From: Anaerolineae bacterium
GTDB lineage: Bacteria; Chloroflexota; Anaerolineae; Aggregatilineales; Phototrophicaceae
Direction: 5' to 3'
NCBI GenBank assembly: GCA_016788625.1
Contig: JAEUQX010000252.1
Location: forward strand, 1-36,525
DNA length: 36,525 bases
Shown here: piece by piece, positions 1 through 36,525 of the stretch
Numbering within the stretch: the first letter of the stretch is position 1
Layout: each line of letters opens with the position of its first letter
Position numbers and translations under genes: made by a program
The notes under the pieces: generated by a model
Databases searched by the model: none
What the model saw: the letters and a program-made list of their open reading frames with translations, nothing else
Told to the model about the DNA's origin: nothing

Positions 1-714
1 AACGTCGTGTTTATGGTCAACAACCCTTCAGGCCCCGCAGTGTATATCGATGCGCTCGGCAAGGAACGGGTCATGCTGGGATTCGTATTTGGGGCAGGTC
101 GACGGGAAGGGACTGTCATTCGCGGAATCACGCCGAAACTATCTCGCTTACGCAGGAGCGGCACACCTTTTGGAGAGATCGATGGCGAGATAACGCCCAG
201 GCTGATCCGCCTTGTCGCTATCCTGAACCAGGCTGGTTTTCATGCCGAACTCTCCAGACAGATTGTCGATTGGCAGGCGACACACGCGGGGCCTATCACA
301 TGTCTTGCCCTGCCCATCATGAAGTACAACCTCGACATGAAGGCTTTGGCAGCGTCACGAAGCGATCTCAGCTTGATGGTTGACGCCATGCGCGAAACGC
401 TGGATGTACTCCAGGCGGTCGGTTATCGGATCACCCCCGGCGCTGTGTCCGTCATCCGGCTCATTCCGCGTTTTCTGATCGTCGCAATTCTGCAGCGGAT
501 GCTGCCGAGCCGGCTGATGGAGGTTGGCGCGGTCTGGCATGTTTCGCAAGCTCCCGATGAAATGCTACAGCTCGCGACAGAGGTTGAAGCACTCGTTGAG
601 CAATCAGGTCTGCCCGTCCCATCGCTGAGGAAACTGCTCAGGATGAGAGCGCAGTTGACCCAAATGAACACAGATCCGACATCAGATATGTTCTCGCGAC
701 AGTTCACAGTGTGA
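1..714 (+). CDS. Ketopantoate reductase family protein (PanE/ApbA-like), 5'-truncated
   Basis: The reading frame is open from base 1, so the start and the N-terminal Rossmann nucleotide-binding half lie outside the window. What remains looks like the middle and C-terminal helical domain of the 2-dehydropantoate 2-reductase family: an NNPSGP segment near the start, an ALGKERVMLGF stretch, TPFGEIDG, and a long helical C-terminus. In related proteins the helix entering the second domain reads about W-x-K-T-H, with the catalytic lysine. Here it reads WQATH, so that lysine appears to be alanine. Without it, true ketopantoate reduction is doubtful, and a different carbonyl substrate or a non-catalytic role is possible. 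The gene ends 22 bases before a methyltransferase-family gene and is probably its operon partner. The family assignment is fairly sure; the substrate is unknown. Confidence 0.72.
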   Translation, partial: NVVFMVNNPSGPAVYIDALGKERVMLGFVFGAGRREGTVIRGITPKLSRLRRSGTPFGEIDGEITPRLIRLVAILNQAGFHAELSRQIVDWQATHAGPITCLALPIMKYNLDMKALAASRSDLSLMVDAMRETLDVLQAVGYRITPGAVSVIRLIPRFLIVAILQRMLPSRLMEVGAVWHVSQAPDEMLQLATEVEALVEQSGLPVPSLRKLLRMRAQLTQMNTDPTSDMFSRQFTV

Positions 715-736
715 TCGTTCGAGAAAGGATCGAAAC

Positions 737-1468
737 ATGAACACCCCTGTGGCCCATAACACCAGCTCAGGAGAATCCACACCAGCAATTGACTGGAAGG
801 TCGTCCTTCGTTTCGCAATCATAGCGCTGCTGATCCCGTTGGTGCTGTTCATCACTGCCGGGCGCATCGATTGGTGGCAGGCCTGGATGTATACCATCCT
901 GACAGTCGTAGTTTCGCTCGTCAGCCGCTATATCCTGTACCTGCAAAACCCGGACTTGATCGCCGAACGCGCCCGTTTCACACAGTCGGAGGGCATGAAG
1001 GACTGGGATAAAGGCATCGTCATCCTGATTGCCATCGTCGGGCCGCTTGCCTTCATGATCACTGCCGGACTCGACAAACGGTTCGGGTGGTCGGCAGAAG
1101 TGGCGCTTCCGGTGCAGCTTGGCGCGCTCATCGTTTTCTTGCTCGGGTACGCGTTCTCTACGTGGGCTTTGATCGTGAACAAATACTTCTCATCGGTGGT
1201 TCGCATCCAGACCGATCGTGGACACACCGTCGTGACCGCCGGCCCCTACCGCCTGGTACGGCATCCGGGCTACAGCGGCGGTATTGTGGCCTGGCTGGCC
1301 TCGCCGTTCCTGTTGGGCGCGCTGTGGTCATTCGTCCCGGTCGCGCTGGTCATCCTGCTGTACATCGTGCGCACGGCGCTGGAAGACCGCACGCTGCAAA
1401 ACGAACTTCCCGGCTACAAGGAATACGCCCAACGCGTCCGCTACCGTCTGCTGCCCGGTATCTGGTAA
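737..1468 (+). CDS. Isoprenylcysteine carboxyl methyltransferase (ICMT/PEMT-like) family membrane protein, copy 1
   Basis: A 243-residue integral membrane protein with about five to six hydrophobic segments. The C-terminal signature GPYRLVRHPGY (residues 169-179) is the SAM-binding region of the ICMT/phospholipid methyltransferase superfamily. It is followed by a hydrophobic hairpin and an ALEDRTL...LPGYKEYAQRVRYRLLPG tail, which is also typical. Bacterial members methylate lipids or small hydrophobic acceptors, since bacteria generally lack prenylated CaaX proteins; the acceptor here cannot be read from sequence. The start at 737 is preceded by GAGAAAGGA at good spacing. It lies 22 bases after the PanE-like gene and 43 bases before a paralogue with the same architecture. 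The 3' end is almost identical in DNA to that paralogue. Confidence 0.85.
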   Translation: MNTPVAHNTSSGESTPAIDWKVVLRFAIIALLIPLVLFITAGRIDWWQAWMYTILTVVVSLVSRYILYLQNPDLIAERARFTQSEGMKDWDKGIVILIAIVGPLAFMITAGLDKRFGWSAEVALPVQLGALIVFLLGYAFSTWALIVNKYFSSVVRIQTDRGHTVVTAGPYRLVRHPGYSGGIVAWLASPFLLGALWSFVPVALVILLYIVRTALEDRTLQNELPGYKEYAQRVRYRLLPGIW

Positions 1469-1511
1469 GTGGTTGCTGTGGAAGCAGCCAACGTCTCCGA
1501 GGAGTCATAAT

Positions 1512-2228
1512 ATGAATGCCTCAGTCTCTACTCAACAAACCGACCCGAAATCCAGGCCGCGCACATTGAAGCTCTTGCTGGCGGCGGTCATCTACGCGCT
1601 GGTGCTGGCGGTAGTGCTGGTTCTTTTGTCTGGGCGCGTTGATTGGCTCATGGCGTGGGGCTTGGCTATTGTGATGGGGATCACGACGGGCGTCACGATC
1701 CTATTTGCCCCGGCGGATCGCGAATTTATCGAAGAACGCACGCGAATCAAGGCCGATGTCAAAAGTTGGGATAAGCCGCTCGGGGTGATTCTCAGCGTCG
1801 CACCATTTGCCGTGTTCATCGTCGCAGGGTTGGACATGCGCTATAGTTGGTCGTCTCCAGTTGCCGCTGCTGTGCAGGTCGGTGCACTGGTCATCGTGTT
1901 GGTTGCGCAGTTGGGTTACGCCTGGGCGATTGCGTCAAACAAGTTCTTTGCACGCTTTGTCCGCATCCAGAAAGAGCGCGGACACACCGTCGTGAGCAGC
2001 GGCCCGTATCGCTTTGTGCGCCATCCCGGCTACGCCACCGGCTTGTTGACCATTCTGGCGGCAGCCCTGGCACTGGGCTCGCTGTGGGCGCTCATCCCCG
2101 GTGGATTGGTTGTGCTGCTCGGCATTCTGCGCACGGCGCTGGAAGACCGCACGCTGCAAAACGAGCTTCCCGGTTACAAAGAATACGCCCGGCGCGTGCG
2201 CTACCGACTGTTACCGGGGGTGTGGTGA
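1512..2228 (+). CDS. Isoprenylcysteine carboxyl methyltransferase (ICMT/PEMT-like) family membrane protein, copy 2
   Basis: A 238-residue paralogue of the preceding gene, with the same hydrophobic profile and the same SAM-site signature (SGPYRFVRHPGYATG) and C-terminal LPGYKEYARRVRYRLLPG. The frame is open further upstream, back into the previous gene. ATG at 1512 is chosen because GAGGAG sits just before it and the upstream extension is a shadow of copy 1. N-terminal sequences of the two copies differ much more than their C-termini, and one 37-base block is identical (1368-1404 and 2128-2164). This fits an older tandem duplication with later gene conversion or strong constraint on the catalytic tail. 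The two products may act on different acceptors or work as a pair; neither can be decided here. Confidence 0.85.
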   Translation: MNASVSTQQTDPKSRPRTLKLLLAAVIYALVLAVVLVLLSGRVDWLMAWGLAIVMGITTGVTILFAPADREFIEERTRIKADVKSWDKPLGVILSVAPFAVFIVAGLDMRYSWSSPVAAAVQVGALVIVLVAQLGYAWAIASNKFFARFVRIQKERGHTVVSSGPYRFVRHPGYATGLLTILAAALALGSLWALIPGGLVVLLGILRTALEDRTLQNELPGYKEYARRVRYRLLPGVW

Positions 2229-2385
2229 AAGGCTGGAAGAAGTGGGGGGTAGACTCACTCAAGCCACAGCATTTGCGAAATCTGACCCGCTCGTTTCTGA
2301 AGCAGTTCAGTAACCTGCTGATCGACGTTCTGATCTTTTCTGTCTCGATTTCCGCCCTGGCGACAGGCTAGCTCAGGGAGCATAT

Positions 2386-3387
2386 ATGGACACAACCCGT
2401 ATACCCATTGAATGGCTGCTGGAGGATGATCCCTTCATTGCTTATCGAACGCGCCTCGACCTGTTGGGGCAGTCGGAGCATGATACAGCGGTGGAGTCAT
2501 CGCGGCGGATGATGCTGCGTGACCCTAAGCTGCAAGACCTACTCGCGGATTTGTCAACCTGGCCCGGCGTCGTCATCGCTAGTCACAAGAGCGCGAACCA
2601 GCCGTTCCACAAGCTGAATTTCATCGCCGACCTGGGCTTCAGGGCGAATGATGCACCTGTTGCGGAGATCATCCCACGCATCCTGCAGCATCAATCGAGT
2701 GAAGGCCCCTTCCAACTACCGATGAATATCCCGACTCATTACGGTGGCAGCGGTGATGATCAGTGGGCGTGGGCGCTGTGCGATGCTCCACTGCTGGTGT
2801 ATGCGCTCATCAAGTTCGGGCTGGAAGACACGCCAGAAGTCCAGGCAGCCCTCCAACACCTGCTCGATCTGGTGCGTGACAATGGCTGGCCGTGCGCCGT
2901 ATCGAAAACGCTTGGCAGTTTCCACGGGCCGGGGCGCAAGGACGATCCCTGCCCGTTCGCTAATCTGGCGATGCTCAAAGCATTGTCACAAAGTCACGTC
3001 TGGCGAGACAGTCAGGCGACTCGAATTGGCGCGGAGACGCTGCTCTCACTCTGGAGCGAAAGCACTGAGCGTCACCCATACATGTTCTTCATGGGCACAG
3101 ATTTCCGCAAACTGAAAGCGCCTCTGGTATGGTACGACCTGCTGCATGTGCTCGACGTGCTCTCGTGTTTTCCCTGGCTGGCACAGGATACGCGGCTGCG
3201 CGACATGCTGGACCTGCTCCAAAGTAAGGCTGACGCGCAAGGACGCTTCACTGTCGAGTCGGTTTGGACGGCATGGAAAGCGTGGGAGTTTGGGCAAAAG
3301 CGTGTGCCATCGAGATGGTTAACACTGCTTGCATGGCGTGTTATCCAACGCATCGAGAACGCGCGTATCGAAGGACACAGGAGATGA
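2386..3387 (+). CDS. Alpha-alpha toroid (terpenoid cyclase/prenyltransferase-like) protein of unknown function
   Basis: A soluble 333-residue protein made almost wholly of helices. The spacing and motifs recall the squalene-cyclase/prenyltransferase toroid fold: LLEDDPFIAYRTRLDLLG at the N-terminus, a GGSGDDQWAWALCDAPLLVYALIKFG segment near residues 122-145, LLDLVRDNGWPC, and repeated Leu/Trp-rich helix pairs. I see no DxDD or QW repeats typical of true cyclases, so catalysis of terpene cyclisation is not supported. The closest description is a toroid-repeat hypothetical protein. GGGAG precedes the ATG at 2386. Its last codons overlap the start of the next gene (ATGA), which implies translational coupling with the adenylate-forming enzyme and perhaps a shared substrate or complex. 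A 157-base gap separates it from the methyltransferases; I see nothing definite in that gap. Confidence 0.6.
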   Translation: MDTTRIPIEWLLEDDPFIAYRTRLDLLGQSEHDTAVESSRRMMLRDPKLQDLLADLSTWPGVVIASHKSANQPFHKLNFIADLGFRANDAPVAEIIPRILQHQSSEGPFQLPMNIPTHYGGSGDDQWAWALCDAPLLVYALIKFGLEDTPEVQAALQHLLDLVRDNGWPCAVSKTLGSFHGPGRKDDPCPFANLAMLKALSQSHVWRDSQATRIGAETLLSLWSESTERHPYMFFMGTDFRKLKAPLVWYDLLHVLDVLSCFPWLAQDTRLRDMLDLLQSKADAQGRFTVESVWTAWKAWEFGQKRVPSRWLTLLAWRVIQRIENARIEGHRR

Positions 3388-4793
3388 TCAGCCGCCGCAA
3401 GATTCTTTCAACCGCTTGGGATGTATGGCGGACAAAAGTCGGCGGCAGTCCCTTACTGCTGGCGCGGCAGCAACAGCGCCTGCAGGCTATGATTGCTTTC
3501 GCCCGTTCGCATTCACCGTTCTACCAACAACTCTATCAGCATCTGCCCGAACACATCGAGCACCTGAGCGATCTGCCGCCCGTCACCAAACGCGTTCTTA
3601 TGGCGCACTTCGATGAATGGGTGACAGATAGACAGGTCAACCATAATGAAGTGAATGCCTTCATCGCAGATCGGGCTTTGATAGGTGTGCCTTATTTGGG
3701 TCGCTACGGAGTCTGGCGAACATCTGGGACAACGGGTTCGCCCGGTATCTTTCTGCACGATAGTGACGCAGTGGCTGCATACATTTCCCTGTTGTTGGTG
3801 CGTTACTACTTGTCGTGGGCAACGCCCCACGAATTCTGGCGGATGATGTGGCGGCACTGGCGTGCTGCTTTTGTTTTTGCGACGGGTGGGCATTTCGCCT
3901 CGAACACGTTTGAAGCCATCACACATCAATTGCGCCCCGGCTCTACAAAGACACCGCCTATTCTTTCGGCGCACCTGCCACTGCCCGATCTGATACAGGC
4001 GTTGAATGACATCCAGCCCGCGATCCTGGCAACTTATCCTTCCGTGCTAGAGGCACTCACCGGTGAACAGTCTGTCGGCAGATTGCGAATCCGTCCGCTG
4101 CTGATTGCGACAGGTGGTGAATGCCTGAAACCGTTGGTGAGGACACGTGCGGCTGAGACTTTTGGCTGTAAGGTGCGTGACACCTATGCTGCCTCCGAAT
4201 TCATGGGTATCGCTTTTGAATGTAATCAGGGGCGGCTGCACGTCAACAGTGATTGGGTCATCCTTGAGCCGGTGGATGCACAGTATCGCCCCTTAGACCC
4301 TGGCGAACCTCCACGCACCGTGCTGCTGACCAATCTGGTGAACCGTGTTCAGCCCATTATTCGTTATGAGATGGGCGACAGTGTGAGTTTCTGCGCTGAT
4401 CCCTGTGCCTGCGGCAGCCCGCTGCCAACGATTGCGGTCGAAGGACGTGACGATGAAATCCTCCGGTTTGAAACCGAGGCAGGCCAGCTTGTGGACATCG
4501 CGCCCCTTCCATTGCAGACGATACTTATGGTGATTGACGGCATCCAGCGCTTTCAACTCATCCAGACCGGTCCAAAAGTCCTGAAAATTCGCCTGGACGC
4601 GATGACCGCCGCTGATGCAGAAGGTGTCTGGCAGACGGCGATGAATGGTCTGCGAGCATACCTGGATTCACAGGGACTCTCCGCCGTCGCGCTGGAACGC
4701 TCGGACGAACGCCCAAGCCAGAGCGCCCTGAGCGGCAAGTTCCGTCATGTTTGGTCAGAGGTACACGCTCATCTATCTAAGACGATGGGTTAG
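3384..4793 (+). CDS. PaaK/CapK-type adenylate-forming enzyme (phenylacetate-CoA ligase-like)
   Basis: A 469-residue member of the ANL-type AMP-forming superfamily, nearest the phenylacetate-CoA ligase/CapK/F390-synthetase branch. The phosphate-binding loop is TSGTTGSPG (residues 113-121). Further on come YAASEFMG, the counterpart of the adenylate-binding motif, and a RYEMGDSVSF...CACGSPLPTIAVEGRDDEI block, the usual hinge region with a CxCG element. Such enzymes activate a carboxylate as an acyl-adenylate and usually pass it to CoA; the carboxylate here is unknown. The frame is open upstream, but ATG at 3384 overlaps the stop of the toroid gene by four bases and has AGGAG nearby, so it is the likely start. 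Coupling to the toroid gene and proximity to lipid-type methyltransferases suggest a small lipid or acyl modification pathway. That is inference. Confidence 0.8.
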   Translation: MISRRKILSTAWDVWRTKVGGSPLLLARQQQRLQAMIAFARSHSPFYQQLYQHLPEHIEHLSDLPPVTKRVLMAHFDEWVTDRQVNHNEVNAFIADRALIGVPYLGRYGVWRTSGTTGSPGIFLHDSDAVAAYISLLLVRYYLSWATPHEFWRMMWRHWRAAFVFATGGHFASNTFEAITHQLRPGSTKTPPILSAHLPLPDLIQALNDIQPAILATYPSVLEALTGEQSVGRLRIRPLLIATGGECLKPLVRTRAAETFGCKVRDTYAASEFMGIAFECNQGRLHVNSDWVILEPVDAQYRPLDPGEPPRTVLLTNLVNRVQPIIRYEMGDSVSFCADPCACGSPLPTIAVEGRDDEILRFETEAGQLVDIAPLPLQTILMVIDGIQRFQLIQTGPKVLKIRLDAMTAADAEGVWQTAMNGLRAYLDSQGLSAVALERSDERPSQSALSGKFRHVWSEVHAHLSKTMG

Positions 4794-5014
4794 CTTTGAG
4801 ATTCCATGATACTGGCACTTGTAGCGCTGGCTGCCGTACTGCGTCCGTCCATGCTTATGCTGTTGACTGCTGGCCTGACAATTGGGGACATGTGTTCATC
4901 CCACTACTTTGCCCCATTGACCACTCCCTTTGATTCTGTGCTCTTGTCGCCCTCACCGCATTTCGCTACACTCGGTATAACTAAATCTTAACTATTGCGG
5001 CGAGGAAACCAAGC

Positions 5015-5536
5015 ATGAGCGCGACACCCTCTGAGATCACCAGAACCAGCGCCGAAACCGAGTATGCCACCCTGCGCGAGGAAGTTCTTAAGCGCATCGA
5101 GTCGCGTCAACAGACGATCTCGATTGCTCTGACGCTGGCGGGCGCGTTCCTCGGCCTGGGCTGGAATGCCGGTCCGGTCGTCATCCTGTTGTACCCGCTG
5201 ATCGCGCTGCTGCTGGCCGTCGGTTGGGCGCAGAACGAGGTGTTCATCAAACAGATCAACGCCTACATTCGCGATCACCTGGAGGGGGAAAGTACCGGGT
5301 TGGGTTGGCAGCGCTACAGCGACCAGCGTATGTCGGAAATCCGCGTGTTCGGCTGGCCGGTTGAGGTATTGGCGATTGGCGGTATCTTCATTCTGACGCA
5401 GTTAATGGCTGTTGGGTTGGGTACCTATCGTTCCACCAGCAGCACGATTGAGATGGTGCTGCTGGCGCTGGATTTTGCAGCGATCTTTCTTCTGATTGGC
5501 CTGTTGGAATTCGTGCGCCGCCGGAGTCTGATTTGA
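5015..5536 (+). CDS. Small four-TM membrane protein of unknown function
   Basis: A 173-residue protein with a charged N-terminal helix (residues 12-35, EYATLREEVLKRIESRQQ) and then four hydrophobic segments at about residues 36-52, 55-72, 117-137 and 144-165. The first two form a hairpin, and a soluble loop with an SDQRMSEIR stretch separates the pairs. I recognise no family. GAGG lies nine bases before the ATG. The last codon overlaps the TTG start of the YjjX-like gene (TTGA), so the two are translationally coupled. The 221 bases upstream (4794-5014) hold a possible TATAAC -10 at 4976-4981 without a convincing -35, and nothing else I can name. Confidence 0.75.
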   Translation: MSATPSEITRTSAETEYATLREEVLKRIESRQQTISIALTLAGAFLGLGWNAGPVVILLYPLIALLLAVGWAQNEVFIKQINAYIRDHLEGESTGLGWQRYSDQRMSEIRVFGWPVEVLAIGGIFILTQLMAVGLGTYRSTSSTIEMVLLALDFAAIFLLIGLLEFVRRRSLI

Positions 5537-6069
5537 CGCGCCTCGTTGTTGCTTCGACCAACCCGGTCAAGATTCAGGCTGCACTGGCCGGGTTTCGTCT
5601 GTTGTTTCCTGCTGATGCTGTTCATGCAGAGGGCGTGTCTGTTCCATCTGGCGTCAGTCACCAGCCGATGAGCGACGAGGAAACGCTTGATGGTGCGCAC
5701 AACCGGGCGGTCAATGTGCGTGCTGCGGTGCCGGGCGCGGACTACTGGGTGGGCATCGAGGGCGGCATCGAAGAAAAGCACGGCGAGATGCTGGCCTTCG
5801 CCTGGGTCGTCATCCTCTCGGCGGAAGGGCGGGGTATCGGTCGCACGGGCGCGTTCTGCCTGCCGACGGAACTGGCCGACCTGGTGCGCCAGGGTGTCGA
5901 GCTGGGTGAGGCAGATGATCGCGTGTTCGGACGTTCCAATTCCAAACAGGCCAATGGCGCGGTGGGCATCCTCACAGGGGATGTGATCGACCGTACCGCC
6001 TATTATGTTCACGCTGTCGCGCTCGCACTGATTCCGTTCTGTAACCCCACCCTCACTTTTCCACGTTAG
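5533..6069 (+). CDS. yjjX: Inosine/xanthosine triphosphatase (non-canonical purine NTP phosphatase), YjjX family
   Basis: A 178-residue protein matching the YjjX/NTPase family from end to end. It has the opening RLVVASTNPVKIQAALAGF, then SDEETLDGAHNRAVNVRAAVPGADYWVGIEGGIE with the conserved nucleotide and metal acidic residues, and near the end KQANGAVGILTGDVIDR followed by the YVHAVALALIPF helix. The family hydrolyses ITP, XTP and related deaminated nucleotides to their diphosphates, keeping them out of nucleic acids. The likely start is TTG at 5533, overlapping the upstream stop by four bases; there is no suitable ATG before the first conserved strand. It is convergent with the response regulator, and the gap between them holds two hairpins. 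Confidence 0.85.
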   Translation: MTRLVVASTNPVKIQAALAGFRLLFPADAVHAEGVSVPSGVSHQPMSDEETLDGAHNRAVNVRAAVPGADYWVGIEGGIEEKHGEMLAFAWVVILSAEGRGIGRTGAFCLPTELADLVRQGVELGEADDRVFGRSNSKQANGAVGILTGDVIDRTAYYVHAVALALIPFCNPTLTFPR

Positions 6070-6204
6070 CGCCGCTGGTAAGCTGGCTGTCGCCGCAGGG
6101 GTAGTGCCGCAAAATGGCGCTGCTGTGGCTGGGGTGCGCCGCCACTATTGCAGACAGAAATTTTCACCCTGGAAGGATAGAGGAATTCAGAGCATTGGGA
6201 ATTC

Positions 6205-6228
6205 AGGGGCGCGATGCGCTGCGCCCCT
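6205..6228. repeat. GC-rich palindrome in a convergent gap
   Basis: Arms AGGGGCGC and GCGCCCCT (8 bp) enclose an 8-base loop. It lies between the convergent yjjX and response-regulator genes. There is no T-run on either side, so it is not a classical intrinsic terminator. The same arms and loop length recur at 22863-22884. Confidence 0.7.
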
Positions 6229-6245
6229 GGGTTAGCGCGTATGTC

Positions 6246-6267
6246 CTCAACATGGGGAAATGTTGAG
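6246..6267. repeat. Second hairpin in the yjjX/response-regulator gap
   Basis: CTCAACAT pairs perfectly with ATGTTGAG around a GGGGAA loop. It lies 26 bases beyond the response-regulator stop on the minus strand and could shape the 3' end of that transcript. No T-tract follows it. Apart from these two hairpins and a GAATTCAG direct repeat (about 6183 and 6199), I see nothing in the 6070-6292 gap. Confidence 0.5.
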
Positions 6268-6292
6268 CAGTGGTACGGTTCTCGGCCCTGGC

Positions 6293-6979
6293 TCAGCGGT
6301 TGACGAAGCGATAGCCGACACCGCGCAGAGTCATGATGTATTCCGGTCGGTCGGGGTCAATTTCCAGCTTCTGACGCAGGTAATGAATATACAGCTTCAG
6401 GCTGTCGATGGCGTCGCCGTATTCCTCGCCCCATGCTTCGGTCACCAGTTCCGTGCGGGTGACGACGCGCCCCGCGTTGCGAACCAGCACGCCGAGCAGG
6501 TTGAATTCTTTCGGCGTCAGGTGCTTGAGTTCGTTACGCACCCACACTTCGCGGTTCATGAAGTTGATGCGGAAGTCACCGCCATTGAAGACCAGTTCCT
6601 CGCTGATATTCGGACGCGGCGAACGGCGCAGATGTGCCCGCACGCGCGCCACCAGCTCGTCATTTTCGTATGGTTTCACGATGTAGTCATCCGCGCCCAT
6701 CTCCAGACCGCGCACCACATCGCGTACCTCGCCGCGTGCCGTCAGGAAGATGATCGGCACGTCGGACATCTCGCGCAGGCGGCGGCAGACTTCCCAGCCA
6801 TCCATATCCGGCATCATGATGTCCAGCAGCACCAGCTCCGGCTGATGACGGTAGGCTTTTCGCAGACCGTCCTCCGCGCGATAGGCTTTGATGATCTCAT
6901 AGCCGCGTCGTTCCAGGAGGATGGAGATGAGTTGTACAGTGGTCTCTTCATCGTCAATGACGAGGATCTTTTCAGCCAT
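6293..6979 (-). CDS. OmpR/PhoB-family response regulator transcription factor (orphan)
   Basis: A 228-residue two-domain protein. Residues 1-120 form the receiver, with acidic pair D9/D10, phospho-acceptor D53 (in LVLLDIMMPDMDGWEV), T80 and K102 (in IVKPYENDELVARV). Residues 130-228 form a winged-helix Trans_reg_C domain: LTPKEFNLLGVLVRN, a recognition helix around DSLKLYIHYLRQKLE, and the closing GVGYRFVN wing. Phosphorylation by a histidine kinase should activate DNA binding. No kinase gene lies next to it, so its partner is elsewhere. GAAGGAAAG lies about seven bases before the ATG. The upstream region has a perfect palindrome and GGTTA/GGTTT repeats that could be its own binding sites. 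It is divergent from the PyrK-like gene. Confidence 0.93.
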   Translation of the reverse strand: MAEKILVIDDEETTVQLISILLERRGYEIIKAYRAEDGLRKAYRHQPELVLLDIMMPDMDGWEVCRRLREMSDVPIIFLTARGEVRDVVRGLEMGADDYIVKPYENDELVARVRAHLRRSPRPNISEELVFNGGDFRINFMNREVWVRNELKHLTPKEFNLLGVLVRNAGRVVTRTELVTEAWGEEYGDAIDSLKLYIHYLRQKLEIDPDRPEYIMTLRGVGYRFVNR

Positions 6980-7009
6980 TTCCGCTTTCCTTCTTTTGAC
7001 CCGCTGTTG

Positions 7010-7034
7010 AAAGGTTAAACCTTTTCTAACCGGG
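7010..7034. promoter_or_regulatory. Candidate operator upstream of the response regulator
   Basis: Positions 7010-7024 read AAAGGTTAAACCTTT, a perfect 15-base palindrome, 31-45 bases upstream of the regulator start. On the minus strand the same region gives GGTTAnnnnnGGTTT, two half-sites 10 bases apart, close to the roughly 11-base direct-repeat spacing used by OmpR-family dimers. Autoregulation is a reasonable guess, not shown. Confidence 0.4.
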
Positions 7035-7121
7035 ACGTTACAAAGACTTAACTGAATGTATCATGGTGTTATATAGCGCGCAAGTAGCCCGCCAGAACGG
7101 GTTTCCGCCGCAATATCCGAT

Positions 7122-7154
7122 TTGACAACTTCACGCTACAATCCCTGTCATAAT
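7122..7154 (+). promoter_or_regulatory. Possible sigma-70 promoter for the PyrK-like gene
   Basis: TTGACA at 7122-7127 is a perfect -35. A CATAAT -10 at 7149-7154 has an upstream TG (7146-7147), giving an extended -10. Spacing is 21 bases, longer than ideal, so the extended -10 may carry the activity. The start codon follows 28 bases later. Confidence 0.35.
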
Positions 7155-7182
7155 AGTTTCCCAACGTCGAGAAGCAGCACTT

Positions 7183-7932
7183 ATGAAAGAAGTCCGCGCC
7201 ATCATCGAACGAGTTACTCGTCTGAACGAGCACTACCAGCGTCTGCATTTGACTATCGAAGATTTTATAACGGAAATCAAACCGGGGCATTCCCTGCTTG
7301 TCCGGCGTTTGCCGGAACGTTGGGACCCGTACCTGCGCGAACATTGGTGGCCTGTCGGCATCCAGGGCGGCGCGCTGGTGATCGAACGGCCTGGGAATAT
7401 CATTTACGAACCGGGCGAGGTTGTATCCCTGCTGGGTCTGGTGGGGCAGCCGTTCCGCTGGAAGCGCACACTGCGGCATGTGCTGCTGCTGGCCTACGAC
7501 TGCGCGCCCACGCCGCTGATCATGTCGATTCCCGCGCTGCTGAGCAACAGCGTGAGCGTTACATTAGTGCTTTCCGGAAGCGCCGCGCTGTATCCGACCA
7601 AACACCTGCCGCCGGAAGTCGAGGTGTTCCAGGCTGACGATCAGCTTGCCTGGCCGAACCGGGTGATGTCGGTAGGTTGGGCGGATCAGGTGTTTGCGGT
7701 CGTGAATGCGGACGACGAGCTTAAGCACTTTGGCATGGTCTGGAAGATCTTCAGCGGCTTGCGCTCAGAAATCCCCAAAACCTACTTATACGGAGTATTT
7801 CAGGCAATCCAGCCGTGCGGTGTTGGCGCGTGTCAGGCGTGCCTGGTCGCTCAGAAGGGCAGTGAGAGCAGCCTGATCTGCCTCGACGGCCCCGCGCTGG
7901 ACATGACAACCCTGCCGCTGGAGAGCAGCTAG
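7183..7932 (+). CDS. PyrK-like FAD/[2Fe-2S] electron-transfer protein
   Basis: A 249-residue protein that resembles the dihydroorotate dehydrogenase B electron-transfer subunit. The N-terminal half is a ferredoxin-reductase-like barrel (residues 1-98), the middle a nucleotide-binding domain (HVLLLAYDCAPTPLIMSI, about 99-180). The C-terminus carries a clear [2Fe-2S] site with C212, C217, C220 and C233 (C-x4-C-x2-C-x12-C) followed by LDGPALDM, as in PyrK. The usual FAD-binding R-x-Y-S/T and pyridine-nucleotide GGG motifs are weak or absent, so NAD(P)H oxidation is uncertain. PyrK normally pairs with PyrD, but no pyrD or other pyrimidine gene is nearby. It may serve PyrD from elsewhere or another oxidoreductase. 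Confidence 0.75.
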   Translation: MKEVRAIIERVTRLNEHYQRLHLTIEDFITEIKPGHSLLVRRLPERWDPYLREHWWPVGIQGGALVIERPGNIIYEPGEVVSLLGLVGQPFRWKRTLRHVLLLAYDCAPTPLIMSIPALLSNSVSVTLVLSGSAALYPTKHLPPEVEVFQADDQLAWPNRVMSVGWADQVFAVVNADDELKHFGMVWKIFSGLRSEIPKTYLYGVFQAIQPCGVGACQACLVAQKGSESSLICLDGPALDMTTLPLESS

Positions 7933-8004
7933 AAGAATGACAGTGGCGGGGTGGTTGTGACAGAACCTGTCCATTGGAAAATACCTACAAAATACCCACA
8001 TGGC

Positions 8005-8033
8005 TTGCGTTCTCCCTCAAGCGCAGTTACACT
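8005..8033 (+). promoter_or_regulatory. Weak sigma-70 promoter candidate upstream of the propeller gene
   Basis: TTGCGT (8005-8010) and TACACT (8028-8033) are 17 bases apart, placing a start near 8040, about 48 bases before the ATG at 8088. Both boxes are imperfect. The rest of the 7933-8087 gap shows only a widely spaced inverted repeat. Confidence 0.3.
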
Positions 8034-8087
8034 TATCCCAAGTTATCACAACCTTTTCCCAATATCCCAAATGCTGTGAGGTCGTTT

Positions 8088-8999
8088 ATGGCGTGGCGCG
8101 TCCATCTGACCAACAACGCAATACAGGGCCTCGATCTGCTGCCCGGCAAAACGCCGCTGCTGGCCGCCTGGACGCAGCGCGACCGTGCCACCTACTTTGA
8201 CGTGGAGAATGGTGCGGTGATCGGTGAGCATCAGCACAAGGCCGTCAGCCGCCAGAGCGACAAATGGACAGAGTTCAGCGCTTCGCTGGTTGCCCCCAAC
8301 GGGGCGTATCTGCCGCTGGTGCGGACGGCTGCCATGACGATCTACACCAGTGACGATGGGCGGCTGCGGCTGTTCCGCCAGGCTGATGACGAACTGGCGC
8401 TGGAGATGGAGGGCAAAGAGGTAAAGCTGGAGATAAACAGCAAGTCGGCACTGCTGGCGCTCGGTCTCGACCGTTTTATGGGCGTGATCGCCGGGCTGGA
8501 TGCGCGTGGCAAGCTGCACCTGTTCCAGCAGCATATCCGCGTGGGAGCCTTCGACATGAAGCTCAGCTTTGATGATGATGCCCAGCCCTCCCTGGCGATT
8601 GCCAATGGTGGCGTTGGCATCTTCGTCTCAAACGGACGCGAGATTGTGCTGACCGATACCAGCGGACGGGTGAAAAAGCGGCAGGCGGTGCACTACTTCA
8701 TTCGCCGTCTGACCTGCTCGCCCAACGGCAAACTGCTGGCGACGAGCGATGCGGAGACCGGCGTGATCCGCATCTACAGCGGTGATGACCTGCTGCCCAC
8801 CCATCAGCGCCACGCCATCGACCTGCTTCAGGACGCGGCACAACTGCAACTGCTGGCAGAACTGCCGCCCTTCAACGCGGCTCCCGGCACACTGGCGGTT
8901 GATGATCGGGGTAACATTGCCTTCTCGATCTCCGGCGTGGTCTGCTCGACCGAACTCAAGCGCCTGGACGCCCTGCCGCGCCCGCAGCCACTGCTCTGA
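8088..8999 (+). CDS. Beta-propeller-like (WD40-type) protein of unknown function
   Basis: A 303-residue soluble protein with repeated short beta-strand blocks and turn motifs such as TIYTSDDGRLRLFRQ, GVIAGLDARGKLHLFQQ, IVLTDTSGRVKKRQ, LTCSPNGKLLATSDAETGVIRIYSGDD and LAVDDRGNIAFSISG. This is the pattern of a single WD40/YVTN-like propeller. There is no signal peptide, so it should be cytoplasmic. The frame is open further upstream, but ATG at 8088 has GTGAGG seven bases before it, and the 38-residue upstream extension has no family character. Its stop lies 18 bases from the stop of the convergent carrier gene. Function cannot be inferred; propellers often serve as protein-binding platforms. 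Confidence 0.65.
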   Translation: MAWRVHLTNNAIQGLDLLPGKTPLLAAWTQRDRATYFDVENGAVIGEHQHKAVSRQSDKWTEFSASLVAPNGAYLPLVRTAAMTIYTSDDGRLRLFRQADDELALEMEGKEVKLEINSKSALLALGLDRFMGVIAGLDARGKLHLFQQHIRVGAFDMKLSFDDDAQPSLAIANGGVGIFVSNGREIVLTDTSGRVKKRQAVHYFIRRLTCSPNGKLLATSDAETGVIRIYSGDDLLPTHQRHAIDLLQDAAQLQLLAELPPFNAAPGTLAVDDRGNIAFSISGVVCSTELKRLDALPRPQPLL

Positions 9000-9016
9000 A
9001 CCGCAGAGTCCCTGCC

Positions 9017-10282
9017 TCAACGCAGCAGCAGACCGAAGAAGACGAAGCAGACCAGCGCGCCAACCACCGACATGGACAGGCCATAAATCAGCAGGCGGCG
9101 GAATAGTTCATCCTTGTTTTCGTGGGGCGCGGCGTTGGCGATGCACATTGCCCCGAGCGTCGAGAGCGGACTGACATCCACCAGATGGCTGCCTACATTG
9201 ATGGCGGATACCAGCGCTGCCGGGTTGCCGCCGCCCAGTTTGGCGATCAGGCCAGGCACAACCGGAATGAAGGCGGGCATGACTACGCCGGATGAACTGG
9301 AGTAGGCTGAAATCAGGCCGGTCACAAAGGCCAGAATCCCGGTCACATTGCTTGCTGTCGAGATACTCGCCAGCAGCGAGGTGAACAGTTCCATTCCTCC
9401 GGTATTTTGCAGAATTGCGATCAAAACGCTAACGCCGCAGACCATCATGATCGTATTCCAGGGCACCATCTTGATGGCGGCTTCCTGATCGGCAGCGCGG
9501 AGCAGGCTCAAGGTCGACGCCAGCGCAATAGCCAGGAATCCCGCGTCAGCCTTGAAGACCGTCACGCCGATGATCAGCGCTGCGATGCAGGCCAGCGTGA
9601 TGATCTGATTGCGGTTGAAGGGTTCACGGGGGGGCAGGGTGGCAGCCTCAACGTCATGTGAAGAAGCATCTTCGCGCCACATCCGGACGCCGCCAAACAC
9701 GCCGTAACTCACCAATGCCACGAAACTCTGCGCGATCAGGCTGGGAAGATAGACCTGCGTCCAGGGATTCATCTCGATCCCCATCTGGTTGATCAGGCCG
9801 TTGGCGATGATACCTGTCGGGGCGAAAGGCGAAAACGCGCCCGCGTTCGCGCCGTTGGCGACCATGACCGTCATCAGGAATGCGCTGATGCGGGTTTTGC
9901 CAGCAGTGGTCATCGCCAGTGGAGCCAGCAGCGCCACCGCACCGATATTGCCGGGGCCGATGCTGGCGAGCACGACTGCCATGCCGAAGAAGACAATCGG
10001 CAGCAGCGCCCGGCGGCCGCTGACGGCGGTAATGGCAATCTGGGTGATTTTGTCAAGCGTTCCGTTGATATGTGCCTGACTGAAGAGGAAGGTAATGCCG
10101 AAGAGGATTGTTGCCAGGTTGAGCGGAAAGCCGGCCTGGATGCTGTTCAGACTCATCCCGGCCAGATAGTGACCGATCAGCCAGGCCAGCGCAATGGAGA
10201 GGATGCCGACATTCAAGCGGGCGAACCCGCTGATAACCACAGCCGCCACCAGCGCCAGCAGCGAAATCAACTCGATGCTCAT
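9017..10282 (-). CDS. SLC13-type permease, MatC-like dicarboxylate/malonate carrier family
   Basis: A 421-residue membrane protein with about eleven to twelve hydrophobic segments over its whole length. The N-terminal part (VGILSIALAWLIGHYLAGMSLNSIQAGFP, then LFGITFLFSQAHINGTLDKIT) looks like the MatC_N domain of the dicarboxylate carrier family. The later ASIGPGNIGAVALLAPLAM and AYSSSSGVVMPAFIPVVPGL resemble the paired substrate-binding loops of the ion-transporter superfamily. Such carriers move malonate or C4-dicarboxylates with a cation. The substrate here is not established, since no decarboxylase or CoA-transferase genes lie beside it. It is transcribed alone on the minus strand, convergent with the propeller gene. 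Confidence 0.8.
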   Translation of the reverse strand: MSIELISLLALVAAVVISGFARLNVGILSIALAWLIGHYLAGMSLNSIQAGFPLNLATILFGITFLFSQAHINGTLDKITQIAITAVSGRRALLPIVFFGMAVVLASIGPGNIGAVALLAPLAMTTAGKTRISAFLMTVMVANGANAGAFSPFAPTGIIANGLINQMGIEMNPWTQVYLPSLIAQSFVALVSYGVFGGVRMWREDASSHDVEAATLPPREPFNRNQIITLACIAALIIGVTVFKADAGFLAIALASTLSLLRAADQEAAIKMVPWNTIMMVCGVSVLIAILQNTGGMELFTSLLASISTASNVTGILAFVTGLISAYSSSSGVVMPAFIPVVPGLIAKLGGGNPAALVSAINVGSHLVDVSPLSTLGAMCIANAAPHENKDELFRRLLIYGLSMSVVGALVCFVFFGLLLR

Positions 10283-10361
10283 GATGTGCAGTTAGTCCCC
10301 ACACGAATAGCGTCATGTTGATCGATTCTAGCAGCGGGTCGGATCTGTCAGCTAGATACGC

Positions 10362-10397
10362 GGCGCTGTGGTGGGCAGATGGTTAGCGCACAGCGCC
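10362..10397 (-). terminator. Inverted repeat after the BLUF gene
   Basis: GGCGCTGTG at 10362-10370 pairs with CACAGCGCC at 10389-10397 across an 18-base loop. It lies just past the BLUF gene stop on the minus strand. The stem is strong, but no T-tract follows, so its role as a terminator is tentative. Confidence 0.3.
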
Positions 10398-10430
10398 ACG
10401 TCATTTAGAAGCCTGTGTGCCCTGTGGCGG

Positions 10431-10859
10431 CTAATAATTCGCTTCTTCCTTGAAGGACTCCAGGAAGGCCAGCGCGCGGCTGACGTTGTTGGTCATTAAC
10501 TCCGGGGTGATCTCCCGGCTGAGAAAATCAGTGTAGCCGGGCAGGTCAGCAGGCGTGAGGTTGTCGAGATTCTTGAAGCCCATCGTCCAGTTGCCAAATG
10601 CGCGCTGTTCTATTGGCCCCTTATAAATCATCAATACATGGCGGTGGCGGTCATCGCGAGCGATCTTCTCGTAAAGCGCCATGACATCTGCTTCTTCACC
10701 TTCCAGCGCCTGAATGAAGTAACCGGTGCGGTAAAGCAGCATCCCGGTGATCTGGTGCTCACTGTTGAAGGTGCGCGCCTTATTGAGTATAGATTGCAAA
10801 TCCTCGCTGGTCATTCGACGGGATTCGAAACTGACATATACCAGAGAAATCAAACCCAT
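10431..10859 (-). CDS. Short BLUF-domain blue-light sensor (PixD-like)
   Basis: A 142-residue stand-alone BLUF protein that binds FAD and senses blue light through a rearranged hydrogen-bond network. The key residues fall at the same numbers as in cyanobacterial PixD (Slr1694): Y8 (SLVYVS), N32 (ARTFNSEHQITGMLL), Q50 (YFIQALEG), and W91/M93 (FGNWTMGF). The domain ends near residue 95 and a helical cap follows (LSREITPELMTNNVSRALAFLESFKEE), as in short BLUF proteins that act by protein-protein contact. No effector domain is attached and no obvious partner such as PixE is adjacent. AGGAG lies 11 bases before the ATG, a little far. Upstream is a TGTGT/ACACA inverted repeat. Confidence 0.92.
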   Translation of the reverse strand: MGLISLVYVSFESRRMTSEDLQSILNKARTFNSEHQITGMLLYRTGYFIQALEGEEADVMALYEKIARDDRHRHVLMIYKGPIEQRAFGNWTMGFKNLDNLTPADLPGYTDFLSREITPELMTNNVSRALAFLESFKEEANY

Positions 10860-10893
10860 GATGTTTCATACTCCTATCGTGCGTTTTCACACC

Positions 10894-10907
10894 TGTGTTA
10901 TCACACA
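10894..10907. promoter_or_regulatory. Candidate operator in the BLUF promoter region
   Basis: TGTGTTATCACACA has arms TGTGT and ACACA around TATC. On the minus strand the same bases hold TGTGATAAC, an extended -10-like TGnGATAAC, so a factor bound here would cover the core promoter. It lies 35-48 bases before the BLUF start. The rest of the 10860-10959 gap shows nothing else. Confidence 0.3.
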
Positions 10908-10959
10908 AGCGCTTGATCTGTGCATTAAGGTTTTGAAAGTTTGGGCTGCCTTTGGGCGG

Positions 10960-11760
10960 CTAGAATTGTTTCTCCGTCAGCGCGCGCTGCGGGAAGACGA
11001 AGCGATCCAGCGAGCGGGTGCCGCGCTGTAGGGCAAGCTGGTTGGCGCGTTCAAAGTCCATGTGCAGATCGCGCACGAGGTTGGCCTGCGTGACGGACGG
11101 CTCGAGCTGGTAAAGCACCAGCGTGACAGCATACTCGCCCAGCGCCAGCACGAGCCAATGCCCGCCGCCAAGTTCTTTGCGCGCCAGCCCAGCCTTGGGG
11201 CGATTAGGCAGCCGCCAAAGGGATTGCAGCACCGAGATAATCTGCTCGACGTTAGGCTGCTGTTTGCCGCCGATCATCAACGGAGTCGGGATGTTATGCT
11301 GGTACACCAGATAGCTGAGCAAACGCGCCTCGAAATGATCGCGTAAAAAGGAAGTGTGTCCCGGCGTGGCCGCCTGTTTCCAGGCTTCATTCTGTGGGTT
11401 GCGCTGGATGAGGCGTTCGATGATGGTGCGCTGCTCGCTATAGCGGCCATAGATGGCGTTGAACTGTGCACGATTGATTTTGCCCTCGCCCAGCTCACGT
11501 GCGACGGCCTCCATCTTCTGCCGGAGGTGTTCCAATGCGACTTCTGGGTCAGACGGAAGACGATCTTCTTCTGCCTTTGCTGCGCGCATCAACTGCGTCG
11601 CGCGAGCGATCAAACCGGAGCCTAGCGGCGCGTCGGGCATATCCGGGCGTATTGGACGGACAGGCGAACGCAGGCTGCTATCATCCGGGTCGAGTTCTGG
11701 TTCAGGCGGTGTCTTATCGTTCACAGCAAGCTCATTAGGCTGAAATGTTGTGATTTTCAA
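10960..11760 (-). CDS. Hypothetical protein, coiled N-terminal half and compact C-terminal domain
   Basis: A protein of up to 266 residues with no family I recognise. Residues 1-45 are Pro/Asp-rich and probably disordered. Residues 50-125 are strongly helical and charged (EVALEHLRQKMEAVARELGEGKINRAQFNAIYGRYSEQRTIIE). Residues 140-255 look alpha/beta, with a GGHWLVLALGEYAVTLVLYQLEPS strand pair followed by an amphipathic helix. That last pattern faintly recalls Roadblock/LC7 domains, which would fit a GTPase-partner role, but the match is weak. The longest frame begins with TTG at 11760 without a clear ribosome site; GTG at 11724 or ATG at about 11640 are alternatives. It is divergent from the exopolysaccharide operon across 128 bases. 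Confidence 0.6.
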   Translation of the reverse strand: MKITTFQPNELAVNDKTPPEPELDPDDSSLRSPVRPIRPDMPDAPLGSGLIARATQLMRAAKAEEDRLPSDPEVALEHLRQKMEAVARELGEGKINRAQFNAIYGRYSEQRTIIERLIQRNPQNEAWKQAATPGHTSFLRDHFEARLLSYLVYQHNIPTPLMIGGKQQPNVEQIISVLQSLWRLPNRPKAGLARKELGGGHWLVLALGEYAVTLVLYQLEPSVTQANLVRDLHMDFERANQLALQRGTRSLDRFVFPQRALTEKQF

Positions 11761-11826
11761 ATCTTAGCACACAATCGAAATCAGGGGAAATAAGCCTTAT
11801 GCTACGTCGATCAGGCCTTTAGGTAG

Positions 11827-11856
11827 TTGTTAGTTCCCGCGCATAGGCTGTAGAAT
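11827..11856 (+). promoter_or_regulatory. Sigma-70 promoter candidate for the exopolysaccharide operon
   Basis: TTGTTA (11827-11832) and TAGAAT (11851-11856) are separated by 18 bases. Transcription would start near 11863, leaving a leader of about 26-35 bases. The -10 matches five of six consensus bases. It is the only good candidate in the divergent gap. Confidence 0.5.
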
Positions 11857-11888
11857 AGGGAAATCCTGGCCTTATTTAGAGAAAAGGG

Positions 11889-13898
11889 ATGAGCGCCGTG
11901 AAAACAGCCTCGCCTCTCCAAATTGTATTCAAGCTCGTCCTGAAGTGGTGGTGGTTGATGCTGATCGCCGTCGCTTTGGGCGCAGGTGTGGGTTATCTGA
12001 TTCGCACCAGTCAGCCCAATTTATACTTTGCGCGGGCGACGATCTGGTTCGGCGGAGATGTTGAAAACACGATTGCGAATGTTGATGCATTTGAGCAAAT
12101 CAATGCGCTTGTCACGATCTATTCAGGGCTGGCGCGGCGCGAAAATATCCTTGAACCGGTGATTAATCGTCTGAACCTGGGCATATCTGTGCCGCAGCTT
12201 CAGGAACGTATGTATACCAGTGCGGATCTCACCCTGCCGCTTATGGAAATTGTGGTGGCTGATACAGACCCGGTGAGGGCTGCTGAAATCGCCAATGCCA
12301 TCGCCCAGCAGTTGATTGAAAACAGTCCGACCGAACGCGAGTCGGAAGAAACGGCCTTCAAGCGCCAGCAGTTGCGAGATCTGGCCTCGCAGATTCAGAC
12401 GTTGAACACTCAGTATGAAACGGATGTGGCGGCCGGCGCAGACCTGACCAACGCTTTCCAGATCGCCCAGAACCTCCAGCAGCGCAATGCGACGCTGGCG
12501 ACCATCCGCGAGCTTCAGTCGCTTTATGCTGAACTGAGCATGGGACTGGGGAGTTCGGTCAATTCACTGGTACTCTATGACGCAGCTACAGCGGAGAACG
12601 CCCTGGTGGTGCAGGGTTCCGCGATGAGCATCATTCTCTCAGGCGTGGCGGGTCTGGCAGTTTCGATTGCGACCATTGTGCTGATCGCCTTCCTGGACGA
12701 CCGTTTGCAGTGGCATGAGGGGCTGGAATTCGTTCACGGCGTGAAGGTTCTGGGTCCTTTGGGCGTCATTCCGCGCAATAAACTGCCGCTCTACATCGAG
12801 ACCATGCCCGATACTATCGAAAGTGAGATGCTGCGGCAGTTACGCGCCAAGCTGGTGCTCGCAGCAGGCGGCGAACCTCCGCGCCTCGTCACCGTCACCA
12901 GCTATGACTCTGGCGATGGTAAGACGGTGACATCGGCGAATCTGGCGCTGGCATCCGCGCGTTCCGGCCTGCGGACATTGCTGATTGATGGTGATATTCG
13001 TAAGGGCGACATCCACGAAGTGTTTCGTCTGCCCAACGTGATGGGGCTGACGGACATCGTGTCCAGCCGCGAGAATGTTGATTTGCTGCTCTCCCGTGCG
13101 CTGCTGGAAAGCGGCTACGATAACCTGACGGTGCTGACTTCCGGGCGCTCGACCGCTGATCCATCGGCGCTGGTCAGCAGCCCGCGTTTTGCCGCTGTGA
13201 TCGAGTCGCTCAAGATGCGTTTTGATACCGTCATCATGGACTCGGTGCCGACGATTGGCGGCCCGGACTCGGCTTTCATGGCTGAACTCAGCGATGGCGT
13301 CGTGATCGTCATACACGGCCAGCGCACGACAGAGAAGTCCTTCAAGCGCACCCTGCAAACCATTCAACAGGGGCGCAATGTCAACATCTTCGGCATGGTC
13401 TTCAACCGCATCCCGCTTCAGGTGACCAGTTCGTACAGCAAACCGTACTACCGTCGCACACTGACGATCAGCCCGGACAAGCTCAGCAAAGAACTGCTTT
13501 CGGCAGGCAAGAAACGCTCGCTCGTGGCCTTCAACCGCAACGTGATGGTGGACAAGAACGGCGACCGTTTGTATTCAATGGCCGCCGCCGCGCTGCAACT
13601 GGGCATCACCGAAAAGGGGCTGCGCTATTGGCTGGACTCCGGGCAGTTGACCAGCGAACGACGCGGGCTGCGCCGCTGGGTTCGCGAGTCGGAGATCGGT
13701 CTGCTGTTGGAAAAACTGCCACGTTATGAGTCTGCGCAGAACGGAATGACCGAACAGTCGGTTAAATCTGACGGGCTGCGTACTCCCAACGGCAGCCACG
13801 CGGGCAGCCTGCCGCTTGGCGCGCGTGAAGCGCTGCTGGCCTCGGCCCGCACAGCACCGGATGACAAGCCGGAAGTTGCAGACGATCAACAAACTTAG
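11889..13898 (+). CDS. Wzz/BY-kinase polysaccharide co-polymerase with C-terminal HTH domain
   Basis: A 669-residue fusion. Residues 1-270 are a Wzz chain-length domain: TM1 about 21-38, a periplasmic helical part (about 150-215), and TM2 about 245-268. Residues 310-510 are a bacterial tyrosine-kinase domain with Walker A SYDSGDGKT (338-346), Walker A' LLIDGDIR (365-371) and Walker B VIMDSVP (448-454). A small tyrosine cluster follows (Y516, Y520, Y521), a possible autophosphorylation site, whereas most BY-kinases carry it at the extreme C-terminus. Here about 110 more residues include a MerR/excisionase-like HTH (about 560-610: AAAALQLGITEKGLRYWLDSG...RRWVRESEI). Cytoplasmic ATP use should control chain length and export. 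AAAAGGG abuts the ATG at 11889; the in-frame GTG at 11898 has better spacing and may be the real start. First gene of the operon. Confidence 0.88.
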   Translation: MSAVKTASPLQIVFKLVLKWWWLMLIAVALGAGVGYLIRTSQPNLYFARATIWFGGDVENTIANVDAFEQINALVTIYSGLARRENILEPVINRLNLGISVPQLQERMYTSADLTLPLMEIVVADTDPVRAAEIANAIAQQLIENSPTERESEETAFKRQQLRDLASQIQTLNTQYETDVAAGADLTNAFQIAQNLQQRNATLATIRELQSLYAELSMGLGSSVNSLVLYDAATAENALVVQGSAMSIILSGVAGLAVSIATIVLIAFLDDRLQWHEGLEFVHGVKVLGPLGVIPRNKLPLYIETMPDTIESEMLRQLRAKLVLAAGGEPPRLVTVTSYDSGDGKTVTSANLALASARSGLRTLLIDGDIRKGDIHEVFRLPNVMGLTDIVSSRENVDLLLSRALLESGYDNLTVLTSGRSTADPSALVSSPRFAAVIESLKMRFDTVIMDSVPTIGGPDSAFMAELSDGVVIVIHGQRTTEKSFKRTLQTIQQGRNVNIFGMVFNRIPLQVTSSYSKPYYRRTLTISPDKLSKELLSAGKKRSLVAFNRNVMVDKNGDRLYSMAAAALQLGITEKGLRYWLDSGQLTSERRGLRRWVRESEIGLLLEKLPRYESAQNGMTEQSVKSDGLRTPNGSHAGSLPLGAREALLASARTAPDDKPEVADDQQT

Positions 13899-13928
13899 GT
13901 CCAGCAGAGGGGTTGGCTAGGGTACGCC

Positions 13929-15497
13929 ATGATCAACAACGTGATCGAAAACCTGACCGACCGCGTGCGGATGGCGCTGCTCCAGGAAGCGTCAATTGTC
14001 GGAAAGATGCGTTACTTCTTCCTGGATCGCCATTACAGCCTGACGATTCGTGTGCTGTTGGTGCTGCTCTGCATGGGCGTTACCCTGACATCGACCTTTC
14101 TCCTGCGTGAAAGTTCGCTTACGGGCAACTTCATCAAAGGGCTGATTCCGGTCGTAGCGATGATTGGCATTGCCGTTGTCTTGTTCGTCTACTCTAACTT
14201 TGAGCTGACGGCGGTGATGATTTTCATCGTCACACTCACGGTCGCGGACGGCGTGGGTACGGGCACGGGCACCAAGATCACGCTGACGTTCATGGGGTTG
14301 AACCTGTGGGCGGCATTGTGGTTGTTCAAGCTGGTGATCGTTGATCGGAAGATTGCCGTGCGCCCGTCGGTATCTAACGTTCCTACGATGATTTTCCTCG
14401 CCATCGTGCTGATTTCATTCATCTGGTCGAACATTTTCGTCGATGTGCCCGTCAGCTATATCTTCCAGGAAAAGTTCTTTCAGCGCACCATGACCATGGT
14501 GAGTCTGGTCATCGCACCGATCACCGCGATCATGTACGCCAATCACATCCGTTCCATTCGCACCATCAAGATCATGGTTTACTACATGATCTTCTGCGGC
14601 TTTGTCTTTGGCGCTATGCGCATCGCCATGGGCTACGTCATCAACCCACTCAACATAAAGGGGTTGTTCCCGATGTGGGTGGGCGCGCTGGCATTGGGGC
14701 AGCTTCTGTTCAATACCAATCTGAAATGGTACATCCGTGTCGCGATGGCAGCAGTCGTCGGCATGTGGTACTACATCCAGTTGGGCTTGGGGCTGTCGTG
14801 GCTCAGCGGGTGGATACCGCTTTCGATTGTCATCGTCATCATTGTCACAATCTATTCGCGCAAGCTGCTGTTGGTGGCAATCCTGGTCGCTGCTGCCTAT
14901 GTGCTGATCAACCTGAGTTCGCTGCAAGAGAATTTTGCGCGTGAAGATGAGGAGTCCGGCGGCACGCGCAACGCTGCCTGGTCGGAAGCGCTGGCTCACG
15001 CTGATGATCACCTGTTCCTGGGGTCTGGGCCAGCAGGGTATTATTTCTATTACACCATCTATGGCTTCCGAGCCAATCTTTCGCACAACAACTACATTGA
15101 CATCATCGCGCAGACGGGGCTGGTCGGCTTCACAGCCTATATCCTGATGTGGCTGGCGTTTGGTCGCATGAACCTCCGAATGTATTGGCTTGTGCCGAAT
15201 GACAACGGTTTCCTGCATGGTCTAAAGATATCGCTGATAGCCTGCTGGGTAGCGACGATGGTTGCCATGATGCTGGGCGACTGGGTCACGCCATTTCCCT
15301 ATACGCAGGGGTTGAATGGCATCGACTATGCCATCTGGGCGTGGATCTTCCAGGGGATGGCGGTTGCGCTGTGCCACCTGATGCAGCGGCAGGCAACCGT
15401 TGACCAACTGCCAGAGATTGGGCCGAAGCGCTTTGATATTCGTCTACCCAGCCTGGCTTCTGGTCGCCGTCAGTCTACGCAGCCTGCTTCAGATTGA
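13929..15497 (+). CDS. O-antigen ligase/Wzy-type polysaccharide polymerase
   Basis: A 522-residue protein with about eleven to twelve TM helices. Near residues 337-390 lies the large extracytoplasmic loop typical of the Wzy_C/O-antigen-ligase family (GGTRNAAWSEALAHADDHLFLGSGPAGYYF...LSHNNYIDIIAQTGLVGF), with the conserved G-x-G-P and H-N-x-Y-I elements. These proteins join lipid-linked repeat units into polymer, or transfer polymer to an acceptor, on the outer face of the membrane. Position next to the Wzz-kinase favours the polymerase role. It starts 30 bases after the kinase gene and ends 14 bases before the BNR gene. The short C-terminal tail after the last helix (PKRFDIRLPSLASGRRQ) is cytoplasmic and basic. 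Confidence 0.85.
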   Translation: MINNVIENLTDRVRMALLQEASIVGKMRYFFLDRHYSLTIRVLLVLLCMGVTLTSTFLLRESSLTGNFIKGLIPVVAMIGIAVVLFVYSNFELTAVMIFIVTLTVADGVGTGTGTKITLTFMGLNLWAALWLFKLVIVDRKIAVRPSVSNVPTMIFLAIVLISFIWSNIFVDVPVSYIFQEKFFQRTMTMVSLVIAPITAIMYANHIRSIRTIKIMVYYMIFCGFVFGAMRIAMGYVINPLNIKGLFPMWVGALALGQLLFNTNLKWYIRVAMAAVVGMWYYIQLGLGLSWLSGWIPLSIVIVIIVTIYSRKLLLVAILVAAAYVLINLSSLQENFAREDEESGGTRNAAWSEALAHADDHLFLGSGPAGYYFYYTIYGFRANLSHNNYIDIIAQTGLVGFTAYILMWLAFGRMNLRMYWLVPNDNGFLHGLKISLIACWVATMVAMMLGDWVTPFPYTQGLNGIDYAIWAWIFQGMAVALCHLMQRQATVDQLPEIGPKRFDIRLPSLASGRRQSTQPASD

Positions 15498-15511
15498 TCA
15501 CGGAGTATTGA

Positions 15512-17071
15512 ATGTCAGAAAAGATGACCATCCGCCTGGGATGCTGGTTGGTGTTGTTCATCGGCCTTGTTGTTGCGGCAATGCCCGCGCGGGCGCAGGA
15601 CAGTCTGGAGCGCTGGTCGCCGCCGCTGAATCTGGGCAAAGGTTGGTGGCAGTCTGTCACGACAGATAGCCAGGGCAATCTGCATGTTGGCTGGTACAAC
15701 GGTATTGGTGTTGAAGGCACTGCCTTCGACTTCCTGACCTATGCACAGCGCCGCCTTGATGGCACCTGGAGCGAGCCGAACGAGGTAATCTTCACTACGA
15801 CGGGCGGTTACACGGTGCGTAACGCCCTGGCCGTGACCAGCAATGGTCGCATCTTTTCCGTACATCGCAACGAAATCGCTCACTTCTTGTCCAGTTCGGT
15901 TGTCGCTGCCGCCGATAATGCTTCGACCTGGTCGGAACCCACGCGAATCAGCAGCAGCGGATATTATGTCGACATGCTGGCCGACCGGAACGACAATCTG
16001 CACATTGTTTTCAGCGGCACCGTGGACACCCTAGCGCCTCCGCCTGGGGGAGGTAACCCGGAAGCCAGCATCTGCGCCTACTGTCAGGATTTGTTCTACC
16101 GCCGTTCGACCGACCAGGGAGCATCGTGGAGCGACCCTTACCCGTTGTCCATTGAGGTGGCGACAGGTTCTGACCGAATGAACATCATTCAGGGTGACAG
16201 CGGACGGCTGTATATCTTCTGGGATGAAGGCTACGACTGGTATATTGGCAAGGGGCAGGCGCAGGATGTGCGCTTCGTCTATTCGCTTGATCAGGGCGAG
16301 ACCTGGTCTGAACCTATCATCATTGATGGCGGGGGGTTCAGCGATCGCCGTCCGATACAGATCGCAATGACAGAAACGCGCGATGGCTCATTGATGGTTA
16401 TCTGGCGCTATTCGAATGATACTGATCGCGGCATCTATTACCAGATTTCCTCCGATCTGGGACAAACCTGGACGGCGCGACAACCCATTCCCGGCATCGT
16501 CGCGCGTTACACCAACGACACCCCGCTGGACGACTTTGATCTGATCACTGATCGTCTAGGCAATATCCACGCTTTTGTGGTCGCGCAGCCCAATCTGTTG
16601 AGCACGGCCAACGCGGGTTTGTATCATATCACCTATCAGCAGGGCGAGTGGCTGGCACCGCAGCGCGTGTTTTACAGCCCTATCATGCGCCCCGAATGGC
16701 CGAAGGTCGCGCTGGGGCCATCGAACGACATTCACCTGACCTGGTTCATTCGTGGTATCCGTGAAAACTTATCCGGACAGCAGGATGCGACGGGCATCCT
16801 GGAAGTTTTTTATAGTCATCTCGATGGCAATTTGCAGCCCGAACCGACGCGCGAATTCCTGCCGACCAACACGCCGTTGCCCACAGCGACGATCTTCCTG
16901 AACCTCGATCCGACGCTGACTCCTTTCCCCACCCTGGAAGGCATTGACCCTAACCTCGCACTGGTGACAATGGACACTTATGGTTCAACTGCGGTGCTCG
17001 GCGGTCTGTTTACCTCAGCAATCTTCTGCCTGGCGGTCGCGGTTGGCTTGCGCTTCTGGAGGCGGTTGTAA
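15512..17071 (+). CDS. Exported, membrane-anchored BNR/sialidase-fold protein
   Basis: A 519-residue protein with a Sec signal peptide (residues about 1-28, ending AMPARA-QD) and a C-terminal TM anchor (about 491-515) followed by RFWRRL, so the body is outside the cell. Three good Asp-box motifs (S-x-D-x-G-x-x-W) occur at 199-206, 258-265 and 313-320, and weaker ones near 135-141. This is the six-bladed propeller of sialidases and other BNR proteins. I do not see a convincing sialidase arginine triad or an FRIP motif, so glycan binding, or hydrolysis of another sugar, is as likely as sialidase action. A Pro/Thr-rich linker (about 445-475) spaces the domain from the membrane. Its place inside the exopolysaccharide operon suggests it handles the polymer. 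Confidence 0.78.
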   Translation: MSEKMTIRLGCWLVLFIGLVVAAMPARAQDSLERWSPPLNLGKGWWQSVTTDSQGNLHVGWYNGIGVEGTAFDFLTYAQRRLDGTWSEPNEVIFTTTGGYTVRNALAVTSNGRIFSVHRNEIAHFLSSSVVAAADNASTWSEPTRISSSGYYVDMLADRNDNLHIVFSGTVDTLAPPPGGGNPEASICAYCQDLFYRRSTDQGASWSDPYPLSIEVATGSDRMNIIQGDSGRLYIFWDEGYDWYIGKGQAQDVRFVYSLDQGETWSEPIIIDGGGFSDRRPIQIAMTETRDGSLMVIWRYSNDTDRGIYYQISSDLGQTWTARQPIPGIVARYTNDTPLDDFDLITDRLGNIHAFVVAQPNLLSTANAGLYHITYQQGEWLAPQRVFYSPIMRPEWPKVALGPSNDIHLTWFIRGIRENLSGQQDATGILEVFYSHLDGNLQPEPTREFLPTNTPLPTATIFLNLDPTLTPFPTLEGIDPNLALVTMDTYGSTAVLGGLFTSAIFCLAVAVGLRFWRRL

Positions 17072-17155
17072 CGCCTGTGTAAGCGATAGGCATCTGCAAG
17101 GCATATCGACTATCCTCATAACGTTTCATTTGGCAATCCAGCAGGTGCTATCTCC

Positions 17156-17599
17156 ATGGCGCTCAACACAACGCCGGTCACAGAAGACAACATGACAATG
17201 CCCGCGCAGCAGGTCAGCAACGCCAATCTCCAGTCCGTCGGCCTGGTGCTTGCCAGCGTCGCCTGTGGCGCTGTCGGTCAACTGACGCTCAAGGCCGCGA
17301 TGAACTCGCTCGGCAGTTTGCAGCTTTCGGTCGAAACGCTGGTGCGGATGGCGACCAGCCCGCTGCTGCTCGTCGGGGTCGCGATCTTCGGAATCAGTAC
17401 GCTGTTGTGGCTGTTTGCGCTGGCGAAGGCGGATCTGAGCTTCGCCTATCCATTCCTTAGCCTCACCTATATTGTTGTCCTCTTCGGTGGCGCAATCCTG
17501 TTCCATGAGGCAGTCACCCCGATGCGCGTCATCGGCTTTGCCGTAATCGTCACGGGTGTTTGGATTGTCGCGCGTAGCGAAAAGAAAAAGCAGGGCTGA
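17156..17599 (+). CDS. Four-TM SMR/EamA-family transporter (ArnE-like flippase candidate)
   Basis: A 147-residue protein with four TM helices at about 29-48, 64-84, 90-110 and 115-137 and a basic tail (SEKKKQG). Its length and the GQLTLKAAM, FALAKADLSFAYPFLSLTYIVVL and VIGFAVIVTGVWIV blocks match small multidrug-resistance/EamA proteins, especially the ArnE/ArnF type that flip undecaprenyl-linked amino sugars. In this operon, which lacks a MATE-type Wzx, it is the only candidate for moving a lipid-linked sugar. It would be expected to act as a dimer. GCAGGTG lies eight bases before the ATG. An 84-base gap separates it from the BNR gene, while the next gene begins two bases after its stop. Confidence 0.8.
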   Translation: MALNTTPVTEDNMTMPAQQVSNANLQSVGLVLASVACGAVGQLTLKAAMNSLGSLQLSVETLVRMATSPLLLVGVAIFGISTLLWLFALAKADLSFAYPFLSLTYIVVLFGGAILFHEAVTPMRVIGFAVIVTGVWIVARSEKKKQG

Positions 17600-17601
17600 A
17601 C

Positions 17602-18915
17602 ATGGGGGTTGGCATCATCGGTGGCGGCCTGATGGGTATGGCTCTGGCCTACCATCTGGCGCGGCAGGGCGAACAGGTTACCGTACTGGAGCAGGATTCC
17701 GAACTGGGCGGCTTGAACGGTGAACTGCGCTTTGACGATGGTTTGCGCGTAGCCCGCTACCAACATGCGATTCTCCCAATTGATCGGATGTTGTATAACC
17801 TGTGCACCGAGCTGGGGCTGCAAGACGATCTGTTGTTCCAGAACGCACATGCCGGGTTCGTTCATGGTGGTCAGATTTACGCCATGACCAATATCCTCGA
17901 TTTTCTGACATTCCCGATGCTTGGCCTGATCGACCGCTTCCGTTTGGGTGGAGTCATCCTGCGCGCGCGCAGCAAGGCTGATTGGCGCGAGCTTGACGAG
18001 CTGCCGGTCAAAGAGTGGCTCGTGCGGGTGGGCGGTGTCGAAGCGTTTGAGCGGGTCTGGCGTCCGCTGCTGGAAGCGAAGTTCGATGGGGTATACGATC
18101 ATGTGTCGGCTACCTACATCTGGGCCTGGCTCAACCGCATGTCGTCGATCCGGCGTGTGCCGCAGATGAACGGCAGCATCGGTTATCTGCGGCGCGGGCA
18201 TTTTTCGCTTATTCAATCCCTGGCGGAAGCACTCCTCCGGCTCGGCGGTAAGATTGAATACAATGCCCGTGTGCGCGAGATCGAACTTGGCGATGGCCGA
18301 ATGCAGCGCATCCGCACGCAGACACAGGTTAAGGAATTCGATGTGGTGGTTGCCGCCATCGCGACGCCGAATTTTTTGCGGTTGATCCCCGGCGCAGATA
18401 ATGCTTACAAGGCGCGCCTGACGAATGCTAAGTACCTGGGGTTAATCTGCCCTGTGCTGGTGGTCGAAAAGCGTCTCTCCCCATATTGGACGCTGAACCT
18501 GACGGATCCCACGTTTCCGTTCTCGGTGATTATCGAGACGCCACATCCGGAACATCCCTCGAATTATGTCGTGTACCTACCGCGTTACACCGCGCCGGAC
18601 AACGATTGGATGGGGGTATCTGATGAGGACATCCGCGAGGCATGGTTCAGCCATCTGCACCAAATCTTCCCGACATTTGATGAGGCCGCCGTGCGCCACT
18701 TCGCCGTCAGCCGCTCACGTTATGTCGAACCCGTCTATCTGGTCAATAATCTGGCAAATGATATTGGCATATTGACGCCCTACGATGGTCTGTACCTGGC
18801 CAATACGCGCCAGACCTACCCGGAACTGCCGACAAGCGAAGCTGTGATCAAACATGCCCAGCACGTCGCTTCAGTGATTTCCAAAGCGCGGCCTGCCTCA
18901 ACCCAGATGGGATAA
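17602..18915 (+). CDS. FAD-dependent oxidoreductase (amine oxidase/UDP-galactopyranose-mutase-like)
   Basis: A 437-residue flavoprotein. The N-terminal dinucleotide motif GVGIIGGGLMGMALAYHLARQGEQVTVLE (residues 2-30) and the following GGLNG are the FAD-binding signature of the amine-oxidase/protoporphyrinogen-oxidase/UGM clan. Near the C-terminus, GLYLANTRQTYPELPTSEAVIKHA is the second FAD-contact segment. There is no signal peptide or TM anchor, so it is cytoplasmic. In polysaccharide loci such enzymes may interconvert or oxidise nucleotide or lipid-linked sugars, but the substrate cannot be read here. It is packed between the SMR gene (two-base gap) and the first glycosyltransferase (three-base gap), so it surely belongs to the operon. 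Confidence 0.82.
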   Translation: MGVGIIGGGLMGMALAYHLARQGEQVTVLEQDSELGGLNGELRFDDGLRVARYQHAILPIDRMLYNLCTELGLQDDLLFQNAHAGFVHGGQIYAMTNILDFLTFPMLGLIDRFRLGGVILRARSKADWRELDELPVKEWLVRVGGVEAFERVWRPLLEAKFDGVYDHVSATYIWAWLNRMSSIRRVPQMNGSIGYLRRGHFSLIQSLAEALLRLGGKIEYNARVREIELGDGRMQRIRTQTQVKEFDVVVAAIATPNFLRLIPGADNAYKARLTNAKYLGLICPVLVVEKRLSPYWTLNLTDPTFPFSVIIETPHPEHPSNYVVYLPRYTAPDNDWMGVSDEDIREAWFSHLHQIFPTFDEAAVRHFAVSRSRYVEPVYLVNNLANDIGILTPYDGLYLANTRQTYPELPTSEAVIKHAQHVASVISKARPASTQMG

Positions 18916-18918
18916 ACC

Positions 18919-20106
18919 ATGCGCGTTTTACTGCTGACACAGGTCTTGCCCTATCCGCCCGACAGCGGCCCCAAAGTCAAGACCTACTACGTCCTCAAGT
19001 ACCTCGCCACAAAACACCAGGTCACATTAGTCTCGTTTGTGCGCGACACCGATAAGCCGGAATACATCCGCCATCTGGAGACGCTGTGCGAGCGCGTCAT
19101 CACCGTACCCATCACGCGGTCACCTGTCAAAGACCTGCTGTTCCTGGGCAAGAGCATCTTCAGCGGCCAACCCTGGATGATGCTGCGTGACGAACGCCCG
19201 GAGATGCGCGCGGCGCTGCGCGATCTGGCGGCCACGACGTATTTCGATGTCGTCCACGCTGACCAGCTCAATATGGGGCAGTACGCGCTGCCCTTCACCA
19301 AGAGTCGCAAAGTGCTTGACCTGCACAACGCGCTGTGGGTGCTCTATAAGCGGTTGGCGGAGACGCTGCCGCCCAGCAAGCCGATGAAATACATCCTGAT
19401 GCGCGACTGGCCGCTGCTCAAGCGCTACGAAGGCGCGATGTGCCGGGCTTTCGATGCGGTGCTGGCCGTCAGCCAGGAAGATCGCCAGGCGTTGACCGAG
19501 GCGGGTGCGCGCCCGGAGATGCCGATCATCCCAATCGCAGTCGATACCGACGAGCAGGCGCAGATCGCCCGCGCGCCGAAGGGGCCGCACATCGTTCACA
19601 TCGGCACCATGTACTGGCCGCCCAATATCGCGGGCATCACCTGGTTCCTCGATGAGATTTACCCGCTGATCAAACAGCGCGTGCCGGATGTGCGCTGCAC
19701 GCTGATCGGCGCGCGTCCGCCGACCAGCATCACCGAGCGCGCGCAGAGCGACCCCTCGCTGACGGTGACGGGTTACGTGGAAGATCCTGTGCCTTATTTG
19801 GCCGATTCCAGCATGATGGTCGTGCCGCTGCAAGCGGGCGGGGGGATGCGCGTCAAGATACTCAACGCGCTCTCACAGGGTATCCCGATGGTCAGCACAA
19901 CGGTCGGCTGTGAAGGCATCGCCGTCGCCCACGAGCGCGATATCATGATCGCAGACAAGCCCGCCGATTTTGCCGAAGCGACGGTCCGACTGCTGACTGA
20001 CGCTGAACTGAACCGCCGTATCACCGAACAAGGGCGGCGCACTGTTGTGGAAACCTATGATTACCGCCAGGCCTGCCGTCCACTGGACGCGATTTATACA
20101 GGGTAG
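18919..20106 (+). CDS. Glycosyltransferase family 4, first of two
   Basis: A 395-residue GT-B enzyme. The N-terminal domain begins MRVLLLTQVLPYPPDSGPKVKTYYVLKYL, typical of GT4 proteins of the TIGR03087 type, and a VVHADQLNMGQYA block follows. The C-terminal domain has HIGTMYWPPNIAGITWFLDEI, VTGYVEDPVPYLADSSMMVVPL and GGGMRVKILNALSQGIPMVST. The last of these carries the sugar-nucleotide site, although the usual E-x7-E is changed to K-x-L-N-A. Transfer of one sugar from a nucleotide donor to the lipid-linked repeat unit is expected at the inner face of the membrane. Donor and acceptor are unknown. Confidence 0.85.
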   Translation: MRVLLLTQVLPYPPDSGPKVKTYYVLKYLATKHQVTLVSFVRDTDKPEYIRHLETLCERVITVPITRSPVKDLLFLGKSIFSGQPWMMLRDERPEMRAALRDLAATTYFDVVHADQLNMGQYALPFTKSRKVLDLHNALWVLYKRLAETLPPSKPMKYILMRDWPLLKRYEGAMCRAFDAVLAVSQEDRQALTEAGARPEMPIIPIAVDTDEQAQIARAPKGPHIVHIGTMYWPPNIAGITWFLDEIYPLIKQRVPDVRCTLIGARPPTSITERAQSDPSLTVTGYVEDPVPYLADSSMMVVPLQAGGGMRVKILNALSQGIPMVSTTVGCEGIAVAHERDIMIADKPADFAEATVRLLTDAELNRRITEQGRRTVVETYDYRQACRPLDAIYTG

Positions 20107-20109
20107 GTC

Positions 20110-21300
20110 ATGAAGATACTGTTCGTCGCTCCGTATCTGCCGTCGCTCATCCGCGTGCGTCCGTACAACCTTCTACGCGCATTGGTTAATCGTGGGCACG
20201 AGGTCACGCTTGCGGCGCTGCAACCGCCCAGCGACGATGATGGGCCGTTAGTCGAACTTCGTAAGCTGTGCAAAGCGGTGCATGTCGTGCCGCATGGCCG
20301 TGTACAGACGCTGCTCAACGGCGTATTGGCGCTTCCCAGCAGCACCCCGATTCAGGCGGCCTACTCGCGCTCGCCCGCCTTCGCCAGCCACATGCGCGAG
20401 GTTCTGGCGCGCGAAACGTTCGATGTCGTCCATCTTGAGCATCTGCGTGGGGCCGTGCTGGCCGAGGCGCTGCCGGGTCTGCCGATTGTGTTCGACTCGG
20501 TGGACAGCATCGCGCTGCTGTTCGGCAAGGTGCTGCAAGATGCGCCCAGCCTGAAGAGCCGTCTGTTGGCCGCGCTCGACCTGGAGCGCACGCGGCGTTT
20601 TGAAGGTCAGTTGACGCAGCGCTTCCGCCAGGTGACGGTGACGAGCGAGGCTGACCGCCGCGCCCTGATCGAGATGGGCAGCGATGGCGAGCGGATCACC
20701 GTGATCGCCAATGGGGTTGACCTGGAGTATTTCCAGCCCCAGGCGCTAGAACGTAATCCCCGGCGATTGGTGTTTACGGGCAAGATGAGCTACCATGCCA
20801 ATATTGCCGCTGCCGAAGACCTGGTGGAAAAGATCATGCCGCTGGTCTGGGCGCAGGAACCAGAGGCCGAGCTGTATATTGTCGGTAAAGATCCGACGCC
20901 CGCCGTGTTGAAACTCGGCGAGAGGCCGAAGGTCACTGTCACCGGGTCTGTGCCGGATCTGCGCCCGTATATCGCCCAGGCTGCCGTCGCTATCAGCACG
21001 GTGCGCTACGGTGTCGGCATTCAGAACAAGGTGCTGGAAGCGATGGCGATGGGGACACCTGTCGTCTGTTCGACCCAAGCCAGTTCCGCGCTGAAGATCG
21101 AAAACGGGCGCGACCTGTTGATAGGCGATACGCCCGCTGCGATTGCCGATCACATTATCGGCCTGCTGCGTTCCGCCGAGCGCCGTGTGCAGCTCGGTAC
21201 AGCAGGGCGTGCTTACGTCGAAATGCACCATAACTGGAATCATGCTGCGGCAGTATTAGAGGTATTGTATCAGCGCGCTATTGCGCATGATTCGAGGTAA
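20110..21300 (+). CDS. Glycosyltransferase family 4, second of two
   Basis: A 396-residue GT-B enzyme, paralogous in layout to the preceding gene: MKILFVAPYLPSLIRVRPYNLLRALVNRGHEVTLA at the start, VVHLEHLRGAVLA in the acceptor domain, TVIANGVDLEYFQP at the domain junction, LVFTGKMSYHANIAAAEDLVEKI and VGIQNKVLEAMAMGTPVVCST in the donor domain. Unlike its neighbour it keeps the E of the KVLEAMA motif. It should add a second, probably different, sugar. GGGTAGG lies directly before the ATG, and three bases separate it from the previous stop. An alternative role on another acceptor is possible, but operon packing argues for the same pathway. Confidence 0.88.
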   Translation: MKILFVAPYLPSLIRVRPYNLLRALVNRGHEVTLAALQPPSDDDGPLVELRKLCKAVHVVPHGRVQTLLNGVLALPSSTPIQAAYSRSPAFASHMREVLARETFDVVHLEHLRGAVLAEALPGLPIVFDSVDSIALLFGKVLQDAPSLKSRLLAALDLERTRRFEGQLTQRFRQVTVTSEADRRALIEMGSDGERITVIANGVDLEYFQPQALERNPRRLVFTGKMSYHANIAAAEDLVEKIMPLVWAQEPEAELYIVGKDPTPAVLKLGERPKVTVTGSVPDLRPYIAQAAVAISTVRYGVGIQNKVLEAMAMGTPVVCSTQASSALKIENGRDLLIGDTPAAIADHIIGLLRSAERRVQLGTAGRAYVEMHHNWNHAAAVLEVLYQRAIAHDSR

Positions 21301-21304
21301 TCCC

Positions 21305-22834
21305 ATGAGCAGCCAGACAGCCAAGTCGCCGAAAATCGATGCGGGGTATGTCACCCTCAATCCCACCGACCTGATCAATTCCATCCGCGGTCACAGCCGC
21401 AACAAGATGCGCCTGGCGCGCGTCGTGCTGCTGCTGCTGGATGCAATAGCGGTGGGTATGGCGTTGCTGGTGGCTTATAACCTGCGTTTCATCCTGCCCA
21501 CGACAGCCCTGTTTGATCCCGGTGGATTCATTAATCGGGCCTACTATGCCGGGTTTGCCTACCTGCTCATCCCGCTCTGGCTGATCCTGTTTGTGCTGTT
21601 CCGCATGTACGACCCTGCAGTACTGTTCGGCGGTTTGCAGGAATATGCCAACGCTTTCAACGCCTGTACCGTTGGCATCATGATCGTGATCGTTGCCAGC
21701 TACCTGGATCCCTCGCTGCTGGTAGCGCGCGGCTGGCTGTTGATTGCCTGGAGCTTGTCGATCTTCCTGGTGTTCCTGGAGCGATTTGCCTTTCGCCGCG
21801 TGATCTACAATCTGCGCCAGCGCGGGCACTTCATGTCTCCGGCCTACATCGTCGGCGCGAACCAGGAAGGGATTGCCATCGCCGAGCAGTTGATAAGCGC
21901 CCCCATCGCGGGCATCAATATCATCGGCTTCCTGGATGACACCATGAAGGTGGGTGAAGAGGTTCTGCCGGGGTTGGTCGTTCACGGCCCGACGACGCGC
22001 GCGGAAATCCTGGTGCAGCGTTTTGGAATCGAGCGCCTGATTGTGGCAACGAGCGGTGTTCAGCGCGACAAGCTGCTTGACGTTTTTCGGCGTTACATGA
22101 ACTCCAACGATGTCTCGGTGTGGCTGTCGTCCGGCATGTATGAAATCATGACCACTGGCGTGCGCGTGCAGGATGTGGGCAGCGTGCCGATGGTCAGCGT
22201 CAACCGCGTGCGGCTGACCGGGCCGAACATTGTTGCCAAGGCCATCCTCGATTATGTTGGCGCGACGTTGGGGCTGATCGTGCTGTCGCCGTTATTCCTG
22301 GTCGTCGCCATTCTGATGAAGCGCACCGATCCCGGCCCGATCTTCTACCCTCGCCGCGTTGTGGGTGTGGGCGGCAAGGAGTTCAACGCTTTCAAGTTCC
22401 GCACGATGGTCGTCAATTCGCAGGAAGTGCTGGACGATCTTCTGGCACGCGACCCGGAAGCGCGCGAAGAATGGAACAAATACTACAAGCTCAAGAATGA
22501 CCCGCGCATCACCCGGATTGGAGCATTTCTGCGCAAGACCAGCTTTGACGAACTGCCGCAGCTTGTCAACGTACTGCGCGGCGAGATGAGTCTGGTTGGG
22601 CCGCGTATGATCACCATGGAAGAAGTCGAGAAATACGGGCGTTGGGGGTTGAACCTGCACACGGTCAAGCCGGGCATCACCGGATTATGGCAAACATCTG
22701 GCCGCAGCGAACTGACATATGAGGAGCGCGTGCGGTTGGATATGCGCTACATCCGCAATTACACCATCTGGCTGGACATCCAAATCCTGATTCAGACAGT
22801 GCCCGCGGTATTGATGAGTCGCGGCGCGTACTGA
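21305..22834 (+). CDS. Initiating polyprenyl-phosphate sugar-phosphate transferase (PNPT, WbaP/EpsE-like)
   Basis: A 509-residue enzyme that starts repeat-unit synthesis by moving a sugar-1-phosphate from a nucleotide sugar to undecaprenyl phosphate. It has four TM helices in the first 170 residues, then a Rossmann-like domain ([16 protein letters not shown], about 180-300) of the CoA-binding_3 type, a membrane hairpin (about 310-335), and the catalytic Bac_transf domain with [26 protein letters not shown] and [14 protein letters not shown]. The frame opens at 21281, but ATG at 21305 follows GAGGTAA at proper spacing and the previous stop by four bases. It is the last gene of the operon. The sugar is not predictable; glucose, galactose or an acetylated sugar are all used by the family. 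Confidence 0.9.
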
Positions 22835-22862
22835 GCGCGACAACGAACCTCACAAACAAGAC

Positions 22863-22884
22863 GGGGCGCAATACATCGCGCCCC
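22863..22884. repeat. GC-rich palindrome after the exopolysaccharide operon
   Basis: GGGGCGC (22863-22869) pairs with GCGCCCC (22878-22884) around an 8-base loop, 28 bases past the PNPT stop. Arms and loop length equal those at 6205-6228. It could end the operon transcript, but no T-run follows. Nothing else is recognisable in the 22835-23026 gap. Confidence 0.7.
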
Positions 22885-23026
22885 TGTTGAAGCTCAGCCA
22901 CATCCCCATGAAGGCTGGGCAGTTCTTAGCCAGTAGTCGATCGATAGTCCGCCTTCGCCGTTCTTGCTGCCGGCCGTTTCCAGATTTGGTGTTAAGGCTG
23001 TGGACTACTCGCTAAAGGCTGTTCGT

Positions 23027-23464
23027 TTACAGCGCATCACCAATTTCGTTCAGGCGCTGCCGCGCGTCGTCCTCCGGCACCTCGAAGTGTACGCTCATCG
23101 CGACCGGTGTTCGCGCGCCAGGGCTGAGCGCGCGAATCATGTCCAGCGGCATGATCAACATCCGCGCGAACGCCCGCAGCAGTTGATCATCCTTATCCTG
23201 CTTGAAAATTGCATCAAGGCCATGTTTGTCGCCCCATTCGCTCTGCATGATGTGACGTGCCAGCAGTCGAGAGAGCGACATGCGTGGCGAGAAGTGCCCG
23301 CCCGTCTTCAGGAACCCGACCGACAGCTCAGTGATGTCCACTTCTGCCCACATGTCCGGGCGTGGACGCTGCAGCATTATCTCAATCGGCACCGGAGGAT
23401 GCTCGATCTCGAAGGTGTGGATGAGTTCCATTGCGATACTTTCCAATTGCTTCATTTCATTCAA
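23027..23464 (-). CDS. Degenerate ImmA/IrrE-like protein (metallopeptidase fold, zinc motif lost)
   Basis: A 145-residue protein whose order of blocks follows ImmA/IrrE (DUF955) proteins: an N-terminal helix with a PVPIEIML segment, a strand region (VGFLKTGGHFSPRMSLSR), a helix where the zinc HExxH motif should be, and LLRAFARMLIMPLDMIRAL, which corresponds to the usual N-x-F-A-x-x-L-L-M-P helix. The catalytic helix reads LLARH (67-71), keeping only the second His and losing the first His and the Glu, so peptidase activity is not expected. A regulatory or structural role is possible. TTG at 23464 overlaps the rsmD stop (TTGA) and has GAGGAG eight bases ahead, which supports it over the ATG at 23455. 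Confidence 0.6.
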   Translation of the reverse strand: MNEMKQLESIAMELIHTFEIEHPPVPIEIMLQRPRPDMWAEVDITELSVGFLKTGGHFSPRMSLSRLLARHIMQSEWGDKHGLDAIFKQDKDDQLLRAFARMLIMPLDMIRALSPGARTPVAMSVHFEVPEDDARQRLNEIGDAL

Positions 23465-24057
23465 GGTTCATTCTCCTCAGGCTGGGTGGAGGGTGTGGAC
23501 GACTCAAGCGCCTCGAAGAACCAGAGCAGCGTGTTGCCATAACGCCGCTCATCAACGGCTTCCAGGTGTTTGAGCGTAAGGGGTTGGGCTTCGCTGGGGT
23601 CAATCTGCACGATCACCAGCGTTCCGGGGGGCAGCCAACGGGGTTGGCTATCCAGTGCCTGTAGCACTTCCAGCCATAATCCCTTGTACTGCGGCGGCGC
23701 TACATAGATGATGTGGTAGGCTTCGGCAGGTGGATGTTTGAGGATAGCGAGCGCATTGCCCTGGCGGACGAGCGCCTTGTCGGCCAGGCGGGTGCGCTTC
23801 AGGTTTTCATGAATAGTCTCGATGGCGCGGCGGTCAATATCAACAAAGATAGCTTTGGCTGCGCCCCGGCTGAGCGCCTCGATGCCAACGCTGCCTGTTC
23901 CGGCGAACAGGTCCAGGATAGTCGCGCCGACGATGTCCTGGCCGATGATGTTGAACAGCGATTCCTTGACACGATCCATGACCGGACGGGTGCTGTCACC
24001 CGGCACCAATTTGAGTTGCCGTCCTTTGGCACTGCCACCAATCACCCGGATAGGCAT
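23461..24057 (-). CDS. rsmD: 16S rRNA (guanine(966)-N2)-methyltransferase RsmD
   Basis: A 198-residue methyltransferase of normal RsmD length, which modifies G966 in the small-subunit rRNA using SAM. It starts MPIRVIGGSAKGRQLK, then TRPVMDRVKESLFNII and the SAM-binding DLFAGTGSVGIEALSRGA, all standard for the family. The catalytic motif IV is usually D/N-PP-Y/F; here it reads YVAPPQYKG, with Ala in place of the acidic or amide residue. The fold and neighbours still say RsmD; activity may need a different residue. ATG at 24057 has AAGGGGTG six bases upstream. The open frame extending to 24372 is read-through into the UroD gene and was not used. It is coupled to the ImmA-like gene and follows the UroD-family gene by four bases. 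Confidence 0.9.
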   Translation of the reverse strand: MPIRVIGGSAKGRQLKLVPGDSTRPVMDRVKESLFNIIGQDIVGATILDLFAGTGSVGIEALSRGAAKAIFVDIDRRAIETIHENLKRTRLADKALVRQGNALAILKHPPAEAYHIIYVAPPQYKGLWLEVLQALDSQPRWLPPGTLVIVQIDPSEAQPLTLKHLEAVDERRYGNTLLWFFEALESSTPSTQPEENEP

Positions 24058-24061
24058 GGGG

Positions 24062-25054
24062 TTACACCCCTTGTGGCTCGACGACCGCGCGTACGGCGCG
24101 AATGTTCGAAAGAGGGGACGTGACCATAACCACACAGCCCGTTGACAGAATGAATCGGCGGTTGTTTGTTTGTGCGACAGCCGCGCGTGCCTGGTCGCGA
24201 ATGGCGCTTGGCGTGCCATTGTGCAGATGCCGCCAGCGCGACAGCCCACCACAGACCGCGCCGTTGAATTGCAGCTTGCCGTGTGCGAGATCTGGCTCGG
24301 CATCCTGATCGTGCCAGTTGATGGCCTGCACAGGCAGCGAGGCGCCCAGTCTGAACATCGGTGCTTCGCCATGCAGGTGCAGCATGTTGAACCACCACTT
24401 GTCGGTCAGCGCTTCCAGGATCTTGCGATCGTAGGGCAGGCCGAAGGTCTTGTATTCGTCCTCAGTCATCATATCGTAGCTGGCGTGCTGTACCGCGTAA
24501 TAGATACCCGCGATGGGATAGCGCTTGAGTGCATCAATGAAGCGCAGCGTGGTCTCGGTGAGCGCGTTCAGTCCTGTGTGTACGCGGTCGGGGTTGGTGC
24601 GAATGTGCCGCACCAGCGTATCGTTGCCTGCCAGGTTCTTGGCCTGTGCCAGCGGGTTAAAGATGGTTTGCAGGATCGGTACATCGTCATCGCGCAGGCC
24701 GTCACATACGAGGCGCACACACTCCAACTGGCGACCCAGCGCGCCGCGCAGCGGATCGAGTGGTCGCAAATCTGTCCAATCGAGCGAACGGCTGATCACC
24801 CGTTTGGTGTAGGTTCGGGTGCCTTCGATGTGTCCTTCCCACTCGTCCTGTACGCCGAAGTCAGTCACGCAAAAACTACTGGACGGCGTGAGCTTGACGA
24901 AATCCCAGTCGTAGGTCTTCTGGAATTGGATCGTCGAAGCAGCCAGATCAGCCGCGCGCTGGTCATCGCCCGGCCAGTGCCGCCACAGCGCGACAGGTGT
25001 ACGGTCGGTCGATTCGCCAGCGAAGGTTTTGGTGAGTCGCTCGCGTTTGTTCAT
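24062..25054 (-). CDS. Uroporphyrinogen decarboxylase (UroD) family protein, probably not HemE
   Basis: A 330-residue barrel protein of the UroD/MtaA/CmuA family. The N-terminal RERLTKTFAGESTDRTPVALWRHWPGD corresponds to the HemE N-terminus, but the conserved Arg-Gln-Ala-Gly-Arg substrate loop is missing, so coproporphyrinogen production is unlikely. A later LHLHGEAP (about 227-234) replaces the HxCG metal motif of corrinoid methyltransferases with His-x-His. The C-terminus (GGLSRWRHLHNGTPSAIRDQ...LSTGCVVM...SPLSNIRAV) is classic for the family. It may transfer a methyl group or decarboxylate another substrate. It sits four bases upstream of rsmD and is probably co-transcribed, with no heme genes around. 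Confidence 0.78.
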   Translation of the reverse strand: MNKRERLTKTFAGESTDRTPVALWRHWPGDDQRAADLAASTIQFQKTYDWDFVKLTPSSSFCVTDFGVQDEWEGHIEGTRTYTKRVISRSLDWTDLRPLDPLRGALGRQLECVRLVCDGLRDDDVPILQTIFNPLAQAKNLAGNDTLVRHIRTNPDRVHTGLNALTETTLRFIDALKRYPIAGIYYAVQHASYDMMTEDEYKTFGLPYDRKILEALTDKWWFNMLHLHGEAPMFRLGASLPVQAINWHDQDAEPDLAHGKLQFNGAVCGGLSRWRHLHNGTPSAIRDQARAAVAQTNNRRFILSTGCVVMVTSPLSNIRAVRAVVEPQGV

Positions 25055-25157
25055 GTGTTCAAACAGACAGATCGTCGTTGCAAGATGGGGATGAAAACCT
25101 TACGAAGGAGGTTCTATCCGTACCCATAACGGCCCCTACCGTCTGGTTCAGCGGCTA

Positions 25158-25490
25158 TCATCCTTTCACTTCACTGATGCGCTGCTTGATCATGCGCGCC
25201 AGCATGTTGTTGCGATCATCTTCCAGCGTGGCGGTTTCGTGCGCGCCACGAACGGCATTGCGCTTTTCGATGGCGGCGTTGACCAGTTCCAGCGCTTTCG
25301 CAAACGCCTGATGGGCGGACGCATTGTTCCCGGCGCGGCGCTGCGCCATGCCCATGCCATACAGCCCGTCTATGCTGTTAGCGTCTTTCTTCAGGATACG
25401 CTCGAACTCGGCGATTGCGCCTTTTGTGTCGCCATCGCGTTCCATGCGCCAGGCGCGGCCAATCTCGGCAGAAAGTGATTCTTGAGCCAT
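25158..25490 (-). CDS. Small TPR-like protein
   Basis: A 110-residue helical protein with two TPR-like repeats: about residues 6-39 (GRAWRMERDGDTKGAIAEFERILKKDANS) and 40-75 (IDGLYGMGMAQRRAGNNASAHQAFAKALELVNAA). A charged helix ends the protein (ETATLEDDRNNMLARMIKQRISEVKG). There is no signal or membrane segment. The frame opens at 25514, but ATG at 25490 follows AGGAG by six bases and is the better start. It likely mediates protein-protein contact; no partner is evident. It has its own promoter candidate and is separated from the UroD gene by about 100 bases with no recognisable element. Confidence 0.72.
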   Translation of the reverse strand: MAQESLSAEIGRAWRMERDGDTKGAIAEFERILKKDANSIDGLYGMGMAQRRAGNNASAHQAFAKALELVNAAIEKRNAVRGAHETATLEDDRNNMLARMIKQRISEVKG

Positions 25491-25519
25491 AAACAACTCC
25501 TTTTCGCTAAACATGCGAT

Positions 25520-25548
25520 ATTTTACAAACTATTACGGACAAACACAA
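25520..25548 (-). promoter_or_regulatory. Promoter candidate for the small TPR gene
   Basis: Read on the minus strand, TTGTGT (25543-25548) and TAAAAT (25520-25525) are 17 bases apart. The -10 matches five of six bases. The start codon is about 30 bases further on. Confidence 0.4.
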
Positions 25549-25577
25549 GCGATCCACTCCCGAGCTTCACGAAGGTT

Positions 25578-25606
25578 TTGCCGCCCTCCATGATCTCTGT
25601 TATGAT
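25578..25606 (+). promoter_or_regulatory. Sigma-70 promoter candidate for the permease operon
   Basis: TTGCCG (25578-25583) and TATGAT (25601-25606) have 17-base spacing, and TG at 25598-25599 makes an extended -10. Transcription would start near 25613, about 20 bases before the permease ATG. It is the best promoter match in the window. Confidence 0.55.
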
Positions 25607-25630
25607 CATGAACTTCTATTTCGATGGAAA

Positions 25631-26665
25631 ATGATTATGGGGCAATATCTTCTTCGCAGAGGGTTGCAAGGTATACCAACCTTTTTTGGCGTGACGGTCA
25701 TTTCGTTTCTGTTGATGATCTTCGCGCCGGGAGACCCTATCGCTCTGATTACGTTCGCGCCGAACCGTGATCCCGAAGCTGCCGAGATCATGCGTCGTGA
25801 GCTGGGGCTGGATCAGCCGCCGCTGACGCAGTACATCTACTGGCTGTTGGGCAACGATTGGACGCAGATCGATGTTGATGGCGATGGGGAAGGCGATACT
25901 TTTGGTGAACGGCGCGGGCTGCTGCGCGGCGATCTGGGGGACTCGATTCGGCAGCGCGCGCCTGTGCTGGATCTGATCATTGAGCGCATCCCGGCCACGC
26001 TGCTGTTGACCTTCACTGCGTTAGTACTCGGCTACAGCCTGGGTATCGCGCTGGGTGTGATCGCCGCTGTGTATCACAAGACCTGGCTTGATCAGCTCGT
26101 GCGCATCATCTCGGTGATTGGCAACGCCGTGCCGGCCTTCTGGCTTGGCCTGCTGATGATCATCGTCTTCAGCGTCACGCTGGATTGGCTGCCGATGAGC
26201 GGAATGCGCGACATCGCCAGCCGTTCCGATGTTTTTGACCCGTTGGAGACGGCGCGTCACATGGTGATGCCTGTGTTTGTGTTGTCATTGGGGACGATTG
26301 CTTTCGTCTCCCGCTTCACGCGCACCGAACTGCTGGAAGTGCTTTCACAGGATTACATCCGCACCGCTCACGCCAAAGGACTGACAAAACGTGTCGTCTG
26401 GATTCGCCACGCCACACGTAATGCGCTGCTGCCTGTGGCGACATTTCTGGGGCCGGGGCTGGGCACGCTGCTCAGCGGCGCGGTGATTGTTGAGCAGGTC
26501 TTCACCTGGCCGGGCATGGGACGCTTGGTGGTAACTGCCGTCCTGAACCGCGATTATCCGGTTGTGATGGGGTCAGTGGTGATCGCTTCCGCGATGTTCA
26601 TTCTTGGCGTGCTGCTTTCCGATATTCTCTATGCGCTGCTCGACCCGCGCATCCGTTTGGAGTAA
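25631..26665 (+). CDS. Peptide/nickel-type ABC transporter permease, OppB/DppB family
   Basis: A 344-residue inner-membrane permease with six TM helices. The N-terminus MGQYLLRRGLQGIPTFFGVTVISFLLM matches OppB/DppB, and the cytoplasmic coupling (EAA) loop is LLEVLSQDYIRTAHAKGLTKRVVWIRHATRNALLPV. ATG at 25631 and ATG at 25637 are both possible; homologues usually start at the second. Between TM1 and the GDLGDS motif there is an extra loop of about 18 residues (79-96) with D81-x-D83-x-D85-G, like a calcium-binding DxDxDG loop; it should lie outside the membrane. With OppC it forms the channel for peptide or similar uptake. No ATPase gene is nearby. Confidence 0.9.
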   Translation: MIMGQYLLRRGLQGIPTFFGVTVISFLLMIFAPGDPIALITFAPNRDPEAAEIMRRELGLDQPPLTQYIYWLLGNDWTQIDVDGDGEGDTFGERRGLLRGDLGDSIRQRAPVLDLIIERIPATLLLTFTALVLGYSLGIALGVIAAVYHKTWLDQLVRIISVIGNAVPAFWLGLLMIIVFSVTLDWLPMSGMRDIASRSDVFDPLETARHMVMPVFVLSLGTIAFVSRFTRTELLEVLSQDYIRTAHAKGLTKRVVWIRHATRNALLPVATFLGPGLGTLLSGAVIVEQVFTWPGMGRLVVTAVLNRDYPVVMGSVVIASAMFILGVLLSDILYALLDPRIRLE

Positions 26666-26668
26666 TGC

Positions 26669-27589
26669 ATGAGTGCTGCTCGATCTGCCGTGAAGTCTCA
26701 GGAGCGCTCTCGAACGCTGCTTCAGGACGGCGTGCGGCATTTGCTGCGTGACCGCCTGACGGTGGCTGCGCTGATCATTCTGATGATCGCTACGTTTGTG
26801 TGCGTGTTTGGGCCGCCCGTCGTCGAGAATGTGCTGAAAATTGACGAGACGCGCACCAACGCCAGCCAGCGTTTTTTTCCACCCGGAACGGAAGGCCATC
26901 TACTGGGCACTGACCACCTGGGCCGCGATCAACTCATCCGGCTGATGTACGGTGGGCGAGTCTCACTGGCGATTGCCTACAGCGCCAGCGTGATGATCGT
27001 CCTGATCGGCATCGTGCTGGGGTTGGCCTCTGGTTACTACGGCAAGCGCGTCGATGATGTGATCACCTGGGCGGTGAACACGCTCAACTCGATCCCGCCG
27101 CTGTTCATCCTGCTGATCGTCGCCGCGATCTGGCAGCCGAGGGCCGAAACCCTGATTCTGATCCTGGCACTGACGGGCTGGACGGGCACGACACGCTTGG
27201 TACGTGCCGAAGTGCTGAGCCTGAAGGAGCGTGATTACGTGCTGGCGGCGCGGGCGCTGGGCGCGACCGACCTGCAACTGCTGATCGCCCATATTCTGCC
27301 TAACCTGCTCTCGATCGTGATCGTCACCGGGTCGATCATCGCCGGCAACCTGATCCTGATTGAGTCGGGCTTGAGCTTCCTGGGCGTGGGTGTGCAGCCC
27401 CCCGTGCCGAGCTGGGGCAACATGCTGACGGACTCGCGCACGTATTTTGCCACCGGGGTGCATCTGGTAGTCTGGCCGGGGCTGCTGATCATGGTGACGG
27501 TGATGTGCTTCTACCTGGTCGGTGACGGGCTGCGCGACGCGCTCGACCCGCACCGGGTACGCCTGGGCACAGGCCGCAGCAAAGGGTAG
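26669..27589 (+). CDS. Peptide/nickel-type ABC transporter permease, OppC/DppC family
   Basis: A 306-residue partner of the preceding permease. After an N-terminal cytoplasmic segment and TM1 (about 29-51) comes the usual HLLGTDHLGRDQLIRLMYGGRVSLAIAY block and five more TM helices. The EAA coupling loop is EVLSLKERDYVLAARALGATDLQLLIAHILPNLL, and the end LVGDGLRDALDPHRVR is conserved in the family. It starts three bases after the OppB stop, so the two are translated together. Substrate choice rests on the binding protein, probably the convergent gene at 28268-29929. Confidence 0.92.
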   Translation: MSAARSAVKSQERSRTLLQDGVRHLLRDRLTVAALIILMIATFVCVFGPPVVENVLKIDETRTNASQRFFPPGTEGHLLGTDHLGRDQLIRLMYGGRVSLAIAYSASVMIVLIGIVLGLASGYYGKRVDDVITWAVNTLNSIPPLFILLIVAAIWQPRAETLILILALTGWTGTTRLVRAEVLSLKERDYVLAARALGATDLQLLIAHILPNLLSIVIVTGSIIAGNLILIESGLSFLGVGVQPPVPSWGNMLTDSRTYFATGVHLVVWPGLLIMVTVMCFYLVGDGLRDALDPHRVRLGTGRSKG

Positions 27590-27592
27590 GCC

Positions 27593-28168
27593 ATGACGAA
27601 ACGCATGAAACCTCTGCCCCTGGCTGTGATTGGATTGGCGCTGATTGCTGCGCTGTTGGTCGTGGCGCGACTGGCCTCCCCGGTTGGCGCGCTGCCGCTA
27701 ACCCAGGTCTTTGACGACAGTCCACAGGGCTTCACCATTCGCTATCCCGCCGAATGGCAGTACACCATCCCGATGCAGGGGCTGATGCTGCTTGGGCCTA
27801 GCGCGACGCTGTTCCAGGCCAGGCCAGGGCCGACCTTCACGGTGCAGCGCCTGGGGCCGCTGGGCACGTTTGGTACGCTGGAAGAAGCGCTCGATCTGTA
27901 TCTGCGGCGCGGGCCGCTGCGCGAAGACCGATTCTGGGAACAGCAGGGACAGATCAGCAGCGTTGCGTTCGACAATCGTCCGGCTCTGCGCGTCGAGATC
28001 GTGGGGCGGGAATTCGAAGACAGCCCGGAGTCGCGCGCGCGCATCCTGGCGACGCTGGCGCAGAACACGTTCGTCTACGTCATCGCATTGACCGCGCCGC
28101 AGGAGAGTTGGGCAGCGGTTGAGCCGACGCTGCAAGCGATGCTCGACAGTCTGGAGATTTTGGAATAG
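27593..28168 (+). CDS. Exported PsbP/MOG1-like protein of unknown function
   Basis: A 191-residue protein with an N-terminal hydrophobic segment (about residues 10-31) that is a signal peptide or single anchor. The rest resembles the PsbP/MOG1 fold: FDDSPQGFTIRYPAEWQYTIP at the start, alternating strands, and a final helix (APQESWAAVEPTLQAMLDSLEIL). No cysteine follows the signal, so it is not a lipoprotein. Such domains occur in many secreted proteins without a common function. It begins three bases after the OppC stop and probably shares its transcript. An accessory role with the transporter is possible but unproven. Confidence 0.65.
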   Translation: MTKRMKPLPLAVIGLALIAALLVVARLASPVGALPLTQVFDDSPQGFTIRYPAEWQYTIPMQGLMLLGPSATLFQARPGPTFTVQRLGPLGTFGTLEEALDLYLRRGPLREDRFWEQQGQISSVAFDNRPALRVEIVGREFEDSPESRARILATLAQNTFVYVIALTAPQESWAAVEPTLQAMLDSLEILE

Positions 28169-28211
28169 TTCCGGGTACGAAACAGGGGTTGTAGGTGGTT
28201 CTTACAGGGCG

Positions 28212-28239
28212 GTAGGGACAGGATATATCCCGTCCCTAC
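28212..28239. repeat. Long palindrome between convergent genes
   Basis: GTAGGGAC (28212-28219) pairs with GTCCCTAC (28232-28239). The inner ten bases GGATATATCC are themselves a palindrome, so nearly the whole 28 bases can fold, with one A-C mismatch. It lies between the PsbP-like and binding-protein stops. It differs in sequence from the GGGGCGC palindromes but has the same setting. Confidence 0.7.
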
Positions 28240-28267
28240 GAGACCCAGTCGTTAGGAAAACAGTTGC

Positions 28268-29929
28268 TTACCCACCCAGCGACCAGTTCTGAACGTGTCC
28301 GGTGTAGCCGTAGAAGACCCACGACGGGCCGGGTTCAAAGCCGCTGATGCGCTTGTTGGCGATCTGGTAGATGTTCGGTGTGAACGTCCAGTCATAAGCT
28401 ACATCATCGTGGGCGATCTGCTGAATCTGCTGGTAGATTTCCGCGCGTGCCGCCAGGTCGCAGCCGGGGACGGTGCGTGCCTGTGCGACCAGTTCATCGA
28501 TCTGCGGATTGACATACGAGGCCAGGTTGTTGCCTGCGCCAGGCACGTCCTCGCTGGTCAGCAGCAGCGTCATGAAGTCATTCGGGTCTGGCGGAGCCGT
28601 GCCGCCGCTGTTGCTCATCGGCGTGGCGTCGTAGTTCTGGCCGAAGTAGATATCATCCAGGTAGTTCGCCCATTCGACCAGTTCCAACTGCACGTCGAAG
28701 CCGATCTGGTTGAGCTGATCCTGGGCGATGATCGCCGTCGTCTCGAACATGTTCAGGATGTTGCTGTAGCGAATGGTGAAGGACAGTTTGACACCGTCTT
28801 TCTCGCGCACGCCGTCGCCATCGCTGTCAACCCAACCCGCTGCTTCCAGGGTCTGCGCCGCCATTTCCGGATCATACGGATACGGTTCGATTGCGCTGTT
28901 GTACGCCCAGGTCACGCTGGGTGCTACCGCGCCGACCAGCCGCGTGCCGCCCGTATCGCCGCCCAGGGTCGCCAGGATGTCCTGTTTGTTGTAGCCCATC
29001 GCGACGGCCTTACGCACGTTGACATCGCTGAAGAGCGGATGCGGTGTCTGTTCGACCGGGTTACCCGCTTCGTCAACCGCAGGCTGCGGGTTGCTGGGAT
29101 CGGCCCAGTTCAGCGAGAGGAAGTTGACGGTGTACTGGGGGAAGAACTGATATTGCAGGCTGTCCTGGTTAGTGATCTGCGAGAACAGGTCGCCTTGGAA
29201 GTAGGTGTAGTCGATTTCGCCCGCCTGGATGGCCTGGAGCGCGACGGTCTGTTCACCAATCACACGGTTGACCAGGAAGGGGATCTGCGGCGCGCCGCCC
29301 CAGAAGTCAGGATTGGCGCGGAAGCGCTGTCCTTCATCCGGTGCCCAGCTTTCCAGGATGTACGGGCCGCCGCTGATGTCGGGGTTCATGTTGAAGTCGC
29401 TCTCCATGAAATCGCTGAAGTCCGCTGCAAACTTGTGAGCGGGCATGAAGCGGATCGCGCCCAACTGGCTCAGGGCCGCGCAGTCCGCCGAGGACAGCTT
29501 GATTTCATAGGTGCGGTCATCGATCTTGTTGACCGAGTCGATCAGGGCGACATTCGATTCCAGTACGGTGGCGATGGCTTCCTGCTGGATAGCATTGATC
29601 GTGAAGATCATGTCATCCGCAGAAATCGGTGTGCCGTCGCTCCACACTGCTCCTTCAGTGATCGTGAAGGTGTAGGTCAGGCCATCCTCAGAAACTGTCC
29701 AACTGGTCAGCCCTGATGTTGGCTCGCCCGTGAAGCTGTCCACCTGAACAGGTGCGGGGAACAACAGACTATAGGCCTGATATGACGCGCCATCAGACGC
29801 CAGTGCCGGATTGAACGTGCTGATGTTGCCGAAACCGCGAATGACGACGGTCTCGTCATCCTGGGCAGCGGCGATGCTGAGGGGCAAGACCACCAGAAGC
29901 ATCAGAACGATCAGGAATATACGTCTCAT
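28268..29929 (-). CDS. ABC transporter substrate-binding protein, SBP_bac_5 (peptide/nickel) family
   Basis: A 553-residue exported protein with a Sec signal (MRRIFLIVLMLLVVLPLSIAAAQ) and no lipobox cysteine. Family motifs include GLTSWTVSEDGLTYTFTITEGAVWSDGTPISADDMIF, NVRKAVAMGYNKQDIL and AAGWVDSDGDGVREKDG, the last a DxDxDG loop common in these proteins. It binds peptides or other small ligands outside the membrane for OppB/OppC-type permeases; the ligand is unknown. The frame opens at 29944, but ATG at 29929 is preceded by AAAGGG at six bases, while the earlier ATG has no ribosome site. It is convergent with the permease operon, so it is expressed separately. Confidence 0.9.
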   Translation of the reverse strand: MRRIFLIVLMLLVVLPLSIAAAQDDETVVIRGFGNISTFNPALASDGASYQAYSLLFPAPVQVDSFTGEPTSGLTSWTVSEDGLTYTFTITEGAVWSDGTPISADDMIFTINAIQQEAIATVLESNVALIDSVNKIDDRTYEIKLSSADCAALSQLGAIRFMPAHKFAADFSDFMESDFNMNPDISGGPYILESWAPDEGQRFRANPDFWGGAPQIPFLVNRVIGEQTVALQAIQAGEIDYTYFQGDLFSQITNQDSLQYQFFPQYTVNFLSLNWADPSNPQPAVDEAGNPVEQTPHPLFSDVNVRKAVAMGYNKQDILATLGGDTGGTRLVGAVAPSVTWAYNSAIEPYPYDPEMAAQTLEAAGWVDSDGDGVREKDGVKLSFTIRYSNILNMFETTAIIAQDQLNQIGFDVQLELVEWANYLDDIYFGQNYDATPMSNSGGTAPPDPNDFMTLLLTSEDVPGAGNNLASYVNPQIDELVAQARTVPGCDLAARAEIYQQIQQIAHDDVAYDWTFTPNIYQIANKRISGFEPGPSWVFYGYTGHVQNWSLGG

Positions 29930-29987
29930 ACCTAACCCTTTCATGTCTAGCTAAATTGGCAATAGTTTGGGAAATCGTGCAGACACC

Positions 29988-30016
29988 ATTGTAACGTTCT
30001 TTACACAATTCGCCAT
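29988..30016 (-). promoter_or_regulatory. Weak promoter candidate for the binding protein
   Basis: On the minus strand a TACAAT -10 (29988-29993) is preceded at 17 bases by ATGGCG (30011-30016). The -10 is good and the -35 poor. Confidence 0.3.
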
Positions 30017-30040
30017 GTTTTGAGTTCAATCGGATTGATG

Positions 30041-32338
30041 TTATTCGCGCACACTGATCAGGATCGGCAGCGTCAGAGTGCTGCCCAACGTGCTGCCGCT
30101 CGGACTGAAGAATGTCAGGTTTGCCGCGCGGTCATCTTCTACGGCCAGCACGATGGCGTAGGTGCCGTCTGGCATCTGCTGCGGCAGCCGGAATGTGTAA
30201 GAGTCGCTGACGACTTGCTGCGTGTTCCAGCGGCTCGTGGCGTAGAAACCGGGATCAGCGCGCAGCATTTCGCTCCAGCGCTGGCCGCCCTGGCTGCTGA
30301 CGAGTGCGAGGCGCACACGATAATTCTCTGCCAGAAACTTCTGTGCCTGCCAGTAGAGCGTCAGATCAACCGTATCACCGCGCTGATAGGTCGGGCGTTC
30401 CAGCCGGAAGGCGCTCAGGCTGAGTCCGGCGTCAGTGCGGACTTGCAGTGTCCTGCTGCCCGCCAGGCTGTGACCAGGGGGCAGGCGCAGGCTGAGCGGC
30501 GCATTGACGGGCGCGCAGAGCAGTACGACCAGCATCAGGCAGGCCAGGGTCAGCGCCAGTAAGCGCGCTTCGGCCAGCGTCAGCAGTTTGAACTCCTCGA
30601 TGCGTGGGCGTTGGCGGCGCAGGCGCAGCCAGGTGATCAACAGCAGGCCACCCGCTGTAATTGCCGCCACTGCCCAGGCACCCGACCGGCTCGGCGTCGC
30701 TTCCAGACTCAGGGCGAGTTCGCTGTTGCCCCTGGGTACATTCGGTATATCCACCAGCGTCAGGCCGGTTTGGGCGCGTCGTGTTGGCAGCGGGCGTCCG
30801 TTCAGCACAGCCTGCCAGCCGGGAAAATATGACAGCAGGACTGTTACGGCGCGCGGGGCCGTCACTTCCCGAACCAGGAAGCGCTCGGCGTGGCTGGCGT
30901 GGTCGAGCAGGCTGATTTGCAGGCTGAGGCTGATTTCGCTGGGCGCGATGCGGCTGATGCTGCCGCTGGTGTAGCTGTCGATGAGGAAACGGTTCGGCGT
31001 CCAGCCTGTGCTTAATGGGTCGGGGAGCGCTTCCCCCGGCGCCAGGACAGCTACGCCGTAACCGCGCTGCTCATGTTCGACCTGTGCATCCGCCTTGGTA
31101 CTTCCAAAGCTGCCCACAGGCTGCGGACTCAGCCAGACGGGTGTTGAGCCAATCCAGATCACGATCAGCAGGGCGGGAACAAAGTCGCGTCGCCAGCGCT
31201 TGGTCAGGCGGTTGCGAAGGTGTGTCAGCGCGCTTCCTGCGACGGCCAGGCAGAGCATGACCGGCCCCAGCAGCCAGTGTTCATCGGGCAAAGCCACAAG
31301 TCCGAGGAACACCAGCGCGAGCGCCATAGCCAGGTAGAGCAGCGGGTGACGCAGCCTGCGGTTGGCACGCAGCACATAGATCAGGCTGAGCGCGGCGAAG
31401 AGCGGGGGCATGATGCCCACCGAGAGCGGCGTGTGCGCGACCATCGTGCCGCTGTCCACCTGCTGCGGCAGTGTCATAAGCTCCCCCAGCAAGAGCTTGA
31501 ATACGGGCGCGGCTTTGTTCAGCGTCCAGCGCACATCGCCCGCCTCGACCAGCGCCGGCAGCCAGTAAAAGGCCGATAAGCTGAAACCGAACAACAGCGC
31601 CATAATGACCCGGAAGGGATGCAGGGCGCGTTTCTGTTCGACAAGTTGTTCCCAGATAAGCGTCGCGACCACCAGGGCGCAGCCCAGCAGTGCCATACGC
31701 GGATGGGTGAGCCACAGCGCGGCGGCGAAGCAGGCTGTCATGAGCAGGTCGGTCGCGTAATTGGCAAGCAGCAGCCGCCCGGCGCTCCACAGCAGCAGTG
31801 GCAGCAGCCCCAACGAGACCGCGAGCGGCATATCGCCGAGGATGTGCGGCGTGGTCAGGCCGACATACGGGCTGAGGACATAGAGCGCCGCCGCCAGTAA
31901 ACCCGCCAGCGCGCCACTTCGCCGCGTGACTAACAGATACACGCCGGAACCGCCCAGGCACAGCGCGATGATGAAGGTCAGCCGCACCGCCTGCACCGCG
32001 TCGCCCGTGAAGAGGACATGCAGCAGCGCCGCCGCATAGGTCGCGCCGGGCGGGTAGTAGTGCGGGATGGGCGCGCCGTAGCCGCTGAGGGCGTGCGGCG
32101 ACCAGCGCGGGTAGAGCCGCCCTTCCTGGATGGCGTCGGCGGTGTCTTGAGTGCGATAGACATAGTTCTCGCTGGCATTGGTGCGCGGCAGTTCCGGGTT
32201 GATGATGAACGACCAGCTAACCGTCAGGCACAGCGCGATGACCAGCAGGATGCCCCAATCGAAGCCTTTGCGCGCCTGGCGCATCCAGTCTGGCAGGTCA
32301 AGGATCGAAATATCTGTCGTGTCTCTCATACTGTCCAT
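30041..32338 (-). CDS. Large multi-span membrane protein, PTPS-related/GT-C-like family
   Basis: A 765-residue integral membrane protein. After a short cytoplasmic N-terminus there are about eleven TM helices up to residue 390, then a soluble beta-rich part (about 400-525), two more TM helices (about 530-550 and 570-595), and a C-terminal beta-sandwich domain (about 600-765) with RGDTVDLTLYWQAQ. The first luminal loop (RTQDTADAIQEGRLYPRWSPHALSGYGAPIPHYYPPGATYAAALL) matches the PTPS-related membrane domain (PF10131) and resembles oligosaccharyl-type GT-C enzymes. Activity has not been established for this group; sugar transfer from a polyprenol donor is a guess. A second in-frame ATG lies at 32329. 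Single gene, divergent from the GNAT operon. Confidence 0.7.
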   Translation of the reverse strand: MDSMRDTTDISILDLPDWMRQARKGFDWGILLVIALCLTVSWSFIINPELPRTNASENYVYRTQDTADAIQEGRLYPRWSPHALSGYGAPIPHYYPPGATYAAALLHVLFTGDAVQAVRLTFIIALCLGGSGVYLLVTRRSGALAGLLAAALYVLSPYVGLTTPHILGDMPLAVSLGLLPLLLWSAGRLLLANYATDLLMTACFAAALWLTHPRMALLGCALVVATLIWEQLVEQKRALHPFRVIMALLFGFSLSAFYWLPALVEAGDVRWTLNKAAPVFKLLLGELMTLPQQVDSGTMVAHTPLSVGIMPPLFAALSLIYVLRANRRLRHPLLYLAMALALVFLGLVALPDEHWLLGPVMLCLAVAGSALTHLRNRLTKRWRRDFVPALLIVIWIGSTPVWLSPQPVGSFGSTKADAQVEHEQRGYGVAVLAPGEALPDPLSTGWTPNRFLIDSYTSGSISRIAPSEISLSLQISLLDHASHAERFLVREVTAPRAVTVLLSYFPGWQAVLNGRPLPTRRAQTGLTLVDIPNVPRGNSELALSLEATPSRSGAWAVAAITAGGLLLITWLRLRRQRPRIEEFKLLTLAEARLLALTLACLMLVVLLCAPVNAPLSLRLPPGHSLAGSRTLQVRTDAGLSLSAFRLERPTYQRGDTVDLTLYWQAQKFLAENYRVRLALVSSQGGQRWSEMLRADPGFYATSRWNTQQVVSDSYTFRLPQQMPDGTYAIVLAVEDDRAANLTFFSPSGSTLGSTLTLPILISVRE

Positions 32339-32352
32339 TCTACCCGACTCGC

Positions 32353-32381
32353 TTGCTTTGCAGGGGGCAGAATGCTATGCT
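32353..32381 (+). promoter_or_regulatory. Extended -10 promoter candidate for the GNAT-AlaX-TPR operon
   Basis: TTGCTT (32353-32358) and TATGCT (32376-32381) have 17-base spacing, with TG at 32373-32374 forming an extended -10. The first GNAT start is about 30 bases further on. Confidence 0.42.
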
Positions 32382-32411
32382 TTTGGCGCACGATATAGGG
32401 ACTGGGGCTGG

Positions 32412-32885
32412 ATGCAAGTACTCACCATTCGCCCGGCGCGCAGCAGTGATCTCCCGCAGCTCACGCACCTCTGGCACGAGCAACTGATCCTACGGCAGCA
32501 AACTGACATGCGGTTGCGGCTTGGAGATGACGCTCCACGGCACTGGGCTAAGGCTGCTGAGTCCTGGCTGGACGCGCCTGACCGGGCATTCTTCGTGGCT
32601 CACACCGATGCCGAGGTGCTGGGTTTCATCATGGCGTCGCTGCAGCGTTTCCCGCCTGGCGCGCTGCCGGGGGTTCTGGGCGTGGTGGTTGATCTGGTCG
32701 TTGATCTGCACCAGCAGGGCGGCGGCGTGGGTCGCGCGCTGTTCGCGGCACTGCGAACATGGTTCGTAGAGCAGGGCGTGCAGCAGGTGATCATTCGCGC
32801 GCCAGAGCGTTCAACGGTGGGGCAGGCGTTCTGGCGTTCACAGGGCGCGGCAGAAGTGGTAGGGTGGTTGTGGCTGAAACTGTAA
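32412..32885 (+). CDS. GNAT-family N-acetyltransferase, first of two
   Basis: A 157-residue GNAT protein. It begins with the typical strand LTIRPARSSDLPQLTHLW. The acetyl-CoA pyrophosphate site is QGGGVGRALFAAL (about residues 101-113), preceded by the strand GVVVDLVVDLHQ and followed by GVQQVIIRAPERSTVGQAFWRSQGA. It would transfer an acetyl group to an amine; the substrate is unknown. The open frame extends upstream past the divergent gene start, but ATG at 32412 is the first start consistent with the family N-terminus. It overlaps the following GNAT gene by about 16 bases, indicating tight co-expression. Confidence 0.8.
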   Translation: MQVLTIRPARSSDLPQLTHLWHEQLILRQQTDMRLRLGDDAPRHWAKAAESWLDAPDRAFFVAHTDAEVLGFIMASLQRFPPGALPGVLGVVVDLVVDLHQQGGGVGRALFAALRTWFVEQGVQQVIIRAPERSTVGQAFWRSQGAAEVVGWLWLKL

Positions 32886-33364
32886 TACGTCCGGCGAACA
32901 CGGACGACGGTGATGCGATTGGCGAATTGTGGCTGGCGCTGGTGGCATATCACCAGGCCTTAGACCCAGCGCTGCCCGGCGCGGCGTCAGGCGGTCAGCA
33001 TCGCTATGTGCGCCGCCTGCTCGACCGCCTGGAGGATCGCCATACGTGCGTCCTGGTGGCGGAGTTGGATGGGCGTGTAGTGGGTTATGCGCTGGCGATG
33101 GTCGCTGACCTGATGCCCGATATTTTTGACCAGCAGGCCAGCGGTTTTCTGGCCGATATTTACGTCGAGCCGGATGTGCGGCGCTTGGGTATTGGCCGGG
33201 CGCTGATCGAGTCGCTCAAAGCCTGGTTTCGCGAGCGGGGCGTGCGGCATTTCGATTGGCATGTTGCCGCGCAGAATCACGAAGGCATTGCCTTCTGGCG
33301 TGCGATAGGTGGGCAGGATGTGATGTTGCGGATGCGCGCGCAGATCGGAGAAAAGCATGACTGA
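32870..33364 (+). CDS. GNAT-family N-acetyltransferase, second of two
   Basis: A 164-residue GNAT protein starting VAETVIRPANTDDGDAIGELWLALV, the usual first strand and helix. The strand GFLADIYVEPDVRRLGIGRALIESLKAWF holds the R/Q-x-x-G-x-G/A acetyl-CoA loop (RRLGIG), followed by HFDWHVAAQNHEGIAFWRAIGG. The open frame extends to 32759, but that part is out-of-frame shadow of the first GNAT gene; GTG at 32870 (or 32864) fits the family start and has AGGG just ahead. It overlaps the AlaX gene by eight bases. The two GNATs are not close copies of each other, so they probably have different substrates. Confidence 0.8.
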   Translation: MAETVIRPANTDDGDAIGELWLALVAYHQALDPALPGAASGGQHRYVRRLLDRLEDRHTCVLVAELDGRVVGYALAMVADLMPDIFDQQASGFLADIYVEPDVRRLGIGRALIESLKAWFRERGVRHFDWHVAAQNHEGIAFWRAIGGQDVMLRMRAQIGEKHD

Positions 33365-34064
33365 ACTGATCTACCAAACGGAGAGTTACGTGCGCGAGTT
33401 TGAGGCACGGGTTGTCGCGCTGGATGTCGAGCAGAACGGCCTGCTGCTCGACCGGACAGCATTCTATCCCGGCGGGGGCGGGCAGCCGCACGATATGGGG
33501 CAGCTCATCGTGGGCGATACCATTTATCCGGTGACGAAAGTTGCGCGCGGTAATGTGCATATCATTGATGGCGAACTGCCCGGCGTGGGCACAGCCGTGC
33601 GCGGTGTGCTGGATTGGGAACGGCGCTACAAACTGATGCGGGTTCACACGGCCATGCATATTCTGTGCGGCGTGGTCTGGCGCGATTATGGCGCGAGCGT
33701 GACGGGCGGCAACATGGAACCGCTCAGCGGGCGCATGGACTTTGAGTTTGAAAAACTGGATCAGGCGTTGGTCAGTGAGATCGAGACGCGCATTAATGCG
33801 GAAGTGGCCGCCGCGCGCGATATTCGCGTCAAAATCCTGCCGCGCGAGGAAGCCTTCCAGATACCCGACCTGATTCGCACCAAGATCAACCTGCTGCCGG
33901 AAGGCATCCCGGAAGTTCGTACAGTCGAGATCGTCGGGCTGGATTTGCAGGCAGACGGCGGCACGCACGTCGCCAATACGCGCGAGGTGGGGCGCATTCG
34001 TCTGCCCGAATACAAGAACAAGGGCGGCATCAACAAACGCCTGTACGTGGAATTGGAGGCCTGA
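33357..34064 (+). CDS. AlaX-type alanyl-tRNA editing hydrolase
   Basis: A 235-residue stand-alone editing protein of AlaX-M size, which removes wrongly attached Ser or Gly from tRNA-Ala. It has the second-domain glycine motif FYPGGGGQPHDMG (37-49), the zinc HxxxH site H97-T-A-M-H101 and the second zinc site around GGTHVANTREVGRI (201-214), with H204. In alanyl-tRNA synthetase and many AlaX proteins the residue four before that His is Cys; here it is D200 (QADGGTH), so zinc would be held by three His and one Asp. ATG at 33357 overlaps the previous gene. The cytoplasmic tRNA-proofreading role is well supported by the family. Confidence 0.9.
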   Translation: MTELIYQTESYVREFEARVVALDVEQNGLLLDRTAFYPGGGGQPHDMGQLIVGDTIYPVTKVARGNVHIIDGELPGVGTAVRGVLDWERRYKLMRVHTAMHILCGVVWRDYGASVTGGNMEPLSGRMDFEFEKLDQALVSEIETRINAEVAAARDIRVKILPREEAFQIPDLIRTKINLLPEGIPEVRTVEIVGLDLQADGGTHVANTREVGRIRLPEYKNKGGINKRLYVELEA

Positions 34065-34086
34065 TACGCCAGGGGCGTAGCACTGC

Positions 34087-35091
34087 ATGATCAAACGAGT
34101 TCAACTGTTCCTAGGCCCGACCATGACACGTGTGTTCGTGGCCTGGTTTGCCATCACCGGGTTGATCAGCCTCATCCTGAACAGCATGGTCAGCCAGTAT
34201 GATTGGGTACAGCCTGTACAATCACTGATTGCCATCGCTTTCCTGGTCGGCGTGGTGATCATCGTCGCGCTGCGCCTTTCGCCGGGTGAACGCGGGCGCT
34301 GGTTAGCGATACTGCTGCCGTCCATCGTGGCGCTGTTCGTTGGCCTCGTGGTCGCGCCGCAGGTGGGTATCCTGCTGGTGGGCGGCGCGATTGGTTGGGT
34401 GATCGCCGGGGTGCTGCTCACCCGCAGCAAGATGCCGATGGAGTACCGCGAGGCCGTCAAGCTGTTGCGCAAGAACGAATACAACAAGGCCGCGCAGGTG
34501 ATGGAACGCATCATCGACATTGAGCCGAACGAACCGAACCACTATCGCTTCCGCGCGGAAATTTATCGACTGGCGGGCAAGCTCAAGCCAGCGATTCGCG
34601 ACTACCAGAAGATGACACAGATCGCGCCACAGTCCGCGCTGGCTTACAACGGATTAGCTGAGGTCTACTTGCAGAGCGCGCAGTACGATCTGGCTGTCGA
34701 GGCTGCGCGTAAGGCCAATACGCTCGCGCCGGATGATTGGGTCACTTATTACAATCTGGGCATGATTGAAGATCGCCTGAAACAGTCCGATGCGGTGATC
34801 GAGAACCTGAACAAAGCGCTGGCATTGAAAGTCAAGGATGCCCGTCACCGCCTGCTGATGCACCTGTATCTGCTGCGCGCGTATGCCCGCCTGGGGCGCA
34901 GCGAGGAGGCCGAGGCGCAGTTGAAGCTGCTCAAGAAACATGCGGGTGGGCTGGAAGAATGGCAGACCATCCTCAAGAGCGAGCAGGCCGAGACGCTGCG
35001 CGAGGTGTTGGGCGCGGATGTCGATTTGGCGCTGAAGCTCAGCACGGGCGAATGGACGCTGGCTGATCTGATGCGTGGGAAGACATTATGA
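34087..35091 (+). CDS. Membrane-anchored TPR protein, first of three
   Basis: A 334-residue protein with four hydrophobic helices in the first 115 residues (about 15-35, 44-62, 73-91 and 93-111), then a cytoplasmic tail of about five TPR repeats from residue 120 (NEYNKAAQVMERIIDIEPNEPNHYRFRAEIYRLAGKLKPAIRDYQKMTQIAPQ and on). Its end, GLEEWQTILKSEQAETLREVLG, is also seen in divergent form at the end of the next gene. No enzymatic motif is present. It likely holds a protein complex at the membrane. AGGGG lies about 11 bases before the ATG. The stop overlaps the next gene start by four bases. Confidence 0.78.
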   Translation: MIKRVQLFLGPTMTRVFVAWFAITGLISLILNSMVSQYDWVQPVQSLIAIAFLVGVVIIVALRLSPGERGRWLAILLPSIVALFVGLVVAPQVGILLVGGAIGWVIAGVLLTRSKMPMEYREAVKLLRKNEYNKAAQVMERIIDIEPNEPNHYRFRAEIYRLAGKLKPAIRDYQKMTQIAPQSALAYNGLAEVYLQSAQYDLAVEAARKANTLAPDDWVTYYNLGMIEDRLKQSDAVIENLNKALALKVKDARHRLLMHLYLLRAYARLGRSEEAEAQLKLLKKHAGGLEEWQTILKSEQAETLREVLGADVDLALKLSTGEWTLADLMRGKTL

Positions 35092-35957
35092 GCGCGCGCT
35101 TACGAGTAGTCGTCCTCTATGTGTCGCTCAGCCTGGGGCTGGTCGGCGGGCTGGTGTTCGTCGGCGGGCTGTTGGCGGAGGTATTCTCCGAACGGGCAGG
35201 GCGCGTTTCACTCTCTCCGGCGGTGCAGGTGGCGTTGGCGGGGCTGTGCTTGGCCGCGGTGATGTTCTTCATCTGGTTCATGCTGGTCGGCTGGCTGTTG
35301 GCGCGTCAGTCGCGCGAACAGGGTTCGGGCTATGGCGATGCTTACCGTCTGATCGAAGCCTTTCGTTTCCGCGAGGCCATCCCGCTGTTAGAACGCTCAA
35401 TCCGCGAGGGCAAAGAGACTTCGGAAGTATTGATGCTGCTCACCAGCGCGTATGCTTACGCCGGACAGTTGGGCAAAGCGCAGGCTACCGCTGACCGGGC
35501 TGTGCGTCTCTTCCCGGATGACCCCGGTTCGTATATCACGTTGGCGAACGGCTACCGTCTGCAAGCTGCCTATGACGAGGCTGCCCGCGCCCTGCGCCGC
35601 GCCGCCGAACTCGAACCCGATCAGCCTATTGTCTGGGCGGAACTCGGCTTTGTGCAGCACTTCGCGGGGGAATATGCTGCTGCTCTGGAGTCGTTCAAGC
35701 GCGCTGCCCAGTACGCTATGCCCGCGATGTACGGTGTGCGCGTATACTATCATCTGGCGCAGGCCTACCAGCGCGAGGCCAATACCGCTGCTGCCGTCAA
35801 CGCCATCGCGCGGATGATGAGCGCCCGCGAAGGGTTGAAGAGCTGGCAGGCCGGGCTGAGCGCGCTGCAAGGCACCGCTTACGGGCAGGCGCTCGGCTAT
35901 GAAATCTCCGCCATCCAGCGCGCCATCACCGAAGCTGACGCGGCGAACCTGGGGTAA
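35088..35957 (+). CDS. Membrane-anchored TPR protein, second of three
   Basis: A 289-residue paralogue with two N-terminal TM helices (about 7-28 and 42-68) and then TPR repeats over residues 80-235 (DAYRLIEAFRFREAIPLLERSIREGKETSEVLMLLTSAYAYAGQLGKAQATADRAVRLFPDD and on). The end, REGLKSWQAGLSALQGTAYGQALG, aligns with the end of the first copy. ATG overlaps the upstream stop (ATGA), so translation is coupled. Its partners and job are unknown; the row of three suggests a shared complex. Confidence 0.78.
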   Translation: MSARLRVVVLYVSLSLGLVGGLVFVGGLLAEVFSERAGRVSLSPAVQVALAGLCLAAVMFFIWFMLVGWLLARQSREQGSGYGDAYRLIEAFRFREAIPLLERSIREGKETSEVLMLLTSAYAYAGQLGKAQATADRAVRLFPDDPGSYITLANGYRLQAAYDEAARALRRAAELEPDQPIVWAELGFVQHFAGEYAAALESFKRAAQYAMPAMYGVRVYYHLAQAYQREANTAAAVNAIARMMSAREGLKSWQAGLSALQGTAYGQALGYEISAIQRAITEADAANLG

Positions 35958-35966
35958 CTAACACAT

Positions 35967-36525
35967 ATGGGACGTCTCACCGCCCGCCTGATCGCAGGGT
36001 TCCGCGCCTGGGAACGCCCGGCACAGATCGCTTTCATCATCGCCGTCGTGCTGCTTCTGGTCGCGCTCGTCGTGCTGCGGGCGGGGCCGCCAGAACTGCG
36101 CCAGCCCGCGCTGATCGGCTTCTTCGGCTTGTTCTTCGGTGCGCAGATCATTTTCATGTGGGCTAATCGCACGATGGTCACGCCTTATACCCAGGCGCAG
36201 CGCCGCTACCTGGCGGAGGATTTTGACAGCGCGCGCGCGATACTGGAGAAACTGCACCAGAGCGGCAAGGCAGATGTCTCCAGTCTGACGCTGCTCGCCA
36301 ATACCTATCGGCAGTTAGGGATGCTTGATCAAAGTGAGGAAGTTGTCAAAAGAGCTTTAGAGATTCGATCATTTGACCACTTTCCTCTATATGGTTTTGG
36401 CCGTACACTGCTAGTTAAGGGAGAGTACGCGGAAGCCAGCGCCCGTTTTCAGGAGGCGTTAGAAGCTGGCGCACCTCCGATTGTCGAGTTTGATCTGGGC
36501 GAGGCGTTGTTTCGTCAAGGGGCAG
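35967..36525 (+). CDS. Membrane-anchored TPR protein, third of three (3' end cut by window)
   Basis: An open frame of 186 codons running off the window end. It starts MGRLTARLIAGFRAWERPAQIAF, has two TM helices at about residues 20-38 and 48-66, and then TPR-like repeats (QAQRRYLAEDFDSARAILEKLHQSGKADVSSLTLLANTYRQLGMLDQSEEVVKRALEI and GRTLLVKGEYAEASARFQEALEAG). The layout equals the second copy. It begins nine bases after the previous stop. From about 36330 the DNA becomes richer in A/T with codons rare elsewhere in the operon (AGA, CTA, TTA). Its true length is unknown. Confidence 0.72.
   Translation, partial: MGRLTARLIAGFRAWERPAQIAFIIAVVLLLVALVVLRAGPPELRQPALIGFFGLFFGAQIIFMWANRTMVTPYTQAQRRYLAEDFDSARAILEKLHQSGKADVSSLTLLANTYRQLGMLDQSEEVVKRALEIRSFDHFPLYGFGRTLLVKGEYAEASARFQEALEAGAPPIVEFDLGEALFRQGA

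Follow-up and report, generated by a model that had tools for sequence, protein, structure and literature searches.

Whether a membrane tyrosine kinase of exopolysaccharide export can carry a DNA-binding-type domain on its own chain, and what such a domain would do there, is the question raised by a locus of an Anaerolineae bacterium (Chloroflexota; GCA_016788625.1, contig JAEUQX010000252.1). The whole stretch of DNA that was analysed, 36,525 nt long, is called the window below, and all positions refer to it. A sequence-only reading of this stretch had proposed that the chain of a membrane BY-kinase continues, past its tyrosine cluster, into an extra MerR/excisionase helix-turn-helix (HTH), with which the kinase might contact DNA or sense a ligand and so connect polymer export with gene control. 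The protein in question is composed of the following parts.

11889..13898, plus strand: Wzz/BY-kinase with C-terminal HTH, 669 aa
11946..12692, plus strand: Wzz part, with TM1 at about residues 20-39, a periplasmic part and TM2 at about residues 244-268 (from the sequence, and from TIGR01006/Wzz in relatives)
12804..13412, plus strand: BY-kinase domain, with ExxRxxR at residues 313-319, Walker A GDGKT at 342-346, Walker A' LIDGDIR at 365-371 and Walker B VIMDSVP at 448-454
13434..13451, plus strand: tyrosine cluster Y516, Y520, Y521, its YY invariant in the genus
13563..13724, plus strand: predicted excisionase/MerR-type helix-turn-helix, residues 559-612 (profile matches of the window protein and relatives)
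13809..13853, plus strand: C-terminal motif LRxQRDALLxxxR, residues 641-655, conserved in the genus only, probably a short helix

By its profile match, the product of 11889-13898 is a BY-kinase of the TIGR01007/Wzc type: it scores 130.4 bits against TIGR01007 (polysaccharide tyrosine autokinases), above the curated cut-off of 108.05. The conserved start of the frame is probably the GTG at 11898 and not the ATG at 11889. The two TM segments were assigned from hydrophobicity by eye; Pfam Wzz reaches E=1 in the window protein and is significant in 13 of 17 relatives. The kinase domain belongs to the ParA/MinD superfamily, and its residues E313, R316, R319, K345, D367, D369, R371, D451 and P454 are invariant in the genus. 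With the Wzc/Etk-type BY-kinases (PCP-2a; TIGR01007, CapB/CpsD), the protein shares the Wzz-type membrane part, the Walker A/A'/B and ExxRxxR motifs and the tyrosine cluster, as well as a place in an exopolysaccharide operon with Wzy. The difference lies at the C-terminus: whereas Wzc ends in a tyrosine-rich tail, the cluster of the window kinase is short (three residues only) and internal, at the positions given for it earlier (516, 520 and 521), and about 148 residues that include the HTH come after it. The extra tail is present, as had been claimed, but the length of about 110 residues stated for it runs from residue 560 to the end of the protein and is not the length of what follows the tyrosine cluster.

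The HTH is found exactly where it had been placed, since 13566-13718 corresponds to residues 560-610 of the 669-aa frame, and the two strings quoted from it occur at residues 571-585 and 595-610. Judged from profiles, residues 559-612 belong to the winged helix-turn-helix (wHTH) domains of excisionase/MerR type. Pfam MerR_1 matches residues 562-596 of the window protein (E=6e-4), scoring 20.3 on the full protein and 22.4 on the isolated segment against a cut-off of 21.6. HTH_17 is weak in the window's own protein, below its cut-off, but is present in 16 of 17 diverse clade members (best 3.7e-15), as is TIGR01764, and in all 15 rows of an alignment limited to the genus and G024, a member of a second genus of the family. 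The clade-wide HTH profile matches the structures of the phage excisionase Xis Gp37 (6.8e-8), RacA (7.8e-6) and BldC (1.7e-4); the profile of the genus with G024 matches Xis Gp37 (2.6e-4) and RacA (0.007). BldC is also among the weak PDB matches of the window sequence searched singly, and one clade member matches the CbpM model. Structures were predicted for the tail (163 aa) and for the HTH alone (63 aa) from the window and one related sequence aligned. Because this alignment is too shallow, both models are of low confidence (pLDDT 43 and 58); they have helices where the HTH is expected and an unformed wing, and a Foldseek search with the second model, likewise of low confidence, gave no match. 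The domain search (MerR_1/HTH_17), together with conservation and purifying selection, upholds the proposal of a MerR/excisionase HTH behind the tyrosine cluster.

The likeness to excisionase/HTH_17/BldC wHTH domains extends to the signature LGV...T..W...G.L.A...G..W...., the invariant Trp and the basic wing. Those are small free proteins, whereas here the domain is fused to a membrane kinase and, in the window's genus, is devoid of the base-reading Arg. A 669-aa kinase fusion, it is not a small free protein of the BldC family, which binds direct repeats head to tail. Nor is the protein a MerR regulator proper, which has an N-terminal HTH, a coiled-coil dimer helix and an effector domain; here a membrane kinase bears the HTH at its C-terminal end.

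Is the tail more than an accident of one genome or one gene call? All orthologs of the genus that extend far enough to reveal a tail have it, as does G024 (42% identical), which rules out a peculiarity of a single genome. Far from being absent from all close homologues, the tail is carried by genus orthologs and by class-wide relatives, and is thus not due to chance. Averaged over pairs, identity is highest in the kinase (0.68), followed by the LRxQRDALLxxxR motif (0.58) and the HTH (0.51), and falls to 0.18 in the linker that comes after the HTH. The motif, which lies behind this variable linker, is amphipathic in several orthologs. In three close pairs with moderate dS, the HTH has dN/dS of about 0.13, 0.10 and 0.07, about as low as the kinase; it is under purifying selection in these pairs, which excludes a mis-called frame or a chance product. 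Between the window and its nearest relative (L001 vs L006), with dS saturated, dN is 0.45 in the HTH vs 0.13 in the kinase, so that the window's HTH diverges faster than its kinase.

Within the phylum genomes sampled, the architecture was seen in a part of one class. Of 396 genomes of Anaerolineae, at least 18 encode a kinase that the profile matches all the way across the HTH (E <= 2.2e-203; the next best, without the HTH, 1.6e-194), a lower bound because three candidates per genome were scored. These genomes fall in families f1, f14, f17, f23, f41, f48, f52 and f55; further carriers are G035 (f6) and, as a contig-end fragment, G044 (f12). The HTH kinase of G035 (L023) has a frame break inside TM2 at CTAGGGGGCTG, probably an assembly error but perhaps a real break, and was not counted as evidence for a split gene. 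In about 200 other genomes of the class the BY-kinase match stops near the tyrosine cluster, and in a phylum-wide sample of 400 genomes, matches that cover the HTH were seen in Anaerolineae only. Genome contigs scanned with the window protein alone yielded one close relative. Among the matches listed for 546 plasmid records with BY-kinases (protein query L040), none passes residue 546, which lies before the HTH of L040, and a profile scan of viral contigs with the clade alignment found no relative.

In a tree built from the Wzz and kinase portions, with the HTH left out, all 29 carriers lie within one branch of 34 rows (SH-aLRT 98), and HTH presence requires 4 label changes vs 24 in shuffles; FastTree agrees. 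On this midpoint-rooted tree, whose root was not inferred, the pattern would fit a single ancient fusion followed by about three losses (f18, f43 and L057 of f20), the tails there being ordinary tyrosine ends or other sequence. Three BY-kinases nested in the HTH clade (L057, L068 and L120) lack the HTH and have other long C-terminal tails, and BY-kinase frames of 870-980 aa in the phylum survey (G696:C16, G592:C68, G532:C2) suggest other C-terminal fusions in Chloroflexota. We found no description of a BY-kinase fused to an HTH in the open-access literature, most subscription journals being outside its scope; the kinase with an HTH tail is a real and apparently unreported architecture.

A few residues bear on whether the domain could read DNA. 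Arg30 of BldC reads bases, its neighbour Trp31 touches the DNA backbone, and RacA uses an equivalent Arg (PMC5859096). The Trp is invariant among carriers, and the residue before it is R, K or H in all 16 carriers outside the window's group (the genus and G024). Within this group the corresponding residue 580 (13626-13628) is Y, N, E, D, S or G in 17 of 17 proteins and basic in none; the position of BldC K33 is D583 in the window protein. Wing arginines are retained in the group, and the net charge of the HTH is on average still positive. By sequence, DNA binding is thus well supported for carriers in the wider clade, whereas in the genus of the window it is doubtful or altered.

The surroundings of the gene offer a candidate target.

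13929..22834, plus strand: exopolysaccharide operon downstream of the kinase, order conserved in the genus and G024
11818..11835, plus strand: 18-bp conserved element TTTAGG-N3-TTGTTAGTT, candidate operator, overlapping the -35 box
11827..11856, plus strand: putative sigma70-like promoter TTGTTA-18-TAGAAT, a consensus match, no more than shuffles lead one to expect, supported by conservation

The kinase is the first gene of the operon and is followed by Wzy_C, a BNR protein, EamA, an amine oxidase-like protein, two GT4 and a Bac_transf initiating transferase; this order is common to the genus and the same in G024, there without the EamA gene. The BNR (sialidase-like repeat) protein, at 15512-17068, is kept inside the operon across the genus. 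Some distant carriers also adjoin Wzy_C, Wzx-type or glycosyltransferase genes. The 18-bp element is common to upstream regions that otherwise cannot be aligned. Its single exact match in its own genome stands before the kinase gene, and so do all eight exact matches, one per genome, in 17 genomes of the genus; besides it, the kinase upstream region holds no convincing operator repeat. The element could serve as operator for the HTH of the kinase itself, as the site of another regulator or simply as a strong promoter. It lies inside 11761-11888, the region previously proposed as the target of the tail, and this fits autoregulation.

It is tempting to speculate that the protein is a Wzc-like co-polymerase and autokinase whose ring-displayed HTHs bind DNA in a phosphorylation-gated manner, with the element at the promoter of its own operon as the target. 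We hold this account tentatively and somewhat short of calling it probable, but such kinase-gated DNA contact is our leading mechanism; its DNA binding, multivalency, gating by phosphorylation and target are what we infer from the observed domain architecture, its conservation, the single branch, the operon context and the locus-specific element. In Wzc, the tyrosine tail enters the active site of the neighbouring subunit and phosphorylation breaks the octamer (PMC11986026). Since the HTH lies about 40 residues past the tyrosine cluster, it would be gathered in such a ring and released with it. The wHTH would have become attached C-terminally to the tyrosine cluster, probably a single time, in some ancestor inside the class Anaerolineae. 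By analogy with Wzc, subunits that are not phosphorylated would assemble into a ring in the membrane that encircles the Wzy polymerase, the tyrosine tail of each inserted in the active site of its neighbour; the HTHs borne on these tails would be presented together in the cytoplasm as a multivalent crown with cooperative DNA binding, and autophosphorylation would make the ring fall apart and lower the avidity for DNA. The conserved promoter element would be the likeliest target in the window's genus, and operon expression could then respond to how far the exporter is assembled. In general terms, this suggests that the assembly of a surface polymer is linked to DNA physically and directly: a one-chain relay from envelope to DNA, in which ring assembly and phosphorylation set how up to eight HTHs bind DNA, for operon control or as a chromosome tether, without a separate regulator. 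We regard such a relay as possible, with slightly more reserve than the mechanism itself.

Kinase-gated DNA contact draws on the intact kinase motifs, the presence of HTH_17 and TIGR01764 in 16 of 17 members, the profile matches to DNA-binding structures, the basic residue before the Trp in the wider clade, the purifying selection on the HTH in close pairs, the single branch and the locus-specific element; the tail-gated octamer of Wzc, the action of CpsD on ParB and the DNA-activated kinase YabT are precedents. It has against it the missing base-reading Arg (17 of 17), D583 in place of K33 of BldC, the higher dN of the HTH (0.45 vs 0.13 in the kinase), the uninformative structure models and the other roles that the element may have. 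A further argument against it comes from CpsD, of all BY-kinases the one whose link to the chromosome is best studied: it acts on ParB, to which it ties the capsule, but DNA binding of its own was not detected (PMC4574921). Because the base-reading Arg is lost in the window's genus, the HTH might instead serve protein binding, as does the MerR fold of CbpM, which binds a J-domain; it would dock a further partner in the cytoplasm, or cap the tail of tyrosines and modulate how the ring assembles, and contact with DNA would have been lost at least in this genus. The fast evolution of the window's HTH agrees with this, as do the clade member matching CbpM, which lacks DNA-binding residues and serves protein binding (PMC4063869), and the genus-only C-terminal motif, which suggests a partner site. 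Set against the retained wing arginines and invariant Trp, the on average positive charge and the RRW relatives that resemble ordinary DNA binders, we consider a protein-binding module rather unlikely, though a serious contender.

Less probable still is that the HTH, with no strong preference for particular sequences, holds the exporter at the nucleoid, as RacA and RocS link membrane and chromosome, so that export would be placed or timed with chromosome segregation and the kinase would merge the roles of pneumococcal CpsD and RocS. RacA is the second-best structure match, RocS is a membrane-bound DNA binder with a MerR-type wHTH and a partner of CpsD (PMC11500499; PMC7022226), and the kinase domain is of the ParA/MinD superfamily; however, the promoter element points to a local target, and several clade members have lost the HTH. 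Those losses, about three in the clade, and the divergence in the window could also be taken to mean that the tail is a functionless vestige or a chance insertion. The conservation of the tail makes this very improbable: it is kept in 16 complete or near-complete orthologs of family f1 and in at least eight families, and wherever dS is measurable in close pairs its HTH is constrained about as strongly as the kinase (dN/dS about 0.07-0.13).

The features united here are known from separate proteins. The pneumococcal CpsD-ParB-RocS system likewise has a BY-kinase tied to the chromosome and, in RocS, a MerR-type wHTH at the membrane, but there the kinase and the DNA binder are separate, whereas here both domains are on one chain. 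RacA shares the MerR-type HTH, according to the profile match, but is not a kinase; its partners are sites on the chromosome and DivIVA, the polar anchor. YabT, a membrane kinase that DNA activates (PMC6333020), resembles the window protein in having a DNA-contacting part, which in our case is only proposed; it is a Hanks-type Ser/Thr kinase with a disordered basic region and without an HTH. If kinase-gated DNA contact is true, the present protein would combine features of CpsD, RocS and YabT in one chain. The finding bears on how bacteria couple the assembly of capsule or exopolysaccharide to gene expression and the cell cycle: pneumococcus needs CpsD, ParB and RocS for this, and a conserved clade with a DNA-binding-type domain on the kinase itself provides a compact, testable case.
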